From: Hufsiella ginkgonis
GTDB lineage: Bacteria > Bacteroidota > Bacteroidia > Sphingobacteriales > Sphingobacteriaceae
NCBI RefSeq assembly: GCF_009834915.1
Contig: NZ_WVHS01000002.1
Location: 806,001-870,000, forward strand
Length of the DNA: 64,000 nucleotides
Direction of reading: 5' to 3'
The notes under the pieces are model-generated. The model did not search any database. It saw nothing but the letters and a program-made list of their open reading frames with translations, and had not been told where the DNA came from. Shown in pieces: positions 1-64,000 of the stretch. The position numbers and the translations under genes are program-made. How positions within the stretch are numbered: the stretch's first letter is position 1; each line of letters starts with the position of its first letter.

Positions 1-332
1 TTATCGCTTTTTACATTACTTTTTATGTGTATTTCGCCGAGTACTGGTGGATGTACCTGCTGCTTCCTGTCCACTTCCTGATGGGGCCTATCCATGGCGC
101 CATCGTTAACTGGTGCGGTCATAAGTACGGGTATTCCAACTACGACAACCACGACCATAGCAAGAACACCCTTCCCCTCGATTTCCTGATGCTGGGTGAG
201 CTTTTCCAGAATAACCACCACAAAAAACCGAACGACGTAAACTTTGCGAAACGATGGTTTGAGCTCGACCCTTCTTACCCGATCATCAAGGCGATGCATG
301 CGCTGAGGATCATCAGGCTGAGAAAAGTATAG
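1..332 (+). CDS. Fatty-acid (acyl-CoA type) desaturase, C-terminal part
   Basis: The reading frame is open from base 3, so this is the 3' end of a gene beginning outside the window. The visible ~110 residues start in a hydrophobic segment ([17 protein letters not shown]) and carry two histidine clusters, GHKYG...NHDHS and QNNHHKKP. The second is the third His box of membrane diiron desaturases. The ending [20 protein letters not shown] is typical of delta-9/acyl-CoA desaturases. The enzyme would introduce a double bond into acyl chains at the cytoplasmic membrane. The GTG at base 27 is internal and not a start. Substrate specificity cannot be judged from this fragment. Confidence 0.85.
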
Positions 333-336
333 TAGC

Positions 337-1179
337 CTACAGGTAACTTACCCCTTTCATCTCTGATGGTATATAATTGTGCGGCACGAACCCGTCTATC
401 GCGTTACACGAAACCTGGATATAACCACCTGTGATATTGCCGAATATGTTGGCAATCGCAGTATCGGCGGCGTCACGTCCGGTAGCGATCTTAACCATCC
501 CGTTAAGGGGAGCAAGCTTCGTGGCGTCAAATAATACCCAGTCTCCACCCAGGTAAGCTTCGAAACAGGCATGAAAGTCCTGCGGTACCAGCTTATAAGA
601 ATACCCCGTAAAATACCTCGCCGGGATAGAAAGCGCCCGGCAAAGCGCAATACCCAGGTGTGCAAAATCACGGCATACACCGGCTTGCTCCGTTACCGTA
701 TCGTAAGCGGAGGTTTGTGAATTGGTAGAGCCGCTCAGGTATTCTACGTTACGGTGGATCCACTCGGTAAGCTTAACCACCTGCACATAGGGGTTGCGGA
801 TATGCCCGAACTTATTGTTAGCCAGCCTGTACAGTTTATCCGACTGGCAATACCGGCTAGGATACAGGTATGGAAAAACCGAGGGCTCCAACCGCGCCAC
901 CGGAACCGGTTTTTGTTTCCGGTGATCGGTGATCTTGTGCGACGTATCTACGGTGGCCTTATACGAGATCCTCAGATCCGCTTTCTTAGGAATATCGAGG
1001 CGGATAAACCGGTTTTCGCCGTGAGCAGAAGTGAGCTCTTCCGTTCTTACGTAGGGCTCAACGGAAAAAGTCTCGAACAGCACCGCCTGGTTGGGCGATC
1101 GCAGCGCGTGGATGTTTAAAATGATCGTGCCCTTGCCCGTTACGCCGTATTCCATGTCTGCAGCGATCTCGAATTTCAT
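337..1179 (-). CDS. Transglutaminase-like cysteine protease family protein
   Basis: 280 residues. The N-terminal ~130 residues look like the beta-rich domain that precedes bacterial transglutaminase folds. The core follows, with a complete catalytic triad visible: Cys169 (AGVCRDFAH), His203 (DFHACFEAYL) and Asp218 (LFDATKL). It has no signal peptide, so it is probably cytoplasmic. It lies 20 bp downstream of the Anbu-type peptidase gene on the same strand, so the two are probably cotranscribed. The same pairing is known from Anbu gene clusters in other bacteria, where transglutaminase-like proteins are thought to act as peptidases or amidases on a peptide product. The substrate is unknown. 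Confidence 0.85.
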   Translation of the reverse strand: MKFEIAADMEYGVTGKGTIILNIHALRSPNQAVLFETFSVEPYVRTEELTSAHGENRFIRLDIPKKADLRISYKATVDTSHKITDHRKQKPVPVARLEPSVFPYLYPSRYCQSDKLYRLANNKFGHIRNPYVQVVKLTEWIHRNVEYLSGSTNSQTSAYDTVTEQAGVCRDFAHLGIALCRALSIPARYFTGYSYKLVPQDFHACFEAYLGGDWVLFDATKLAPLNGMVKIATGRDAADTAIANIFGNITGGYIQVSCNAIDGFVPHNYIPSEMKGVSYL

Positions 1180-1199
1180 AGTACAGGATATTTATTGTG

Positions 1200-1919
1200 T
1201 TACGTAAGTTTCTTAAATGCCGGGTCCATCCATTTATCCGGGATATTCTGCAAGGCGGTAAGCAGCTCTTTTGCCCATTGATCCGATACGCTTTCGAGGT
1301 CCTTTTTCTCGTACCGGTGTTCGGCGATGCAAAAACTACCCTTCCGGTATAATACCACATCGATGGGAAAATCTACGTTATTGGAGCTCACCCGGGTGGA
1401 GTCGAAAGAAAGAAAACCCGCCTTAAGCGCCAGCTTCAGGTCTGAACCTTCGTCGATCACCCGGTTCAGGATCGCTTTTCCATGTCCTGAGTTGCCAATG
1501 ATCACGAAGGGTGCGCCCTGCCCCAGCTCCACCCAGTTTCCTTCTGGGTACAACAGGAAAAGCTTATGCTCCTCATCGTCCTTCAGTTGTCCGCCAATGA
1601 TCGTGTTGAGATCGAACTTAAATCCAGATTTTTCCAGGGAGGTTTTATCCTCCTCGGCCACCCTGCGTACCTGTTCGCCAAAGGCGTTTACCGCTTTGTA
1701 CAGTTTATTGTACTCCTCGCGTTCCACCAGTTCCTTAAAGTACACGATCGCCTTATCACGGACGGACCTCAGGCCGCTGGTCATGATAAAAAGAGAATAA
1801 CCCTCTTTTTGTTCAGTAAAGATCTTCTTTTTAACGGTGGTATCGGTGCCGGAAGTGATCCGGGTATCGGCTATAGCCACGAGTCCCTCTTTCACTTTAA
1901 TTCCGAGGCAATAAGTCAT
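1200..1919 (-). CDS. Anbu-type proteasome homologue (20S-like peptidase)
   Basis: The protein begins MTYCLGIKVKEGLVAIADTR, the hallmark of Anbu (ancestral beta-subunit-like) proteins. Thr2 becomes the N-terminal nucleophile after Met removal, and the ADTR segment matches the conserved Asp region of Ntn hydrolases. I chose the ATG at 1919 over an upstream in-frame ATG at 1955 because only that start puts Thr at position 2. The length of 239 residues fits the family. Anbu forms self-assembled rings in the cytoplasm. It leads a two-gene unit with the transglutaminase-like gene. The usual ATP-grasp and alpha-E partners are not in this window. Confidence 0.88.
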   Translation of the reverse strand: MTYCLGIKVKEGLVAIADTRITSGTDTTVKKKIFTEQKEGYSLFIMTSGLRSVRDKAIVYFKELVEREEYNKLYKAVNAFGEQVRRVAEEDKTSLEKSGFKFDLNTIIGGQLKDDEEHKLFLLYPEGNWVELGQGAPFVIIGNSGHGKAILNRVIDEGSDLKLALKAGFLSFDSTRVSSNNVDFPIDVVLYRKGSFCIAEHRYEKKDLESVSDQWAKELLTALQNIPDKWMDPAFKKLT

Positions 1920-2024
1920 GTTGATCGATGCGTGTTTGAATGGGCAAAATACCAAAAAAAGTGGTTGCTGTTAAACCTCTTGTCACTTTAATAGTCACAC
2001 CTCCAAACAACGCAACAACCGGTT

Positions 2025-4016
2025 ATGAGAAAAGCAACGAGACCCCTCCCTGTACTCCTGGCGTTTATATTCACCGGGTTCTTTTTTTCGTCGCTAAGCG
2101 ATGATAAAGCGCCTTTTACCCTGCCCTATAAAAAGGCGGGACTTACCGATAAACAGGCTGCGGCACATTTACTTAGCCGTTTCAGCTACGGTCCAACGCC
2201 GGGCCAGGTAGCCGCAGTTGCCGAGATGGGGCCCGAAAACTGGCTCAGGGAACAGCTCGACGGCAAGATGCCTGACGATGCGTTGAACCAGCGCCTGGAA
2301 ATTTACGATGCGATCGATCTCAGCAATGAACAGGTCGCACAAACGTATCCCAAACCAGGACAGATCATCCGTATAGGAGTAAAGGAGGGTATCATCAGCA
2401 AGGATTCCGTCAATAAAAGCGACAAATCCGAATACCGCGCCCAGCTAAAACAACTGATGGACAGCAAGGGCATGAAACCGCAGCAGGAGCTTTTCCGCCA
2501 GTTCTTTAACCAGAAGATCCTTCGTGCGGCTTATTCCAATAACCAGTTTCGCGAAATCATGACGGATTTCTGGTTCAACCACTTTAATGTTTCGCTTACC
2601 AAGAACGATTGCGCCACCTATGTGCCGGCCTACGAGCGTGAAGTGATCCGTCCGAACGTATTCGGCAGGTTTAACGCCTTGTTGATGGCTACCGCGAAAT
2701 CGCCCGCCATGCTCTATTACCTGGATAACTTCAGCAGTTCCGGCGCGAATGCGCGTACTCCCGATCCGCGTGCGGCGCAGCTCCGTAAGCGGGTGGAACA
2801 ACGGATCATGGCACAGGGCGGCAGGATGGATACCATGAACAACCCGGTCGCGCAACGGCTTCAGCAGGCAAAAAAAGCACAGGGCTTAAATGAGAATTAT
2901 GCCCGCGAGGTGATGGAGCTGCACACCCTGGGCGTTGATGGCGGTTATACCCAGGAAGATGTTACCCAGGCTGCACGTGTACTCACCGGCTGGACGGTTA
3001 ACCCGGCAATTACCGGTTACGTTAATCCCGCGGTACAAAAAGCAATGGCCAACGCCGGTTTGAACAGGCAACAACGGCAGGGAGGAGTTACCGAAGGTGA
3101 TTTCCTGTTTGCCGCCAATCGCCACGACCCAAATGAGAAGACTGTTCTCGGCAAAAACTTCCCCGCCAATGGCGGGATGGAAGAAGGTGAAGCGCTGCTG
3201 AATATGCTGGCTCGCCACCCCTCCACGGCTAAATTTATCTCGAAAAAAATCGCTATCCGCTTTGTAAGCGATAACCCGCCGCAAAGCCTGGTGGATAGAA
3301 TGGCAAAAACTTTTACCGACAAGGATGGCGATATCCGCGAAGTGATCTATACGATGGTATCCTCCCCGGAATTCTGGAGCAAAGAGGCGCTGCGCGAAAA
3401 AACCAAGTCGCCATTTGAATTGGCCATGAGTTCGGCCAGGGCGCTGAATGCCGATATCAGGCAACCCTACCAACTCTACACCTGGATCGCTAAGATGGGT
3501 CAGAAGATGTATTATTACCAGGCACCAACCGGGTTCCCTGATAAGGGGCACTACTGGATCAATACCGGCTCGTTATTAAACCGTATGAACTTCGGCCTGG
3601 CCCTCGCCTCCCAGCGGATCCCGGGCGTAACCATCGACCTTGCTGCGCTCAACGATCACCATGAGCCGGAAAGCGCCGTCGCCGCCCTGGTTACTTACAG
3701 CAAGCTGGTAATGCCCGAACGCGATATCGAAGCGACCGTTAAGCGCCTCACCCCAATGCTGAACGACCCTAACCTGGAAAAGAAGATCGACGCCGCAGCG
3801 GGGAAAACCGCTCCGCCCGCACAACCCGGCGCCGCCACGATGACCGAAGAACCGTTGATGGCGTCAGCTCCCGCGAAAAAAACCGTCGAACAGCCGTTGA
3901 AGAAGAACGCCAAGAACACTGGAAATAATACCTCTTCCTACGCACCGGGAACGAATACCATGCTGGCCCAGGTGATTGGGATCATTATCGGGTCACCGGA
4001 GTTCCAGAGGAAGTAG
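2025..4016 (+). CDS. DUF1800 domain-containing exported protein
   Basis: 663 residues with an N-terminal signal peptide (LPVLLAFIFTGFFFSSLS). The family hallmarks are visible: AAHLLSRFSYGPTPGQV near the N-terminus, a FWFNHFNV segment, NYAREVMELHTLGVDGGYTQEDV, and a C-terminal IIGSPEFQRK end. A low-complexity Pro/Ala/Lys linker lies near residues 590-645. DUF1800 proteins are nearly always paired with a DUF1501 gene, as here, 209 bp downstream. The pair is presumed exported, but its biochemical function is unknown. The TAG stop is formed by the first unit of the heptamer array that follows. Confidence 0.9.
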   Translation: MRKATRPLPVLLAFIFTGFFFSSLSDDKAPFTLPYKKAGLTDKQAAAHLLSRFSYGPTPGQVAAVAEMGPENWLREQLDGKMPDDALNQRLEIYDAIDLSNEQVAQTYPKPGQIIRIGVKEGIISKDSVNKSDKSEYRAQLKQLMDSKGMKPQQELFRQFFNQKILRAAYSNNQFREIMTDFWFNHFNVSLTKNDCATYVPAYEREVIRPNVFGRFNALLMATAKSPAMLYYLDNFSSSGANARTPDPRAAQLRKRVEQRIMAQGGRMDTMNNPVAQRLQQAKKAQGLNENYAREVMELHTLGVDGGYTQEDVTQAARVLTGWTVNPAITGYVNPAVQKAMANAGLNRQQRQGGVTEGDFLFAANRHDPNEKTVLGKNFPANGGMEEGEALLNMLARHPSTAKFISKKIAIRFVSDNPPQSLVDRMAKTFTDKDGDIREVIYTMVSSPEFWSKEALREKTKSPFELAMSSARALNADIRQPYQLYTWIAKMGQKMYYYQAPTGFPDKGHYWINTGSLLNRMNFGLALASQRIPGVTIDLAALNDHHEPESAVAALVTYSKLVMPERDIEATVKRLTPMLNDPNLEKKIDAAAGKTAPPAQPGAATMTEEPLMASAPAKKTVEQPLKKNAKNTGNNTSSYAPGTNTMLAQVIGIIIGSPEFQRK

Positions 4017-4124
4017 CTATCAGCTATCAGCTATCAGCTATCAGCTATCAGCTATCAGCTATCAGCTATCAGCTATCAGCTATCAGCTATCAGCTATCAG
4101 CTATCAGCTATCAGCTATCAGCTA
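4014..4124. repeat. Tandem array of 7-bp unit CAGCTAT (about 16 copies)
   Basis: An essentially perfect uninterrupted array of the heptamer CAGCTAT (GCTGATA on the minus strand), about 111 bp. It starts inside the stop codon of the DUF1800 gene and ends about 100 bp before the DUF1501 start. The unit contains the palindrome AGCT, so every copy can pair with its neighbours. Copy number probably varies between strains through slippage. Confidence 0.97.
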
Positions 4125-4190
4125 GGATTCGGCGCGAGGCCGGAAAATATGTTACAAAAAAATAAACTTCATTTACACTCAAATCCGGCT

Positions 4191-4218
4191 GAAAGCTGAC
4201 TGCTGACCGCTGACAACT
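4191..4218. repeat. Short degenerate heptamer array GCTGANN x4
   Basis: Four consecutive 7-bp units (GCTGAAA, GCTGACT, GCTGACC, GCTGACA) lie just upstream of the DUF1501 start. They are in inverted orientation relative to the large CAGCTAT array 67 bp upstream, so the two arrays could pair into a stem in RNA or single-stranded DNA. Confidence 0.75.
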
Positions 4219-4225
4219 ACCGATC

Positions 4226-5497
4226 ATGACAACACGAAGAGCATTTCTAAAATCCGGCGGCCTTGCCCTGTTTGGGATCGGGCTGGGTGGTTTACCTTCA
4301 TTCTTAGCGCGCGCTGCAGAAACGGGTAACACCCTCATCAACCCGTTTAAGCGGCGTAAGGTATTGGTGTGCATCTTCCAGCGCGGAGCGATGGACGGGC
4401 TCATGGCAGTGACACCATTCAACGACCAGTATTTAAAAGCGGCACGTCCTACCCTCTTTATGTCGGCCGCAAAAGGCGGAAAAGGCACTCCCCTCATCGA
4501 CCTCGACGGACAGTTCGGGTTGCATCCTGCCATGAAGGCTTTTGAACCGATGTTCCTGGAAAAACGACTCGCCATTGTACATGGTGTGGGTTCTCCGAAC
4601 AAAACACGTTCGCACTTCGACGCGCAGGATTATATGGAGTCAGGAACACCTTACAGCAAAGGGACACCCAGCGGTTGGTTAAACCGCGCCGTAGGATTGC
4701 TGGGGCATGAAGCAGCCACTCCATTCCAGGCCGTAAGCCTGACCTCGTCCATGCCGCGCTCCTTTTATGGAGACAGCCCGGCGGTAGCGATCAATAACCT
4801 CCAGGATTTCTCCATACAGATGCGGGGAAACGTAAAAGGCGCCAGCATGGCCGCAAAAAGCTTCGAAGACCTGTACGATCAAACTTCCCCGGGCCTGCTC
4901 AAAGAAACCGGTAAAGAAAGTTTCGATGCGATGAAGATGCTGCAGAAAACGGACATTAAGAACTACCGGCCTGCAAATAACGTGGTATATCCTGTTTCGC
5001 CGCTTGGCAACGCGCTCAAACAGATCGCGCAGCTGATCAAAATGGACGTAGGCATGGAGGTAGCGTTTGCGGAATCGGGCGGCTGGGATACCCATTTCAA
5101 CCAGGGTACCGAACAGGGGATCTTCGCCCGCAACGTGAGCGACCTCAGCAATAGTATCATGGCTTTCTGGAGCGACATGAGCGGGTACCAGGATGACGTA
5201 ACGCTGATGACCATGACCGAATTCGGACGTACGGTGAAGCAAAATGGTACCGGCGGCACCGATCACGGTCGTGCATCCTGCAGCTTTATCCTCGGCAACG
5301 ACGTAAATGGCGGGATCGTTCACCAAAACATCCGGCCGCTATCGGCTGATAACCTGGAAGACGGCCGCGACCTCGCAGTGAGTACCGACTTCAGGAGCAT
5401 GTTCAGCGCCGTAGCGGATAAACACCTGTCGATTAACAACGATAAAGTGCTCTTCCCGGATTGGAAGGGAGAAAAGATCACGGTGATGAAAGGTTAA
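4226..5497 (+). CDS. DUF1501 domain-containing protein, Tat-exported
   Basis: 423 residues. The N-terminus has a twin-arginine signal (TRRAFLKSGG) followed by a hydrophobic stretch and an Ala-rich cleavage region. Recognisable blocks include the CIFQRGAMDGL segment, RSHFDAQDYMESGTP, ESGGWDTHFNQ, and TMTEFGRTVKQNGTGGTDHGRA. The last resembles a sulfatase/alkaline-phosphatase superfamily metal site, to which DUF1501 is related. It is the partner of the preceding DUF1800 gene; they are probably cotranscribed across the repeat region. Specific activity is unknown. Confidence 0.9.
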   Translation: MTTRRAFLKSGGLALFGIGLGGLPSFLARAAETGNTLINPFKRRKVLVCIFQRGAMDGLMAVTPFNDQYLKAARPTLFMSAAKGGKGTPLIDLDGQFGLHPAMKAFEPMFLEKRLAIVHGVGSPNKTRSHFDAQDYMESGTPYSKGTPSGWLNRAVGLLGHEAATPFQAVSLTSSMPRSFYGDSPAVAINNLQDFSIQMRGNVKGASMAAKSFEDLYDQTSPGLLKETGKESFDAMKMLQKTDIKNYRPANNVVYPVSPLGNALKQIAQLIKMDVGMEVAFAESGGWDTHFNQGTEQGIFARNVSDLSNSIMAFWSDMSGYQDDVTLMTMTEFGRTVKQNGTGGTDHGRASCSFILGNDVNGGIVHQNIRPLSADNLEDGRDLAVSTDFRSMFSAVADKHLSINNDKVLFPDWKGEKITVMKG

Positions 5498-5523
5498 CAG
5501 CGTACAAGAATATTGTAAGTGAC

Positions 5524-6294
5524 TTATTGTTCCTCATAATGCCACGTCAGCCCGCCGTCGACGAAATACGTGGACCCGGTAACGTAAGCAGCTTCATCCG
5601 ATGCCAGGAAAGCGACAATGGCCGCCACATCTTCCGGTTTCCCCAATCTTTTCATCGGGATATTTTCCAGTACGCTGTTAAGAAGTTCTTTATTTTCTAA
5701 CAATGATTTATTGATGGGTGTAGAGATCGCCCCGGGCGCCACGTTATTTATCCTGATCTGGTACGGGGCAAGCTCTGTCGCCAGGTTTCTTGTTAACATT
5801 TTCAATCCGCCTTTGCTGGCGCAATAAGCGGCGAAATGTGGAAAAATAATTTCCTCGTGGACGGAACTCATGTTCACTATTACGCCCGGCTTTTTACCGG
5901 CCATGCAGTATTTTACAAATGCTTGTATTCCAAAAAAGACACCTTTCAGGTTAGTATCCATTACCAGGTCGTATTCTTCTTCGGTAACGTCCCAGAAATC
6001 ATGCTTTTTCTCCACCCCCGCGTTATTTACGAGGATATCTAAAGCGCCGAACACCCCGGTGGCTTCGTTTACGAGCCGCACAGCCTCAGCGGTGATACTG
6101 ATGTCGGCGGTAATAAATTCGGCCTTGCTTCCCATTTCTGTGATGGCGCGGATCAGCGCTTCTCCGCGTTCATCCAGCTTACGTCCGTTCAGGATCACCT
6201 TTGCCCCTTCCGAGGCCATGCGAAGCGCACAGGCGGCACCGATCCCCTGGCTGCTGCCGGTTACCAGGACGGTTTTATTTACGTATCTTTTCAT
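5524..6294 (-). CDS. SDR family NAD(P)-dependent oxidoreductase
   Basis: 256 residues, a classical short-chain dehydrogenase. The cofactor motif TGSSQGIG is at residues 12-19, NNAG at 90-93, catalytic Ser at 143/144, and Tyr157/Lys161 in YCASK. The C-terminal GSTYFVDGGL closes the fold. It is similar in layout to bacterial glucose 1-dehydrogenase and 3-oxoacyl-ACP reductase-like SDRs; the substrate cannot be assigned. It starts 4 bp after the symporter stop, so the two are translated from one message. Confidence 0.88.
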   Translation of the reverse strand: MKRYVNKTVLVTGSSQGIGAACALRMASEGAKVILNGRKLDERGEALIRAITEMGSKAEFITADISITAEAVRLVNEATGVFGALDILVNNAGVEKKHDFWDVTEEEYDLVMDTNLKGVFFGIQAFVKYCMAGKKPGVIVNMSSVHEEIIFPHFAAYCASKGGLKMLTRNLATELAPYQIRINNVAPGAISTPINKSLLENKELLNSVLENIPMKRLGKPEDVAAIVAFLASDEAAYVTGSTYFVDGGLTWHYEEQ

Positions 6295-6298
6295 GTAT

Positions 6299-7483
6299 TC
6301 AGGGGATGATCACGACTTCTTTCTCACTTTTCGCGATCGCTATAGTGGCCACCCCGTTACCGATAAGGTTGGTAATGGCACGCGCCTCGCTCATGAACTT
6401 ATCCACGCCCAATAAAAATGCCAATCCTTCTACCGGGATGTTGTGGAGCGCCGTTAGCGTAGAAGCCAACACGATGAAGCCGCTTCCCGTAACCCCGGCT
6501 GCGCCCTTGGAGGTGATCATGAGGATGCCGATGATACTGATGATCTCGGCCGTGCTCAGGTGCACATCATACAACTGTGCCAGGAAGATCACCGCCATCG
6601 AAAGGTAAATGGACGTACCGTCCAGGTTAAAAGAATAACCTGTAGGCACTACCAGGCCTACCGTCGATTTGCTGCAACCGATGGTTTCCAGCTTACTCAT
6701 CAACGCGGGCAGTGCCGGCTCCGATGACGATGTGCCAAGCACCAGTAAAATTTCTTCCTGGATGTATTTCAGGAACTTAAAGATGCTAAGCTGGTAATAC
6801 CGCAGGATGGCGCCAAGGACCACCAGCACGAAGATGATCATCGTCAGGTAGATACTTCCTACCAGTTGCGCCAGCGGGACCAGCGTCCTTAAGCCAAACT
6901 TTCCGATGGTAGAGGCCATTCCTGCAAACGCCCCGACCGGCGCCAGGTACATTACGTACTTAAGGGCCAGGAAAACGATCTTCGATACACTGGTGAGCCC
7001 CGCCACTAACCGGTCTTTTTTAGGCAGGTAATTTAACACGATGCCCGCTACGAGGGCAGCGATCAGCACCTGCAAGGTAAGGTTAGACGAAAGTAACCCG
7101 CCCCAGTCTACACCCGTGCCAGCTTTGCCGGTGTATTTGCTGGCATCGCCGACCTGAAGTTGGGTTTTATCGATCTTGCCGGGCCGGACCAGCAGTGCCA
7201 CGGCTACCCCGATGGCTAACGCAAAAGTGGTGACTACCTCGAAATACAACAATGCTTTTACACCGATCCGACCGGCTTTTTTCATGTCCTCCATTCCGCA
7301 GATACCCAGCACGATGGTAAGGAAAATGATCGGCGCAATAAAAACCTTGATCAGGGAAATAAAAGCCTTGCCGATACTTTCGGTTTTCACGGCCGTTGCC
7401 GGGAAGAAATGGCCCAATAAGATGCCGCAGATAATTGCAATGAGCACCCAGAAAGTAAGGTTGGTTAGCAGCTTTTTATGCAT
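6299..7483 (-). CDS. Dicarboxylate/amino acid:cation symporter (DAACS family)
   Basis: 394 residues, strongly hydrophobic, with the family's transmembrane helices and re-entrant loops. Signatures are the LIKVFIAPIIFLTIV segment in the first third, the serine-rich GTSSSEPALPALMSKLE hairpin, VPTGYSFNLDGTSIYLSMA, and the C-terminal FMSEARAITNLIGNGVATI. It is an inner-membrane protein of the DctA/GltP type importing C4-dicarboxylates, glutamate or aspartate with H+ or Na+. Its start overlaps the end of the metallo-hydrolase gene by 8 bp, suggesting translational coupling. Confidence 0.92.
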   Translation of the reverse strand: MHKKLLTNLTFWVLIAIICGILLGHFFPATAVKTESIGKAFISLIKVFIAPIIFLTIVLGICGMEDMKKAGRIGVKALLYFEVVTTFALAIGVAVALLVRPGKIDKTQLQVGDASKYTGKAGTGVDWGGLLSSNLTLQVLIAALVAGIVLNYLPKKDRLVAGLTSVSKIVFLALKYVMYLAPVGAFAGMASTIGKFGLRTLVPLAQLVGSIYLTMIIFVLVVLGAILRYYQLSIFKFLKYIQEEILLVLGTSSSEPALPALMSKLETIGCSKSTVGLVVPTGYSFNLDGTSIYLSMAVIFLAQLYDVHLSTAEIISIIGILMITSKGAAGVTGSGFIVLASTLTALHNIPVEGLAFLLGVDKFMSEARAITNLIGNGVATIAIAKSEKEVVIIP

Positions 7484-8528
7484 CCTGATGAGGTTTTTCC
7501 CGCCACCAGCCGCTGGCGGGATAGGTCAGGTCTAATATAACTGGTTCGCCGATCAACGGCATCGTAAACCTGAGTTTTTTTTCGTTCGCTGCGGCCTCGG
7601 TTAACTTTGCGGGCTCGTCCCAGGGGTGGAAGGCGAGGTCGAACTTTCCCCAATGCACCGGCATCAGCACCTTCGCCTGCAGGTCGAGCGCTGCCTGTAC
7701 CGCTTCCTGCGGATGCATGTGGATATACGGCCAATCCTTGTTGTACTGCCCGGTTTCCAGCATGGCGATGTCGAACGGGCCGAACCGGGCGCCGATCGCC
7801 TTAAAGTGGTCCCCGTACCCGGAGTCTCCGCCTATGAACAACGACCACCGCTCCCATTTCAGTACAAAAGCGCTCCACAGTGACTGGCCGCGTTTTATGC
7901 CCCTGCCCGAGAAATGCCTGCCGGGAACGGCTGTAAGGGTGACCTCCGGGAAAACGGCTGCCGAATCAAACCAGTCGAACTCGGTGATCTTCCCGGGATC
8001 GATACCCCAACGCTCCAGGTGTGCGCCCACTCCCAGTGAAGTACAGATCTTCTCCACCTTGGGTGCGAGCTTTATCACGGTTTTATAATCCAGGTGGTCG
8101 TAATGATCATGTGTGATCACCAGGATGTCGACTTTTACGAAATCTTCGGTATCATATACGTCGGTGCCGGCGAACGCTTTCGCGATAAAAGAAACGGGCG
8201 AGGCATTACCGCTAAAAACCGGGTCGACAAGAATCGTCTTGCCTTTAAACCGGATCATATAAGAAGAATGCCCGAACCACACGATTGCCGGCCGCTCATC
8301 GCCCAGGGCGGCCAGGTCTGTTTTTACCGAGGGGAGCGGAAACGGCGGGCGAACGGAGGCCGGCTTGTTCATGGTATGGAACAGCAGCTTAATGAGCGAC
8401 GCTTCTTTCAGGGTGACTTCCGTGGGCACCGGGTTCTGGAACGAGCCATCACGGTAGTTGGGCGATTGTTTAATCTGTTCCAGCCTTTTCCCCGAGGGCA
8501 GCGAACCAAATGCGGCAAGTAAACTCAT
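7476..8528 (-). CDS. Metallo-beta-lactamase-fold hydrolase (UlaG/NAPE-PLD-like)
   Basis: 350 residues. The core has the metal motif HDHYDH (His140, His142, Asp144, His145), preceded by WFGHSSYMIRFKGKTILVDPVF. Further ligands are likely in PGRHFSGRG, FIGGDSGYGDHFKAIGARFGPFDIAMLETG and MPVHWGKFDLAFHPWDEP. This arrangement is typical of the NAPE-PLD/RomA-like branch that hydrolyses phosphodiester or lactone bonds, and no signal peptide is evident. It is part of the minus-strand run with the symporter and SDR. The substrate is unknown. Confidence 0.88.
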   Translation of the reverse strand: MSLLAAFGSLPSGKRLEQIKQSPNYRDGSFQNPVPTEVTLKEASLIKLLFHTMNKPASVRPPFPLPSVKTDLAALGDERPAIVWFGHSSYMIRFKGKTILVDPVFSGNASPVSFIAKAFAGTDVYDTEDFVKVDILVITHDHYDHLDYKTVIKLAPKVEKICTSLGVGAHLERWGIDPGKITEFDWFDSAAVFPEVTLTAVPGRHFSGRGIKRGQSLWSAFVLKWERWSLFIGGDSGYGDHFKAIGARFGPFDIAMLETGQYNKDWPYIHMHPQEAVQAALDLQAKVLMPVHWGKFDLAFHPWDEPAKLTEAAANEKKLRFTMPLIGEPVILDLTYPASGWWREKPHQDA

Positions 8529-8540
8529 AGGGATAACGCG

Positions 8541-9152
8541 CTATAGTTTTTGATTCTGAACGATGTCTCTCAATTTCATGAACGAGGTATACGGCCCGGT
8601 GGAGCTGGCCATGTTCACAAACCACGCAGGCAACGATCCGCCGGGATCTACCGAAAAGGTATAGTCAACGGCCAACCTATTGTCTGGCAGCGCCTTCACT
8701 TTCCATACCGCCAGTGAATACGGGGTACGCACCAATCCCTTCTTTTCGGGAACAAAGTCTGGCATGCTTGATCCGGTGATGCTCAATACATTGCTTACCG
8801 AATCTACCGATATCACGATCCGGGTGATCGCATCCCGGTTAGATAATGGCCAGGGCAGCCCGATCTCGGAGTAATAAATGAATTTGTAAGGATTGTCCTG
8901 TTTGAGCATGTACGCTTTCCTGGTGGCGTATGACCATTTATAATGATCTTGTACCTGTTGCAGTGTTTTGATCAACTGCGCGAAATTTGCGCGAAACTCG
9001 CACACCACGCGGATCTCTTTAAACTTTTCGCTATCGGTTTTACGGGTATATACTTCGATCCCGTTTTCATTTCGTTTAAGGTCCCATTTCTCCTGGGAAA
9101 AGCCTGTGGAAGCGCAAAAAATAAGAAGTATCGATAAGACCGGCCTGTACAT
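8541..9152 (-). CDS. START-domain protein, exported
   Basis: 203 residues with a signal peptide (residues 1-19, ending TGFSQ). The rest is a START/Bet v1-like lipid-binding domain: KRNENGIEVYTRK, KWSYATRKAYML, YYSEIGLPWPLSNRDAI, and a C-terminal amphipathic helix LPAWFVNMASSTGPYTSFMKLR. Such domains hold hydrophobic ligands. It lies 36 bp downstream of the ICMT-like gene and the polyketide synthase, so a role in handling a lipid-like polyketide is possible but inferred only from position. Confidence 0.82.
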   Translation of the reverse strand: MYRPVLSILLIFCASTGFSQEKWDLKRNENGIEVYTRKTDSEKFKEIRVVCEFRANFAQLIKTLQQVQDHYKWSYATRKAYMLKQDNPYKFIYYSEIGLPWPLSNRDAITRIVISVDSVSNVLSITGSSMPDFVPEKKGLVRTPYSLAVWKVKALPDNRLAVDYTFSVDPGGSLPAWFVNMASSTGPYTSFMKLRDIVQNQKL

Positions 9153-9188
9153 ACGTGGGGTTGAGTACCAAAATACGAATTTACATCG

Positions 9189-9692
9189 CTATTTATCGTT
9201 CATCATCTTCCAAACCCGGTTCTCCTCGGAAATTCGCACATATAACATCGCCGCATTGAGGATGCTGAACACGATAGCTGTGGTATACAGGTGAAAAACC
9301 AGCGGGATGAGCGCGATCTCGCCGACCACGATCATGTAATTGGGATGTTTAACCACTTTGTAGATTCCCCTGGTGACAGGCTGCATGCCCGGGATGCGGT
9401 ATATTTTGGTGTTCCAGAAAGTGCCCAGGGATGCGATCACCCAGTATTTAAAGGCCAGCAGCGCCAGGAAAATAACGAGTACCGGTATATTCATGCCTGT
9501 GCCACCCCGCAGGTAATACTCCACGATCACCGAAACCAGGAAGCAGGTATGCATCCCAACCATAACAGGGTAATGCTTTTGCCCGTATTGTACGGCGCCA
9601 TTAGCCAGCAGCCACTTCTCATTTTTCGAAGAAACATAGAGTTCCGAAAGACGCTGCGCTACCAGGAAAGAGATAAAGATCAGGAAGGCCAT
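9189..9692 (-). CDS. Isoprenylcysteine carboxyl methyltransferase-like membrane protein
   Basis: 167 residues with four or five predicted membrane helices and the ICMT signature RGIYKVVKHPNYMIVVGEIALIPLVF. In bacteria, ICMT-like proteins are frequently encoded next to type III polyketide synthases (the B. subtilis bpsA-bpsB arrangement), where they O-methylate alkylpyrones. Here the start codon directly follows the polyketide synthase stop codon (TAA then ATG with no gap), pointing to coupled translation and a shared pathway. SAM would be the methyl donor, acting at the inner membrane. Confidence 0.87.
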   Translation of the reverse strand: MAFLIFISFLVAQRLSELYVSSKNEKWLLANGAVQYGQKHYPVMVGMHTCFLVSVIVEYYLRGGTGMNIPVLVIFLALLAFKYWVIASLGTFWNTKIYRIPGMQPVTRGIYKVVKHPNYMIVVGEIALIPLVFHLYTTAIVFSILNAAMLYVRISEENRVWKMMNDK

Positions 9693-10777
9693 TTATTTCG
9701 AATGTGTCATGCGTAAAAGTACCATTTCGCTGGAAAAGCCGGGGCCCATAGCGAGCATTAATCCATACCCGTCGTCAAATCCCTCCCGGAGAAACTGTTC
9801 GAGCACGTATAAAACCGTGGCGCTCGACATATTCCCATAATGCTGCATCACACCGGCGGTGCGGCTAAGTTGTCGCGATCGATCTCCAGCGCATCTACGT
9901 ACGCATCGAGCACCTTTTTACCGCCGGGATGAAACACGAAGCTTCGGATGTCTTCCAGCGTTAAATTATGACGCGCCAGGAAGCCGGTTATATCCTGCCG
10001 CACGTGCTGATGAATAAGCGTGGGAATATCTTTTGAAAACAACACCTTAAAACCGGTATCCCGGAAGTCCCATCCCATCACGTCGAGCGAATCGTAATAC
10101 AGCTTGCTGCCCGAATCGATGATGAACACCTGTTTCCCGGCTTCCGTAAACCAATCCTGTTTTGGTGCATGGTTGTCTCCTTTTATGATACATGCGGCAA
10201 TCCCATCCGAGAACAGGCTCGAACCGATGAAATTGCTCTTGCTGTAGTCGTTTTTGATCAGGGTAAGCGAGCAAAGCTCCACCGATACCAGCAGCACCAC
10301 CGCATCCGGGTTTGCCTTTGCAGCGATATTCGCTTTTGCCATGCCTGATACCCCCCCGGCACACCCCAATCCCCAAACCGGTGTACGGCTGATCCCCGGA
10401 TCAAGCCTCATGGCATTGATAATGAGCGCGTCCATACTCGGTGTGGCCAGGCCGGTAGTAGATACGAACAAAATATCGGTGATATCTTCCTTCGCAGTTC
10501 CCGCCCGATCGAGACAGTGGGTGATCGCTTCTATCGCGTATCGCAGGGATAATTCAATGTAGTGGTCGTTCCGCTCGCCAAAGGTATTGTTAGCGGCGTA
10601 ATACGACAGTGGCTTACAGAAATTGCGGGTTTTTATTTCGGTGCTGTCAAACGCGGCCAGCAGCCGGTCTATCTGGGGAAAATTCCCGATGAACAACTCG
10701 CGGGCTTGTTTTTTTACCGCTTCCTGGTCTGTCCTGTCCGGAAAATCGATGGTAGAAACTGCGGCTATGAAAGGCAT
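9693..10777 (-). pseudogene. Type III polyketide synthase, interrupted by a one-base frameshift
   Basis: The first frame gives 304 recognisable residues of a chalcone/stilbene-synthase-type enzyme: catalytic Cys139 in WGLGCAGGVSGM and His283 in [14 protein letters not shown]. The frame then leaves the family (AAPPV) and stops at 9848. The adjacent frame continues the family precisely: [20 protein letters not shown], then [12 protein letters not shown], ending at 9693. It contains the third catalytic residue, Asn of GNMSS. One missing base after the TTA codon near 9865/9866 would restore a normal 361-residue protein. The enzyme would make alkylpyrones or alkylresorcinols from fatty acyl-CoA and malonyl-CoA. 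As written the product lacks the Asn; it is either a real mutation or a sequence error. Confidence 0.9.
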
Positions 10778-10843
10778 ATATAGAGTATACGTCTATAAGC
10801 AATTAAGTGGTTGGCTTGTTTTACCGGTGCTTAACTTTTGAGA

Positions 10844-11983
10844 TTAGAGCAGCAAAGCGTCTACGCGGTGGGCATGTACCATCCCCTCGCATTCCGACCA
10901 GGAAAATACCGTAAAACGACCATCCTGCGATGCCACCAGCGCCAGCGCATCATGCTGATCATGTACGAATTGCGCGGCCGAGAGGTGCCGTGTCCCCCCG
11001 TTTTGCGTAGGATGGATAACACGTACCGGGCTGTTAACCACCGGCTCTGTAAGCATGATCTGCTCTACGGGGCTGCCGTGGAACGAGCGGATGATCTTGG
11101 CGCCGAAAGCCAGCAGTTCGTGCTGGTCGCTGATCACGGTGGCGCCATCTACCGCGGTAACCCCGGCTACGCTTTCCACGGCACGGGTCAGCGAATCCTG
11201 CCATACGGAATTCCGCTCCGCGGGATGTTGCTTCACCAGCTCGGCGAGACCGGCAAAAGCAGGCATTACCGGGTAAGAAATGGGATGAACGATAGAATCG
11301 CGCCAGGCAGTGCTCCCGGAAGGCACCACCAGCAGCGCACCACCCCTGCCATGTGCGCGCATCGAAGCTGCCAGTTGCACGAGCACACTTACGGAGTCGC
11401 TCCAGCCTTCGAGACCGGTAAAACCCAGCAGCGATGTTAATAACGCTGGGCAGTCCGGCAATGCCACACTGGTGTCGTCTACGATCTTTACTTCGTCGCC
11501 TTTCAATACGGCGATATTCACAAACTTCCCGAAACCGTCTATACGCCGGTGTTTGATCACCAGTAATCCCGGCTCCACTACTTCGAGCACGAAACACAAA
11601 CCGGGAATTACCCGCGTAGTGCCCCAGACGTACAGCTCCCCCTGCTGGTGCCACACGCCCAGGTGATTTCCGGAGCGCTCAACGGCGGGTGCAAGCTTGG
11701 TAAGCAGTGCAGGGCTTAGTTTCAGCGGATGCTCAAAAACCATCGGGTGCATGGCCATTTCGGGCGGCAGTAACGCCAGCGAGATCTTGGGCGGGTGCCC
11801 TTCTTCCTTACGGAGGCTGGCCCAGAACGCCGCATCGATCATCATCTCGATCAGGTACTCCGTAGGACAAGGGGCAACCTCGTGCATGCTCCTGGCCATC
11901 ACCGATGCATGATGATGGAGAAAGTGCGATTCGATGGTAGCTGAAACGGAGCGGGCGGCTTTGTAGGTAGATTCCTGGATCAT
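10844..11983 (-). CDS. DisA_N-like (DACNV-type) putative nucleotide-sensor protein
   Basis: 379 residues without signal peptide or membrane segment. The C-terminal half resembles diadenylate cyclase (DisA_N) domains: GRGGALLVVPSG near 213-223, VDGATVIS with the DGA motif at 279-281, and GGTRHLSAAQFV at 329-340, matching the GTRHRAA nucleotide-binding motif with Arg replaced by Leu. The N-terminal ~200 residues form a separate domain unlike DisA. Proteins of this layout are annotated as DACNV probable sensor domains, thought to bind nucleotides rather than synthesise c-di-AMP. I cannot tell from sequence whether it is catalytic. It lies 66 bp upstream of the polyketide synthase on the same strand. 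Confidence 0.68.
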   Translation of the reverse strand: MIQESTYKAARSVSATIESHFLHHHASVMARSMHEVAPCPTEYLIEMMIDAAFWASLRKEEGHPPKISLALLPPEMAMHPMVFEHPLKLSPALLTKLAPAVERSGNHLGVWHQQGELYVWGTTRVIPGLCFVLEVVEPGLLVIKHRRIDGFGKFVNIAVLKGDEVKIVDDTSVALPDCPALLTSLLGFTGLEGWSDSVSVLVQLAASMRAHGRGGALLVVPSGSTAWRDSIVHPISYPVMPAFAGLAELVKQHPAERNSVWQDSLTRAVESVAGVTAVDGATVISDQHELLAFGAKIIRSFHGSPVEQIMLTEPVVNSPVRVIHPTQNGGTRHLSAAQFVHDQHDALALVASQDGRFTVFSWSECEGMVHAHRVDALLL

Positions 11984-12037
11984 CGATGTAAAAATATCTT
12001 AAAAAATGGGATTAGGAAATAGAGAATAGAGCGCTTC

Positions 12038-12979
12038 CTATTTCCTGTTCCCCCCAAAGATCTTCCTTAAAAACTGGTCGGTGTACGCTACCGTTGGTGT
12101 AAACCAGGGTTCGAACAAACAAAATGAATGAGGAGCGCCTTCAAAAGTATGCACCTCTGAATAGGTATGAAAGGTATCGAGCACCTTTCGAAAATCGTCG
12201 CGGCCGGCATGCATGCGGTCCACCGCGCTGTTCAGGAACAAAGTTGGCGGGGTATTTTTTCCAACATGTGCCAGCGGCGATGCCTGTGCCCATAATGCCG
12301 GGTTGTCCTTTTTTGCAAAGCCAAACCACCAGGTAGCGGCCGAAACGGACCGGCTGTCGTCGCCTTCCCCCGATTCGGGATGGACGAATGACAGGGTGCC
12401 GTCGATATCTACAATGGCTTGCACCTTTTGGGTAGTGCCCAGGTAAGCCGCCAGTTCGCCCCCGGCAGAAAAACCGAGCACCGCTACCTTGTTACGGTCG
12501 GCATGAAACTGCGTTGAGTTGCTGCGCACCCATTCCAATGCCGCCTGCAGGTCTTCGATGGCCGCAGGGTAAAGCGCCTCTGTCGACAGCCGGTATTCTA
12601 CAGTGAAACAGGCGTACCCCCGTTCTGCCAGCTTCCGGGCAAGCGGGATATGCTGTGAGCGATCGCCGCTTCGCCAGCCTCCTCCATGGATGATGAGGAT
12701 CGCCGGAACAAGTTTACGGCGCTTGCCGGCCGGGTAAAAGGCGTCGAGATGCAGGTCCCGGTCGTTCAAAGAACGGTAGACCATCGCGGGAGCTTCTTTT
12801 ACGGAAGCCGCCTGGCCTACCGCGGCAATACGGATCTCGGGGTATTTTTTTACCGTGCTTTGAAAAGCGCTCCAGGTAGTATAAGAGGTATCGCGTTTCC
12901 CGGTAAGGCCGTCGGTACGCTGCCCGTATAACCGGGATGCCGCCGTGAGCAGCAGCAGGAAAACCATTCGTTTCAACAT
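12038..12979 (-). CDS. Alpha/beta hydrolase (BD-FAE/esterase-lipase type), exported
   Basis: The preferred start (12979) gives MLKRMVFLLLLTAASRLYGQ, a good signal peptide; an upstream ATG at 13039 would add an unlikely 20-residue leader. The oxyanion-hole motif HGGGWRSGD and nucleophile motif GFSAGGE are clear. A Trp/Phe-rich C-terminus with GAPHSFCLFEPW supplies the likely catalytic His, and Asp is probably in NSAVDRMH. This is typical of periplasmic carbohydrate or feruloyl/acetyl esterases of the BD-FAE type. The substrate is unknown. It stands 54 bp before the DACNV-type gene on the same strand. Confidence 0.85.
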   Translation of the reverse strand: MLKRMVFLLLLTAASRLYGQRTDGLTGKRDTSYTTWSAFQSTVKKYPEIRIAAVGQAASVKEAPAMVYRSLNDRDLHLDAFYPAGKRRKLVPAILIIHGGGWRSGDRSQHIPLARKLAERGYACFTVEYRLSTEALYPAAIEDLQAALEWVRSNSTQFHADRNKVAVLGFSAGGELAAYLGTTQKVQAIVDIDGTLSFVHPESGEGDDSRSVSAATWWFGFAKKDNPALWAQASPLAHVGKNTPPTLFLNSAVDRMHAGRDDFRKVLDTFHTYSEVHTFEGAPHSFCLFEPWFTPTVAYTDQFLRKIFGGNRK

Positions 12980-13066
12980 AGCATAATAACGAACAATAGT
13001 AAAGATTCGTCCGCATTCTTTTATTTCCAGGCAAAACATTTCTGGCGAAGAACTGCTTATTCGTAC

Positions 13067-13408
13067 ATGACATTATCAGACCAGGAATTCAGGGAAGAAT
13101 TTAAGCCCTTACAGGTGCCCCCTTCCTATGACGTAAGTGATACGAAAGAGAACAAAGTGGTATTTGCCCTCGCCGATCTTGGCAAGGGCACAGCCGATGA
13201 GGTAGTTAGCAAGATAACGGAGTTTGAGCCAGGTTTCCAGGATAAAGGCACCATGATCTCTACGGGCGATATCCTCCAACGGCTCTATGAAAAAGGCTTG
13301 CTAAAAGGCACTGAACACGAAGGAGCAATGGTGTACAACCTGAGTAAGATCACGGAAGCGAACGATGGAGAAGTGGAGCCCCGCCTGCTCGCGCCGGGGC
13401 TGGACTAG
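13067..13408 (+). CDS. Small conserved-looking hypothetical protein
   Basis: 113 residues, acidic, no signal peptide or membrane helix. The central part (VVFALADLGKGTADEVVSKI and DILQRLYEKGLLKGTEHEGA) has the rhythm of a winged helix: a DeltaGxGTADEVV helix-turn-helix-like element followed by a wing-like turn before MVYNLSK. I do not recognise the family. A role as a small DNA-binding or adaptor protein is only a guess. It is divergent from the esterase and convergent with the TauE/SafE gene. Confidence 0.7.
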   Translation: MTLSDQEFREEFKPLQVPPSYDVSDTKENKVVFALADLGKGTADEVVSKITEFEPGFQDKGTMISTGDILQRLYEKGLLKGTEHEGAMVYNLSKITEANDGEVEPRLLAPGLD

Positions 13409-13434
13409 TTATTTAGCTAACCTGGCCTGTTGGT

Positions 13435-14202
13435 CTATTTGAACAGCACATCATAGGCAAATCTCGCCAGGGTACCTACCACCACCAATAAAAAAAATAC
13501 GCGGATAAAGCCGTTTCCCTTAGCTATCGCCAGTTTTGCGCCCAGCCATCCGCCGGCCGCATTGCTCGCCGCCATGGGGAGCGCCACTGCCCAAATGATC
13601 TTGCCTTTTACGAGGAACAGGCAAATGGAGCCGAAATTAGTGGCCAGGTTCACCATCTTGGCATTGGCCGATGCGTGGAGAAAATCGAAGCCCAGGATCA
13701 CCACGAAGGCCAGCACAAGAAAACTGCCGGTACCGGGGCCGATAAATCCGTCGTACACCCCGATGATCATGCTGATCAGCACCGCGTAAGTCATTTGCCG
13801 CGCCGGAGAATGGTTTTTGAGGATATGCCGGCCGAAATCCTTCTTCGAATACGTATAAATGGCTACCAGCGAGAGAACCGCCAGCAGCAGCGGCTTCATA
13901 AAGTCGTTCTTTACATGGGTAAGCAGGTACGAGCCCATAAACGCGGCGGCAGTAGCCACCACCATCATCACGGCCGGCAGCTTCCAGTTCACCTGCACTT
14001 TTTTGAGGTATTGCCAGGCCGCGAAGCTCGTGCCGCTAAACGCCGGGATCTTAAGACTGCCTATCACCGTAACCACCGGGAAGTTGCCGAGTAACAGGAG
14101 GCTTACCGGCAGCTGGATCAACCCGCCCCCGCCCACTATAGCATCTACAAATCCTGCGGAAAAAGCGGCCAGGCAGAGCAATAACAAAGTGGTCATTTCC
14201 AT
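13435..14202 (-). CDS. TSUP family permease (TauE/SafE)
   Basis: Start placed at ATG 14202 (MEMTTLLLL); the more upstream codon at 14211 would be TTG. About 255 residues with seven or eight membrane helices. Family signatures are the glycine-rich GFVDAIVGGGGLIQLP in the first repeat and GVYDGFIGPGTGSFLVLAF in the second, an internal duplication typical of TauE/SafE anion exporters. Substrates in the family include sulfite, sulfoacetate and related anions; none can be assigned here. Confidence 0.9.
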   Translation of the reverse strand: MEMTTLLLLCLAAFSAGFVDAIVGGGGLIQLPVSLLLLGNFPVVTVIGSLKIPAFSGTSFAAWQYLKKVQVNWKLPAVMMVVATAAAFMGSYLLTHVKNDFMKPLLLAVLSLVAIYTYSKKDFGRHILKNHSPARQMTYAVLISMIIGVYDGFIGPGTGSFLVLAFVVILGFDFLHASANAKMVNLATNFGSICLFLVKGKIIWAVALPMAASNAAGGWLGAKLAIAKGNGFIRVFFLLVVVGTLARFAYDVLFK

Positions 14203-14261
14203 CGGCGGCAAAAATACCTAAATCTTTTTCGCACGAAGTTCCCGATCCATGGTAAAGTGTA

Positions 14262-14290
14262 TAAAAAAGACCGCGGGCGCCGCCCCCGTT
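14262..14290 (-). terminator. Probable intrinsic terminator of the DNA polymerase IV gene
   Basis: On the minus strand, a GC-rich hairpin (GGGC-GGC-GCCC core extended by C-G and G-C pairs across one mismatch) is followed by TCTTTTTT. It begins 14 bp after the dinB stop. Confidence 0.55.
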
Positions 14291-14303
14291 ACGTCACTTC
14301 TCC

Positions 14304-15413
14304 CTATTCCGGGAACAAAAGCAACACCGACGGATCTTTTGCCGACCGTTTCAAATCAGGCTCCTTAAAGTTCGAAAGTGACACCCCAAGCAGCCTCACC
14401 CGCTGATTTTCTTCAAACGTAGCAGCCAGCAGGCTTTTAGAAACCCGGGCGATGGCATCTGCATCATTCACGGCGGTTGCGAGCGAGGTACCCCGGGTGA
14501 TCTGCTTAAAATCGGCATACTTGATCTTTACCGTAATAGTGCGTCCCTTGATTTCGTTCTTCTCAAGCCGCTTGCTTACGATCACCGATAGCTTTTCCAG
14601 TTCCGGGTTCATTTCCTCCAGCGTGGTAAGATCGAACGCGAAAGTATCCTCCGCACCTACCGATTTCGTTTCCCGGTCGGGCTGTACCCGCCGGTTGTCG
14701 ATACCCCGTACGATTTGGTAATAAAACCGGCCGGGTTTGCCAAAATGGCGGACAAGCTCCTGCTCCGGCAGTTTCTTCAGGTCGGCGCCGGTGAACAGGT
14801 GCAGGCTCTTCATCTTTCCGGCGGTGACCTTCCCTACGCCAAAGAACTTCTCCACCGGTAGCTTTTCCATAAATGTCCCGATAGATGACGGCCCGATGAA
14901 CGTGAGCCCATCGGGTTTATTCATATCTGAGGCGGTCTTGGCCACGAATTTATTCACAGAAACACCCGCGGATGCGGTGAGCTGCAGCTCCGCTTTAATA
15001 GCGGCCTTGATCGCTTTCGCAATATCGATGGCCGACCCGATGCCAGCCTTATCGCTGGTAACGTCGAGGAAAGCCTCGTCGAGCGACAAAGGCTCGATCA
15101 GGTCGGTATACCGGCTGAAAATCTCGCGGATGTGATTGGAAACCTCTTTATAAACCGCGAAACGCGGCCTGATAAAGATCGCCTGCGGGCAAAGCTGCTG
15201 CGCTTTTTTTGATGACATGGCAGATTTAACACCAAACTTTCGCGCTTCATAGCTTGCGGTGGCCACCACACCTCCGCGTCCCTCCGGCGAACCGCCGACC
15301 ACGATGGGCTTACCGCGATATTCGGGGTTGTCCCGCTGTTCCACCGATGCGTAAAAGGCATCCATATCAATGTGAATGATCTTACGTACAACCGGTGCAG
15401 AAGGCTGATCCAT
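14304..15413 (-). CDS. dinB: DNA polymerase IV (Y-family)
   Basis: 369 residues. The catalytic motif HIDMDAFYASVEQRDNPEYRG opens the palm domain, and SLDEAFLDVT supplies the second pair of acidic residues. VGGSPEGRGGVVATASYEAR, the SAGVSVNKFVAK segment and FFGVGKVTAGK (helix-hairpin-helix region) are all characteristic. The little-finger domain occupies the last ~110 residues. This translesion polymerase bypasses damaged bases with low fidelity. It is apparently monocistronic with its own terminator. No LexA-like box is visible upstream. Confidence 0.96.
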   Translation of the reverse strand: MDQPSAPVVRKIIHIDMDAFYASVEQRDNPEYRGKPIVVGGSPEGRGGVVATASYEARKFGVKSAMSSKKAQQLCPQAIFIRPRFAVYKEVSNHIREIFSRYTDLIEPLSLDEAFLDVTSDKAGIGSAIDIAKAIKAAIKAELQLTASAGVSVNKFVAKTASDMNKPDGLTFIGPSSIGTFMEKLPVEKFFGVGKVTAGKMKSLHLFTGADLKKLPEQELVRHFGKPGRFYYQIVRGIDNRRVQPDRETKSVGAEDTFAFDLTTLEEMNPELEKLSVIVSKRLEKNEIKGRTITVKIKYADFKQITRGTSLATAVNDADAIARVSKSLLAATFEENQRVRLLGVSLSNFKEPDLKRSAKDPSVLLLFPE

Positions 15414-15499
15414 GAAAATTGGAGTATCGGATCAAATATAAGATAAACCTACAACGCAGCCCCTGGCGGAAAGGTAGGAAACGGATGATCTTTCGGCAC

Positions 15500-16333
15500 C
15501 TATGATAGCTTTTGAAGATAATTCACATTGTGTTTCATGCTTTCAAGCGGGGAGCTGGCATACTCTTCCTGTTCCACGAAAAAGTACCGCAGGCCCGATT
15601 CCTTACCATGATCGAGCATGGCAGCGATGTCAAGTCCGCCTTTACCAAATTCTGTGCTTCGTTTTTTTGCCAGGTCCATGTCCTTCAGGTGCCACAGCGG
15701 GAACCTGCCGGGATGATTCTTAAAATACGCCAGCGGATCTTTGCCCGATGCGATCACCCAGCCGAGGTCCAGTTCCATATTTACCAGTTTCGGATCAGTA
15801 TCGCTAAGCAGCACATCGTACAACACTTGCCCGTTCTCCTCCCCAAACTCGTAATCGTGGTTATGATACCCGAATTTGAGGCCCATTTTTTTACACTCCT
15901 CACCGGCTTTGTTAAAGGTGTCGGCAGTCTTCCGGTAATTGCTTACCGTTTGTCCGCTGGTTGGCATCGAAGAGCAGATCAGGTATTCCTGTCCCGCCTC
16001 AGCGGCCTCGGCTATCGTTTTTTTCCATTGCCCGTCTATGTGTACGTGTCCGCTCCGGAGCGTCATGCCCAACGCGGTACAGATTTCCTTGATTTCCTTC
16101 GGCTTTAAGCCATAATAGTTGCCTTTGGCGCTTCCGGCAGATTCGATCTGTTTAATGCCGAGGCCTGCAACCTGTTCGAGCGTACCACGGGCGTCTTTCA
16201 TCATCGAATCGCGAAACGTGTACAGCTGCACCCCGATGTTCTTCACTTTTCTTTCGGGCGCGATAAATGACGGGAGCACAACGCAACCCGCGGCAAGGGC
16301 GGTGAGCTGGTGCAGGAAGGTGCGGCGGATCAT
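15500..16333 (-). CDS. Sugar phosphate isomerase/epimerase-like TIM-barrel protein, exported
   Basis: 277 residues. The N-terminus RRTFLHQLTALAAGCVVLP is a Tat-like or Sec signal. The mature part follows the xylose-isomerase-like TIM barrel pattern (KNIGVQLYTFRDSM, GYHNHDYEF, VNMELDLGWVIASGKDP, LWHLKDMD, FVEQEEY), keeping the usual metal-binding His/Glu/Asp positions. It lies 20 bp downstream of a double-DUF1080 gene on the same strand. Such pairs are common in Bacteroidota and are linked to export-side processing of 3-keto sugars. The exact reaction is unknown. Confidence 0.87.
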   Translation of the reverse strand: MIRRTFLHQLTALAAGCVVLPSFIAPERKVKNIGVQLYTFRDSMMKDARGTLEQVAGLGIKQIESAGSAKGNYYGLKPKEIKEICTALGMTLRSGHVHIDGQWKKTIAEAAEAGQEYLICSSMPTSGQTVSNYRKTADTFNKAGEECKKMGLKFGYHNHDYEFGEENGQVLYDVLLSDTDPKLVNMELDLGWVIASGKDPLAYFKNHPGRFPLWHLKDMDLAKKRSTEFGKGGLDIAAMLDHGKESGLRYFFVEQEEYASSPLESMKHNVNYLQKLS

Positions 16334-16353
16334 GAATGTGTTTTTAGCAGTTT

Positions 16354-17715
16354 TTACTTCAACTCTTTAATCTTAATACTCCTGTACGAAACCAGGTTGC
16401 CATGGTCCTGGATCAGGATATGTCCTTTCGGCGCCATCCCGAAGTTTGGCCAGCTTTTATACTTGCTTTCCGCCACCAGGGCGAGGAATTCGGGGGAACC
16501 GCGGGTGTATTCCACCACTTTATAGCCGTTCAGCCAGTACTCGATGCGGTTATCGGGGTATGCGCGGATGATAGCCTGGTTCCATTCCCCGATCTTTTTC
16601 TGCGAAAGGGCAGGTATCTTTTTAGAAGCGATCAGGTCATATAACGATGCCATGGTGCGGTTTCCATTCTTGCCAAGCTTAGCATCGGGGTGACGCTCAT
16701 CATCCAGCACCTGGTATTCCGGGCCTATGGCCGATCCCTTGTTACCTTCGGATTCCGTTACGTAGTATTTAACGCCGCTATTGGCGCCCTCTGTAAGCCG
16801 GAAATCAAACTGAAGCTCAAAAGCGCCGTATTCTTTTTCCGTGACGATGTCGCCGCCGTTGGTAGACTCCGCTCCCGTAGAAGCGAGCACACTCAGCTCA
16901 CCGTTCTTTACTTGCCATCCTTTGGCGGGGAACGCCGGCTTATAAGCGCCGCGCCAGCCTTTGGTGGTTTTGCCATCGAACAGCAGGTAATAACCGTTGG
17001 CCTTCTCCTGTGCTGAAAGGTTATTAGGCACCAGGTTGGCCACAAAGATCTTGTCAGGGGGCGACGGCTTAAGGTTTTCGGTAGCGATGCGGATCTTGCG
17101 CCAGCGTATTTGCTTACCCGCCTTGTCGCTGCTGCCCACGGCATGTACCTGCAGGGAAATAAATCCCGAAGGTGTCATGGCATCTACCGTGTTAGAGGTA
17201 GGTATACCGTTCACCCATACGCGGATCACGTTGCCGATGCACTCGATGCGGTATTTGTTCCATTGGCCGTTCTTAAAAGCCTTTTTTCCCGGGAGATTAT
17301 ACTCCAGGGTGTAAAGCCAGCCGCGGCGGGCTTCGTCGTATAAACCGCCGCTCCATTGACGAGCCGACGGATCTACCTCTACCTGGTAGCCATGCACCCG
17401 GCCGTTATTATATTCCGGCTTGCTCTCACTGCGGATCTGGATCCCGGAGTTCATCGACGTATCTACGTTCAACTCCAGCTCGAGAATAAAATTACCATAG
17501 TTTTTCTCCGTGCTTAAAAAAGAGTTTGGCGTGCCTGCCACGGTGGTACCGATGATCTCGCCGTCCTTTACTTCGTACCTGGCCTTTCCGTTCAGCTGTT
17601 TCCAGCCGGTTAGGTCTTTGCCGTTAAACAGGCTTGTCCATTTTTGTGCTTGTGCGTTTGTGGCAAACAGCACCAGCAGCACCGATAAACGGCCGATAAA
17701 AATCTTAGGGGTCAT
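16354..17715 (-). CDS. Exported protein with two DUF1080 (3-keto-disaccharide hydrolase-like) domains
   Basis: 453 residues with a signal peptide ([18 protein letters not shown]). Two copies of the concanavalin-like DUF1080 domain follow. The first (about 25-215) has [27 protein letters not shown] and [11 protein letters not shown]. The second (about 235-450) has [25 protein letters not shown] and [23 protein letters not shown]1080 members are known as 3-keto-glycoside hydrolases. The tandem form and the adjacent isomerase-like gene suggest periplasmic sugar breakdown. Confidence 0.88.
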
Positions 17716-17795
17716 GATCGTATTTCAATTGGTTATACACCGCGGTTCAAGCGTGTAACGCAGGTGCTCATTTCAGCAGTAAATATACAATTGCA

Positions 17796-17826
17796 TTTCA
17801 AAAAGAAAGCAACGCCGTTATATTTG
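17796..17826 (+). promoter_or_regulatory. Bacteroidota-type promoter for the Crp/Fnr gene
   Basis: TTTC, a 19-bp spacer and a perfect TATATTTG box (TANNTTTG consensus). The box ends only 3 bp before the chosen ATG, which would place the transcript start at or next to the start codon. Confidence 0.45.
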
Positions 17827-17829
17827 GCC

Positions 17830-18411
17830 ATGTTCCGGGAAATCGACAAACATATTACACGCTGTGCGCCCGTTAGCGGCTACGAGCTGGAAATCCTTCA
17901 CGGGAGATTAAAAAGTAAGACCGTAAAAAAGAAGACCCTGTTGCTGCGGCAGGGTGAGGTTTGCCGTTTTGAAGCGTATATCATCAAAGGCTGCGTTAAA
18001 AAATATTATATCGACCAGCAGGGCGACCAGGTGATCCTCCAGTTCGCCGTAGAGGACTGGTGGATCAGCGATATCGGCAGCTTTTCGGAACAAAAACCGT
18101 CGAATCTCTTCATCGAGACGCTGGAGGATACCGAGCTGCTGGTGATCGACTTCGAGAACAAAGAGATCCTGTTCCGAGAGGTCCCCCGCCTCGAACGGGT
18201 CTTCCGCATCATGGTGCAGCGGTCGTACTCGGTGCTCGAAAGCCGCTTTTATGCCGCCATTACGCATACCGCCGAATCCCGTTACCTCGATTTCGTAAAA
18301 CGGTACCCGCAGATCGTTCAACGCGTACCGCAGCAACAGATCGCCTCCTACCTCGGCATTACCCCCGAATCGTTAAGCAGGATTAAGAAGCAGCTCATGG
18401 CGAGAAAGTGA
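17830..18411 (+). CDS. Crp/Fnr family transcriptional regulator
   Basis: 193 residues from the ATG at 17830. An in-frame upstream ATG (17764) adds a low-quality leader overlapping a promoter-like box. The N-terminal cyclic-nucleotide-binding-type beta-roll spans about 20-130 (LLLRQGEVCRFEAYIIKGCVKKYYID). The C-terminal helix-turn-helix is at about 165-190 (VPQQQIASYLGITPESLSRIKKQL). No Fnr cysteine cluster is present. It is divergent from the DUF1080 operon and upstream of the mhqO/mhqD-like pair, so it might control either; neither is shown by the sequence. Confidence 0.9.
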   Translation: MFREIDKHITRCAPVSGYELEILHGRLKSKTVKKKTLLLRQGEVCRFEAYIIKGCVKKYYIDQQGDQVILQFAVEDWWISDIGSFSEQKPSNLFIETLEDTELLVIDFENKEILFREVPRLERVFRIMVQRSYSVLESRFYAAITHTAESRYLDFVKRYPQIVQRVPQQQIASYLGITPESLSRIKKQLMARK

Positions 18412-18418
18412 GCTTTTA

Positions 18419-18439
18419 GCTAACTGCTGATAGCTGATG
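18419..18439. repeat. Three-copy heptamer array (GCTAACT GCTGATA GCTGATG)
   Basis: Three 7-bp units starting 8 bp after the Crp/Fnr stop. The unit is the same as the minus-strand reading of the large array at 4014-4124. Confidence 0.7.
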
Positions 18440-18462
18440 CCTCATTTCTTATCCTACATCAA

Positions 18463-18492
18463 TTTTCCCCCGCATTATGCCCCATAATTTTG
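18463..18492 (+). promoter_or_regulatory. Probable promoter of the mhqO/mhqD-like pair
   Basis: TTTT, an 18-bp spacer and TAATTTTG, a perfect TANNTTTG box. It lies 71 bp before the dioxygenase start, leaving a 5' leader of about 65 bases. Confidence 0.45.
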
Positions 18493-18562
18493 TTTCGACA
18501 AACAGCAATGACGATGGCTCGCGACTTCTAAACAAACCAACAGCTTTTAAAAAAACAAGATT

Positions 18563-19498
18563 ATGAAAAATAACATTCAAGGCCTCCACCACATCACCGC
18601 GATCGCTGGCGGGGCAAAAAAGAACTACGACTTTTATACCCGGGTACTGGGTCTCCGGATGGTAAAGAAGACCGTTAACTTCGACGATCCGTTCACCTAT
18701 CATTTCTACTATGGCGACCGTGTGGGAACGCCGGGCAGCATCCTCACCTTTTTCCCGTGGGAAGGCATTACCGCCGGAAGACGCGGTTCACGGCAGGCCA
18801 CCGAGATCGGGTATTCGGTTCCCGAAAACAGCTTCGATTTCTGGCTGAAACGCTTCGAAGCCAACAACGTGATCTTTAATAAGCCCGCCGAAAAGTTTGG
18901 GGAGCAGTACCTGACTTTCCTGGATCCCGACGGACTGAAGCTGGAACTGATCACCCCGAAAACGCCCGACAACCGCCTGCCCTGGGAAACCGGCGAAGTA
19001 ACCGCCGAACATGCCACCAAAGGCTTTCACAATGTGACCATCACTACCAACCAGTTACAGCCAACTGCAGATGTACTGACCGGTATTTTTGGTTACAAAC
19101 TGGCCGAACAGCATGTAAACCGGTTCCGTTTTGTAACCGGTGCCGCCGGGAACGCGAACATCGTGGATGTGGTAGAAGTGCCTGGCGAACCCATCGGTCA
19201 TGTAGCCGGCGGATCCGTACACCACGTAGCCTTCCGGGTAGAAAACGACCAGGTGCTTATGGAGTTCAGGAACAAGATCGTTGCCGCCGGCCTGCACATC
19301 ACCGAAAAGATCGACCGCAATTATTTCTACTCGCTATATTTCCGCGAACCGGGCGGCGTATTGTTCGAGATCGCTACCGATAACCCCGGTTTCACTATCG
19401 ACGAAAGAATAGAAGAACTCGGCACCGGCCTTAAGCTGCCCGCCCGGTACGAACATATCCGCGAAGACATTAGCAGTAAATTACCCAAGCTCATTTAA
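18563..19498 (+). CDS. mhqO: Ring-cleaving dioxygenase of the MhqO type (glyoxalase fold)
   Basis: 311 residues with two vicinal-oxygen-chelate modules. Module one starts IQGLHHITAIAGGAKKNYDFYTRVLGLRMVKKTVNFDDP; module two starts GFHNVTITTNQLQPTADVL. Likely metal ligands are His9/10, the HHVAF histidine, and the Glu in GVLFEIATDNPGF. In Bacillus, MhqO and MhqD are induced by quinones and catechols and detoxify them, and here the MhqD-like hydrolase follows after 1 bp. Cytoplasmic. The symbol rests on family and gene-pair resemblance. Confidence 0.85.
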   Translation: MKNNIQGLHHITAIAGGAKKNYDFYTRVLGLRMVKKTVNFDDPFTYHFYYGDRVGTPGSILTFFPWEGITAGRRGSRQATEIGYSVPENSFDFWLKRFEANNVIFNKPAEKFGEQYLTFLDPDGLKLELITPKTPDNRLPWETGEVTAEHATKGFHNVTITTNQLQPTADVLTGIFGYKLAEQHVNRFRFVTGAAGNANIVDVVEVPGEPIGHVAGGSVHHVAFRVENDQVLMEFRNKIVAAGLHITEKIDRNYFYSLYFREPGGVLFEIATDNPGFTIDERIEELGTGLKLPARYEHIREDISSKLPKLI

Positions 19499-19499
19499 A

Positions 19500-20129
19500 A
19501 TGTATACCCACAGCAAAGAAGTGCTGGTAACCGGGACACCGGTTGCCGGCGCAAAGAGAGCGATCATCATGCTCCACGGGCGGGGCGACTCGGCAGGTAA
19601 CATCCAGTCGCTCGCCAGGCACCTGGAACTGGCAGACACCGCGATCTTGTCGCCCCAGGCCACCAATCACAGCTGGTATCCTTATAGTTTTATGGCGCCT
19701 GTTGCAGACAACCAGCCCGCACTGGATTCGGCACTTGCCCTGGTGGGCGAAATCGTCGGAGACCTCCAGGAAGCCGGGATCCCTCCCGGCGAGGTCTGCT
19801 TCCTCGGCTTTTCACAGGGCGCTTGTCTCGCATTGGAATACACGACCCGGAATGCCGCACGCTTTGGCGGGGTGATCGCCTTTACCGGCGGGTTGATCGG
19901 CCAGACGCTGAACCCGGGTAACTACGCCGGCGATTTCGCGGGAACACCCGTATTGATCACCACCGGCGATCCCGATCCGCATGTACCTTTATCCAGGGTG
20001 AACGAAACGGTGACGGTATTGGAAAAGCTGAATGCTTCGGTAATTCTAAAAGTGTACAAGGGGAGGGCGCATACCGTTCAGCCGGTTGAACTGGAACTGG
20101 CCCGGAAACTGGTGCTTAAAACAGGATAA
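19500..20129 (+). CDS. mhqD: Phospholipase/carboxylesterase family alpha/beta hydrolase (MhqD-like)
   Basis: 209 residues with a complete triad. The nucleophile Ser is in GFSQGACLA, Asp in TTGDPDPHVPLSRV and His in KGRAHTVQP. The oxyanion region is HGRGDSAGN. It belongs to the small carboxylesterase family that includes MhqD and YtpA-like thioesterases. It starts 1 bp after the dioxygenase stop, so the two are coupled and probably act together on ring-cleavage products or thiol adducts of quinones. Confidence 0.85.
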   Translation: MYTHSKEVLVTGTPVAGAKRAIIMLHGRGDSAGNIQSLARHLELADTAILSPQATNHSWYPYSFMAPVADNQPALDSALALVGEIVGDLQEAGIPPGEVCFLGFSQGACLALEYTTRNAARFGGVIAFTGGLIGQTLNPGNYAGDFAGTPVLITTGDPDPHVPLSRVNETVTVLEKLNASVILKVYKGRAHTVQPVELELARKLVLKTG

Positions 20130-20131
20130 GC

Positions 20132-20881
20132 TCAGATCTCCCGGGTGGCGGCAACCGGCATCCACCCTTCGTTTCCGCTGGCGAGACTGATCCTGATCCA
20201 GCCGCCGTTTGTTTCGAGCACGTCGACTTTCGTTCCACTGTGCACTACGAACAGTGATTTCGACTGGACGGAAGGACCGCTCTTAACCGTAACCGATCCT
20301 TCGAACACCACCGATTGGTGATGGTCCCGGAAATAACGCTCCTGCAGGCCGGCCATCAAAATGGCCGCCAGGCCAAGCAGCACCAGGATCAGCGAAACGA
20401 AGAACGCGCCTTTTTTGAGCGCCACCGATCCCGCGAAAAAATAGGCGATCACAGCCGCGGAGCCGAGCAAAATAAACACCACCGCGCAAGCCGCCAGCGC
20501 ATCGGCCGGGAAGGCCAGGATCGCCGACCGCCACCATTTGGCAAGAAAGAATTCGGGCACGGCCTCGATCTTATCGGTGATTTTCGAGTTCGCCAGCAAG
20601 AGATTAAAACGGATGTCCTCATCGCCCGGCGATAACCTGGCTGCTTTCTCATAATAGAGAATGGCCGACGGGATATCGCCGGTTTTGTAACAGGCATTGG
20701 CCATATTATAATATAAAGGAGCGGATTGAAAGCCTTCGGAAATTAACCGCCGGTAGGTAGCAGCGGCTTCTTTATACTGTGATTTTGCATATTGCGCGTT
20801 TGCCCTCCCGAACAACGACGGGTCTTCCGCGAAGGCGCAAAAAGGCAGCACAAGCAATAAAAATAAGGCCAGTCTTTTCAT
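20132..20881 (-). CDS. batE: BatE: TPR and SH3b protein of the aerotolerance operon
   Basis: 249 residues: signal peptide (LALFLLLVLPFCAFA), two TPR units (about 25-100, with APLYYNMANACYKTGDIPSAILYYEKA), two hydrophobic helices (about 115-185), and a C-terminal bacterial SH3 domain (about 195-249, VKSGPSVQSKSLFVVHSGTKVDVLE). This architecture and its place as last gene after batD match BatE. It is an inner-membrane protein with domains facing the periplasm. The operon is linked to aerotolerance and envelope stress in Bacteroides; the molecular role is unclear. Confidence 0.87.
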   Translation of the reverse strand: MKRLALFLLLVLPFCAFAEDPSLFGRANAQYAKSQYKEAAATYRRLISEGFQSAPLYYNMANACYKTGDIPSAILYYEKAARLSPGDEDIRFNLLLANSKITDKIEAVPEFFLAKWWRSAILAFPADALAACAVVFILLGSAAVIAYFFAGSVALKKGAFFVSLILVLLGLAAILMAGLQERYFRDHHQSVVFEGSVTVKSGPSVQSKSLFVVHSGTKVDVLETNGGWIRISLASGNEGWMPVAATREI

Positions 20882-20882
20882 A

Positions 20883-22673
20883 TTATATCGAACCTTCTAT
20901 ATCCGCAATTATTTTCTTCGACTTTTCGAACACCTCCCCCGGCGAAATCCCTTGCACCGGCGAATACCGGGCCATTTCGCAGAGATCGAGCGTTTCCTGC
21001 AGCGACCGGACCAGCTTCGCATCAACCGCTCTTGCGTTCAGCGAATCCGCGATATTCTCGCGGTTCAGGCCGGCGTACGGAATATTTAGTTTGTTGGCCA
21101 GGTACCCGTAAAGGCCTTTAAACAAGTCGTCGTAAAATTCGCGCTGCTGCCCGGCCGCCAGCCTGGCTTGTGCACTGGCGAGGTGTTTTGAGGCCAGCTT
21201 CCCGGCTAACCGGCTTTTCACCCGTACGGGGTCGCTGTTGTTGCGTTCGTCCCATTTACGGTAAAGCAGGGCTGCCGCGATGGCAATCGGCCCCACCGAA
21301 AGCAGGAAATAAAACAAGCCCGAGCCATACCAGCCTTCACCGGCTTTTCCCGGTTCAGTGTCGCCGGTCTTAATGTAACGGATGTCCTTATCCAGCAATT
21401 TAACGTCCTGCTGGCCGCCGGCAAGCGCGGTTACGTTCCCCTCGTCCTTACCTTTATTCACTTTAACGGGTGAAGGAGAGATCGGCAGCGTAACGTACTT
21501 ATTTTCATATGGGTTGAAGTAAGAAAAGCTCTTGGGGCCTATGGTAAAATTACCTTCGTGACGCGGGATCAGCAGGTATTCGTAGGTCCTGCTTCCCGAA
21601 ACGCCGGCAAGAGATTCGGAAATCTTATCCGTTAGCTTGGGGTCATATTTTTCAAAGTCTTCCGGGAACTCAATAGGCAGGTCCTTCAATAGCTTCAGGT
21701 TACCTGATCCTGTGATCTTCACCTTATAATTAAGCGCCTCGTTGGTTTTAAGCGCTTTTTTATCGGCTGAAGCCTCGATCCAGAACTTGCCGACCGCGCC
21801 GCTAAAGCCTTCGGGCTTCCCGGCTTCGGGAAGCGGTTTGGCCGTAATGGTAACCGGGGCGCTTTTTACGATAACGCGCGCTTCCTTGTAGGAGCCGAAA
21901 AACTCTTCCATCATGTCGCGGGGCCGGGTTTGCTGCCTTACCATAAAGATCATTTCCAGCGGATCGATCACCAGCTTCCCCGAATGCTCCGGGAACAGGA
22001 TGCTTTGCTTGATGTCGGCCACGTTATATGCCACTCCTTTGTACACTTCTTTCCGCCACTGCGTGTTCTGCCCGTTGCTTGCAATCTCCTGGCTCCAGAA
22101 CCCGTTCAGGTCCGGGATCTTACCGGCTTCGCTATTGAGCAGGGGGATCCGTGTATACAGCCGGTAACTTAACGTAAGCTGTTCTCCCTGGTATACCGTT
22201 GATTTATCGACCACGGCACGGATAAAAAGCTCTTTCGAGAGATCGGCGTTTAACGCTTCCGGCTCATCGTCACGCCGGGCGTTGCGGCTTTGTTGCGTCG
22301 GCCGCCCGTTTACCACCTGGATCTTCAGCGGCTGGGTACTGTATCGGCGTCCGTTCACCTCGGCCGTTGCGGCGCCAATGGTATAGTTGCCTTCCCTGGT
22401 CGCTACCAGCACATAGCTATAACCGATGCTCATGGACGTATTTCCGTTAACAGACGTCATGCTGCTCGACATGTTCGGCCCGGCAAGCACCTCCAAGCCG
22501 CTAAAATCCGGCGGCGCGAACTTGTCAGCGTTTGCATTCAGCGAAAACGACACTTCGAATTGCTCCCCCTTACCCACCTGTGCCCGGTCTGCGGATGCCG
22601 TAAACTTCACCCCCTGCCCCAACACGAAGGCCGACCAACATAGCATTACCGAAAATATAACTGACTTTTTCAT
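20883..22673 (-). CDS. batD: BatD family membrane protein
   Basis: 596 residues: signal peptide (IFSVMLCWSAFVLGQ), a long beta-rich periplasmic region with repeated Ig-like units (VKFTASADRAQVGKGEQFEVSF; ELFIRAVVDKSTVYQGEQL; FWIEASADKKALKTNEALNYKV), and one membrane helix near 448-468 (GLFYFLLSVGPIAIAAALLY). A ~120-residue cytoplasmic helical tail follows. This is the standard BatD layout, probably a scaffold between the VWA proteins and envelope components. The gene is separated by 1 bp from batE and 18 bp from batC. Confidence 0.9.
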   Translation of the reverse strand: MKKSVIFSVMLCWSAFVLGQGVKFTASADRAQVGKGEQFEVSFSLNANADKFAPPDFSGLEVLAGPNMSSSMTSVNGNTSMSIGYSYVLVATREGNYTIGAATAEVNGRRYSTQPLKIQVVNGRPTQQSRNARRDDEPEALNADLSKELFIRAVVDKSTVYQGEQLTLSYRLYTRIPLLNSEAGKIPDLNGFWSQEIASNGQNTQWRKEVYKGVAYNVADIKQSILFPEHSGKLVIDPLEMIFMVRQQTRPRDMMEEFFGSYKEARVIVKSAPVTITAKPLPEAGKPEGFSGAVGKFWIEASADKKALKTNEALNYKVKITGSGNLKLLKDLPIEFPEDFEKYDPKLTDKISESLAGVSGSRTYEYLLIPRHEGNFTIGPKSFSYFNPYENKYVTLPISPSPVKVNKGKDEGNVTALAGGQQDVKLLDKDIRYIKTGDTEPGKAGEGWYGSGLFYFLLSVGPIAIAAALLYRKWDERNNSDPVRVKSRLAGKLASKHLASAQARLAAGQQREFYDDLFKGLYGYLANKLNIPYAGLNRENIADSLNARAVDAKLVRSLQETLDLCEMARYSPVQGISPGEVFEKSKKIIADIEGSI

Positions 22674-22691
22674 CGATATTTCCCGACCGTT

Positions 22692-23465
22692 TTACCAATC
22701 TTTCGCCACTTTCACCTTTACGCCTTTCAGCTTCTTGTTCTTCATCTTATCCTGCGTCTCCTTTTCGTTATTGTTCAGCGCCTCAAGCATGCGCTCCGCA
22801 TCGTCTTTAGAAAGTTTGTTCGGCTGAGGCTTTTCCTGCTGGTCCTTTTTATTTTCGTCTTTCTTGTCCTGGTTATTCTTATCCTGGTCTTTTTTATCCT
22901 TGTCTTTATCGCCTTTCTTGTCGTTATCGTCTTTCTTGTCTTTATCGCCTTTCTTGTCTTTATCGTCTTTCTTGTCGTTGTTCTGCTGGTCCTTGTCTTT
23001 GTTTTTATCCTTATTTTGCTGGTCTTTCTTATCCTGCTGTTGCTGCCGTTTCAGCTTTTCCTGTGCATACGCCAGGTTGTAGCGGGTCTGGTCATCGTTC
23101 GGATCGCTGATGAGCGACTTTTTATACGCGGCGATGCTTTCTTCCAGCTTATTGGCTTCCAGCAAGGCATTTCCCATATTATGATAGGCTTTTCCCAGTA
23201 CCGGTTTGGCGTTCGATGCGCCGGCTATCTTGTTAAACTGTTCAGCCGCTTCGGCAAATTTCTTTTGCTTATAAAGTGCATCTCCAAGGTTAAAATTACC
23301 TTCCAGCGTCTGGCTTTTTTTCGCGATAGACTTACGGTAATTTGCTTCAGCGCCCGCGAAATCCTGCTGCTTATACAGGTCGTTGCCTTTTTTGATATGG
23401 GCTTTTTCCTGTGCAAACAATAGCCCGCAGGGCAATAACAACAGGAGTGTAATGCGCTTTCTCAT
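22692..23465 (-). CDS. batC: BatC: TPR protein with a lysine/aspartate-rich tail
   Basis: 257 residues: signal peptide (ITLLLLLPCGLLFAQ), then three TPR units (about 22-135: GNDLYKQQDFAGAEANYRKS, LGDALYKQKKFAEAAEQFNK, MGNALLEANKLEESIAAYKKS). A ~75-residue stretch made almost only of K, D, N and Q follows, then a C-terminal SKDDAERMLEALNNNEKETQ segment typical of BatC. Its start overlaps the batB stop by 4 bp (ATGA). The charged stretch is encoded by imperfect tandem DNA repeats and is likely variable in length. Confidence 0.88.
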   Translation of the reverse strand: MRKRITLLLLLPCGLLFAQEKAHIKKGNDLYKQQDFAGAEANYRKSIAKKSQTLEGNFNLGDALYKQKKFAEAAEQFNKIAGASNAKPVLGKAYHNMGNALLEANKLEESIAAYKKSLISDPNDDQTRYNLAYAQEKLKRQQQQDKKDQQNKDKNKDKDQQNNDKKDDKDKKGDKDKKDDNDKKGDKDKDKKDQDKNNQDKKDENKKDQQEKPQPNKLSKDDAERMLEALNNNEKETQDKMKNKKLKGVKVKVAKDW

Positions 23466-24499
23466 GATCTTACCTCGAATAATTTCACCTTACTTAATCT
23501 TGAGCTCTTTTTGTTAGAGATAAAAAACTCGGCTACCAGGCATAAAAGGGCCAGCCCCAGGAAGAACTGGAAGCGGTCTTCGAAATCCCTGAACGATTTG
23601 CTGCTTACCGTTTTACGCTGCATTTTGGCGATCTGGTCCATAATGATATTTAACCCGCTGTTGGCATTCGAAGCCCGCACATATGTGCCGTTCCCGGCTG
23701 CCGCGATCTGCTTGCACATGTCCTCATTGAGTTTGGTCACCACCGGCTTGCCCGTACTGTCTGTTCTGAAACCCGATTTCTGGCCGTTATAATACATCGG
23801 GATCGGGGCGCCATCAACCGAGCCCACACCGATCACGTTCACGGTTACGTCTTTCTCCAGCGCATCTTTTGCAGCGCTGATGGCGTCGTCCTCGTGGTTT
23901 TCCCCATCGGTGATGATGATGATGGATTTGCCCGTGCCGTTTTTAAAATCGAACGACCGTATTCCCAGGTCGATGGCTGCACCTATGGCCGTACCCTGGG
24001 TGGGCACCATATTGGTGTTGATGGTGTTCAGGAACAGTTTGGCGGCGGAGTAATCGGTCGTAACCGGCAGCTGCACATACGCCTGGCCGGCGAATACCAC
24101 CAGGCCGATACGGTCATTATGCAGGTTATCGATCAGTTGGGCGATGGCGCGCCTGGCATTTTCGAGGCGGTTTGGCGCCAGGTCTTCAGATAACATGCTG
24201 TTCGACACGTCGAGCAGGATCATGAGGTCGGCGCTCTCGCGTTTCACCTCCTCCATTTTCGACCCGACCTGCGGATCTGCCAGCCCCGTGATCAACGAAG
24301 CATAGGCAAGCAGGAACAAAGCGAACTTGATCCATGGCGTCGACGAAGAAACGGCCGGCATCAGTTGCTTTACTACGTGTTTATCGCCCAGGGAGGCAAT
24401 GGCGCGTTTCTTCCACTGGCTTAACCAGCCGAAAAACAGGATGAAAAGAGGTATGGCTGCCAGTCCCCATAAAAATCCGGTATGTGCGAAGCGTAACAT
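23462..24499 (-). CDS. batB: BatB: von Willebrand factor A membrane protein
   Basis: 345 residues. Membrane helices lie at the N-terminus (LWGLAAIPLFILFFGW), at about 57-75 and at the C-terminus (FFLGLALLCLVAEFFIS), flanking a VWA domain. The metal-ion-dependent adhesion site is complete: DVSNS (Asp-x-Ser-x-Ser), the Thr in PTQGT, and TDGENHED. It would interact with the paralogue BatA in the inner membrane. The start shares one base with the batA stop (TGATG), so translation is coupled. Confidence 0.9.
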   Translation of the reverse strand: MLRFAHTGFLWGLAAIPLFILFFGWLSQWKKRAIASLGDKHVVKQLMPAVSSSTPWIKFALFLLAYASLITGLADPQVGSKMEEVKRESADLMILLDVSNSMLSEDLAPNRLENARRAIAQLIDNLHNDRIGLVVFAGQAYVQLPVTTDYSAAKLFLNTINTNMVPTQGTAIGAAIDLGIRSFDFKNGTGKSIIIITDGENHEDDAISAAKDALEKDVTVNVIGVGSVDGAPIPMYYNGQKSGFRTDSTGKPVVTKLNEDMCKQIAAAGNGTYVRASNANSGLNIIMDQIAKMQRKTVSSKSFRDFEDRFQFFLGLALLCLVAEFFISNKKSSRLSKVKLFEVRS

Positions 24500-25503
24500 C
24501 AGGTTAAAGCCCCCCTCAGCAAAGTGTTTCTTAAAATAAATTCAACCAGAATTAAGCCCAGCGCCACCAGGGCAAATGGGAGGAACATCTCGGTTTTTTT
24601 ACGGTACTGCGTTACTTCTATCCGCGCTTTCTCCATGCGGTCGATCCATTCATAGATCCGCTCCAGTTTTTCATTATTGGTGGCCCTGAAATATTTACCC
24701 CCGGTAGTGGCCGCAATTTCCTTCAGTGTCGGCTCGTCGATCTGCACCTTCACCCGTTGGTACTGCACACCCATGGAGGTCTGAATTGGCATATTGGCGT
24801 AGCCGTTGGTTCCCATGCCGATGGTATAAACCCGTACATTAAATTGTTTAGCGATCTCCGCGGCCGTAAGCGGGGCGATGGAGCCCATGTTATTCGACCC
24901 GTCGGTGAGGAGGATCACGACCTTGCTTTTTGCTTCGCTGCCCTTCAACCGGTTCACCGCCGTGGCAAGGCCCATCCCGATGGCCGTGCCATCTTCTATC
25001 ATGCCGTAACTGAGGTCGTCGAACAGGTTAACGAGCACATCATGGTCGATGGTCAACGGGCATTGCGTAAAGCTCTCGCCGCTGAAAACCACCAGGCCGA
25101 TGCGGTCGTTGGGCCGGTCTTTGATAAAATCGATGGCGATCTGTTTACCCGCCTCCAGGCGGTTCGGTTTGAAATCCTCGGCGAGCATACTCCCGGAGAT
25201 GTCGTAGGAAATTACGATGTCGATCCCTTCGGTGGTGGTATTTTGCCAGCTCAGCGAAGATTGCGGTCGCGCGAGCGCTACGATCAATGCCGATAATGCC
25301 AGGAGACGCAACAAAATGGTAAGATGCCGCAACCGCGGAACGACGCTTTTTGGCGCCGCGGCAAATCCTTTTAAACCGGATACGCCCAGGCTGCCCTGGA
25401 AACTCCGCTCACGCCAGCCGTACCATCCCGCCATCAGGGGGATAAGCAGGAACAGCCAGAAAACCCCGGGATGAGCAAACTCGATGCCTTTAAACATGTG
25501 CAT
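24499..25503 (-). CDS. batA: BatA: von Willebrand factor A membrane protein
   Basis: 334 residues, paralogous to BatB and encoded just upstream. The first helix is in FWLFLLIPLMAGWYGWRE, the VWA domain has MIDAS motifs YDISGSM (DxSxS) and LTDGSNNMG, and a C-terminal helix is in FLPFALVALGLILVEFIL. Two starts are possible, 25503 (MHMFKG) and 25497; both overlap the preceding gene, by 14 or 8 bp. MoxR ATPases are proposed to act on such VWA partners. Confidence 0.9.
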   Translation of the reverse strand: MHMFKGIEFAHPGVFWLFLLIPLMAGWYGWRERSFQGSLGVSGLKGFAAAPKSVVPRLRHLTILLRLLALSALIVALARPQSSLSWQNTTTEGIDIVISYDISGSMLAEDFKPNRLEAGKQIAIDFIKDRPNDRIGLVVFSGESFTQCPLTIDHDVLVNLFDDLSYGMIEDGTAIGMGLATAVNRLKGSEAKSKVVILLTDGSNNMGSIAPLTAAEIAKQFNVRVYTIGMGTNGYANMPIQTSMGVQYQRVKVQIDEPTLKEIAATTGGKYFRATNNEKLERIYEWIDRMEKARIEVTQYRKKTEMFLPFALVALGLILVEFILRNTLLRGALT

Positions 25504-26431
25504 TGCCTCCTCTTACAACGAAATCTACTGCGCGCTCCATGCTCTGTTCATTATCTGAGGGCAATGGACGTTCCTTCGCAAATTTCACCAGGTCGGCCAT
25601 TACCAGGATGCCGCTCAGGCGATTGATGTCTTCGGCTGCAATGCCGCTATAATGCAAACTATGCAAGATCTCTTCCGTGGTTTTTTCGTAGGTCTTTACC
25701 CCGTAGCGTTTTTCAAGGTATTCGCGGATAACGTCGGTCAGTTCGCTGTGGTATTGTTTCACCTGGTCCTGCTGCCACAGCTTTTTGTCCTTTAGCTCCC
25801 GGAGCTTCGCCAGTGCCGCCGTTCCAGGGGGAATTTCCGCCGCCACCTCTTTAACCGGTGCCGGGGCCGGTTTCGGCCGCTTCCGCAAGTAGATCACCAA
25901 CCCTGCGGCAAGCCCGGCAACGAGCAGGGCGATTGTGATCCAGTGCCAATTATCACGTAAAAAATCGAGGAACGTATAGGTCACTCCCAAGGGCTGCTTG
26001 ATGTCATAAATGGCTTTGGTGGTATCAACCGCAACGGTGGTTACCTGCAGCGTAAGCGGGTTGGTGTAGATCGTATCTTTACCGGCGATCACGCGGAAAG
26101 GCGGAATAATATAAGTTCCGGCATCAAACGACGTGATCAGCGAGATACGTCTTACCGTAACGTTACCTGGATGCTGCTGATCTTTCGCGGTGTCGGTTTT
26201 CCCGGCGCTCACCACCTCTACGTGATTCGCCAGCGTATCCAGCAACGCCGGCAATACCAGCGAAGCGCCGGCGGGCAGCTTCACAGTCAACTGAATGGTG
26301 GTTTGTTCGCCGATCAGCAGCGAGGATTTGCCGATCTCCGCTGTTGCTGAAGGCGTAACCTGCCTTGCGGCTGCCTGCAAATACCCGGCGACGAGGAGCA
26401 TTAACCAACAAAACGTTTTAAATTTTCTCAT
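25490..26431 (-). CDS. Bat-operon membrane protein of unknown function (BatD-like/DUF4381-like)
   Basis: 313 residues: signal peptide (FCWLMLLVAGYLQAAA), an N-terminal Ig-like domain reminiscent of BatD (SATAEIGKSSLLIGEQTTIQLTVKL), and one membrane helix at about 167-187 (WHWITIALLVAGLAAGLVIYLRKR). A cytoplasmic helical tail follows with LRELKDKKLWQQDQVKQYHSELTDVIREYLEKRYGVKTYEKTTEEIL, a pattern seen in DUF4381 and BatD tails. It sits between the DUF58 gene (3-bp gap) and batA. Function is unknown beyond membership of the operon. Confidence 0.75.
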   Translation of the reverse strand: MRKFKTFCWLMLLVAGYLQAAARQVTPSATAEIGKSSLLIGEQTTIQLTVKLPAGASLVLPALLDTLANHVEVVSAGKTDTAKDQQHPGNVTVRRISLITSFDAGTYIIPPFRVIAGKDTIYTNPLTLQVTTVAVDTTKAIYDIKQPLGVTYTFLDFLRDNWHWITIALLVAGLAAGLVIYLRKRPKPAPAPVKEVAAEIPPGTAALAKLRELKDKKLWQQDQVKQYHSELTDVIREYLEKRYGVKTYEKTTEEILHSLHYSGIAAEDINRLSGILVMADLVKFAKERPLPSDNEQSMERAVDFVVRGGNAHV

Positions 26432-26434
26432 GTC

Positions 26435-27316
26435 TCAACGCTTGCTTTCCCGCTTTTTGAAAAGTGTCATCAGTGGTTTGACATAGGATTCGTGTGTGCC
26501 TATCGCCGCAAAATCAACGCCCGATTTACGAAAGCTCTCCTTCACTTGCGCATTTCTTCTTAACGCATTCGCTTTAAAGGCTTTGCGCACTTCACTGTTC
26601 CCCGTATTTACCCAGGCTAGCCGGCCGGTCTCTTCGTCTTTTAACTGGATGAGCCCAAGATCAGGGAACTCCTCATCGTGTTTATCAAATAGCTTTAACG
26701 CGATGATGTCGTGCTTCTTATTGGCGATCTTCAATTCGCTTTCGAACGCCGGACTGATAAAATCCGAAATGAGGAACGCGGTGCATCGCTTTTTGAGCGC
26801 GCCGGTGAAGTATTTGAGCGCGCCGGCCACATCTGTTCCTGTATGGTCGGGCTTGAAATCGATCAGCTCGCGGATGATCATCAGGATGTGGCTCCGGCCT
26901 TTTTTGGGCGGGATAAACTTCTCCACTTTGTCGCTGAAAAACAGCACACCCACCTTGTCGTTGTTCTGGATGGCCGAAAAAGCCAGCACGGCACAAAGTT
27001 CGGTCGCCAGGTCCTGCTTTAACTGCTGCTGGGTGCCAAAATTCTTCGAGCCGCTTACGTCCATCAACAGCATCACCGTCAGTTCGCGCTCCTCGTCGAA
27101 CACCTTTACGTAGGGATGGTTAAACCGGGCAGTCACGTTCCAGTCGATGGTACGGATCTCGTCACCCGGCTGGTATTCGCGCACCTCGCTGAAAGCCATA
27201 CCTCTCCCCTTAAAGGCCGAATGGTACTCACCAGAAAACAGGTGATTACTCAGGCCCCGGGTTTTAATCTCGATCTTCCTGACTTTTTTGAGCAGCTCCT
27301 TGGTATCGCGGGCCAT
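26435..27316 (-). CDS. DUF58 domain-containing protein (MoxR partner)
   Basis: Start set at ATG 27316; the codon two residues upstream is TTG. About 293 residues, soluble. The DUF58 hallmark FKGRGMAFSEVREYQPGDEIRTIDWNVTAR is followed by a VWA-like fold with LLMDVSGSKNFG. DUF58 proteins accompany MoxR ATPases almost universally and may couple ATPase activity to the VWA membrane proteins encoded downstream. It lies 25 bp after moxR. Confidence 0.92.
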   Translation of the reverse strand: MARDTKELLKKVRKIEIKTRGLSNHLFSGEYHSAFKGRGMAFSEVREYQPGDEIRTIDWNVTARFNHPYVKVFDEERELTVMLLMDVSGSKNFGTQQQLKQDLATELCAVLAFSAIQNNDKVGVLFFSDKVEKFIPPKKGRSHILMIIRELIDFKPDHTGTDVAGALKYFTGALKKRCTAFLISDFISPAFESELKIANKKHDIIALKLFDKHDEEFPDLGLIQLKDEETGRLAWVNTGNSEVRKAFKANALRRNAQVKESFRKSGVDFAAIGTHESYVKPLMTLFKKRESKR

Positions 27317-27341
27317 AGTCAATAAATAAGAAATGTGCGGG

Positions 27342-28388
27342 TTAAGGTACTTCGATGGCGTTCAGGATCCCGGTAACGATGTCTTCGGCGGTCATGTTCT
27401 CCGCTTCCGCCTCATAGGTTAAGCCGATGCGGTGCCTCAGCACGTCGTGACAAACGGCCCGTACATCTTCGGGGATCACATAACCACGCCGCTTGATAAA
27501 GGCATATGCCTTTGCCGCTAAGGCGAGGTTGATGCTGGCACGTGGCGATGCGCCGAAGGAGATGAGGTTCTTATAACTAGCGAGCTTATATTGATCGGGG
27601 AAACGTGTAGCGAAAACAATATCAATAATGTACTGCTCGATTTTCTCGTCCATATACACCTCGCGCACGATTTTTCGGGCTTTCAAGATATCTTCCGGGT
27701 GGATCACCGGTGTAGGCTTCATCATTCCCTGCGGCGAGATGTTGGCCCGTATGATGCGTTTTTCTTCTTCCTTGCCGGGATAGCCGATCACTACCTTCAG
27801 CATAAAGCGGTCTACCTGCGCTTCGGGAAGCGGGTAAGTACCCTCCTGCTCGATGGGATTCTGGGTGGCCAGCACCAGGAACGGCGCGGGTAACGGGAAG
27901 GTATGGTCGCCGATGGTCACCTGCCGTTCCTGCATGGCCTCGAGCAGGGCGCTTTGCACTTTTGCCGGCGCACGGTTGATCTCATCCGCCAGGATAAAAT
28001 TGGAGAACAGCGGACCTTTCCGCACAATGAACTCTTCTTTCTTCTGGTTATAGATCATGGTGCCGATCAAATCGGCGGGTAAAAGGTCGGGGGTGAACTG
28101 GATCCTGCTGAAATCCGCCTGGATGGCTTTAGAAAGGGTGTTGATCGCCAATGTTTTCGCCAAACCTGGCACGCCTTCCAGTAAAATGTGCCCGTCGGCC
28201 AGCAAACCTATCAGCAAACGGTCTACCATGTATTTTTGCCCAACGATCACTTTATCCATCTCTATCTTCAGCACGTCGATAAAGGCGCTTTCCCGCTGGA
28301 TCATTTCGTTCAGCGCCCTGATATCCGTTGAGTAAGAAACCGGCGGCTGAGTGTCCTGCGGTAGGGTGTTGCTGTTATATTCTTCCAT
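27342..28388 (-). CDS. MoxR family AAA+ ATPase
   Basis: 348 residues. Walker A is GVPGLAKTL at 72-80, Walker B FILADEINRAPAKVQSALLEAMQE, sensor 1 LATQNPIEQEGTYPLPEAQVDRF, and the second AAA region FGASPRASINLALAAKAYA. It is the first gene of the moxR-DUF58-bat operon and a chaperone-like ATPase in the cytoplasm. A good promoter lies just upstream. Confidence 0.95.
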   Translation of the reverse strand: MEEYNSNTLPQDTQPPVSYSTDIRALNEMIQRESAFIDVLKIEMDKVIVGQKYMVDRLLIGLLADGHILLEGVPGLAKTLAINTLSKAIQADFSRIQFTPDLLPADLIGTMIYNQKKEEFIVRKGPLFSNFILADEINRAPAKVQSALLEAMQERQVTIGDHTFPLPAPFLVLATQNPIEQEGTYPLPEAQVDRFMLKVVIGYPGKEEEKRIIRANISPQGMMKPTPVIHPEDILKARKIVREVYMDEKIEQYIIDIVFATRFPDQYKLASYKNLISFGASPRASINLALAAKAYAFIKRRGYVIPEDVRAVCHDVLRHRIGLTYEAEAENMTAEDIVTGILNAIEVP

Positions 28389-28413
28389 GAGGTCGTTTTT
28401 ATTTTTCAGGAAG

Positions 28414-28444
28414 CAAACTTAAACACACAAACATTTTTTTCAAG
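28414..28444 (-). promoter_or_regulatory. Promoter of the moxR-bat operon
   Basis: Reading the minus strand: CTTG (one mismatch to TTTG), a spacer of exactly 19 bp, and the perfect box TAAGTTTG. Transcription should begin near 28407, about 20 bases before the moxR ATG. Confidence 0.6.
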
Positions 28445-28489
28445 CACGAAGCGGAGGGTTATTTGTTAAAATTTGTTAAAAAGAGAAAT

Positions 28490-28513
28490 GGAGAATCTAT
28501 CAACCTATTCTCC
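28490..28513 (-). terminator. Hairpin downstream of the cold-shock gene
   Basis: A perfect 7-bp stem GGAGAAT/ATTCTCC with a 10-base loop, 13 bp after the stop. On the minus strand it is followed by the pyrimidine-rich stretch ATTTCTCTTTTT. Confidence 0.5.
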
Positions 28514-28525
28514 GTTCCCTATATA

Positions 28526-28972
28526 TTAAATCTTCCTGACGTTGATGGCATGCAGGCCTTTCTGATCTGATTCGGTCTCGAAAGTTACTTTATCACGCTC
28601 CTTCACGGGCACCGTGAGGGCGTTGATGTGCACGAAAACGCTTTCCTGCGACTGGAGATCTTTAATAAACCCGTATCCTTTGGCTTCATTAAAGAAGGTG
28701 ATGGTTCCTGTACGGGCCGCTGCCGGTTCGTCCACCCTTTTTGCCACACCGATCTGGATCTCGGAGGCGTCAATTTTTTTCTTTTTGAAAGGGTCGGGGG
28801 GCGTTGAGGAAATATTTCCGTCTTCGTCCACGTAAGCCAGCATGTCGTCGAGGCCCTTTCCCTTGCTCGAAGTATTTTTACGCTCTTCGGCTTTCTCTTT
28901 TTTTTCCTGCTGTTTCTTTAGTCTTTTCTTTTCTTTTTCCTTCTTGCCGAAGGTTTCTGTTGATTTACCCAA
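28526..28972 (-). CDS. Cold-shock domain protein with a charged N-terminal extension
   Basis: 148 residues. The first ~35 are a highly charged Lys/Glu helix (KKEKEKKRLKKQQEKKEKAEE). The C-terminal ~65 form a cold-shock domain with the RNA-binding motifs KGYGFIKD (RNP1-like) and VFVHINAL (RNP2-like), starting TGTITFFNEAKGYGF. It would bind single-stranded RNA in the cytoplasm. The start codon is TTG: no ATG is available upstream in frame, and MGKSTETFGKKEKEKK is the start expected in relatives. A 170-bp divergent leader separates it from the hydrolase gene. Confidence 0.87.
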   Translation of the reverse strand: MGKSTETFGKKEKEKKRLKKQQEKKEKAEERKNTSSKGKGLDDMLAYVDEDGNISSTPPDPFKKKKIDASEIQIGVAKRVDEPAAARTGTITFFNEAKGYGFIKDLQSQESVFVHINALTVPVKERDKVTFETESDQKGLHAINVRKI

Positions 28973-29052
28973 TGGTGTGTGTTTTTTAGTTTTTATATGG
29001 GTGTAAGTTACGATTTTTTATCCGGCAATTCACGAGGTTTTTTACAGGTTTT

Positions 29053-29067
29053 AGAGCTATAAGCTCT
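29053..29067. promoter_or_regulatory. Short perfect inverted repeat between divergent genes
   Basis: AGAGCT-ATA-AGCTCT, 6-bp arms and 3-base loop, in the shared upstream region of the cold-shock gene and the alpha/beta hydrolase. It could be a hairpin in the cold-shock mRNA leader or an operator. Confidence 0.3.
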
Positions 29068-29142
29068 GCTTTATTCCGGGTTACGGTCAAACCAGGCTTA
29101 TTTCCTGTCGTTATAAGTTGGTACCTACTACCAGGAGACAAC

Positions 29143-29946
29143 ATGAAAAACACCATCGTATTTATCCACGGAATGTTCCAAAATCCCAAAAGTTGGGAAA
29201 AATGGACCAATTATTTTAGTGAAAAAGGATACCGCTGCCTGGCCCCTGCCTGGCCGTTACATAGCGGCGAGCCGCGCGACCTGAGAGAGAATCCGCCTGC
29301 CGGGTTGGGCGACCTCCGGCTTAACGACGTCGTGGGCGAGATAGAAAAGGTCATTTTGGGCCTTAACGAAAAACCCATTGTGATCGGTCATTCTGTCGGC
29401 GGCCTGATCGTACAATTGCTGGTTAACCGCGAAATGGTGAGCGCAGGCGTAGCCATTAACTCGGTTGCACCCAATGCCATGCTCGATTTCGACTGGGGGT
29501 TTTTAAAAAACAGCGCAATGATCGCCAACCCGCTGAAAGGTAATGAGCCTTTTTATATGGACCTGGAGAATTTCCATGCGTCGTTCTGCAATACCATGAC
29601 GCTGGAAGAAACCCGCGAACCGTACGGGCAATACGCGACGCACGACAGCCGAAACGTACTGCGCGATTGTATGGGCGAGGCGGGCCAGCTTGATACCGAA
29701 CTGCCGCATGTGCCGTTACTTTTCGTCGCAGGTGAAAAAGACGAGATCATTCCCAATACGCTGAACGAGAAGAATTTCAAGGCCTATACCGATGAAGCCA
29801 GCGTCACCTCCTTTAAGGAATTTGCCAACCGCGGCCATTTTATCTGCGGGCAGCCCGGCTGGGCGGAAGTAGCGGAATACACCTGCACCTGGCTGGAACA
29901 ACATGCCGTACCCGAGGCGGTTACAACAGGCGGATTCTATAAATAA
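29143..29946 (+). CDS. Alpha/beta hydrolase
   Basis: 267 residues, no signal peptide. The nucleophile elbow is GHSVGGL (Ser in VIGHSVGGLIVQLL), the oxyanion region FIHGMFQNPKSWEKW, acid Asp probably in VAGEKDEIIP, and His in NRGHFICGQPGW. This resembles small cytoplasmic hydrolases related to epoxide hydrolase and haloperoxidase folds. One of the few genes here with a clear Shine-Dalgarno sequence (AGGAGA at 29133-29138), suggesting strong translation. Substrate is unknown. Confidence 0.87.
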   Translation: MKNTIVFIHGMFQNPKSWEKWTNYFSEKGYRCLAPAWPLHSGEPRDLRENPPAGLGDLRLNDVVGEIEKVILGLNEKPIVIGHSVGGLIVQLLVNREMVSAGVAINSVAPNAMLDFDWGFLKNSAMIANPLKGNEPFYMDLENFHASFCNTMTLEETREPYGQYATHDSRNVLRDCMGEAGQLDTELPHVPLLFVAGEKDEIIPNTLNEKNFKAYTDEASVTSFKEFANRGHFICGQPGWAEVAEYTCTWLEQHAVPEAVTTGGFYK

Positions 29947-29970
29947 GTGAGTAAGTTACTCCGCATCCTT

Positions 29971-30005
29971 CCTGCGGAGGCTTCGCTGTCTTCGCACTCC
30001 GCAGG
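29971..30005. repeat. 9-bp inverted repeat between convergent genes
   Basis: Perfect arms CCTGCGGAG and CTCCGCAGG around a 17-base spacer. It lies between the stops of two convergent genes and has no T-run on either side. It could act as a bidirectional transcription or decay barrier, or be a REP-like element. Confidence 0.6.
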
Positions 30006-30014
30006 GATGAAATA

Positions 30015-30893
30015 TTATAAGCCCAGGGTGATTGAGTGGTCCCTGGCCTCATTTGAGACGCGCGACGCTTCCCAACCGATCATGGCGCTTTTGCGCTGAC
30101 TTCCCCAGTGGTACTGCCCGGTTTCGCCCGTGGCGCGGATCACGCGGTGACAGGGAATAAGCAGCGCCACCGGGTTATCGCCAACGGCAGAGCCCACCGC
30201 GCGACTGGCTTTGGGATGTTGGATCTCTTCGGCGATTTTCGAGTAGGTTGTCAGTCCGCCCATCGGGATCTTGAGCAGCGTCTCCCATACTTTCACCTGG
30301 AATGACGTACCTTTCAGGTGAAGCCTGATCTCGTTCAGCCGGCTCCAGTCCTGTGTAAAAATGAAGAGCGCGTTTTGCTGGACCGTATCAAGCAGGTGTT
30401 GGTAAGTTGCGTTCGGGAATTGCCTTTGAAGCCCGGCGAAGGCGGCTTCCTGTCCTTCATCGGCAAACGCCATGTAACAGATCCCTTTGGCGGTGGCCGC
30501 CACCAGTAGCGTTCCGAAGGGGCTCTCTGCAAAGCTGTAGTTGATTTTCAGTTGCTCCCCGCCATTCTTATACTCGCCGGGCGTCATCCCTTCTATACGC
30601 ACGAACAGGTCGTATAAACGGCCGGTACCCGAGAGGCCGGTTTCATAGGCGGTGTCGAACAGGGTAGCCTGTTTATCCTTCAATATGTTCTTAGCGTGTT
30701 CTATGCTCAGGTATTGAAGAAACTGTTTGGGGGTAATTCCCGCCCAATCCTTAAACATACGCTGAAAATGAAAGGGGCTGAGGCTCACATGCGCGGCCGC
30801 CTCTTCCAGCGAAGGCTGGCGCTTGTAATTTCCCTTTAAAAAGCCGATCGCCTGTTCGATCCTTTTATAATCAATTTCGTGTTGAGTTTCCAT
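30015..30893 (-). CDS. AraC-type HTH fused to O6-methylguanine-DNA methyltransferase (Ada-like)
   Basis: 292 residues in two parts. The N-terminal AraC helix-turn-helix spans about 10-105 (SLEEAAAHVSLSPFHFQRMFKDWAGITPKQFLQ). The C-terminal DNA methyltransferase spans about 115-285, with acceptor Cys248 in LLIPCHRVIRATGETGQYHWG. It transfers alkyl groups from O6-alkylguanine to itself. Classical Ada also has an N-terminal zinc-binding Cys domain that senses methylphosphotriesters; that domain is absent, so how the regulatory half senses damage is unclear. Probably cytoplasmic. Confidence 0.9.
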   Translation of the reverse strand: METQHEIDYKRIEQAIGFLKGNYKRQPSLEEAAAHVSLSPFHFQRMFKDWAGITPKQFLQYLSIEHAKNILKDKQATLFDTAYETGLSGTGRLYDLFVRIEGMTPGEYKNGGEQLKINYSFAESPFGTLLVAATAKGICYMAFADEGQEAAFAGLQRQFPNATYQHLLDTVQQNALFIFTQDWSRLNEIRLHLKGTSFQVKVWETLLKIPMGGLTTYSKIAEEIQHPKASRAVGSAVGDNPVALLIPCHRVIRATGETGQYHWGSQRKSAMIGWEASRVSNEARDHSITLGL

Positions 30894-30961
30894 GTGTTAC
30901 GATTTATCGATACAAAAGTAAGCGTAACGGGAAGCGAAGAAACCCGGATCTTGCGGAGTTG

Positions 30962-31792
30962 TCAGCGGTGGGAGTTATGGGAAACGGTGTTTTTGAGGGT
31001 GCCGATGGCATCGATGGATATCTCTACGACGTCTCCTGGTTTCAGGGTGAACTCGTTGGGGGGCACAAGGCACGTGCCGGTCATGAGGTAACAGCCATGT
31101 TCGAAGGAGGTTTCGCGAAAAAGGTAGCCGGCCAGCTCTTCGTGCTTGCGTTTCATGCGGCTGATCTTTACGGCGTCGTGGTACATCGTCTCCCCTTTAC
31201 GGAAAATCGACATGGCGATTTCCGTATCGTCCGCTACCGGCGATTCCGGAACATATAGGCAGGGACCGATAGCGGCGCTGCGATCGTAGATCTTCGCCTG
31301 CGGAAGGTACAGGGCGTTCTCCCCTTCTATGCTCCTGGAACTCATATCGTTACCTGCGGTATATCCCTGGATGTTCCCGTTCGAGTTGATGAAAAGCGTC
31401 AGTTCGGGCTCTGGTACGTTCCACGCCGAATCCTTGCGGATATAAACCGGCTCCCCTGGTCCCGATACCCGGCAGGCCGCCGATTTAAAGAACAGTTCGG
31501 GGCGCGCCGCATGGTAAACGCGGTCGTACAGGTCGGCGGCGCCGGATTCCTTAGATTCTTCCATCCTCGCCTCCATGCTGCGCGAATACGTTACGCCAGC
31601 TGCCCAGATCTCCTGGCCGCCAACAGGTGCGCAGATACCTGATAAGGTGGCGGTCTTCAACCCGGGCATCAAGCCAAGCAGGAATCCATACAAATGATCG
31701 CGGTTTACCAGCGTGTCCCAATCCTGTTCCACCTCGTATAACGAATCTTCGTATCCCAGAACAATGCCGTTTAATGTTTTATACAATTTCAT
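30962..31792 (-). CDS. Fumarylacetoacetate hydrolase family protein
   Basis: 276 residues. The metal site is recognisable: FFKSAACRVSGPGEPVYIRKDS, the acidic VPEPELTLFINSNGNIQGYTAGNDMSSRSIEGEN segment (Glu/Asp ligands), and the C-terminal TGTCLVPPNEFTLKPGDVVEISIDAIGTLKN. FAH family enzymes cleave C-C bonds in, or isomerise, 2-keto acids, for example in aromatic or sugar acid breakdown. The GAGVTY-like variant region reads WAAGVTYSRSMEAR, typical of the sugar-acid branch. It precedes the Ada-like gene by 68 bp on the same strand. Confidence 0.87.
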   Translation of the reverse strand: MKLYKTLNGIVLGYEDSLYEVEQDWDTLVNRDHLYGFLLGLMPGLKTATLSGICAPVGGQEIWAAGVTYSRSMEARMEESKESGAADLYDRVYHAARPELFFKSAACRVSGPGEPVYIRKDSAWNVPEPELTLFINSNGNIQGYTAGNDMSSRSIEGENALYLPQAKIYDRSAAIGPCLYVPESPVADDTEIAMSIFRKGETMYHDAVKISRMKRKHEELAGYLFRETSFEHGCYLMTGTCLVPPNEFTLKPGDVVEISIDAIGTLKNTVSHNSHR

Positions 31793-31957
31793 ACAGGCAA
31801 GGTAAGGTTTCCGGCTTAATCCTTTCCCCGGCGGTCGTGCATTTTTTGCTTTTCACAGAATTTATCCTGCAATGTTTATGATTACTGGTTACGTGGGCAA
31901 AGCGACTGGTACGATGGTGAACACGCCCGGTGGTGCAGGGCAAAACCCACGCACAGG

Positions 31958-32836
31958 TTAAAAGCGGACGCCCAGGATCGATTTCCAGAGCGGGCGTGTT
32001 AGCAGGTTGAACCCGCCGAAGTCATTTACGAACTCCACTACCCCGCCGAGACAGTTTTCGGCAAACTTAGCTTTGTAGTTGCGATAAGCGATCCGGTATA
32101 ATTTTTCCGGGTCGGGGATTCCGATCCGCTGGTAGATCTCCTTGCGTATGTACAGGCTTCTGAGGAAGTAGATATTTCCCAATACCAGCAGGCTGTACAA
32201 GGTCTTCTTAAAAAAGCCGGCTTTGGCGGTATACCGTTCCAGCAATCCTTTAGTAAAATGAATATGCCTGCCCTCTTCGATAGAGTGCAGCTCATTCACC
32301 TTTTTCAGCACATTGTAAACGCCTGGTTCCTTCCGGAGGTAGTAACCATACTTATCCGTTACCAGTTCAACGGATAATCCCGTCATGAACATAAAGTCGG
32401 GCGGCAGGTATTTCGCGGTAAACGTGCCCGCAAAGCGATGCCACCGTGTCGGTTTTACCGGGTCGCCGTTTAACCGCATGATGGCTTGCGTAAACATCTC
32501 CTGGTGGCGGTATTCCTCGATCACTTCGCGGATGAGGAAGCGGTGCTCGGCGTGGTGCGGCGGGATATCCAGGATATAACGGTTCACGAAAAGACAAAAC
32601 AGCTGCTCTCCCCACCCGTACGAATACATCACCTGTACGGTCTCATGCCGGCCCAGATCGAGTTTTTGCCCGGGCGTCAGCGTATCGTATACCGGGAGGC
32701 CGTGCAGGGAGTTCAGCCGTTCGGGGAGGAAAACATCACCGGGCAGCGGATCATCCTGCCAGGGAATGTAGGTTTCCGGCAGCAGGGGATGCTCCTTGCT
32801 GATGCGGATCAGCCGTTCTATCTCATGGGTTTCCAT
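31958..32836 (-). CDS. AurF-like diiron oxygenase family protein
   Basis: 292 residues, helical, soluble. Two diiron-type motifs are present: EEYRHQEMF (Glu107/108, His111, Glu113) and HSIEEGRH (His184, Glu187/188, His191). Further acidic residues are in GRHETVQVMYSYGWGEQ and GLSVELVTDKYG. This is the pattern of AurF-type N-oxygenases, which oxidise arylamines to nitro compounds. Ligand spacing fits, but the natural substrate is unknown and no biosynthetic cluster surrounds it. It sits 1 bp after a small membrane-protein gene. Confidence 0.75.
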   Translation of the reverse strand: METHEIERLIRISKEHPLLPETYIPWQDDPLPGDVFLPERLNSLHGLPVYDTLTPGQKLDLGRHETVQVMYSYGWGEQLFCLFVNRYILDIPPHHAEHRFLIREVIEEYRHQEMFTQAIMRLNGDPVKPTRWHRFAGTFTAKYLPPDFMFMTGLSVELVTDKYGYYLRKEPGVYNVLKKVNELHSIEEGRHIHFTKGLLERYTAKAGFFKKTLYSLLVLGNIYFLRSLYIRKEIYQRIGIPDPEKLYRIAYRNYKAKFAENCLGGVVEFVNDFGGFNLLTRPLWKSILGVRF

Positions 32837-32837
32837 T

Positions 32838-33140
32838 TTAGCTGATAATGTTAAACAGGAATAAAATAGCCGTCACGAACAAAATGATCAGCCCGGCTAA
32901 AAAGAGAAAATCTGCAAGATACTCATACCGGGTGCCTGATTTGATGCTGCCGCGGATAGAGAGGAACGACAACATACAACTAAGCATAAAAAAGACGATG
33001 GCTATGGTTATGGTTTCATCTATCACGGTCCGTTCATTCATTTTCAGGAACTTCAGGGAGGTTACCATCACAAAGCATAGCCCCAGCAAGTTTGACGAAG
33101 CGTTAAGGATGTGCGGCGATTTATCGTTTCCCCTGTTCAT
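32838..33140 (-). CDS. Small integral membrane protein
   Basis: 100 residues with three predicted membrane helices (SSNLLGLCFVMVTSLKFL, TIAIVFFMLSCMLSFLSI, FLFLAGLIILFVTAILFLFNI). I do not recognise the family. The start overlaps the end of the histidine-kinase gene by one base, and the AurF-like gene follows after 1 bp. It is therefore translated in the same unit and may be a membrane accessory of either neighbour. Confidence 0.75.
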   Translation of the reverse strand: MNRGNDKSPHILNASSNLLGLCFVMVTSLKFLKMNERTVIDETITIAIVFFMLSCMLSFLSIRGSIKSGTRYEYLADFLFLAGLIILFVTAILFLFNIIS

Positions 33141-35998
33141 TACCTGTTATCAATCCATTTTTCTGCTTCAGAAAGCGCCGTAAAAAGCTGCGTATCAATA
33201 TTTCCGGCGGCAACACCGGCGGCTTTATTCGCCGACAGCCGGCTGAACACATTTGGCGCATATACCCAGGCCAGGTGGGTGATGCCGGCTTTTTCCAACA
33301 TCGGGAAAAATACGCCGCTCACCCAATCTACGGCCTCCGACCAGCTGCCGAGTACATGCGTATTGTCGTTCACAATTTTACTACACCGGTTTTTCTCCGC
33401 CATTTCCAGCAATACCAGGCAGCCGTTCTTTACCGAATCCAGGTCCTGGAAACCCGTCCAATCGGCATATATCCTGTGAGACCGTTCGTAGTAAGTGATG
33501 GTAATGGTTGTGTCCTGGTAAAACGTGTTGCCGATGCGTTTCGCTTTCGCGACGTTGTGCGAATCCAGCGGAAGCCGGAAATAGAACGTCGAACCTGCAC
33601 CTGGTTGGCTCTCTATCCAGAAACTGCCCTGGTGCCGCTTCAGGATCTCGGAAGAGATAAACAAACCGAGACCCAGTCCTTCAAAGCGCATCGCCGTATT
33701 GTCCACACGGTAATAACGTTCAAAAAGGTGGAGCAGGTCCCCTTCGGCGATGCCGATGCCAAAGTCCTTCACCGACACTACTACGTTATCCCGTTCCACT
33801 TCGCAATTAATGATCACTTCTTTCTCGCCGGGAGAGTATTTGATGGCGTTGTTCAGGAAGTTGCTCACCACCTGCTCGAGCCGAAAGCGATCGCCGGTAT
33901 ACTCCACGTCTTCGGCGTGTTCCAGTATCAGCTGGTGGCTGGGCGCCATATGCTGTACGCTTTCGATAGTATCTGCCAGCATCTGTTTAAGGCTGAAAGG
34001 CTGCATGTTGTAGATCATCTTACCTGCGTTGATCTTGGTCACGTCGAGCAGGTCGCTGATCAGTTTTTCGAGGCGAAAGATATGGCCCGCAGATTTCTTT
34101 GCAAAACCGGCAAGCCTTTCCGCGTCATCGGTGCGCTGCATCATCTGGTTAAACGCTTTGATACTGGTGAGAGGCGTTTTCAGTTCGTGACTGGCGATCG
34201 AAAGGAACTCGTCCTTACGTTGTTCATTGTCCTTTTGGATGTCGATATTGGTATTGGTGCCCAGCCAAAAGGCGATCTGGCCGTTTTCGATCAGCGGCAG
34301 GGCACGTCCAAGGTGCCAGCGATAGTCGCCGTCTTTAAACCGCAGGCGAAATTCTACCGTGTACGCGGTACCGGCTTCCAGCGCATGGCGCCATTTCCTG
34401 AGGCAATCGCCGAGATCGTCGGGGTGGATAAACTCATTCCACCCGCTTCCTACAATGACCTCCATCGGCTGGCCGAAGTCGTCGCACACTACCTGGTTCA
34501 CATAATCGAGGGCGCCATCAGGACGCGAGGTCCATACCTGCTGCGGGATCGCGTTAAGCAGGAACCTGAACCGTTTTTCGTTTTCTTCTTTTTTTCGCCT
34601 GGTGAGCACGGTTTCCGTCACTTCGAACACGAACACCAGGATGCCGTCTACCATACCGTGGATATCATGCTTCGCCTGGTAAATAAAATTGAAGTACCGT
34701 TCTTCTACCGGGCCGTCATCATTGCTGGCCAGGGGCACCATCACCTCCTTTCCTTCGAACGTTTTGCCGGTGCGGTAGATATCGATCAGGATGTCGCAGA
34801 TCGGGTGCCCGGCAAACTCAGGTAAAGCTTCCAGCAAGGGCTTTCCACGCAAATTTCGCCCGGGGAAGAGCTGCTGGTAAGGCGGGTTCACAAGCTCGAA
34901 GATCATTTCCGGGCCGTCGAGCACACAAATACCTGCCGGCGCCTGCATGAAAAAAGCGTTCAGCCTGTCGCGCTCGCGGATGGCGTCCTCCCGGGCGGCC
35001 AGCAGCTGGCTCGTCCTGAGCCCTACGCGCTTCTCAAGGTCTTCGTTCAACTTCTGCAGGTTGCGCTGCGCCTGGTAAAGATCTTCGTTAGTGGCTTTCA
35101 GCTCTTCGTTGGTGGCCTGGATCTCCTCGCCCGATTCCTGGAGCAATTCGCGCGCAGTCACCAATTCGGTAATGTTATAGGCAAAGCTGAGGATGCCGTT
35201 GATGACCCCGTTTTCGTCGTACCTGGCCTGGTAAACGAAATTAAAGTAATGGTCTTCCGGTTTTCCACCGTCCTGCCGGACCATCGGGATACGCATTTCG
35301 GTACCTGAATAGGTTTCGCCGGTATCGTAAACATGTTTCAGGGCTTTTAGCACCTCGTGACCGGCCAGTTCCGGCATCGCCTCCAGCAGCGGCTTGCCCC
35401 GCAGGCTGCGTTGTGAAAAGAATGCCTCGAAATGAGGATTGGTGTATTCGAATACCCAATCCGGGCCAGAAAGGATGGCAATCCTGGCGGGGATCTCCCT
35501 CACCAGCTTCTCCATCCGGTTGCTCATTTGCAGCGCTTTCGCCGCCGAACGCGTTTGTTCTTCGAGGCTGGCCGTGAGTTGCTGGCGGGCAACCTCCTGT
35601 GCCGTTACGTCCTCCGTAAAGTGAATGATGTAACGGATCTCGCCCCTGCTGTTCAGTACCGGGGTATGCGAGGTTCGCCAATAGCTGCTCCTGGTAACGG
35701 CGGGATCTGCGGGATCAGGGAAATCGAACCGGGCAACCGGTATCTCATGCGGTTCGCGGGTATTGATTACGCGGATCAGCGAATTGGCGACGTCCCTGCC
35801 GCCCTGGTCCCGGGCGCCGGGCGTAAACACTTCAAAAATATGGCGACCGGCAACGTCCTCTCTTTTTTTTGCCGTTATCCGCAGGTAGGCGTCGCTTGCC
35901 GTAAGCATGATCAGGTCGGGCGAAAGCACCAGGTACAGCCCCGGCAGTGTTTCAAAAACTTTCATCATCTCTGGTGAAAGACCCGTTTCGCCGTTCAT
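33140..35998 (-). CDS. Multi-PAS sensor histidine kinase with a C-terminal STAS/SEC14-like domain
   Basis: 952 residues, no membrane helix, so a cytoplasmic sensor. Order: about four PAS/PAC modules (approximately 12-140, 165-295, 345-475, 485-600) separated by coiled coils. HisKA follows with the phosphorylated His in SIASHELKTPLTSIK, then HATPase (N-box NNAIKYSPGEK, G1 DFGIGI, G2 GLGLGLFIS) to about 822. The last ~125 residues (YYERSHRIYADWTGFQDLDS... GSWSEAVDWVSGVFFPMLEKAGI) match small stand-alone Bacteroidota proteins annotated as STAS/SEC14-like. It has no receiver domain. It is followed by a small membrane protein, and a CHASE3 gene lies 41 bp upstream. Confidence 0.9.
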   Translation of the reverse strand: MNGETGLSPEMMKVFETLPGLYLVLSPDLIMLTASDAYLRITAKKREDVAGRHIFEVFTPGARDQGGRDVANSLIRVINTREPHEIPVARFDFPDPADPAVTRSSYWRTSHTPVLNSRGEIRYIIHFTEDVTAQEVARQQLTASLEEQTRSAAKALQMSNRMEKLVREIPARIAILSGPDWVFEYTNPHFEAFFSQRSLRGKPLLEAMPELAGHEVLKALKHVYDTGETYSGTEMRIPMVRQDGGKPEDHYFNFVYQARYDENGVINGILSFAYNITELVTARELLQESGEEIQATNEELKATNEDLYQAQRNLQKLNEDLEKRVGLRTSQLLAAREDAIRERDRLNAFFMQAPAGICVLDGPEMIFELVNPPYQQLFPGRNLRGKPLLEALPEFAGHPICDILIDIYRTGKTFEGKEVMVPLASNDDGPVEERYFNFIYQAKHDIHGMVDGILVFVFEVTETVLTRRKKEENEKRFRFLLNAIPQQVWTSRPDGALDYVNQVVCDDFGQPMEVIVGSGWNEFIHPDDLGDCLRKWRHALEAGTAYTVEFRLRFKDGDYRWHLGRALPLIENGQIAFWLGTNTNIDIQKDNEQRKDEFLSIASHELKTPLTSIKAFNQMMQRTDDAERLAGFAKKSAGHIFRLEKLISDLLDVTKINAGKMIYNMQPFSLKQMLADTIESVQHMAPSHQLILEHAEDVEYTGDRFRLEQVVSNFLNNAIKYSPGEKEVIINCEVERDNVVVSVKDFGIGIAEGDLLHLFERYYRVDNTAMRFEGLGLGLFISSEILKRHQGSFWIESQPGAGSTFYFRLPLDSHNVAKAKRIGNTFYQDTTITITYYERSHRIYADWTGFQDLDSVKNGCLVLLEMAEKNRCSKIVNDNTHVLGSWSEAVDWVSGVFFPMLEKAGITHLAWVYAPNVFSRLSANKAAGVAAGNIDTQLFTALSEAEKWIDNR

Positions 35999-36039
35999 AA
36001 TTTTGAGTAAACTTTATACAATAATACTAAACCACTGCG

Positions 36040-36807
36040 CTATTTCGGATCACCGAAATCCGAATCTTTTATTCTCAGACCGTAATTGCCGTCGGCGATC
36101 TGGTTAGCCATGTGGTCGATCACCGAGATCTTACGGACGGTGTCGGCATCCTTCAATACCAGTTCCTGCTCCAGGCGCGTCCTCGCTTCGTGGTCTTTCT
36201 TGATCCGGAGGTAAAAAACGACGGTCAGCACGATGGCGATCAGCGAGGCGAGCACAACGACCAGCGGCGTATAGGAAGCGTATCGTTCCATCTCGGCGGT
36301 GCGGGTGACAAGCAGGCTCAGCTCCCTCGCCTGCATACGGCTGATCACGCCGCGGATGCGGTCCATCGTGGCCTTTCCGCTGCGGAGGCTGTCGGCATTG
36401 ACTGTAATTCCCGACCGCTTCTGCGAGATCATATCAGCCAGCTTCAGGTTTTTCGCTTTAAGCAGGTCCAGCAGCGTATCGCAGGCTAGCTGCTGCCGGG
36501 GATTATCCCTGGTAAGAAACTGTACACTGTCAAACGCCGCTTTCGCTCTTTCCTTAGCGCCGGTGTAAGGTTCCAGGAAATCGGGGTCGTTGGTGAGGAG
36601 ATAGCCGCGCTGCCCGGTTTCGGCATCTTTCATAGAAGAAACAACGTCTTCGAGGTTAATGATCACTACATTGGTGTGGTCTACCCAGCGTGTGGTGTCC
36701 AGGAGCTTTTCCAGCGCCAGGTAAGATAGTACCGTACTTGCGACCAGGATGATGAGTGATAAGGCGTAGGCCCAAAAAATGTTCTTTTGAGAATTCTTGG
36801 ATTTCAT
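36040..36807 (-). CDS. CHASE3-domain membrane sensor lacking a kinase module
   Basis: 255 residues: membrane helix 1 at about 13-32 (YALSLIILVASTVLSYLAL), a CHASE3 periplasmic helical domain (about 40-175, with SSMKDAETGQRGYLLTNDPDFLEPY), and membrane helix 2 at about 180-202. A short HAMP-like linker follows and ends RIKDSDFGDPK. In relatives this linker leads into a GAF or histidine-kinase part; here translation simply stops and no kinase sequence follows in another frame. The PAS kinase gene begins 41 bp later, so sensor and kinase may now be separate proteins. Confidence 0.85.
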   Translation of the reverse strand: MKSKNSQKNIFWAYALSLIILVASTVLSYLALEKLLDTTRWVDHTNVVIINLEDVVSSMKDAETGQRGYLLTNDPDFLEPYTGAKERAKAAFDSVQFLTRDNPRQQLACDTLLDLLKAKNLKLADMISQKRSGITVNADSLRSGKATMDRIRGVISRMQARELSLLVTRTAEMERYASYTPLVVVLASLIAIVLTVVFYLRIKKDHEARTRLEQELVLKDADTVRKISVIDHMANQIADGNYGLRIKDSDFGDPK

Positions 36808-36821
36808 GCGGAAATGTATGA

Positions 36822-36845
36822 TTTTTTGAAAACGGTTTCAAAAAA
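36822..36845. promoter_or_regulatory. Perfect 10-bp inverted repeat upstream of the CHASE3 gene
   Basis: TTTTTTGAAA-ACGG-TTTCAAAAAA, located 15 bp before the CHASE3 start codon. The spacing suits an operator or a leader hairpin; the arms are A/T-rich. Confidence 0.45.
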
Positions 36846-36966
36846 TTCTCATGTAAAGGTATTTGGGTGGAGATTGTTTTTAATAAGAAGGGTTCGTAAC
36901 ATCTCCGATAAATGAAAGCGGAAGCGGCAGGGATAGATTTTTCTTAAAAATTACTAGGTTTAGGGG

Positions 36967-39759
36967 ATGAAGATACCCGCTCATATTTGCCGTTTCCCCT
37001 GTCTTTCAGGCCTGCTTCTACTCGTTTCCAACGCCTTCGGCCAGGGTTTGAAATACCAGGTGGCCGCCTTCGAAAAGATAAAGGAAGCGCTTCCCGTCGA
37101 AAAAGTTTCGCTGCACCTCGATAAACCCTATTATGCCGTGGGCGACACCATCTGGTACAAGGCTTACGTAGTTAATGCCGATTACCTGACCGCGTCAAAG
37201 CGGAGCGGATTACTGTACGTTGAGCTTGCCAATGACAGTAACCGTGTGATCAGGCGCGTCATGCTGCCCGTGATAATGGGACTAACCTGGGGTAATATTG
37301 CGCTTAACGCGGATGAGGTGGCAGACGGGAATTATGTATTGCGGGCCTATACCCAATGGATGCGTAATTTTGGGGAGACCTACGTATTTAAGCGTGAGCT
37401 CCGCATCGCCGGCGGCGAACAAAGCTGGCGTGTGAAACTCGCCAACCAGCTCAGCGGGGATAGCCTTCGTCTTTCTCTCCGCTTCGATAAAGATAATACG
37501 CAGGCACTGGGGCTACGTGAAATGCTGGTAAAAGTATTGGACGGGAAGAAAGAGATCTTCCGTAAAAACGTGGAAACGGGCACAGACGGCAGCCTGGACC
37601 TGGCCATGCAGTTACCGCCGAAAACACCGGCGACCCAACTGACTTTACTGGCGGAGGACTTGCGCAAAGGTGAAGGCGGACGAAAGATCTCCATCCCGCT
37701 GCCCGTTAACCGTCCCGGGACCGTCGACGTGCAATTCCTCCCGGAAGGCGGTTCACTGGTGGCCGGCTTGCCCGGTCGCGTCGGCTTTAAAGCCATCGGC
37801 GAAGACGGTAAAGGAACGGAGGTAAGGGGCCGGGTCGTGCGCAACGGCAACCAGCAGGAAGTGGCTGTTTTTAACACCGGCCATCTCGGAATGGGCTCGT
37901 TTAACCTCGCCGCAAAAGCCGGTGAACAATACACCGCCCTGGTACAGCTTCCCGATAAGAGCATTAAAAGCTACCCGCTTCCGGCAGTTGCCCCTGTTGG
38001 CACGGTGCTGCATGTGGATAACCTCTCAAACAAGGATTCGCTGATCATCAGCATGGGGGTGTTAAACCCTGGAATGAGCAGTAACGTTACTTATTCGCTG
38101 ATCGCCCAATCGCGTGGTGTGATCTGCCATGCTTTCCAGGTAAGGCTTACCGCGAATACGGTCCGCAAAATCTCCAGGGACCTCTTCCCTACCGGTGTCG
38201 CCAGGTTCACCCTGCTCGACGCAGCCGGTAAGCCACTGAACGAACGCATCGTGTTTATCCGGCAGCCCGACGATCTCGATATCCGCATGAACGGGCAGGA
38301 AGCGATGAGCGTTACCGCGCGCGACAGCGTACCGGTAAACATCCATGTGACAGACCGCAACGGCGCTCCCATCGAAGGAAGCTTCTCACTTGCGGTAACT
38401 ACCGACAACCTCGTGAAAACCGATACCTTCGCCCCCACGATCCTTACCGACCTCTTGCTTACCTCCGAGCTCCAGGGCACGGTGGAACGCCCCGGCTATT
38501 ACTTCGACCGCAGCAACGCGGATGCGGATACAGACCTTGATAACCTGATGCTTACCCAGGGTTGGGTAGGCTACGACTGGAACCAGGTAACCAAACCCGC
38601 CGAACCGGTAACTTATGCCGCGGAACCGGAATTTACCGTACAGGGAAAAGTTAAAAGCCTGTTAAATAAGCCTGTTGCCGGAACGGAGGTACTGCTATTA
38701 TCCACCCGCAAACCGCCGGTACTGATGAGCGCCGTGACCGATTCGCTGGGCTCCTTCAGGTTCGCCGGGTTTACGCCCGCAGATACCCTGTCATTTATGC
38801 TCCAAACGCGTAATAAAAGGGGTAAAAGCTTTAATGTGAACCTGGAAATTGATGCACCTCCGCCGCCGAAATTCACGGCGGGCGCCGGAAGATTGCCGCC
38901 CTCATTCGTTAATGCCGATACCACGCTGCTCAGCTACTTTAAAACCACCCGCAAAAGACAGCAGCAGGTCAACCTTCCCGAAAACGGGAAACTGCTGAAT
39001 GAGATCTCCATTGTAGGACGGAAAGTGGTTAAAGGCTCGAAAAACCTCAACGGCGCAGGGAAGTCTGATTTCACGATGGATGAAAAAGACATCGCAAAGC
39101 TTGGCAAGATCACATTGGGTGAATTACTGGCAAAAAACATCAGGGGATTCGGGCCGGGTATTTTCCCGCCAAAATCCAGGCCACCGGTACAAAGTTACCT
39201 GGTAAAGGAAAAAGAAATGCGGCTGGTGATCGACGGTATCGACGCCGATTACTTTTTTGTGGAGGACGAACAAACCATCAACGGCAGGTTCATGTACCTG
39301 AAAGACCTCATGGAATTCTTTACGGCGGATGAGATAACCGGCATCGAGCTGATGTACAGCGGTACGAATAACTACAAATATGGCCAGAAATTCCTCACTT
39401 TCGACCAGCTTGCTACACCGGGCTACCCGACGTCGGTGGATTGGGCCTTCATCGAAGTTACTACCCGGTCGGGCAAAGGTCCTTTTATGAAGAAGACGGC
39501 AGGTGTAGCCTTACATAAGCCACTGGCGTTCACGTTCCCGCGAAAATTCTATCGCCCTAAATACCTGCCCGGCAGCACCGCTCCCGATCTTCGCACCACC
39601 ATTCACTGGGAGCCGAACATTGTTACCAACGCATCGGGGAACGCATTCGTTTCGTTTTACGCGGGCGCACAACCAGGCACCTATACTTTATTAATTGAAG
39701 GAGCAGATATGAACGGAAAGGCCGGCGTTAGCGCAAAAACCATCGTTGTAAAGAAATAA
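36967..39759 (+). CDS. MG2-domain/TonB-plug-like outer-membrane protein
   Basis: 930 residues with a signal peptide (CLSGLLLLVSNAFGQ). The N-terminal part has the alpha-2-macroglobulin MG2-like block VEKVSLHLDKPYYAVGDTIWYKAYVV. Beta-rich repeats follow, then a carboxypeptidase-regulatory-like unit near 560-620 (VQGKVKSLLNKPVAGTEVLLLSTR). A TonB plug-like segment is near 715-820 (TLGELLAKNIRGFGPGIF... LVIDGIDADYF... ITGIELMYSG), and the protein ends with an Ig-like domain. No C-terminal beta-barrel is present. This family is common and uncharacterised in Bacteroidota, presumably a periplasm-facing outer-membrane component. A likely single-gene transcript. Confidence 0.85.
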   Translation: MKIPAHICRFPCLSGLLLLVSNAFGQGLKYQVAAFEKIKEALPVEKVSLHLDKPYYAVGDTIWYKAYVVNADYLTASKRSGLLYVELANDSNRVIRRVMLPVIMGLTWGNIALNADEVADGNYVLRAYTQWMRNFGETYVFKRELRIAGGEQSWRVKLANQLSGDSLRLSLRFDKDNTQALGLREMLVKVLDGKKEIFRKNVETGTDGSLDLAMQLPPKTPATQLTLLAEDLRKGEGGRKISIPLPVNRPGTVDVQFLPEGGSLVAGLPGRVGFKAIGEDGKGTEVRGRVVRNGNQQEVAVFNTGHLGMGSFNLAAKAGEQYTALVQLPDKSIKSYPLPAVAPVGTVLHVDNLSNKDSLIISMGVLNPGMSSNVTYSLIAQSRGVICHAFQVRLTANTVRKISRDLFPTGVARFTLLDAAGKPLNERIVFIRQPDDLDIRMNGQEAMSVTARDSVPVNIHVTDRNGAPIEGSFSLAVTTDNLVKTDTFAPTILTDLLLTSELQGTVERPGYYFDRSNADADTDLDNLMLTQGWVGYDWNQVTKPAEPVTYAAEPEFTVQGKVKSLLNKPVAGTEVLLLSTRKPPVLMSAVTDSLGSFRFAGFTPADTLSFMLQTRNKRGKSFNVNLEIDAPPPPKFTAGAGRLPPSFVNADTTLLSYFKTTRKRQQQVNLPENGKLLNEISIVGRKVVKGSKNLNGAGKSDFTMDEKDIAKLGKITLGELLAKNIRGFGPGIFPPKSRPPVQSYLVKEKEMRLVIDGIDADYFFVEDEQTINGRFMYLKDLMEFFTADEITGIELMYSGTNNYKYGQKFLTFDQLATPGYPTSVDWAFIEVTTRSGKGPFMKKTAGVALHKPLAFTFPRKFYRPKYLPGSTAPDLRTTIHWEPNIVTNASGNAFVSFYAGAQPGTYTLLIEGADMNGKAGVSAKTIVVKK

Positions 39760-39797
39760 CGGGAAATCAGGTAATAAACGGTGTGAGCAGGCAGCTA

Positions 39798-39935
39798 CTA
39801 AACCTCCACCAGTTTGTGCTTTACCGCGTACGTCGCCGGGCCGGCGGTGTTTACAACCGCGGTCGTTATCAGCTCTATCCCGTTCAGGTCCGACAGGCCG
39901 GATTTGAAACAAATCCCGCATTTTGGAACCAGCAT
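39798..39935 (-). CDS. 45-residue protein with a CxxC motif
   Basis: A short minus-strand frame, ATG to TAG. It starts MLVPKCGICFKSGLSDLNG and continues IELITTAVVNTAGPATYAVK to a C-terminal HKLVEV. Codon choice is like that of neighbouring genes, and the KCGIC pair could bind zinc. I do not recognise the family. It lies opposite to and between the MG2 protein and the response regulator, filling what is otherwise a 256-bp gap. Coding status rests on codon usage and protein-like composition only. Confidence 0.5.
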   Translation of the reverse strand: MLVPKCGICFKSGLSDLNGIELITTAVVNTAGPATYAVKHKLVEV

Positions 39936-39972
39936 TTTGTACGGGAAACAATATTACTGTATATCAATTGGT

Positions 39973-39980
39973 TATATTTG
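39973..39980 (+). promoter_or_regulatory. TANNTTTG box upstream of the receiver gene
   Basis: TATATTTG, a perfect match, 35 bp before the ATG at 40016. No good TTTG element lies 19-21 bp upstream, so this is tentative. Confidence 0.3.
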
Positions 39981-40015
39981 GCACCATTATTAGACTATCC
40001 CTTAATAACAATTTT

Positions 40016-40450
40016 ATGAAAGCCGATAAAAAGTTAAAAGTTTTCCTGGTTGACGATGATCCATTTTGCCTTTACATGTATGAAAAGCATCTGAATAATA
40101 TTGGCTACAAAGACGTAAAGACTTTTAGCAGCGGCACCGCATGCCTTGAACAACTGGCAGAAAAACCCGACGTTATTTTCCTCGATCATAACATGGACAG
40201 CCTCAACGGGATGGAGATCCTTAAAACGGTGAAACGCGTGATGCCGGATATCTACATTGTGTTCATTTCCGGCCAGGAAAGCACAGAAACGGTGATTAAA
40301 TCGCTGCAGCAAGGCGCTTTCGAGTACATTTTTAAAGGGGAATACGAACTGGAGAACATTGAAAAAGTAATGGGCAAGATCATCGAATCCAAAGGTTTAT
40401 CGCCTGATAAACGGAAAAACGGCTTCATTTCACGGTTCTTTTCATTTTAA
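40016..40450 (+). CDS. Single-domain response regulator
   Basis: 144 residues from ATG 40016 (MKADKKLKVFLVDDDPF); a longer frame starting at 39923 overlaps the promoter-like box and adds no domain. It is a complete receiver: acidic pocket VDDDP, phospho-acceptor Asp in VIFLDHNMDSLNG, Ser/Thr in VFISGQES, Lys in YIFKGE. The usual KP is replaced by KG. No output domain; the tail ends GFISRFFSF. It is followed after 73 bp by a HisKA-REC-HPt protein and is likely part of one phosphorelay. Confidence 0.87.
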   Translation: MKADKKLKVFLVDDDPFCLYMYEKHLNNIGYKDVKTFSSGTACLEQLAEKPDVIFLDHNMDSLNGMEILKTVKRVMPDIYIVFISGQESTETVIKSLQQGAFEYIFKGEYELENIEKVMGKIIESKGLSPDKRKNGFISRFFSF

Positions 40451-40523
40451 CATCGGGAAATCTACCGCTACAAATGATCCGGGAAAAGAGATCACCTTAT
40501 AAACCTGCCTGCGAGCGACAAAC

Positions 40524-41627
40524 ATGGAGCCGATAAACGACCTTTCCACCGATGGACTTAAACAAGAGATCGCCGGCCTTAAAACCAGGCTTTCGGCGCT
40601 GCAGGAAGAGCTGAACGCGTCCCGGGAAACAATGAAACGGCTGGCGAGCGGCAAATCGGCATTCCTGGTAAACATCAGTCACGAGGTACGCACACCCATG
40701 AATGCCATCCTGGGTATGAGCAGGCAGCTCGAAAAAACCCGCATGGACAGCCAGCAGCGGTTCTACCTCAAAACGCTGATGTCTGCCACCCGCCGCCTGA
40801 TCCAGACAGTGAATGGGTTAATGGATATAGACACTGGTACCCCCAGGCCCGAAGCAGATAAAACCATCCTGCGCAACTGCCGGATCCTATTGGCGGAAGA
40901 CAACGAGATGAACAGGCTGGTGGTAGCCGAAATGCTCGAAAATTACCAGGCACGGCTAACCGAGGTTTCCAACGGCAAAGAGGCGGTGGACGAACTGAGC
41001 CGCACTCCCTATGACCTGGTATTAATGGACCTTCAGATGCCCGTAATGGACGGATTGGAGGCTACGAACGTGATCCGCCGGGATATGAAATTGCAGGTAC
41101 CCATTATTGCACTCACCGCAAATGCCAATAAAGGAGAACGCGAACGTTGTATGGGCATTGGCATGAACGATTTCGTAGCAAAACCTTTCGAAGAGGACGA
41201 CCTGGTGAATACCATCGCCGCCTGCCTCCACCAGCAGGTGCCTGAAAACAAGCCGCTTAAAGCTGAAGTTGACCCGGTTCCCGGCAATACACCGCTATAT
41301 AACTTGTCAAAACTTGAAAAGATCAGCCAGGGCAGCGATGTGTTCGTTGATAAGATGGTCGGCTTATTTTTGACACAGATGCCACAATCGGTCGCGGAGA
41401 TCCGGGCCGCCTATGAGGCGGGGAATATAAAAGCCATCGCCGCCGTTGCCCATAAGATAAAACCTGCTATAGACAGCCTCGAAATCGCTTCCCTGCGGCA
41501 GGTGGTGAGAGAGTTGGAAACGCTCGCCAACACCGAACCTGCCTCGCAGAAGATCCCCCGCCTGGTAGATACCGTAGGCGACGTGATCGGTAAGGTATCA
41601 GTTCAATTGCAAAACCGGCAGAAATAA
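40524..41627 (+). CDS. HisKA-REC-HPt phosphorelay protein lacking a kinase ATPase domain
   Basis: 367 residues: short coiled coil, HisKA dimerisation helix with SAFLVNISHEVRTPMNAILG (about 48-67), then directly a receiver (about 115-235: LLAEDNEMNRLVV, Asp in LVLMDLQMPVMDG, Lys in FVAKPF). A C-terminal HPt domain follows (about 265-362, His in AVAHKIKPAID). The HATPase domain normally between HisKA and REC is absent: only about 45 residues separate them. It cannot autophosphorylate by itself, so it must take phosphate from another kinase or act as phosphotransfer hub or phosphatase. It has no membrane segment. Confidence 0.88.
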   Translation: MEPINDLSTDGLKQEIAGLKTRLSALQEELNASRETMKRLASGKSAFLVNISHEVRTPMNAILGMSRQLEKTRMDSQQRFYLKTLMSATRRLIQTVNGLMDIDTGTPRPEADKTILRNCRILLAEDNEMNRLVVAEMLENYQARLTEVSNGKEAVDELSRTPYDLVLMDLQMPVMDGLEATNVIRRDMKLQVPIIALTANANKGERERCMGIGMNDFVAKPFEEDDLVNTIAACLHQQVPENKPLKAEVDPVPGNTPLYNLSKLEKISQGSDVFVDKMVGLFLTQMPQSVAEIRAAYEAGNIKAIAAVAHKIKPAIDSLEIASLRQVVRELETLANTEPASQKIPRLVDTVGDVIGKVSVQLQNRQK

Positions 41628-41663
41628 CGTGACCATCGGCGGCCGTATCAGCCGGCTCGCCTG

Positions 41664-42824
41664 TCAGTAACGTGGTCCGTCTTTCCTGAATCTGCCTTTT
41701 ATCATCCATACCTCTGATCTTCCGTTTGCCGAAAAGGCATTGGTACTGGTTATGGCGATGATGGTATCGTCGTTTAAAATACAGAGGCTGTTCCACAGTC
41801 CCGATTTACTGGCAGGAATCAGGAACGGGTTGCTGGTTTTTATGAAACTACGCGCCCTGTTATCGCCTATTGCGACCTTCATTTCGGCAAACCGGAGCTG
41901 GTTACGTCTCCCTTCGGTACCCTGGTAACACAAGATGGTTTCCCCGGTAGTAAGCTGTCGTAAAAAAGGCGCACCAGCGTAAATGGTATCCGGTAATGGT
42001 TCTTTCAGGGCAAAGGCGCGGTCGGGACTTTCTGCACCAACGGTTTTCGACCAGTTATTTTTGAGGGAGCTGCGAATCACCGCCGGCTTAAAATTGCGGA
42101 ATCCATTATCTTCAATGGCAAACACCACTTCGCGCTTATTGCGCAATAAGAGCGGTACCGGCATCCCGTCCCTGCTGCCGGGCCTGAAACTCACCACAAC
42201 CGGTTCCGGCGACCAAGTTCTACCGTTATCCAGCGATCTCAGCATGCTGATGTTCTGCTCATCTGAATTGGTAAACGGGCCCTCATCGGCAAAAAACAGC
42301 TGCAGTTCGCCGCTGCGGAGCTGAATTGCGGATGGTTCCCAGCAACCGTCCCTGAAAAGATGGCCGGCTTCATATAATGATCTTTCTGCCGACCATGTAG
42401 CGCCGTTGTCGTGGCTTATTTTAATCCTGATCCCGAACTTACGCGACGGATCTATGCGAAACGGACGGGGATTGTAACAAACCAGGATGTCGTTATTGGC
42501 GAGTACCAGGAGATCGGGCACTGCCATGTTCGTGTCTTCGGTTTTGGCGGCTACGGTTACGGGATCGCCCCAATGGACGCCGGCGTCGATACTTTTCACG
42601 GCTACTATACTTCCGTCGGCTTCATAAACTGCCAGCAGTGTCCCGCCCGGTAGTTGTGCCATCCTGGCGTAACCACAGTTGCGTTCGCCCCTGGCAGAAG
42701 ACGACACTTTAACAAGCGTGGCCTGGTCCCACACAATGTCGCCCCGCTGTGCAAACGCACCACTGGCAGGGAGAAAGATCGCGAATGCGATAATCGTTTT
42801 AGCAACTTTGCTGAAATTGAACAT
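41664..42824 (-). CDS. Exported sialidase-like (BNR/Asp-box) glycosidase
   Basis: 386 residues with a signal peptide (TIIAFAIFLPASGAFAQ). Asp-box repeats typical of six-bladed sialidase propellers are visible: SIDAGVHWGDPV, SHDNGATWSAE, SLDNGRTWSPE. An Arg in NPRPFRIDPSRKFGIRIK and the FRDGCWEPSAIQLRSGELQLFFADEG region fit an exo-acting glycosidase active site. The family includes sialidases and other exo-glycosidases (GH33/GH93-like), so true sialidase activity is not certain. Located in the periplasm or outer membrane. Confidence 0.8.
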   Translation of the reverse strand: MFNFSKVAKTIIAFAIFLPASGAFAQRGDIVWDQATLVKVSSSARGERNCGYARMAQLPGGTLLAVYEADGSIVAVKSIDAGVHWGDPVTVAAKTEDTNMAVPDLLVLANNDILVCYNPRPFRIDPSRKFGIRIKISHDNGATWSAERSLYEAGHLFRDGCWEPSAIQLRSGELQLFFADEGPFTNSDEQNISMLRSLDNGRTWSPEPVVVSFRPGSRDGMPVPLLLRNKREVVFAIEDNGFRNFKPAVIRSSLKNNWSKTVGAESPDRAFALKEPLPDTIYAGAPFLRQLTTGETILCYQGTEGRRNQLRFAEMKVAIGDNRARSFIKTSNPFLIPASKSGLWNSLCILNDDTIIAITSTNAFSANGRSEVWMIKGRFRKDGPRY

Positions 42825-42852
42825 CCGGTAAGGTTTTAATGGTTAGTATGCC

Positions 42853-42916
42853 TGTAACAAGTACTCAATAATACGTCTTTTTAACGTTTACCGGCAAATT
42901 TGCCAAGCTTGTTACA
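42853..42916. promoter_or_regulatory. Nested inverted repeats upstream of the sialidase gene
   Basis: Outer arms TGTAACAAG (42853-42861) and CTTGTTACA (42908-42916) are perfect 9-bp inverses 46 bp apart. Between them lies the 12-bp palindrome GGCAAATTTGCC (42893-42904). It lies 29-92 bp upstream of the minus-strand sialidase start, a suitable place for an operator. The rest of this 275-bp gap holds a promoter for the plus-strand DUF1080 gene and a short protein-like stretch. Confidence 0.4.
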
Positions 42917-43033
42917 AATACCCGTTATGAAAAATAACGCCGTGGAACCTGGTATGCGCAATTGCCTCCGGAGCACTATCTCCACCAGATCGTCGGATAC
43001 TACGCAGGGCCCGGTGATATTATGTAATATTAA

Positions 43034-43069
43034 TTTGACACGATATTTAATACACTCGGATTTTATTTG
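43034..43069 (+). promoter_or_regulatory. Possible promoter of the DUF1080 gene
   Basis: TTTG at 43034-43037 and TTTATTTG at 43062-43069 (one mismatch to TANNTTTG), 24 bp apart, which is longer than usual. They lie 31 bp before the ATG. Confidence 0.35.
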
Positions 43070-43099
43070 CTAATTTCGATTTAGCAAAACCAAAAATTA

Positions 43100-43819
43100 A
43101 TGAAAAAAACACTCATTCTATTCATGGCCTTCGCACTTTCGGGTGCTGCAAGTATGGCTCAAGCCCCTAATACGCTCACCAGGAAAGAACAAAAACAAGG
43201 TTGGAAGCTGCTATTTAACGGTAAAGATCTTACCGGCTGGCATACCTACCGCAGAGATACTGTAGGCTCAAAATGGCAGGTTAAAGACGGGACCATCGTT
43301 TTTGATCCCTCACAGCCAAGAAGTGGCGGCGGTGACATCGTAACCAATGGAGAATACGAGAACTATGAGCTTAACCTCGAATGGAAGATCTCTAAAGGCG
43401 GCAACAGCGGCATCATCTTCGACATCCAGGAGCAACCCCAGTTTGGCGCAACCTACCAGACCGGCCCTGAAATGCAGGTATTGGACAATATCGACGCAGC
43501 CGACAATAAAAAAGAAAATCACCTTGCTGGATGTTTATATGACATGGCAGGCGACGCTACCGTTTCAAAACCGGTGCCCGTCGGCGGATGGAATAAAGTA
43601 AGGATCATTCAGAACAAGGGTCACCTTACCTTTTACCTTAACGGCATCAAAACATTCGAAGGCCAGATCGGCAGCGAAGAGTGGAACAAGATGATCGCCA
43701 ACAGCAAATTTGCGAGCAAAGGCTTTGAAAATTTCGCCAAGGTGGCAAAAGGCAAGATCGCTTTGCAGGAACACCCTGGATCAAGCGCCTGGAGGAACAT
43801 CAAGATCCTTCCGCTGTAG
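43100..43819 (+). CDS. Exported DUF1080 (3-keto-disaccharide hydrolase-like) protein
   Basis: 239 residues: signal peptide (TLILFMAFALSGAASMAQ), then a single DUF1080 domain with [58 protein letters not shown] and WNKVRIIQNKGHLTFYLNG, ending SSAWRNIKILPL. It is a concanavalin-like fold acting on (3-keto) glycosides in the periplasm. It has its own strong terminator, so it is probably monocistronic. A paralogue with two such domains is at 16354-17715. Confidence 0.9.
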   Translation: MKKTLILFMAFALSGAASMAQAPNTLTRKEQKQGWKLLFNGKDLTGWHTYRRDTVGSKWQVKDGTIVFDPSQPRSGGGDIVTNGEYENYELNLEWKISKGGNSGIIFDIQEQPQFGATYQTGPEMQVLDNIDAADNKKENHLAGCLYDMAGDATVSKPVPVGGWNKVRIIQNKGHLTFYLNGIKTFEGQIGSEEWNKMIANSKFASKGFENFAKVAKGKIALQEHPGSSAWRNIKILPL

Positions 43820-43836
43820 ACGGCGACAGGACGTAA

Positions 43837-43870
43837 AAAAGCCCCATTTACACCGGTAAATGGGGCTTTT
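43837..43870 (+). terminator. Strong intrinsic terminator after the DUF1080 gene
   Basis: A perfect 14-bp stem AAAAGCCCCATTTA/TAAATGGGGCTTTT with a 6-base loop, 17 bp after the stop. The A- and T-runs make it work in both directions. Confidence 0.92.
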
Positions 43871-43939
43871 CTATGGATTTTCCCACCTGAACCATTGCAT
43901 GAACGATCACCTTTCAAAATCTGTTATATTAGAAAGTTA

Positions 43940-44857
43940 ATGGCAAGCCTGATGAAAACCACTACCGTAGAAGAGTTTTACCGGGAAACATCGGCACTGA
44001 TTCCGGAGGGGATCAGCAAAGAGATCGGGCATTTTAACGTTTTCGACCTGGAGGAGCTGGTTGGGCGGGCAGGTGCAAAACCGGTAATGCCCTATAACAG
44101 GCGCGCGTATTATAAGATCAGCCTCATAAAAGGACATAACCGTGCCGAATATGCAGACAAGACGATCGAGATCGAAAAAAGTGCGTTGCTGTTCGCCACG
44201 CCAAAGATCCCGTACAACTACATACCCTACGACACTAAACAATCCGGCCGGTTCTGCATTTTCACAGGCGAATTCCTGGTACAAGCAAAGAGCGGCGTGA
44301 TGCTGGATGAGCTTCCGATCTTCAAATCCGGCGGCATTCCGGTGTTCGAAGTGTCGGACGGCGCCGCTGCGGAAATTGACGCGATCTTTAAAAAGATGAC
44401 CAACGAACTTTCCTCAGACTATGCCTATAAATACGATCTCCTGCGAAATTATGTGCTCGAGCTGATCCATTATGGCCAGAAACTGCAGCCTGCTACCGCA
44501 CTTTACCCGGCCCACAATGCATCGGCAAGGGTTTCTTCCTTATTTGCCGAGCTGCTCGAGCGCCAGTTTCCCATCGAATCCCCCAGGCAAAAGCTCAGGC
44601 TACGCACCGCGAAGGATTATGCGGATACGCTCGCTATCCATGTAAATCACCTGAACAAGGTGCTAAAGGAAAACACAGGGAAAACCACCACGGAAATGAT
44701 CGCCCGCCGTATCATCCAGGAAGCCAAGATCCTGCTAAAACAAACCGACTGGAATATCTCGGAGATCGCTTACTCGCTGGGCTTCGAAGAGATCGCACAC
44801 TTCTCTAACTTTTTCCGCAAACGAACGTCGTTCTCCCCGGCAGCATTCCGGGGATAG
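43940..44857 (+). CDS. AraC family transcriptional regulator
   Basis: About 305 residues from ATG 43940 (MASLMKTTT); ATG 43952 is also possible. The N-terminal ~180 residues form a cupin-like sensor region (RAYYKISLIKGHNRAEYADKTIEIEKSALLFATP). The C-terminal double helix-turn-helix is at about 220-303 (TAKDYADTLAIHVNHLNKVLKENTGKTTTEMIARRI and WNISEIAYSLGFEEIAHFSNFFRKRTSFSPAAFR). This is the common Bacteroidota AraC type. The ligand is unknown, and no divergent target gene is obvious. Confidence 0.92.
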   Translation: MASLMKTTTVEEFYRETSALIPEGISKEIGHFNVFDLEELVGRAGAKPVMPYNRRAYYKISLIKGHNRAEYADKTIEIEKSALLFATPKIPYNYIPYDTKQSGRFCIFTGEFLVQAKSGVMLDELPIFKSGGIPVFEVSDGAAAEIDAIFKKMTNELSSDYAYKYDLLRNYVLELIHYGQKLQPATALYPAHNASARVSSLFAELLERQFPIESPRQKLRLRTAKDYADTLAIHVNHLNKVLKENTGKTTTEMIARRIIQEAKILLKQTDWNISEIAYSLGFEEIAHFSNFFRKRTSFSPAAFRG

Positions 44858-44949
44858 AAGAGAAGCGGGGGGATTAAAACATATCCCGATCCCCAACTAT
44901 TTTGCCTGGTCCGTTATGCGGTTGACAGCTCGCCGAACCGGTCAATAAA

Positions 44950-44975
44950 AAAAGCCGGGAATGATCCCGGCTTTT
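44950..44975 (-). terminator. Intrinsic terminator at the end of the outer-membrane-protein relic
   Basis: An 11-bp perfect stem AAAAGCCGGGA/TCCCGGCTTTT with loop ATGA. On the minus strand it is followed by a T7 run and begins at the relic's stop codon. It may also stop plus-strand transcription from the AraC gene 92 bp upstream. Confidence 0.85.
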
Positions 44976-45137
44976 CAATCAACAAACCTCAACTTAAAAC
45001 TAAACCTCACGCCCTGCTTCTCACTTTCCAGGTCCCTGCTGCGGGCGTTTATGATGGTTGGACTGCTAGATCCTCCCGATGGTTTAACGCCAAACAGGAA
45101 AAGACGGTTGATTACAATCAGATGATAATCCGTGGAT
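44975..45137 (-). pseudogene. Relic: C-terminal end of an outer-membrane beta-barrel protein
   Basis: The minus-strand frame reads, without a start codon, STDYHLIVINRLFLFGVKPSG, then a Gly/Ser-rich stretch, and ends EKQGVRFSFKLRFVD before TGA. Alternating hydrophobic residues and the terminal GVRFSFKLRF strand are typical of Bacteroidota outer-membrane barrel proteins. The frame is open for only about 53 codons and is cut off by a stop just before the DUF1398 gene. The terminator directly behind it fits the original gene end. So the rest of the gene was lost, perhaps when the DUF1398 segment arrived. Confidence 0.6.
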
Positions 45138-45139
45138 TT

Positions 45140-45541
45140 TTAAATATAATCGCCATCCGGGATTGGCTCCGCCACCATCACCCGCTGTTGTTTGTCAAGA
45201 TAACTGCATACCATTTTCCCGGTATCAACTGTCCACTTCTCTACTCCTGCTGCCGCCGCCTGCCTGCAAAATGTCAGAAAATCAGTCTGTCCCTGCTGGT
45301 GAATGGCAATGACATGGCGTAATTCATCGGCAGAGGCCACTTTATTGATCGTTAACGGCTCATACCTGGCGTGATCCGTCACCCGGTACCGGTTGCCGCC
45401 AAAATAGGTCACCGATCCGTCGGCAACCCGAAATTCATAGGTCAATAGTCCCAATCCCTTAATCTCCCGGACATAAGCCGGAAAATCAGCGCCTGTTTTT
45501 ACTTTACCGTGCGCTTCTTTTACTTGCTGTAATGTGAACAT
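45140..45541 (-). CDS. DUF1398 family protein (YbcV-like)
   Basis: 133 residues, soluble. The family pattern is clear: FTLQQVKEAHGKVKTGADFPAYVREIKGLGLLTYEF near the N-terminus, DGSVTYFGGNRYRV, and a C-terminal GVEKWTVDTGKMVCSYLDKQQ. Function is unknown; members are found in Bacteroidota and enterobacteria. It stands 63 bp after an AraC regulator gene on the same strand, and its stop lies 3 bp from the barrel-protein relic. Confidence 0.85.
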   Translation of the reverse strand: MFTLQQVKEAHGKVKTGADFPAYVREIKGLGLLTYEFRVADGSVTYFGGNRYRVTDHARYEPLTINKVASADELRHVIAIHQQGQTDFLTFCRQAAAAGVEKWTVDTGKMVCSYLDKQQRVMVAEPIPDGDYI

Positions 45542-45604
45542 AGTGTCTCGATTTTATACTGCAAAACTACCGGGGATGGCTGGGCCGGAATTGTAAAAAA
45601 TCGT

Positions 45605-46387
45605 TTATCCCGTCTTGCTGTTACGGCGAACCGCCTTAAGGTACCGCTCCGGCGTATAAGAGGTGAATTTCTTAAAGTCCTTGATAAAATGCGCCTGGTC
45701 ATAGTACGACGATAAGTATTCCGCAAGGTGCAGCCTGCCGCGTTCTAAGGCGTTTACCATGTTCCCGGCTCTTACAATCCCGGCAAACTTTTTGGGAGAT
45801 GCGCCAACTTTCGCCCTGAAACGCTTTTCGAGCGGGCTTTGGCTGCTGTTCAGGAGCTTAGCCACCTGGCTGATGCGTACGGTACCACCCGATTGATAAA
45901 TGTGATGAATCGCTTGCTGAACCAGCTTATCCCGCCCTAGACTAATAAGGTTACCAACGAGGAAACGTTCCACGATACTGATGCGTTCCCGGTCGCTGCC
46001 AGCATACTGCAGCTGCTCTTCTACTTCGCTGGTCTGCCGGCGACTAAAAAGCGCATCCAGCGCAATGCTTTGCCGGAATAGCTCGTGTATGGGTATCGCC
46101 ATAAAATGAGAGGCGCCCGTCTCTGTAAATACCACCAGCACCGTGCCCGTTTGAGGGCTGTTTTTAAAAAGCCTGTAAGCGTCCAGCAAACCTGTGATCC
46201 CCGAACTGGCCAGGGCCTGTGGCTGCCCCTTTTCTACCAGTTCAAGCTTCCCGCGATACTGAAAGCCCATCACTACAGCAGCTCCCGGCAGCACGGGGTA
46301 CGTCTGCGCTTCCCCGGCTTCGGAAATTACCAGGTGCTTTACGTAGGGCTTTAAACGTTCGCATGGCGCGTAGATCTCGTACCTCAT
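45605..46387 (-). CDS. AraC family transcriptional regulator
   Basis: Start at ATG 46387 (MRYEIYAPCERLKPYVKHLV), 260 residues; an upstream in-frame ATG adds six residues. The N-terminal domain is of the DUF6597/cupin-like kind found in Bacteroidota AraC proteins (VLPGAAVVMGFQYRG). The C-terminal HTH has VRISQVAKLLNSSQSPLEKRFRAKVGASPKKFAGIVR and LAEYLSSYYDQAHFIKDFKKFTSYTPERYLK. It may control the DUF1398 gene behind it. Confidence 0.9.
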   Translation of the reverse strand: MRYEIYAPCERLKPYVKHLVISEAGEAQTYPVLPGAAVVMGFQYRGKLELVEKGQPQALASSGITGLLDAYRLFKNSPQTGTVLVVFTETGASHFMAIPIHELFRQSIALDALFSRRQTSEVEEQLQYAGSDRERISIVERFLVGNLISLGRDKLVQQAIHHIYQSGGTVRISQVAKLLNSSQSPLEKRFRAKVGASPKKFAGIVRAGNMVNALERGRLHLAEYLSSYYDQAHFIKDFKKFTSYTPERYLKAVRRNSKTG

Positions 46388-46462
46388 GGTAAGGAATGGG
46401 CTCAAAAGCTCCAGTCAAAAATAACATTTGTTATGGAAAACCTGTCCCCATGCATCCCCATG

Positions 46463-46486
46463 GAGTGAGCACATAACGGCTCACTC
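46463..46486. promoter_or_regulatory. 8-bp inverted repeat upstream of the AraC gene
   Basis: GAGTGAGC-ACATAACG-GCTCACTC, perfect arms, 76 bp before the minus-strand start at 46387. A candidate operator. The remaining upstream sequence to 46527 shows nothing else. Confidence 0.4.
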
Positions 46487-46527
46487 TTGTGCTGCGCTTA
46501 TGCTGAAATCGCTACTTGCATTCCTGC

Positions 46528-46759
46528 CGGAATACGGCCGGAACGCCTCAGCCGATGGCCGTTGCCAAGATCGGTATCCCGGGAGGCTTATCGCCGCAGC
46601 CGTGGCAGTTAAAAGAGCTCACGGAGAAAAACGAGGTGGCCTATTACTAATTGTTCGATAGCGAGCAACCTGTACCTGTACTATACCCCTGAATACAAAC
46701 ATTGGAACGAAGGCCTGGAAGCAGGAATAAAGGCAGCCCAAGGAAACGAAAGGAAGTGA
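46528..46759 (+). pseudogene. Relic: C-terminus of an alpha-2-macroglobulin-like protein
   Basis: Two frames together give a recognisable ending. The first (46528-46650) reads RNTAGTPQPMAVAKIGIPGG then LSPQPWQLKELTEKNEVAYY before TAA. The second, shifted by one (about 46661-46759), reads ASNLYLYYTPEYKHWNEGLE and ends at TGA. Intact bacterial alpha-2-macroglobulin-like proteins in Bacteroidota carry these two blocks separated by about 35 residues (a FDNYLVFYW-type strand), so an internal deletion with frameshift has occurred. Everything upstream, including the start, is missing. Identification rests on recalled family pattern. Confidence 0.6.
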
Positions 46760-46790
46760 GTGACAATTTCGCACATGCCGGGGCACTCCC

Positions 46791-47387
46791 CTATTTCTTT
46801 TTAGGAGCGCGCCTAAAGGGATTAACCCGCTTTAAAAAGTCCGCCACACTATTTTTAGGAACAAAAGACTTCCCGTTTTTATAACGGGTAACCACCACCG
46901 AATCTGCCACGTATTTACGCACTTTCCCGTTCAATTTATCGTTGCGGTATGTCCCTTGTTCCAGCAATTTCCCGGCTGGATCGTACACAAAATAATCCCC
47001 GTATTTTGCACCTGTACGCCATCGTTCGCGGCTTTTTAGTTTACCATCGGCCGACCAGGCCAACCATTCACCGTGCTTGAGACCATTTTTAAAGCTGCCT
47101 TTCTCTTTAAGGTCCTTGCTAAGGTAATATTCCGTATAATTTCCATCGAGCAGTTTCCCGCTAAATCCGCCCTGCGTGGTACGGATCCGGTTGGCCGAAT
47201 ACCAATGATAAGTCTTCCCAGGCCTGGCAATAAAATTGTTTTTAGGGTTGCTAACCCCGGCGGTGACCGTATAGTCGGGGTAATTTACCGTTATCTTATC
47301 ATTCAGCAACGCTTTATACTCCCCGGCACGCTGTGCATACACCGGCGCGCACAAAATACTTAACACAAACAGGTAAATAATTTTCAT
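46791..47387 (-). CDS. YwqK/MORN-like repeat protein at the end of the secretion operon
   Basis: Start at ATG 47387 (MKIIYLFVLSILCAPVYAQ, a signal peptide); the codon two before is TTG. 198 residues. Repeats of the YwqK/MORN type appear from about residue 75: GNYTEYYLSKDLKEKGSFKNGLKHGEWLAWSADGKLKSRERWRTGAKYG and KLLEQGTYRNDKLNGKVRKY. A basic tail ends RRAPKKK. Databases often name such proteins YwqK antitoxin, but there is no toxin here. It begins 2 bp after the GspC-like stop, so it is coupled to the secretion genes. Confidence 0.78.
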   Translation of the reverse strand: MKIIYLFVLSILCAPVYAQRAGEYKALLNDKITVNYPDYTVTAGVSNPKNNFIARPGKTYHWYSANRIRTTQGGFSGKLLDGNYTEYYLSKDLKEKGSFKNGLKHGEWLAWSADGKLKSRERWRTGAKYGDYFVYDPAGKLLEQGTYRNDKLNGKVRKYVADSVVVTRYKNGKSFVPKNSVADFLKRVNPFRRAPKKK

Positions 47388-47389
47388 CC

Positions 47390-47875
47390 TCAATTCAGTT
47401 TAATGAACATAGTTTTCCCCTGGTAGCTAACCTGGAGCGAGTCCTTCAGGTTCTTAAGCAGCTTAAGTCCATCTATCGTTTGACCTTCGGAAACCATCTG
47501 TTCTTTGTTATTCATAATGATAATGGCAGAGATCTTTTTCGTCTCGGGGCTGGTGGCGTAACCCAGATATCTTACCTGGGGTGCCGGCATCGTGGGCGCT
47601 TGTATGGGCGGCGGACCTTGCCTGCTCGAAGGCGCTGCCGGGACGATTACTTGCTCCTGGCGATATTTGTCGCCGGCAAAAGGATCGCGGTAGTTTAATA
47701 CCAGGCTAACGGTATCCATTATCTTATAGCGACGGAGAGGCTCTTTGGCTTTCACCGCCATGCGAAGGGGTATAGCCTCTTCATTTCCCGTAGCGCTGAT
47801 CACCCGGTAGATGATCATTCCCCACAGGGCGATCACAACCACGATTAACCAATAAGTAGTCGCTTTTGACTTCAT
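47390..47875 (-). CDS. GspC/PilP-like inner-membrane protein of the secretion system
   Basis: 161 residues: one N-terminal membrane helix (YWLIVVVIALWGMIIYRVI), a linker with NYRDPFAG reminiscent of the PF-motif before PilP domains, a Pro-rich stretch, and a small beta domain. That domain (VRYLGYATSPETKKISAIII... MVSEGQTIDGLKLLKNLKDSLQVSY) fits the HR/PilP fold that contacts the secretin. No PDZ domain. Function inferred from fold pattern and operon position. Confidence 0.65.
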   Translation of the reverse strand: MKSKATTYWLIVVVIALWGMIIYRVISATGNEEAIPLRMAVKAKEPLRRYKIMDTVSLVLNYRDPFAGDKYRQEQVIVPAAPSSRQGPPPIQAPTMPAPQVRYLGYATSPETKKISAIIIMNNKEQMVSEGQTIDGLKLLKNLKDSLQVSYQGKTMFIKLN

Positions 47876-47882
47876 CCCCGGC

Positions 47883-48836
47883 TTACTGGATGGTAAAACC
47901 TCTTACCGCACTGTATGCTCCCCTGTTCCCGGCTTCGTCTATCGCCCTCACTTTCCAGTAAAGCTTGCCTGTTGCCGCCGATTCGTTGAAGGAATAGGAA
48001 GTACCGTTCAGTGTTACCGGGAATGCGGAACTGTAAGGCGTCGCCGAATCGCTTTTCATGACCACCAGCTCATAGCTTTTTGTACCCGTTACAACGGCCC
48101 ACTGGAGCGAAACGGGTTTCGGCAGCACCTTATTGTCATCAGGAAGTGTTAAGGCCACGGTAGCCGGTGCAAGCTGATCGGATACGATTTTGTAGATATC
48201 AGACCATTTGGACTGTTCCGTATCGTTCTCAGCCCTTACACGCCAGTATTGTATTTTGTTGGCAGACAACGGCACGGTATACCCGAGATTGGGTGTGGTG
48301 GCATTAAACACCAGTTTCGACTCGTCGGCAAAATTATTCGTATCCACCTGCAGCCGGTAACGGGTAGAACCATACAGTTTCGACCACGAATACGTAGCAT
48401 CGGCCTGGTTGGTAAGCGTATTATTGGCGGGGAGGGCCAGTATTACCTGCTGCTCCTTGATAGACGAGCGGTAGATCCTGAACCCACGCGTAGCATAGGC
48501 GGTATGGCTGCTGCCGTTTTCGGCCCGTACGCGCCATTCGTAAAGCCCGGGATCGAGGATAACGCGGAACTGCTCGCTCCCGGAGATCAGCGTATCAAGC
48601 ACCAGTTTTGCCGGCGAGCCGAAGGATGGCGTAACTACCTGGAACCGGTACGACAACGCATATTCTACCTCGTCCCACCAGAAGTTCTGCATATATTCAC
48701 CGCTTTCGTACTGGTCGGCAGGCGCCAGCAGGGTCACCTGCTTTTCAGCCACCGACGGCTCAATAAATTCGGTACAGGCATATAGCTGTGCCATAAGCAA
48801 GAAACCGCAAATGATCCTGGTGTGATGATGCTTCAT
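47883..48836 (-). CDS. Lipoprotein with three fibronectin-III-like domains
   Basis: 317 residues. A lipobox ends the signal peptide (MAQLYAC, lipidated Cys21). Three similar ~95-residue modules follow, each starting with a L-PA-D/N pattern (VTLLAPADQYESG, VILALPANNTLTNQ, VALTLPDDNKVLPK), with Trp-centred strands (NFWWDEVEYALSYRFQV; YSWSKLYGSTRYRLQV; LQWAVVTGTKSYELVV) and closing W-RVRA segments. Similar modules occur in surface-exposed FN3 proteins. It is located inside the secretion operon (4-bp overlap upstream, 7-bp gap downstream), so it is a candidate outer-membrane pilotin, structural partner or surface cofactor. Confidence 0.75.
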   Translation of the reverse strand: MKHHHTRIICGFLLMAQLYACTEFIEPSVAEKQVTLLAPADQYESGEYMQNFWWDEVEYALSYRFQVVTPSFGSPAKLVLDTLISGSEQFRVILDPGLYEWRVRAENGSSHTAYATRGFRIYRSSIKEQQVILALPANNTLTNQADATYSWSKLYGSTRYRLQVDTNNFADESKLVFNATTPNLGYTVPLSANKIQYWRVRAENDTEQSKWSDIYKIVSDQLAPATVALTLPDDNKVLPKPVSLQWAVVTGTKSYELVVMKSDSATPYSSAFPVTLNGTSYSFNESAATGKLYWKVRAIDEAGNRGAYSAVRGFTIQ

Positions 48837-49375
48837 TTTTTGATATTTTTTATCGCCCTAAAACTTACTTCCATTACCGGCTGACCACTTTCCTGCAGCC
48901 CCGGTTGCCTTACCGATTTAATAGACACCGTGCTGATCATCCCCATGTGCTTTACACGGGCCAAGGTATCCAGCAAAACCACCAGTGTGCGGTAGCCGGC
49001 CTTCATCCTGATGCTTTGTGTCAGCACTGTTTTTACGCTATCGTCTTCCGCGGATCTCCTCGCCGGTTCATACATGATCTCTGCTTTTTTACGGGCGGCG
49101 ATCCCCGAGGTTGTTAGCCAAAACTCATTGCTCCAGCCCAGGGAATCTACCCGGTAATTCGCCAGCAGCAGGTCGATCTCCTGCAGGTTCCTGCGCATAT
49201 AAGCGGGGTTGTCCTGCAGGTTTTCCTGCTCGTTCAATTGTTTCTCCAGTTGCATGTTTAACGAGAGGGCGTTCACCGTGTTCCGGATGGCCAGGTTCCA
49301 GGCTACCAGCAGGAACACCGCCGCCCCGGCTACCAATAACCGGTTCTTGTTTTTAAAAGAGAGCTTGGTCGTCAT
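48833..49375 (-). CDS. GspM/PilO-like inner-membrane protein
   Basis: Start at ATG 49375, 2 bp after the GspL-like stop; an alternative TTG start at 49381 would overlap it. 180 residues: one membrane helix (RLLVAGAAVFLLVAWNLAI), a coiled coil (LEKQLNEQENLQDNPAYMRRNLQEIDLLLANY), then a ferredoxin-like alpha/beta region (MKAGYRTLVVLLDTLARVKHMGMISTVSIKS... MEVSFRAI). This layout is that of GspM and PilO, which pair with GspL or PilN under the secretin. Confidence 0.72.
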   Translation of the reverse strand: MTTKLSFKNKNRLLVAGAAVFLLVAWNLAIRNTVNALSLNMQLEKQLNEQENLQDNPAYMRRNLQEIDLLLANYRVDSLGWSNEFWLTTSGIAARKKAEIMYEPARRSAEDDSVKTVLTQSIRMKAGYRTLVVLLDTLARVKHMGMISTVSIKSVRQPGLQESGQPVMEVSFRAIKNIKK

Positions 49376-49377
49376 AC

Positions 49378-50592
49378 TCAATAACTGAGGCTTAGCGAAA
49401 ACTGTTTCTCTTCCGGGTCGTCTGCTGATGGCGCGTATTGCAGTAAACTAACCTCTTTCACCCAGCTTTTTTGTTTTAACAGGTAGATCCACTCGTTTAC
49501 CGGTTCTATCCCGGTGGCTGACCCCACGATGCGCACCCGGCCGATCTCCGTTTCCCCGGCCTGCACCCCTCCAATAAAGGTTTTGCTTACCGGGTTTATA
49601 GACAATTCCGTAAGCGTAATGCCGCGGGCCACCGTTTGCCCCACCTGGTCGCAGATAAACGCGTAACTGGTGCCGCCGTTCCAGCCAAGGTCATGCAGCA
49701 GGCGCTCTTTGCTCCGCATTTCGCCGGCGAGCCTCCGCACCAGGCTTTCATTGTCAGAACCCAGCGTTACGCGGCCTGCCAGTTCGGTATTACGGGTGTG
49801 GTACGTGCTAAAAACGATAAAATTAACCAGCAGGATCACAAAGAAAACCACCACCGTAGCGGCAAACCGGAACCTGAACTTCTTCCCCTCCCTGAATTCG
49901 TCCAGTACCTTCAGCATCGCCGGGTCCTGCGTTACCACCGGGACGAGGTAGTTATACAGTACCAGCTGAAAGGCGGTGGCATAGGCGATGATCAGCCGGT
50001 CGTCCAGCACCTCGCGATCGATCTTTAACGGGTATTCGGCGGTAACGCCGGGCTCATACCGGTAACTTTCCCACGTTTCCTTATCCGTTGAGATAATGCG
50101 GTGTCCATCGAAATCAATTTCAGCACCGTACGAGTTAAACTGCTTCAGTACATGCGCAACCGGGAACACGCCCAGGCTTAGGCTAAGCACCATGAGCCCT
50201 GCTTGCCGCAGTTGTGTGGTAATCGCCTCTGCCACCTCCCTGCGCACCAGCGAAACATACACCTGGTCCCCCGTTACGAACTGCTGTATGCAGAAGTTTG
50301 CCGGGTCCAGGTTCGGGAACAGGTGATGTATATGATCGCCGCCCGTACCGGACGCCTGCCTGGTAAGCACCCCTTTACCTGTTAAGGTAATGGCCACCGG
50401 CAATTCCACGGGGAGCTTTTTAATAATGGCGGGAATACTGCCGTCGAAGATCTCCTTGCTGGTGATGTCCAGCTGCCCTTTGCGGGCCGATACCTGCACG
50501 GCCCTTACGCTGTACGATTGGTCTGGAAGAATATGCACTTCCAGTCCCGTACAGGCGTTAAGCCATTGGTATTGGTTGAACCATCCGGCCAT
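49378..50592 (-). CDS. GspL-like (PilM plus PilN) assembly protein
   Basis: 404 residues. The first ~240 residues are cytoplasmic with an actin-like/PilM-type pattern (AVQVSARKGQLDITSKEIFDG; LIIAYATAFQLVLYN). One membrane helix lies near 244-264 (FAATVVVFFVILLVNFIVFS), followed by a periplasmic coiled coil and a small ferredoxin-like domain (GITLTELSINPVSKTFIGG... VRIVGSATGIEPVNEWIYLLKQKSWVKEVSLLQ) typical of PilN/GspL. It would connect the GspE ATPase to the GspM-like partner encoded next. Confidence 0.72.
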   Translation of the reverse strand: MAGWFNQYQWLNACTGLEVHILPDQSYSVRAVQVSARKGQLDITSKEIFDGSIPAIIKKLPVELPVAITLTGKGVLTRQASGTGGDHIHHLFPNLDPANFCIQQFVTGDQVYVSLVRREVAEAITTQLRQAGLMVLSLSLGVFPVAHVLKQFNSYGAEIDFDGHRIISTDKETWESYRYEPGVTAEYPLKIDREVLDDRLIIAYATAFQLVLYNYLVPVVTQDPAMLKVLDEFREGKKFRFRFAATVVVFFVILLVNFIVFSTYHTRNTELAGRVTLGSDNESLVRRLAGEMRSKERLLHDLGWNGGTSYAFICDQVGQTVARGITLTELSINPVSKTFIGGVQAGETEIGRVRIVGSATGIEPVNEWIYLLKQKSWVKEVSLLQYAPSADDPEEKQFSLSLSY

Positions 50593-50594
50593 GG

Positions 50595-52541
50595 CTAGTT
50601 ATAAACGATGATCGGTTTGATAAACACCAGCGTAACCACCTTACTGGTAGTTTTTTCCCGGCTGCTAAAGAGCCATTTTATCACCGGGATGCGGGATAAG
50701 AACGGTACACCCGATCCCGAGTCGCTGTTTTCCGTACGCTCCAATCCCCCGAGCACGATCATGTCCTCGTTCCTGGCGCGGATAATGGATTCGAACTTGC
50801 TGTTAGAAGTGGGCGGCGGGGCATTCTCCGGCGGATTGCCGATAAAGTCAGAAATGTCTACTTTAATGTTGAGCGTCACCTGGTCGTCGCCGGAAACGAT
50901 CGGGCGTATGTTGATCACCAGGTTGGCCTTGGCCTCGATGAACTGCTCGGTAACCACGGTTTGAGTGGTGAGCGAGGGGATCACGTTCTGTGTCTTTTGG
51001 CTATAGTAGCGCGTGCTCCCGATAGAAAGCGACGCGGCATGACCGTTCAGCGTGGACAGCTTGGGAATAGACCTTACTTCTACGTTGTTGTTCTGCTCGA
51101 GCGCGCTCAGCCTTACGTAAAAGTTAGGCGTCACCCTGCCGATATTGATGGAACTGTTTCGGCCGAGCCGCGACAAGAAATCGTTAATAGAAGCCGCACC
51201 GAACGTGTAATCAAGGCCCGGCATCACGGTACCCCCGGTTTTAACGCTGTCAGACACGCCTGCGGAAATCCCGGTTTTAACACCGTGGCCTTTACGTACA
51301 TCCAGGAGCGTTACTTCTATGAGCACCATCGGCACCAGCCGGTCAATCTGTTTAATGTAATTTTCGATCTCGGTGATCTGCGGCGACGAGCCCGATAACA
51401 GCAGGGTATTCTGTTCCTTGAACTCCTTAATTTCCACGCCCCGTTTCCACTCGGTAGGTATCATGGCCAGGATGGTGTCCATCGACCGGTTCTGCAGCTG
51501 CACCACGCGGTTGGTGCGCAATCCTTCCAACCGCCGCTCGCCGATCAGGTAGATCCCGTTTTCCTTTTTATATGTATACTCGGTTGCCTGGAATAGCGAG
51601 CTGAGAAAGTTCTCATAGCTGATATCGGTTACTTTGGTAGTAATATTCCCCCGGATTTCGGAATAAATAAAATAATTTGCCCCCACCTCCTGCGATGCAC
51701 CTCTTACCAGGTCGATCACCGGCGTATTGGTGGCATCGGCGCTGATGGTTTTTCCCTGTGGCCCTGTCCGGCTGAAAAGGCTGTAAGTCCCGGGACCTGC
51801 AGCGCCTCCCGGCCCCGCGTTCACCTGCCTCGGCGTACGCCTCACCGAAGTATTGCGGTCGCCGTCGATGAACAGTTCCTCGCCATTCTCCAGCGACTGG
51901 AAAACATACACGTTATCGCTGGTACGCGTAAGCTTCAGGTTATTCGCATAAGCGAGTTTTTCCAGTGCCGTTTCAAAAGGCGCCTCGCTGAAAAAGCCGC
52001 TTACCCTGGCGTTAAGCAGCGCCTGCGGCACTACTACGTTCTTTTGCGACAACTGGGTGATCTTACGTGCCACCTGCGAGAGCGTATCATTGCTGACTTC
52101 CAGGCTAAGCGTATTGTTTTGCGCGTTATAGCGTGCGTTTATATCACGGGGCACTACCAGCGGGCGCTGTAGCGGCGGCCGCGTTACGGATATGATGGAC
52201 CCGGTAAGGTTCATATCAAGGTCGAACTCCTTCACCAGGAACAAGAGCACGTTCAGCGCGGTCTCATTCGTAAAGTTATTGTACACCTTAAAGCTCACCT
52301 GCGGATCGACATTGATGTTCAGGTTATTCGATTGGGCCAGCGCCCGCAGGAACTCCTGTGCAGAAGCGCCCGACACCGCCAGCTGCACCCGCTGGTTGAG
52401 ACCGGGCACGGTGATGGCGAGGTTACGCAACCGCTCATCAACCAGGCGAAGGCGCTCTGCACGTGCATCGCCCTGCGCAAACAGGTACTGCACCTGGAAC
52501 ACTGAGACAAAGAAAAATACCAGCAGTAAGACTTTTTTCAT
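50595..52541 (-). CDS. gspD: Secretin (GspD/PilQ family outer-membrane channel)
   Basis: 648 residues: signal peptide (VLLLVFFFVSVFQVQYLFAQ), an STN-like N-domain (about 50-110, LAQSNNLNINVDPQVSFKVYNN), two further N-domains with the usual DTILAMIPTEWKRGVEIKEFKEQNTLLLSGSSPQITEIENYIKQID, and the C-terminal secretin domain (about 410-648: IEVTLLDVRKGHGVKTG, VRSIPKLSTLNGHAASLSIGS, MIVLGGLERTENSDSGSGVPFLSRIPVIKWLF). It forms the multimeric outer-membrane pore. It ends KPIIVYN with no S-domain, so a separate pilotin would be needed. Confidence 0.93.
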   Translation of the reverse strand: MKKVLLLVFFFVSVFQVQYLFAQGDARAERLRLVDERLRNLAITVPGLNQRVQLAVSGASAQEFLRALAQSNNLNINVDPQVSFKVYNNFTNETALNVLLFLVKEFDLDMNLTGSIISVTRPPLQRPLVVPRDINARYNAQNNTLSLEVSNDTLSQVARKITQLSQKNVVVPQALLNARVSGFFSEAPFETALEKLAYANNLKLTRTSDNVYVFQSLENGEELFIDGDRNTSVRRTPRQVNAGPGGAAGPGTYSLFSRTGPQGKTISADATNTPVIDLVRGASQEVGANYFIYSEIRGNITTKVTDISYENFLSSLFQATEYTYKKENGIYLIGERRLEGLRTNRVVQLQNRSMDTILAMIPTEWKRGVEIKEFKEQNTLLLSGSSPQITEIENYIKQIDRLVPMVLIEVTLLDVRKGHGVKTGISAGVSDSVKTGGTVMPGLDYTFGAASINDFLSRLGRNSSINIGRVTPNFYVRLSALEQNNNVEVRSIPKLSTLNGHAASLSIGSTRYYSQKTQNVIPSLTTQTVVTEQFIEAKANLVINIRPIVSGDDQVTLNIKVDISDFIGNPPENAPPPTSNSKFESIIRARNEDMIVLGGLERTENSDSGSGVPFLSRIPVIKWLFSSREKTTSKVVTLVFIKPIIVYN

Positions 52542-52577
52542 AAATAAGGTTTCAGCAATGTTCTCCGCCAGGTGATT

Positions 52578-54011
52578 TTAGTAGTTAAATAGTAGAGGAT
52601 ATATCTCCTCGATAGACGTATGCCCGGAGGCAAAAAGCCCGAATGCGTTCTCGGCCAGCGTTTTAATCCCGCGCTCCTTTAGCATGGAATCAATATACAT
52701 ATTTCCCTGCTTTATTTGCATAGCTAGCTCGTGGTCTACGGGGATCACCTCGTACACCGCCTTGCGCCCGCTGTAACCGGTATAGTAACAATGCTCGCAG
52801 CCCCGGGCCACCGAATGGCTGCTAACCGGGAAATAGGGAACGAACTGCCCCGGGTAAAGGTCGTTGGTAAACGGCGTCTCCTGTTTACAATGGATACACA
52901 ACAACCGCAACAGCCGTTGTGCAACGGTGGTATTCAGCGTATTGGCCACCAGGAAGCCCGGGATCCCCATGTCAGTAAGCCTGGAGACCGTTCCCCACGC
53001 CGAGTTGGTATGTATGGTCGATAACACCAGGTGCCCCGTAAGCGCTGCCCGGATCGCCATATTCGCCGTCTCAGGGTCCCTGATCTCGCCTACCATGATC
53101 ACATCCGGGTCCTGCCGCAGGAAAGTCCGCAACGCGGAAGCAAAGCTCAGGCCGATATTTTCTTTTAACTGTACCTGGTTGATCCCTTCAAGCGTATACT
53201 CGATCGGGTCTTCGATGGTAAGAATGTTGCGGGTTTCTTTATTGAGGTGCTTCAGCGTGGCGTACAGCGTAGTGGTTTTACCCGACCCCGTAGGCCCGCT
53301 GATAAGCAGTATCCCGTTTGGCCGCTTTATGCCCTGGTGATAGTTTGCCAGGTCGAACGCCGAGAAACCCACCCTCTCCAGGTCGATGTTGGCCGCATTG
53401 TTGTTCAACAAGCGGAGTACCATTTTTTCGCCATGCAGCGTCGGCAGTACCGATACGCGGATGTCGAACTTCTCGCCGTTCCCCTCAAACAGCAAACGAC
53501 CGTCCTGCGGGAGCCGCTTCTCGGCAATATCCAGGTTCGACTGGATCTTGATCTTATTGATCAGGGCCGGGTATTCCAGTTTGTTAAGCAGGTAGCGCTC
53601 CACGAGCATCCCATCTATACGGATCCGTACGCGGCAGCGGCTCTCATAGATCTCGAGATGAATGTCGCTGCTTTTAAGGCTCCTGGCTTCGCGGATCAGC
53701 GTATTCAGGAAATCCTTTCCGTCGGCCGGCAGCGACTGTTTGGCACTTGTTTCCGATTCTTTGGCGCTATAATAGAACGTGTTCAGCAGCCGGGAGATCG
53801 CCTCCGCCGGTAACGGCTCCATGATGGCCGTTTTCCCGAGGATCACTTCGAGCTCTGCCTGCAGCGCGGAGATGTCTGATGAGTCGTCGCAAAAAAACAC
53901 GATACCTGCTCCCGTTTCCTCTTTGGGCAGGATGCGGTAATGGCGCGCCTGTTCTTTACTGAGAATATGCAGGGTGCTTTTGGGGATATCTATGACTTCA
54001 TGGCGGTTCAT
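52578..54011 (-). CDS. gspE: GspE/PilB family secretion ATPase
   Basis: Start at ATG 54011 (MNRHEVIDIP), giving a 4-bp ATGA overlap with the peptidase gene; a longer frame to 54056 would overlap by 49 bp. 477 residues. Walker A is ISGPTGSGKTTTLYATL, the Asp box DIHLEIYESRCRVRIRIDG, Walker B VIMVGEIRDPETANMAIRAALTGH, and the His box LSTIHTNSAWGTVSRL. The zinc tetracysteine (CIHC...CEHC) before GYSGRKAVYEV is intact. It is a hexameric cytoplasmic motor powering pseudopilus assembly. Confidence 0.95.
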   Translation of the reverse strand: MNRHEVIDIPKSTLHILSKEQARHYRILPKEETGAGIVFFCDDSSDISALQAELEVILGKTAIMEPLPAEAISRLLNTFYYSAKESETSAKQSLPADGKDFLNTLIREARSLKSSDIHLEIYESRCRVRIRIDGMLVERYLLNKLEYPALINKIKIQSNLDIAEKRLPQDGRLLFEGNGEKFDIRVSVLPTLHGEKMVLRLLNNNAANIDLERVGFSAFDLANYHQGIKRPNGILLISGPTGSGKTTTLYATLKHLNKETRNILTIEDPIEYTLEGINQVQLKENIGLSFASALRTFLRQDPDVIMVGEIRDPETANMAIRAALTGHLVLSTIHTNSAWGTVSRLTDMGIPGFLVANTLNTTVAQRLLRLLCIHCKQETPFTNDLYPGQFVPYFPVSSHSVARGCEHCYYTGYSGRKAVYEVIPVDHELAMQIKQGNMYIDSMLKERGIKTLAENAFGLFASGHTSIEEIYPLLFNY

Positions 54012-54520
54012 GGCTGCAGGAACGAAATGATTAAGCTGTCGTCGAAAGGGCTCCATTTAAATGCCCAGCAAACCGAAAGCAGGCCCAGCAACAGGATCGA
54101 CTGGATGCCGGCGAGCGGGACCTTCCAGCTTCCGCCCGACTTCGCCAGGAATGGCAGCGAAACCGCCAGGGTAACTACCAGGCTCGCCATATAATAAACC
54201 ACGTAGTTGACCGGGGGAAAGTAAAAAGCCACGCAAACCAGGAAAAGTATATCGCCCCAGCCGAGATAGCCATCGGTGATCCATACCCATTTTTTCTCCC
54301 GATACGAAAACCAGGCGCTCAGCACCAGCAGCTGTATGCTCACAAAGGAGAGGTTTACCGAAATATTAAACAGCAGCGTGCCGGTTGTTTGCCCGCGATA
54401 CGCATCAGTAAGCAGCAACGCAAGCAAAACCGGGAACAAGAGCCAGTAAACCGCCCTGGAGCGCAGGTCCTGGATAAAAATAAACAGGAGGCAAACCGTT
54501 AACCATATACTGATCAGCAT
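54008..54520 (-). CDS. Prepilin peptidase (A24 family), minimal form
   Basis: 170 residues with about six membrane helices. Both catalytic aspartates of the A24 family are in place: the first in FIQDLRSRAVYWLLFP, the second in the GxGD-type motif YLGWGDILFLV. The N-terminal methyltransferase/zinc domain of PilD and GspO is absent. It would cleave the leader peptides of the pseudopilins encoded around it. The start shares its first base with the end of the gspG stop. Confidence 0.78.
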   Translation of the reverse strand: MLISIWLTVCLLFIFIQDLRSRAVYWLLFPVLLALLLTDAYRGQTTGTLLFNISVNLSFVSIQLLVLSAWFSYREKKWVWITDGYLGWGDILFLVCVAFYFPPVNYVVYYMASLVVTLAVSLPFLAKSGGSWKVPLAGIQSILLLGLLSVCWAFKWSPFDDSLIISFLQP

Positions 54521-54936
54521 TAGTCGGGGGTTACTTCTTTCAGATTCTTATCCTGGTCGATCTCCCAAACGTTAAAAATGCCGTTCCCGTTAAAGTCGGT
54601 TACCGCCGTGGCACGACCTACGAAGGTGGACGCGCCTGACTGGATCACTTCGATCCGGTAGTTGGCTTTTCCGTCTTTTCCGTCGGTGGTTAACTTTTCC
54701 TGTATAAAGCCGATGGCGCTGAGGTCGTTCGTGTATTTCGAATTTTCGAAGAAATAATTACGCTCCATCATATGGAGGTGCTCCAGCTGAAGCTTGGCCT
54801 CGGTGCTTTTTGCCCTGGTGATAAGCGGCAGCAAATTGGGCAGCGCCAGCAGCACCAGGATGCCGATAATAACCAATACCACCAGGATCTCTGTCAGCGT
54901 GTATGCGGGTAATTTCTTTTTGATGATGGATTTCAT
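54520..54936 (-). CDS. gspG: Major pseudopilin GspG-like protein
   Basis: 138 residues. Class III-type leader KKKLPA, then YTLTEILVVLVIIGILVLLALP with Glu at +5; the residue before the cleavage site is Ala instead of Gly. The globular part has NYFFENSKYTNDLSAIGF, and the C-terminus has an EF-hand-like Asp-x-Asn-x-Asn-Gly loop (DFNGNGIFNVWEIDQDKN). GspG of classical T2SS binds calcium at its C-terminus. The pseudopilus rod would be built from this subunit. Confidence 0.9.
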   Translation of the reverse strand: MKSIIKKKLPAYTLTEILVVLVIIGILVLLALPNLLPLITRAKSTEAKLQLEHLHMMERNYFFENSKYTNDLSAIGFIQEKLTTDGKDGKANYRIEVIQSGASTFVGRATAVTDFNGNGIFNVWEIDQDKNLKEVTPD

Positions 54937-55009
54937 GATGGGGTTGTTGCCTGCACTAAATTAACAACTCAAATGTGATTTCAAAGTGTGGAAAACAGGG
55001 GGAAATGAA

Positions 55010-56146
55010 TTAGAAACTGTTACTTAATTGAAACATAGGTAAATACATCGCGATCAGGATTACGCCTACCACGATACCCAATAGGATGATGATTAATGGC
55101 TCCAATACGGTACTGATCGTTTGAGTGCGGTACTCAATTTCCTCCGTGTATTGCTCCGCTATCTTCTCAAAAAAATGTTCGAGGCGGTTCACTTCTTCAC
55201 CCACCCTGATCAGCTGGATCAAACGCGGCGGGTAAAAGCCAAATTGCGAGAGGCTTTGGTGCAGCGACTCGCCCCGCATGATATCCTGCTCTACCCTGGC
55301 GAGCGACGATTCTACCGGGTAAAACGGGATCATTTGCCGCACCAGCCCGATGGCACGCAGCAACGGCGTATTGGTACCTACCAGCAACCGCATGGTATTG
55401 GCGAAACGCGCCAGGTAGATTTTACGCACGATCTCGCCTACCACGGGCACCCGCAGTACCAGCTTCGCCGATGTTTTTCGCAGCCATGGCTTTTCCTTAG
55501 CGGCGAACAGGAATCCCGCGGCGATTAGCAGGAACAGGATCGCGTAGAGCGACCAGGCATCGATAAAGCCCGAGATCCGGATGATCAGGGCCGTGATCCA
55601 CGGAAGCTTTCCGCCAAAGCGGAGGAATACATCGCCGAACATCGGCACTACAAATTTCATCATAAAAAAAACGGCGCCAAACGAGGTGCACAACACAATG
55701 AGCGGGTATGTTACCGCGCTGATCACCTTGCGCCGCTGCCTGATCTTGCTTTTGAAGTAGGCCGCCAAACCGGCAAGTACCTCGCCGAGCTTTCCAGTTT
55801 CTTCGCCGATGCGGATGCTGTAATACTCATAGTCGCCGAACTTCCCCGCCGCCTTAATAGCGTCTGAAAGCGCGCTTCCCGACTCGATACCCGATTTGAT
55901 CATGCTAAACATCTTCTTGTCTTTCCCGGAGGCCTCGTCCGTTACGATCAGTTCGAATGCCATCCGGAGGTCTATGCCCGACAACAGCAACATACTGAGC
56001 CCGGCATAAAACGCCTCTTTCCTGCGGTCGGGAAGATCGCTCCCGCCAAAGCTAATGTCGCGGTTAAGCACTTCAGCCCAGTTAACCTTACCAGGCCCAG
56101 GCTTGGCTTTAGGCGCTTTATATTGTGACAGGTCGATAGAAGGCAT
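55010..56146 (-). CDS. gspF: GspF/PilC family inner-membrane platform protein
   Basis: Start at ATG 56146 (MPSIDLSQYK); the codon two before is TTG. 378 residues. Two GspF domains (about 45-165 and 245-365) with FYAGLSMLLLSGIDLRMAFE, IRIGEETGKLGEVLAGLAAYF in the first and FANTMRLLVGTNTPLLRAIG, IRVGEEVNRLEHFFEKIAEQY in the second. Three membrane helices, the last at the C-terminus (LEPLIIILLGIVVGVILIAMYLPMF). It anchors the ATPase and extracts pseudopilins. Confidence 0.95.
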   Translation of the reverse strand: MPSIDLSQYKAPKAKPGPGKVNWAEVLNRDISFGGSDLPDRRKEAFYAGLSMLLLSGIDLRMAFELIVTDEASGKDKKMFSMIKSGIESGSALSDAIKAAGKFGDYEYYSIRIGEETGKLGEVLAGLAAYFKSKIRQRRKVISAVTYPLIVLCTSFGAVFFMMKFVVPMFGDVFLRFGGKLPWITALIIRISGFIDAWSLYAILFLLIAAGFLFAAKEKPWLRKTSAKLVLRVPVVGEIVRKIYLARFANTMRLLVGTNTPLLRAIGLVRQMIPFYPVESSLARVEQDIMRGESLHQSLSQFGFYPPRLIQLIRVGEEVNRLEHFFEKIAEQYTEEIEYRTQTISTVLEPLIIILLGIVVGVILIAMYLPMFQLSNSF

Positions 56147-56185
56147 ATACAATGATAACGAATACCGGTGTTTCTAAAGGCAGCC

Positions 56186-56665
56186 TTATTCGAAAAGTTG
56201 CGAGGCGCCGTAACGTTTCTGATAAATTAACGGCACCAGTCTTCCTTCCAGGTTAATGACGAACGAAATATGGTCGGCTTTCTGGCCTTCGCCAGCCGGC
56301 GCACGCTCGAAAGTTAATTCGGGACTTGTTGCCTGCACCCGGATGGTATCGGTTTTTAAGCCATATTGACTGCGCAGTATGTATTGAGGCTGAAAGACGT
56401 ATTCGATCTCCCCGGCGGTGGTTTGCAGCCTGATGCCGGTCGCGGTGCCCATTACCAGGCTGGCGTCGCGTACATCCCTGCCGAGTACGTTATCGGCAAG
56501 CAGGAATTCGGCAACCCGCGCATTAAGCCCGCTATACCGGGCGTAATACCCGTTAACCACCGTAAAAGCCAGGTAAGCAATAGAGATCACGATTGCCGAC
56601 AACAGCATGGCGACGGTTACCTCCAGGATGGTGAATGCCGGGGCTTTTTTATTGACCATGCTCAT
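56186..56665 (-). CDS. GspJ-like minor pseudopilin
   Basis: 159 residues: leader NKKAPA, then FTILEVTVAMLLSAIVISIAYLAF with Glu +5, again Ala at -1. The globular part is a beta-rich region with NVLGRDVRDASLVMG and EIEYVFQPQYILRSQYGLKTDTIRVQA, resembling GspJ/PilW minor pilins. It overlaps the GspI-like gene by 17 bp. Confidence 0.78.
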   Translation of the reverse strand: MSMVNKKAPAFTILEVTVAMLLSAIVISIAYLAFTVVNGYYARYSGLNARVAEFLLADNVLGRDVRDASLVMGTATGIRLQTTAGEIEYVFQPQYILRSQYGLKTDTIRVQATSPELTFERAPAGEGQKADHISFVINLEGRLVPLIYQKRYGASQLFE

Positions 56666-57011
56666 GTATGTTAATCAGCGCTTTGCTCACGCCCAACACC
56701 CTTCCGCGCTGCGTGGCGGTAACGGTCACCAATAACACGTCGCGGCTGTTCCGGTAAGGAGCTACCACCCTGTTATACCGGATACTGTCGGCAACGGTAT
56801 CGAGGTCCCCGGGCTGCGGTATTTCACGGCACAGGGCGATCAGCCGACGCATCTGCCGGTTCGCCTGCTGGCTGCCGGCCGAAGGCCCGGAACCGGTAAC
56901 CCGCGTAAAAATACCGATCGCCAGGCTGAATACCACCATGATGATCACCATGGCCACCAACACTTCCACCAGGGTAGCCGCAGCTATTTTCTTACCCGCT
57001 ACCGCACCCAT
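56649..57011 (-). CDS. GspI-like minor pseudopilin
   Basis: 120 residues: leader GKKIAA, then ATLVEVLVAMVIIMVVFSLAIGIF with Glu +5 and Ala at -1. A short globular part follows with ANRQMRRLIALCREIPQPG and RDVLLVTVTATQRGRVLGVSKA. Short length and second position in the minor-pilin block fit GspI. It overlaps the preceding gene by 13 bp. Confidence 0.75.
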   Translation of the reverse strand: MGAVAGKKIAAATLVEVLVAMVIIMVVFSLAIGIFTRVTGSGPSAGSQQANRQMRRLIALCREIPQPGDLDTVADSIRYNRVVAPYRNSRDVLLVTVTATQRGRVLGVSKALINIHEHGQ

Positions 57012-58243
57012 TGCAGTATCTCCCTTTCTTCCGCTTCATTGCTGAATATGGACGATGATAAATAATATTTGCTCCTTGCCGTGCGATCGATGGTGATATC
57101 GATGAGGAAGTTCTCATAAAGCGTAGCCGGCGTTTGCATGATAAAACGAATGCACGACACCTTCCCGTGTATGGTTACCGGTGCCTGCATTTTCAGGTAA
57201 CCCGTAGCATAGATCTCACCTTTAATGTGGCTTTGCTTGCCGATGCTGATGATGGTTTGCAGCGCGGTGCGGTTGTCTTCGCGCGATAAAAGAATACCTG
57301 CGAAGCGGGTGTCTTCGCCAAGGGATATCTTCGGCTGGATGTTGCTGTCGCCAGCCTTAACGATGGCCATGACCGAAGGATAGTTAAACACGCATCCCCT
57401 GGCGCTCACGATGGAATCGCGCGCAAACAGCTGGCAATTCCCCTTGAATCCTTCTTCAATGACGATAGACCTCGCATAAATGACCACATCCTTTAAGAGC
57501 GTATTTCCGGGGATGGTGAGCACCGTATCCGAATAAATGCTTACCCTGCCCGAAATCACCTTGCTGCTGATCCTGGTTTGCGACTTGTCGAGATGAACTT
57601 CCAGCCCCGGGTTAAAAAAAGACCGGAAAACCGAATCCGGCAAATTGCCGGTAACCACCTCTTTATCAGCCGGCGACAACTTCGACCTGATAACGCCCAG
57701 CCGCTCTTCATTTAACGCGGGCAGGGTACGTTTGCTGTCGGATATCTTACCATAGATCAGCTCCGTCCCGGTGTACGGTCTTCCATCGGCGTAAGACTGG
57801 CGCACGCCTGACTTGGGCACTTGCGCCGACCCCGTGATCCGGGTGCTCCCGCTCACGGATAGCGGGCGGTCTTCATCCGAAAGAAACAGCGCTACCTGGT
57901 CTGCAGCCGTGATTGTACCCGTTAAGAATGCCTCCTTAACCGTATCTGCTTGCGCAAAAGCTTTAACTGAACATACATCGAACAGCCCCCAGGCTGATTT
58001 CTGGAGGACCACGCTGTCCGTTCCCTCGTCGAACAGGTCCAGCCGCTGGAAATCCGTCACCTTCGCATCGCGCGACAACAGCAGTGCCCGTCCTGATTCG
58101 GCGTTCATGCGCAAGCGGTTCATCCGTTTGCTTTTTTGTGAGGCCGACCGGTAAAAGAACGCGATGCTGATGAGCGAGGCCGATAAAATGGCGATGATCA
58201 GCGAAATGATCAATACGATGTATAAGGAAGACGCTTTTAACAT
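56999..58243 (-). CDS. GspK-like protein with a beta-helix domain
   Basis: Start at ATG 58243; an in-frame codon at 58291 would put a non-typical leader in front. 414 residues beginning MLKASSLYIVLIISLIIAIL: a short basic leader with Ala before a long hydrophobic helix. Glu +5 is missing, as in GspK. The body lacks the GspK fold pattern. Residues about 235-370 look like a right-handed beta-helix (SIYSDTVLTIPGNTLLKDVVIYAR; HIKGEIYATGYLKMQAPVTI, HGKVSC), recalling bactofilins. First gene of the secretion operon; the tip-complex role is inferred. Confidence 0.6.
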   Translation of the reverse strand: MLKASSLYIVLIISLIIAILSASLISIAFFYRSASQKSKRMNRLRMNAESGRALLLSRDAKVTDFQRLDLFDEGTDSVVLQKSAWGLFDVCSVKAFAQADTVKEAFLTGTITAADQVALFLSDEDRPLSVSGSTRITGSAQVPKSGVRQSYADGRPYTGTELIYGKISDSKRTLPALNEERLGVIRSKLSPADKEVVTGNLPDSVFRSFFNPGLEVHLDKSQTRISSKVISGRVSIYSDTVLTIPGNTLLKDVVIYARSIVIEEGFKGNCQLFARDSIVSARGCVFNYPSVMAIVKAGDSNIQPKISLGEDTRFAGILLSREDNRTALQTIISIGKQSHIKGEIYATGYLKMQAPVTIHGKVSCIRFIMQTPATLYENFLIDITIDRTARSKYYLSSSIFSNEAEEREILQWVR

Positions 58244-58247
58244 ACGG

Positions 58248-58274
58248 CCCTGTGAAATTAGATTTTTTACAGGG
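58248..58274 (-). promoter_or_regulatory. Small inverted repeat before the secretion operon
   Basis: CCCTGT/ACAGGG arms around a 15-base A/T-rich spacer, ending 5 bp from the first start codon of the operon. It could be a leader hairpin limiting ribosome access or an operator. No convincing TANNTTTG box is nearby. Confidence 0.3.
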
Positions 58275-58431
58275 AAAACGGGCAGGATCAACGGGTAAAA
58301 TGAGCGAGGTTAATAAATACATGCAAGCCCGCAGAACTATTAAACGAGCCGCGGAACACCCGGAAAATGTCAGTCACGCATAAAACACCGATAATAATGA
58401 ATATTATTGGCTTCTTTCTAAATGCACCGGC

Positions 58432-59397
58432 ATGCTTCCCGACATCCTGACCGCCAGTACCGCTACCATTCTCCGCGATCCCGGGAACTATAACCGGCTA
58501 TTCGACCAGCTGCACGAGCTTCACCAGTTTTATGCCTCGCTTAGCGGGATCTCTGCGGGCGAGCCTTCCGGGGAAGATATCGACCTCCCATGGGGAAAAG
58601 CCATCGGCCCTGCCGGGGCGGCACAATGCCTGCTCGAGCTTGCACGCACCACCAAATTTGTGCGGGGGGTTCACCAGGCCATCCTGCAGCAGCAGGCGCG
58701 TTACCCCGGCAAAAAGATCGGCATCTTTTATGCAGGCTGCGGCCCGTACGCGGCGCTGCTCACACCCATGACCACCGTGTTCAGTGCCGGGGAACTGAGC
58801 TTTACCCTTATGGATATTAACGCCGCTTCGCTTGCTGCGGTCCAAAAACTGTACGGACAGCTGGCGCTGGAAGCGTACGTAAAAGAATATATCCTTGATG
58901 ATGCCGTAACTTACCGGTTGCGGGATCCCGATGCTATACACCTGGTAATTTCGGAAACCATGAACCAGGCGTTAACCAAAGAACCGCAGGTACAGATCAT
59001 GCAAAACCTGGTGCCGCAATTGGACAGCAATACGGTCTTTATACCACAAGCGATCAGCATCACTGCAAAACTCACCAGCAGCGAAGCCGAATATGCGGCC
59101 GCACAAACAGGGAGCATGGCTGAAAGGATCGGCCTTGGAACGGTCTACGCCATCAGCCGGCAAACGCCCTTTCCACACACAGAACAAACGATCCGGGTCC
59201 CCGACACGGTGGGCGATTTCACCATGCTTAGCCTGTTTACCGATATTTTGGTTTTTGGAAATGAAATGATCTCCACCAACGAATCTAACCTGACCGTTCC
59301 CATGAGGATTTGCGATACGGAGGGACTGGAAGGCCGCGAGATCAGGTTCAATTATGTAACGGGCACAGATCCGCATTTTGAAAGTTTCCTCAAATAG
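58432..59397 (+). CDS. SAM-dependent methyltransferase-like protein
   Basis: 321 residues, soluble. Residues about 97-110 (IGIFYAGCGPYAALLTP) match the glycine-rich SAM-binding motif I, with acidic motif II in LMDINAASLAAVQ. Later DAIHLVISETMNQALTKEPQ resembles the double-E region of protein arginine methyltransferase-like folds, and the C-terminal third is beta-rich. The substrate is unknown. It is divergent from the secretion operon, 188 bp away, with no evidence of shared function. Confidence 0.7.
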   Translation: MLPDILTASTATILRDPGNYNRLFDQLHELHQFYASLSGISAGEPSGEDIDLPWGKAIGPAGAAQCLLELARTTKFVRGVHQAILQQQARYPGKKIGIFYAGCGPYAALLTPMTTVFSAGELSFTLMDINAASLAAVQKLYGQLALEAYVKEYILDDAVTYRLRDPDAIHLVISETMNQALTKEPQVQIMQNLVPQLDSNTVFIPQAISITAKLTSSEAEYAAAQTGSMAERIGLGTVYAISRQTPFPHTEQTIRVPDTVGDFTMLSLFTDILVFGNEMISTNESNLTVPMRICDTEGLEGREIRFNYVTGTDPHFESFLK

Positions 59398-59855
59398 GCC
59401 TGCGATTTTATTGCCTCCTCCGTCTTCACCTCCTCTGAAGAAGGATAAGATCCCGGTCTCACGGAAGTAACTTATCGGATCAAGCTGAATTTCTGGAGAG
59501 TATATTTGGCTATCAGCATTCAGCCTGTGAAGTATACCTGATAAGATAAGTAATTGATGTTGATCTGTTCCTGAGCAGCATTCCAGGTATGACAGTGTAA
59601 TCAAAGCTGATCTCAAAAAGATGCTTAAATACCGGGGCAATGAGTTGGTAAGAAATACGCAGGTAATAGCAAGACATATCAAAAATGAAATCAATAGGCT
59701 TTGGGTGGCTTGCCGGAGAGTCTCTCGCCTGAGTTTAGCTTAGCGAATAAACTTGCTGCACTTAAAGCCTTTGCTAATGCGCTTGTTTTGTATGTGGAAA
59801 ATTGATGTTGTGCAACAGCCACTCAGTCCGGTATCAATACTTCCGGAGATCAGCC
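59398..59855. other. Intergenic stretch without a supported gene
   Basis: 458 bp, noticeably A/T-richer than its surroundings. It contains two GCTGATA-type heptamers (TATCAGC ATTCAGC at 59511-59524). A start-less plus-strand frame of about 57 codons ends at a TAG near 59742 (LKKMLKYRGNELVRNTQVIA); I do not recognise it. No RNA gene or mobile-element end is visible. Confidence 0.6.
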
Positions 59856-60344
59856 CTACAGCTTCCAATCTGGTCTTTCGAAGTGACAGGTATACCCATA
59901 GGGATGTTTTTGCAAATAATCCTGGTGCTCCTCTTCGGCGTTCCAGAAATCTGCGGCTGGTACCACCTCTGTTACAATCTTACCGGGCCATTTGCCGGAA
60001 GACTCCATCTCGGCAATTAACGCGTTAGCGGTTCCGCGCTGCGCTTCGTTCATGAAGAAAATGGCCGAACGATAGGATGCCCCGATATCGTTCCCCTGCC
60101 GGTTACGGGTAGTTGGGTCGTGGATCTGGAAGAAGTATTCGAGCAGCTTGCGGTAAGTTAAACGCGCGGGATCGAATTCGATGGCGATCCCTTCGGCATG
60201 CGTGCCGTGGTTACGGTAAGTTGCATTGGGCACATCGCCGCCCGTATACCCTACTACCGTAGAAATAACCCCCGGGTGATGCCTGAACAACTCTTCAACT
60301 CCCCAAAAACATCCGCCGGCCAGGATCGCTCTCTCAGTTTGCAT
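59856..60344 (-). CDS. msrA: Peptide-methionine (S)-S-oxide reductase
   Basis: 162 residues. The catalytic Cys12 is in the [11 protein letters not shown] motif near the N-terminus, with the family blocks [57 protein letters not shown] and [21 protein letters not shown]. It reduces methionine-S-sulfoxide in proteins. No signal peptide, so cytoplasmic. The C-terminus ends at [10 protein letters not shown] without an extra resolving-cysteine tail. Monocistronic. Confidence 0.96.
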
Positions 60345-60406
60345 ATCGCTTCGTTTAAAAAAACAAAGGTAACACAGAAATGAATGGATAGCAATACCTT
60401 AGTACC

Positions 60407-60967
60407 ATGGCAGAACTTAAACTTTTCATGCTCCTGCTGGGCTGTAAGCCACCGGGAAGACATACCGAGCAACACGATATTTTCTTTGCTATCGCGGGTT
60501 CGTTAAATGAATTGGTCCCGGCGATCAGGTCCTTCTGGCCGGAACCGGAGCGCATCCACATCGACGCCTGGCGGGAAGTTACGGCGGTCGACGACTTTAG
60601 GGTGACCGTCCACGAAGGGCCGGCTGGCAATAAGCAATCGCCCGGCAGGCTGTTCTTTATTAACTTAGGCGGCTACCAGCCTAATAAGTTCGAGGAACAG
60701 CACTACCCGGTGCTTACCGTTAAACCGGACCGGGCCGCCGCCTTCCGGGAAGCAAAAGAAACGCTCTTTTTTAAACATAACCATTTCGAAGACGCGAATG
60801 CGCACATCGACGATAAATACGGCATCGATGTAGACGACCTGTACGAAATAGAAGAGATCCTTTCACCCCGGCAAAAAAACAGCTACCACATCCGGCTGAC
60901 GCCTCAAACCGGCCTGCCCGGCGATGAAGTACATCTCGGATACCTGAAATTAAGTGAACTGGAATGA
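60407..60967 (+). CDS. DUF1543 domain-containing protein
   Basis: 186 residues, soluble. It has the DUF1543 pattern: KLFMLLLGCKPPGRHTEQHDIFFAI at the start, IHIDAWREVTAVDDFRVTV, and LFFINLGGYQPNKFEEQHYPVLTV. It appears to hold two similar halves (the FKHNHFEDANAHIDDKYGIDVDDLYEIEEIL part follows the first domain). Function unknown. It is divergent from msrA, 62 bp apart. Confidence 0.87.
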   Translation: MAELKLFMLLLGCKPPGRHTEQHDIFFAIAGSLNELVPAIRSFWPEPERIHIDAWREVTAVDDFRVTVHEGPAGNKQSPGRLFFINLGGYQPNKFEEQHYPVLTVKPDRAAAFREAKETLFFKHNHFEDANAHIDDKYGIDVDDLYEIEEILSPRQKNSYHIRLTPQTGLPGDEVHLGYLKLSELE

Positions 60968-61018
60968 CCTGCCGACCGTTTTTCATAAGTGTCATCTCAA
61001 CAAAATCACTACCCTGGC

Positions 61019-62149
61019 TCACCTCCCTGAGGGCACCCGCTGCGGTACCGTCGTAGGCCCGTTCACCGTGATCCTGCCGTTTTTCACGGTCATGCGGTCG
61101 ATAAAAACCACCCGCTCGTCGCCGGTAGCGCTGGTCCTGGCGTGGTAAACACAAAACATTTCCTTGCCATCGGGCGAGTAAGTAATGCTGTTATGCCCTG
61201 TTCCGGTCACCGTTCCGCCTTTGCCGGTGTTTTTTTCCAGCACGGGGTTATTCCCGGCTTTTTTAAAAGGGCCCAGCGGCGAGGCTGAGGTAGCGTATCC
61301 CACGGCGTAGTTTTGGCCGCCGAAATGGTTAGCGGAGTACATCAGATAATAAGTATTGTCTTTTCTGAATGTCACCGACCCTTCGGTCCACCGGCGATTG
61401 ACCTCTCCCGAAGTAACCGACCTGCTTTCCCATTCCGCCTGTTTATCTGCGGAGCTCACCGGCGGCCGAAGCAACAACACCGGCTCCCCGATCACGCCCG
61501 AAAAGTCGGGTTTGAGCTCGATGCCATATACCCAGCTCTCCTCGATCTCTTTAAACCACCCGTTTTTTCGCGCCAGGGCAGCTATGTCGCTTTCTACGGC
61601 ATGCTTGTAGCAGCACCTGGAATAATACAGGTAAACCCGCCCGTTCTTGTCGAAAAACACGTTGGCGTCGATGATCGGGTAGCCCGGGTCGAACAGCGGC
61701 TTATCGGAAAAGTCGACGAACGGCCCCCCGGGATTATCGGATACCGCAATGCCGATCTTGAAATTCTCCAGCTCGTTGGTAGGGTTATTCCGCCACTGGG
61801 CGCTAAAGAACAGGTAATACTTTCCCTTTACCTCGTACACTTCGGGAGCCCAGAACGCACCGACGCCCCACGATGTTTCCCGGTTACTGGTATACACCTG
61901 CCCAAGCGGCTTCCAGTTCACCAGGTCGGCCGATTGATAGGCCGCGAACCCGTTCCGCGCACCGCCACCGGTGCCGTACATATAATACATCCCGCGGGTT
62001 TGCAACAGGTACGGATCGCCAAACTTTACCGGGAGCGGGTTCGTAAAAGTGGCAGCCGGGACTTTGGCGGTGGGTTGCTGTGCCCGGACGTCGCCCGGCG
62101 CGACAGCGGACAACAGGACCAGCAGCAGGAGAAATCGTTTCATATACAA
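61019..62149 (-). CDS. Exported glycoside hydrolase family 43 protein
   Basis: 376 residues: signal peptide (RFLLLLVLLSAVAPGDVRAQ), then a five-bladed propeller. Catalytic residues in typical places: base Asp in VKFGDPYLLQTRGMYYMYGTG, pKa-modulating Asp in PIIDANVFFDKNGRVYLYYS, acid Glu in NRRWTEGSVTFRKDNTYYLMYS. GH43 enzymes are arabinofuranosidases, xylosidases or arabinanases acting on plant polysaccharides. No carbohydrate-binding domain. Located periplasmically. It lies 31 bp behind the sigma factor gene on the same strand. Confidence 0.9.
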   Translation of the reverse strand: MYMKRFLLLLVLLSAVAPGDVRAQQPTAKVPAATFTNPLPVKFGDPYLLQTRGMYYMYGTGGGARNGFAAYQSADLVNWKPLGQVYTSNRETSWGVGAFWAPEVYEVKGKYYLFFSAQWRNNPTNELENFKIGIAVSDNPGGPFVDFSDKPLFDPGYPIIDANVFFDKNGRVYLYYSRCCYKHAVESDIAALARKNGWFKEIEESWVYGIELKPDFSGVIGEPVLLLRPPVSSADKQAEWESRSVTSGEVNRRWTEGSVTFRKDNTYYLMYSANHFGGQNYAVGYATSASPLGPFKKAGNNPVLEKNTGKGGTVTGTGHNSITYSPDGKEMFCVYHARTSATGDERVVFIDRMTVKNGRITVNGPTTVPQRVPSGR

Positions 62150-62180
62150 TAAATATGGAAATATGGAGGATCAATTAAAC

Positions 62181-62768
62181 CTATAATTCTAAAAGCACGA
62201 AAGCGATGACCACGCAAATACTGTCTTTTAGTGATAACCGGAGTCTCCTGATGGCGTTGGTAATGTGGTTTTCCACGGTTTTCTCAGAAATGCCGAGCTC
62301 CGCGGCGATCTCTTTGTTGCTTTTGTACTCGTAACGGCTCAGCATAAATACGGACCGGCACTTGGCAGGCAGCCCTCTCAGCGCCCGCCGGATGCTGCCC
62401 TCCAGGTCTTTCACCAACACCTGGTCTTCGGTAGAAAGATCGGAGCCAACGGCATTGAAATAGGCAAGGTCATAATACTTTTTGCGGACGGCCTCCTTGT
62501 GCAGGAAATCGATGGTTGCGTATTGCGCGGCCGAATACAAATAACTTTTCAGCGAACTGGAGATCTTTAGATTCGACCTGTTCGTCCAAAACTTTACAAA
62601 TATGGTTTGAATGATCTCTTCCGAAGATTGCACATCCCGCAGGCGCTTGTTTACGAACACAAATAGCTTGTAGCTATAACGTTTGTAAATCTGTGCAAAA
62701 ACAGCATCCTCATTTTTAAGGAAAACGCTAAGCAGGTCATTGTCAGTATAACTTTCAAAATTATGCAT
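62181..62768 (-). CDS. RNA polymerase sigma-70 factor, ECF subfamily (FecI-like)
   Basis: 195 residues. Region 2 lies in the first half (NDLLSVFLKNEDAVFAQIYKRYSYKLFVFV, EEIIQTIFVKFWTNRSNL). Region 4 has the helix-turn-helix SRYEYKSNKEIAAELGISEKTVENHITNAIRRLRLSL. It is of the Bacteroidetes-type that works with FecR anti-sigma factors to control SusC/D-type nutrient uptake loci. Its FecR partner is encoded divergently, 201 bp away, rather than downstream as usual; a GH43 gene follows instead. Confidence 0.93.
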   Translation of the reverse strand: MHNFESYTDNDLLSVFLKNEDAVFAQIYKRYSYKLFVFVNKRLRDVQSSEEIIQTIFVKFWTNRSNLKISSSLKSYLYSAAQYATIDFLHKEAVRKKYYDLAYFNAVGSDLSTEDQVLVKDLEGSIRRALRGLPAKCRSVFMLSRYEYKSNKEIAAELGISEKTVENHITNAIRRLRLSLKDSICVVIAFVLLEL

Positions 62769-62969
62769 CAGTGCACTTGCTAAGAAAAATCGGCCTGGGG
62801 TTTATAATTCCTGCTAAGTAAAACAAAAAAAATGAAATTGCTGATGAAGGGCGGGCGGCAGCCTACAAAATCGTTTTAACAACGCAGCAGCGGCGTTTTT
62901 TTATTTTCTTTTAGGGGTAAGGGCGCCGGCAACCGACTTAGGTGTCATAAACCTTTACGACACAATTCT

Positions 62970-64000
62970 ATGAAGAAATTTATTTCGATTGAAATAATCC
63001 GCAGATACCTCGCCGGCAGTTGTTCGCAGGAAGAAAGCGAAGCCGTAAGTGAATGGTTTAACTCCTACGGATCGGTCGCGGACGAACTGGTCGAACTTAC
63101 CCCCGAAGAACGGGAGGCCTTCGAAAAACGATTGTTCGATCAGATCCTCCACGACATTAAAAATCCTTCGATCGCGGGTCCCCGCATCACTTCAGCGGAC
63201 GACGCTTACAACGAGACCGGCGACACCGGCACCGGCCATCGCCGTATTCCTTACAAATGGTTTGCCGTTGCCGCCATGCTCGTTTTCGCGGTAAGCTTGG
63301 GTTTATACATTAACCGGTCACAAAACGCCGGTAAGCCCAACCAGGCAGGCATTCCAAAAACGGCAAAACAGCCCGATCTCCTGCCTGCTTCGAACAGGGC
63401 GGTGTTAACCCTGGCCAATGGCGAAACCATCGACCTGGGCGACGCGAAAATGGGGCAGCTGCCTCACCAGGGCAAGGCGACCATTTTAAAAACCAGGGAA
63501 GGCCAGATCGCCTACCACCCAAAAAGCGAGCGGGATGCCGATGTTGAATACAATGTAATGACCACCCCAAAAGGCAGCAAATTTGAGCTCGTACTGGCCG
63601 ACGGCACCAAAGTTTGTTTAAACGCCGCCTCTTCGCTGCGCTACCCTACCACATTCACTGGCGGGCAAAGAAACGTTGAGCTAACCGGCGAAGGGTATTT
63701 TGAAGTCGCAAAAAATAAAGATAAACCCTTTAACGTGGCATTTAACGGGGTAACGGCACAGGTGCTGGGTACTCACTTCAACATATCGGCTTACCACGAC
63801 GACAGTTTTGTAAACACCACGCTGCTGGAAGGGTCGGTCAGGATCAAAAAGGACAGATCGGTGGCCATGTTAACACCCGGGAAACAAGCCGTTGTGGAGA
63901 ACGGCTCTGATCATATTGTCATCAGCGATGCGAATGTAGAAGAGGCCACCGGGTGGCGTGACGGCCTTTTCGTTTTCGAGCACCAAAACATTGCCAGCAT
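62970..64000 (+). CDS. FecR family anti-sigma factor, 5' part
   Basis: The frame opens with ATG 62970 (MKKFISIEIIRRYLAGSCSQ) and stays open to the window edge, about 343 residues. The cytoplasmic N-terminal part has the EEESxAVxxW-like QEESEAVSEWFNSYG. One membrane helix is near 95-112 (WFAVAAMLVFAVSLGLYI). The periplasmic FecR domain spans about 185-285 (TTPKGSKFELVLADGTKVCLNAASSLRYP, GEGYFEVAKNKDKPFNV, VTAQVLGTHFNISAY, LLEGSV). A WRDGLFVFEHQN segment at the edge is typical of the start of the C-terminal domain. It should relay a TonB-receptor signal to the divergent sigma factor. TonB receptor genes would be expected beyond the edge. Confidence 0.93.
   Translation, partial: MKKFISIEIIRRYLAGSCSQEESEAVSEWFNSYGSVADELVELTPEEREAFEKRLFDQILHDIKNPSIAGPRITSADDAYNETGDTGTGHRRIPYKWFAVAAMLVFAVSLGLYINRSQNAGKPNQAGIPKTAKQPDLLPASNRAVLTLANGETIDLGDAKMGQLPHQGKATILKTREGQIAYHPKSERDADVEYNVMTTPKGSKFELVLADGTKVCLNAASSLRYPTTFTGGQRNVELTGEGYFEVAKNKDKPFNVAFNGVTAQVLGTHFNISAYHDDSFVNTTLLEGSVRIKKDRSVAMLTPGKQAVVENGSDHIVISDANVEEATGWRDGLFVFEHQNIAS

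Follow-up and report, generated by a model that had tools for sequence, protein, structure and literature searches.

Enzymes of the PilD/GspO type (PulO, ComC) are bifunctional prepilin peptidase-methyltransferases that cleave class III signal peptides. Other filament systems do without the methylase half: according to parts of one account, TadV has no methylase domain, FlaK consists of nothing but a peptidase domain, and the leader ends in Gly or Ala (PMC10191384). In Streptococcus sanguinis, passages on the pilins state that PilE1 carrying G-1A is processed and assembled normally by the bifunctional PilD, which has a methylase motif, that the major pilins are methylated, and that Ser at -1 blocks processing (PMC6497953). 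In Bacteroidetes, a putative T2SS has been described with Cytophaga hutchinsonii as an example, and sections of that report list a secretin, an ATPase, an A24 protein, GspG, GspF, minor pseudopilins and PilN/M/O-like proteins, CHU_3197 being assigned as T2S-O through its A24 domain (PMC5553014). Its clusters include chu_3191-3202 of C. hutchinsonii and Fjoh_0611-0622 of Flavobacterium johnsoniae. Bacteroidetes systems have been grouped with T4aP in part of another study (PMC6668835). The sections of PMC5553014 on C. hutchinsonii make no mention of a missing methylase domain or of the -1 residue, and the words "glycine" and "alanine" do not occur in its main text. In the open-access literature, judged mostly from listings, we recognised no report of a methylase-less peptidase in a Bacteroidetes T2SS.

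The window analysed here is a stretch of 64,000 nucleotides from Hufsiella ginkgonis, a member of the class Bacteroidia in the phylum Bacteroidota. It carries a gene cluster similar to that of C. hutchinsonii, with the following features (a slash marks the predicted cut):

56999..58243, minus strand: GspK-position minor pilin, 414 aa, ATG at 58243, leader MLKA/SSLYI
56649..57011, minus strand: minor pseudopilin, leader GKKIAA/ATLVE, PF07963 at 21.1 bits against a cut-off of 21.2 bits
56186..56665, minus strand: minor pseudopilin, leader NKKAPA/FTILE, PF07963 at 22.0 bits, above the cut-off
55010..56152, minus strand: GspF/PilC-like inner-membrane platform protein (PF00482, E 5.1e-41)
54520..54936, minus strand: GspG-like major pseudopilin, leader KKKLPA/YTLTE, PF07963 at 22.1 bits
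54008..54520, minus strand: short A24 prepilin peptidase, 170 aa, with D18 and D90 (GWGD) and without a methyltransferase domain
52578..54056, minus strand: GspE/PilB-like assembly ATPase (PF00437, E 3.1e-121)
50595..52541, minus strand: GspD/PilQ-like secretin (PF00263, E 4.5e-36)
49378..50592, minus strand: PilN/GspL-like inner-membrane protein, a weak assignment (PF05137, E 0.045, under the cut-off)
48833..49381, minus strand: PilO/GspM-like protein, a weak assignment (NF040576, E 0.016, under the cut-off)
47883-48836, 47390-47875 and 46791-47393, minus strand: three conserved cluster neighbours, matched by phmmer at 75, 71 and 63, respectively, of the 120 other loci

With D, E, F, G, minor pseudopilins, an A24 peptidase and PilN/O-like genes in one cluster, this is the known T2SS-like (T4aP-related) pseudopilus machine of Bacteroidetes. 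It differs from a canonical T2SS in that no GspC match was found among the scanned cluster proteins, and the GspK-position protein gave no T2SSK match in Pfam. The weakly assigned PilN/GspL-like and PilO/GspM-like proteins have phmmer matches in 87 and 64, respectively, of the 120 other loci examined. The GspG-like pseudopilin also matches TIGR01710 (E 1.2e-9), under the cut-off of that model.

The peptidase gene overlaps that of GspG by one base: the GspG stop codon ends with the A that opens the peptidase's ATG. Its product has a polytopic core with the two catalytic Asp residues of A24 enzymes, of which the second belongs to the GxGD motif. It scores 22.1 bits against PF01478, which is under the gathering score of 26.5; among 58 aligned relatives, PF01478 is found in 54 at E<=0.1, D18 and D90 are unchanged, and PF06750 (IPR010627), by which a bifunctional PilD/GspO is recognised, is listed for none. 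PF06750 gives no match in the window peptidase and reaches its cut-off nowhere in the same genome (best 13.7 vs 23 bits). This agrees with the first-pass annotation, according to which the enzyme has both Asp motifs and no methyltransferase/zinc domain. Elsewhere in the genome PF01478 matched weakly and in part at two more places, over 38 positions each, and the better of these matches (L002) lies in a frame judged not to be a real gene. The overlap with GspG and the position as sole credible A24 enzyme of the genome point, by synteny, to a protease that is predicted to cleave class III signal peptides. The enzyme shares with PilD/GspO the A24 core and its two catalytic Asp residues, whereas the PF06750/zinc domain, the P-N/D pair after the first Asp and the Lys after GxGD are missing. 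The absence of a methylase domain is shared with TadV/FppA (T4cP) and archaeal FlaK, but the window enzyme accompanies T2SS-type pseudopilins instead of Flp or archaellin.

All four pilin-type leaders of the cluster have Ala at -1, as had been claimed before; their coordinates and sequences on the minus strand were rechecked and are correct. Each has a basic leader, a small -1 residue and a hydrophobic stretch, as expected of class III signal peptides, and Glu at +5 sets the register for three of them (GspG and the pilins at 56186 and 56649). The GspK-position protein has no Glu5, and its register is backed by homologues outside the class that read DESG/YALP (L198) and KEHG/SALS (L203); its predicted structure (pLDDT 91.9) has a long N-terminal helix and a beta-rich head. 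PF07963 exceeds its gathering score in GspG and the 56186 pilin and falls 0.1 bit short in the 56649 pilin, which reaches 23 bits when the whole genome is searched; that search gave three matches, every one inside the cluster. Since the cut site lies before the hydrophobic stretch, cleavage by type I signal peptidase at these A-x-A-like leaders (LPA, APA, IAA) was rejected on established knowledge. The all-Ala state is real but not unusual, as it is the commonest state in the class, found in 26 of the 53 systems with at least three leaders read.

The short enzyme is present at 96 of 102 loci of the class, two of which (L169 and L170) were retrieved around an A24 match and the others through GspE. 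At the remaining six (L136, L137, L143, L153, L155 and L168), no A24 enzyme of any type was found in the stretch covered. GspE searches replaced PF01478 as the census tool: a scan of the phylum with PF01478 skipped the window's own peptidase, so we did not count its tally (44/296) as a sign of absence. Of the 94 class frames that have a start codon, 93 place the first Asp within 45 residues of their earliest potential start (median 19). The sole exception, L157, has an extended frame in which an ATG stands 18 residues ahead of the Asp, and it gives no PF06750 match; a 95th frame (L119) has no start ahead of the Asp. PF06750 exceeded its cut-off in none of 80 genomes (78 of the class and 2 of f12), compared with 8 of 14 control genomes; matches under the cut-off occurred in 22 of the 80, the best at 21.3 vs 23 bits (G663, with internal stop codons). 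This profile is not fully sensitive in the phylum, since it fails on the N-terminal parts of 10 of 17 longer A24 enzymes from elsewhere in it, and in the class the short length is stronger evidence of domain absence than a single PF06750 profile. We dropped the label "full-length" for these 17 enzymes, as PF06750 matches only seven of them (L196 in part, L197, L198, L199, L201, L202 and L207) and none of the five from f23 or the five from f17.

A quickly built A24 tree, poorly supported at its inner nodes, places the class enzymes on one branch (support 98, starred), which f12 adjoins, apart from 26 longer and two TadV-like sequences. P at D+7, N or D at D+8 and K two residues past GxGD are found in every one of the 17 A24 enzymes from the rest of the phylum and in none of the 95 class enzymes. 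What stands, at the level of sequence, is a class-wide short A24 lineage with an altered active-site surround and a small-residue -1 site (Ala>Gly>Ser). Judging from few outgroup loci, the short enzyme plausibly originated ahead of the split between f12 and the class, when Gly would still have stood at -1; Ala would have gained ground within the class afterwards and then switched with Gly and Ser. The evidence from f12 comes from one locus with readable pilins (L171), whose K-like leader reads Ala. The tree gives no support to a TadV origin of the short enzyme: the two TadV-like sequences, a label of this analysis (L314 and L318, both from one genome), stand on a separate branch and keep GxGDxK.

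Beside the short enzyme, the GspG -1 residue is Ala in 80, Gly in 13 and Ser in 2 of 95 class systems, and it changed at least 12 times on the GspE tree, which was made with FastTree. All 248 class leaders together comprise 186 with Ala, 48 with Gly and 14 with Ser, the last a residue that blocks processing in S. sanguinis. The leader pattern left -1 free and required Glu5, an upstream basic residue and a hydrophobic tail. Minor pilins were counted only with G, A or S at -1; 21 pattern matches with other -1 residues in class loci were dropped, as they resembled pieces of A24 or GspF or unrelated frames. GspG was read by hand where Glu5 was absent (L122, L129, L135, L139 and L140) and in L198, where the pattern had taken a wrong register, and so were the K leaders of L134, L158, L160, L171, L186 and L199. 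The K leaders of L117 and L133, with the N-terminus outside the frame, and one L104 frame 10 kb off the operon were dropped, and L171 was kept out of the class counts. Only 53 systems offered three or more leaders because the fetched stretch held no minor pilins at many loci.

The first-pass annotation linked the Ala at -1 to the missing methyltransferase domain, the two being interdependent halves of one co-evolved pathway. A coarse pairing does exist: Ala occurs in 186 of the 248 leaders beside class short enzymes, compared with 11 of 174 clean leaders (from 56 of 73 loci) in non-Bacteroidota GspE loci, at least one of the 11 (L234) probably not being a pilin, and GspG has Gly in 11/11 cases beside the longer enzymes of the phylum. 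However, this contrast involves essentially one clade, and five of the 11 longer enzymes with a Gly GspG, all of f23 (L200 and L203-L206), also have no PF06750 match; the match in only seven of the 17 phylum enzymes adds further weight against the link. Within the clade the two traits vary independently, with the 13 Gly GspG proteins, three all-Gly systems (L161, L162 and L164) and mixed -1 residues in 24 of the 53 systems. A Gly GspG stands beside the same short peptidase even in the family of the window (L104, L108, L191 and L192), the case that the first-pass annotation had itself named as a refutation, and f12 L171 pairs a short enzyme with a Gly GspG. The converse combination is found in Limisphaerales (L273/G826), where all four leaders read have Ala and the only A24 enzyme found carries PF06750 as well as PF01478. 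The premise that classical prepilins need Gly was also too strict, as in passages of PMC6497953 G-1A is harmless with a bifunctional PilD, in an organism whose enzyme has the methylase motif and whose major pilins are methylated. An interdependence of the two traits is thus very improbable. On this comparative evidence, Ala at -1 is not a consequence of the missing methyltransferase domain, and it appears to be one of several small residues that the class enzyme lineage accepts. This corrects a tempting inference, and the -1 residue is no predictor of methylation.

The suggestion of a variant pathway possibly without N-methylation can be kept as the likeliest reading of the genomes, separated from the Ala substitution that had been offered as its match. 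It follows from a peptidase without a methyltransferase domain and from the lack of a genomic replacement at the Pfam cut-off. In a T2SS-like machine of this kind, a minimal A24 aspartyl protease, equivalent to the peptidase half of PilD/GspO alone, would cleave the pre-pseudopilins on their cytoplasmic side behind a small residue, which is Ala in this cluster. The new N-termini would most likely stay unmethylated, and GspE and GspF would polymerise the pseudopilins. We regard this as probable with good confidence, cleavage by the short enzyme, lack of methylation and polymerisation by GspE/GspF being predictions. It could be instead that only the domain fusion was lost and that a separate or highly diverged enzyme methylates the pseudopilins. 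A diverged enzyme could escape the profile, and a gene at 58432-59397 on the opposite strand, which adjoins the cluster, has by eye the look of a Rossmann-type SAM methyltransferase. However, neither Pfam nor NCBIfam gives a match for this gene at E 0.1, its PDB match is non-significant (E 0.48), and phmmer finds it at none of the 120 other loci; it is therefore no conserved part of the system and was ruled out as such. PF06750 over cut-off in 0/80 genomes also speaks against a separate methylase, which we consider improbable. If the pseudopilins do remain unmethylated, a class with T2SS-like pseudopili apparently built without a methylating domain, given the short enzyme at 96/102 loci, would be a natural experiment.

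The surround of the first catalytic Asp might be tuned to the -1 residue, with Trp at D+8 for Ala and other residues, often Trp at D+10, for Gly or Ser. Trp at D+8, which is Trp26 in the window peptidase, occurs in 58 of 80 Ala systems vs 2 of 15 Gly/Ser systems, and Trp at D+10 in 8 of 80 vs 9 of 15. Of 740 column tests, the six strongest fall inside D-8 to D+13, a region that accounts for 83 of the tests; 600 trait simulations on the GspE tree never put their five best tests in this region, and 7 of them yielded an equally low p within it. However, this region was chosen after the data were seen, an equally low minimum p over all columns arose in 34 of 450 simulations, and independent-pair tests were non-significant (7 starred pairs, median p 0.5 to 0.63). 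In a held-out set of 25 loci, L226 (same contig as L150) having been dropped and L229 having yielded neither gene, the sole Gly system (L340) carries Trp at D+8, a residue missing from two of the 24 Ala systems (L224 and L227). The held-out check having gone against it, tuning at D+8 may serve as a lead only, and we think it rather unlikely to be real. Also tentative, and less likely than not, is the wider proposal that Bacteroidia have their own methylation-free peptidase subfamily with a rebuilt active-site surround and a broadened -1 pocket, in which leaders and Asp-adjacent residues drift together. If so, the many natural switches among Gly, Ala and Ser could reveal how these enzymes select their cut site, for filaments that function unmethylated.

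The model of the window peptidase is six-helical and confident (pLDDT 96, pTM 0.90). Its best match among solved structures is FlaK (3s0x), with a Foldseek TM of 0.54 but an E of 3.8, a sequence-profile E of 2.2, and a VIA Z of 5.6 (rmsd 4.4, 136 aligned), a similarity that may reflect a shared helical-bundle arrangement alone.

The minus strand carries a type IV filament-type cluster that starts at 58243 and runs to about 46.8 kb. Its genes and a divergent neighbour are listed here in order, with a slash marking the cleavage site in each pilin leader.

58432-59397, plus strand: divergent neighbour
56999-58243, minus strand: pilin at the GspK position, leader MLKA/SSLYI
Next, minus strand: two minor pseudopilins, leaders GKKIAA/ATLVE and, for the second, NKKAPA/FTILE
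Next, minus strand: GspF
Next, minus strand: GspG, leader KKKLPA/YTLTE
Next, minus strand: A24 peptidase
Next, minus strand: GspE, secretin, PilN-like protein, PilO/GspM-like protein and three conserved genes with no assigned function

The gene content matches that of the putative T2SS of Cytophaga hutchinsonii in PMC5553014. Bacteroidetes T2SS of this type were grouped with T4aP, apart from other T2SS, in PMC6668835. All four leaders end in Ala at -1, the last residue before cleavage, as the first-pass annotation had stated.

The start codon of the peptidase overlaps the stop codon of GspG, the last base of the stop being the A of the ATG. The protein has 170 aa with catalytic residues D18 and D90 (GWGD), and was modeled as a six-helix peptidase core (pLDDT 96, pTM 0.90). 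A profile search of the whole H. ginkgonis genome (5.2 Mb, 99.99% complete) found no second credible A24 enzyme, no match over the cut-off to PF06750, the N-terminal methyltransferase domain of bifunctional PilD/GspO, and no further match at E 10 to the pilin motif PF07963 outside the cluster. The reported lack of a methyltransferase domain was confirmed. From what is known of these families, membrane-embedded prepilins would carry their short basic leaders on the cytoplasmic side, the A24 enzyme would cleave behind the small -1 residue, and the new N-termini (Tyr, Phe, Ala, Ser) would be free and most likely unmethylated, with GspE and GspF presumably driving entry of the mature pilins into the pseudopilus. 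The divergent neighbour resembled a Rossmann SAM methyltransferase by eye; it had no match in Pfam or NCBIfam and no significant one in PDB, and no relatives were found among 120 other T2SS and A24 loci.

The short A24 enzyme is a class-wide trait. It was present in 96 of 102 loci of Bacteroidia (the window itself, 99 loci collected via GspE, and a further two collected around an A24 match), and no A24 gene was seen in the examined stretch of the other six (L136, L137, L143, L153, L155, L168). Three GspE loci of family f85 (L143, L153, L155) showed no short A24 and no typical GspG in their vicinity, and the cluster may be split or altered there. Among the 95 loci with GspG also read, one frame, L119, lacks a start before the first catalytic Asp; in 93 of the other 94, this Asp lay within 45 residues of the earliest start. 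In the remaining one, L157, the open frame is long, an ATG lies 18 residues upstream of the Asp, and PF06750 is not matched. None of 80 genomes, 78 from the class and two from family f12, had PF06750 over the cut-off, compared with 8 of 14 controls; 22 of the 80 gave weak matches under the cut-off.

For comparison with other parts of the phylum, the analysis covered two loci of f12 and the surroundings of 17 A24 genes from outside the class. Counting from the first catalytic Asp, Pro at D+7, Asn or Asp at D+8, and Lys two residues past GxGD each occurred in 17/17 of the latter enzymes versus 0/95 in the class. In the A24 tree, which included 25 of the 95 class enzymes, the class formed a single branch (98*) with f12 adjacent; 26 longer sequences and two TadV-like ones fell elsewhere. 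The 17 longer enzymes were not uniform: seven matched PF06750, and five each from families f23 and f17 did not. In f23, 80 to 83 residues precede the first Asp, perhaps a diverged or reduced N-terminal domain. The A24 enzymes at the f23 loci L200, L203, L204, L205, and L206 are 214 to 221 aa long and have a Gly-type GspG adjoining.

The first-pass annotation had also interpreted Ala at -1 as matched to the domain loss in a co-evolved pathway, possibly without N-methylation. The absence of N-methylation is a plausible prediction; the matching was not supported when leaders and A24 enzymes were compared within the phylum and beyond it. GspG of the class carried Ala in 80, Gly in 13, and Ser in 2 of 95 systems, all Gly cases lying beside short enzymes, with at least 12 changes of state on the GspE tree. 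Gly also occurred within the family to which the window belongs, where GspG had Ala in 40, Gly in 4, and Ser in 1 of 45 systems. Over all 248 class leaders read, Ala accounted for 186, Gly for 48, and Ser for 14, and at least three leaders were read in 53 systems. Of these, 26 had only Ala and 3 only Gly, and the 24 mixed ones combined Ala with Gly (16), Ala with Ser (7), or Gly with Ser (1). Five f23 loci likewise have a Gly GspG next to enzymes lacking a PF06750 match. Conversely, the Limisphaerales locus L273 (MAG, isolate bog_1402) has Ala in 4/4 leaders read, and the sole A24 found in that assembly (2.8 Mb, completeness not stated) is a single frame with PF06750 (114.7 bits), a C4 pair, IIPD, and GLGDVKF, in which a long insertion separates the Asp motifs. 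Gly beside short enzymes and Ala beside a PF06750 enzyme therefore indicate that the traits are separable in both directions.

Clean leaders from 56 of 73 non-Bacteroidota GspE loci had Gly in 160, Ala in 11, and other residues in three cases (n = 174); L273, with 4/4, is among the Ala cases. In our reading, the class-level correlation between Ala and the short enzyme goes back largely to a single historical event. The f12 data fit best with the short enzyme arising first and Ala afterwards, a reading based on one locus, L171, where a short enzyme accompanies Gly in GspG and two other pilin leaders and Ala in the K-like leader. Ser was more frequent in the class than outside it (14/248 versus 1/174; Fisher ~0.006, kinship uncorrected), which hints at a wider -1 pocket.

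The separation of Ala at -1 from domain loss agrees with published work. PMC10191384 gives Gly or Ala as the last leader residue and describes TadV without a methylation domain, and PMC3244431 gives [GAS] at -1. In Streptococcus sanguinis, G-1A was processed and assembled normally by bifunctional PilD, and G-1S was left unprocessed, according to PMC6497953. By contrast, PMC4471445 describes the leader end outside archaea as invariably Gly, the textbook view behind the earlier interpretation. A Bacteroidetes peptidase lacking the methyltransferase domain was not recognizably the subject of any paper among the matches listed from the open-access literature.

A scan of A24 columns against the GspG -1 residue (95 loci, 740 tests) placed its six best matches next to the first catalytic Asp, most clearly at D+8, with Trp in 58/80 Ala versus 2/15 Gly/Ser systems. 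Tree-based simulations were as extreme in 34/450 over all columns; for the Asp region alone, picked post hoc, they were as extreme in 7/600, and in 0/600 did the five best tests all fall within it. Independent pairs were too few to reach significance. Among 25 held-out loci, 24 had Ala (22 with Trp at D+8), and the sole Gly system, L340, also had Trp. A finer co-evolution of this kind, with D+8 tuned to the -1 residue, is a lead, not a result.

Glu at +5 of the mature pilin was absent from GspG in 5/95 class members (L122 Asp, L129 Gln, L135 Ser, L139 Gln, L140 Gln); this residue is reported as needed for filament assembly in other systems in PMC6497953 and PMC4471445. The GspK-position protein had no T2SSK match. 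Its structure model combines a long helix at the N-terminus with a large head rich in beta structure, for which the best PDB matches were ice-binding proteins (E 7.6e-4) and ComZ, a competence pilin of Thermus (E 1.8e-3, TM 0.28). Bactofilin matches below the cut-off occurred in 6/8 homologues scanned (the window's own, E 0.17). This protein may be a tip pilin.
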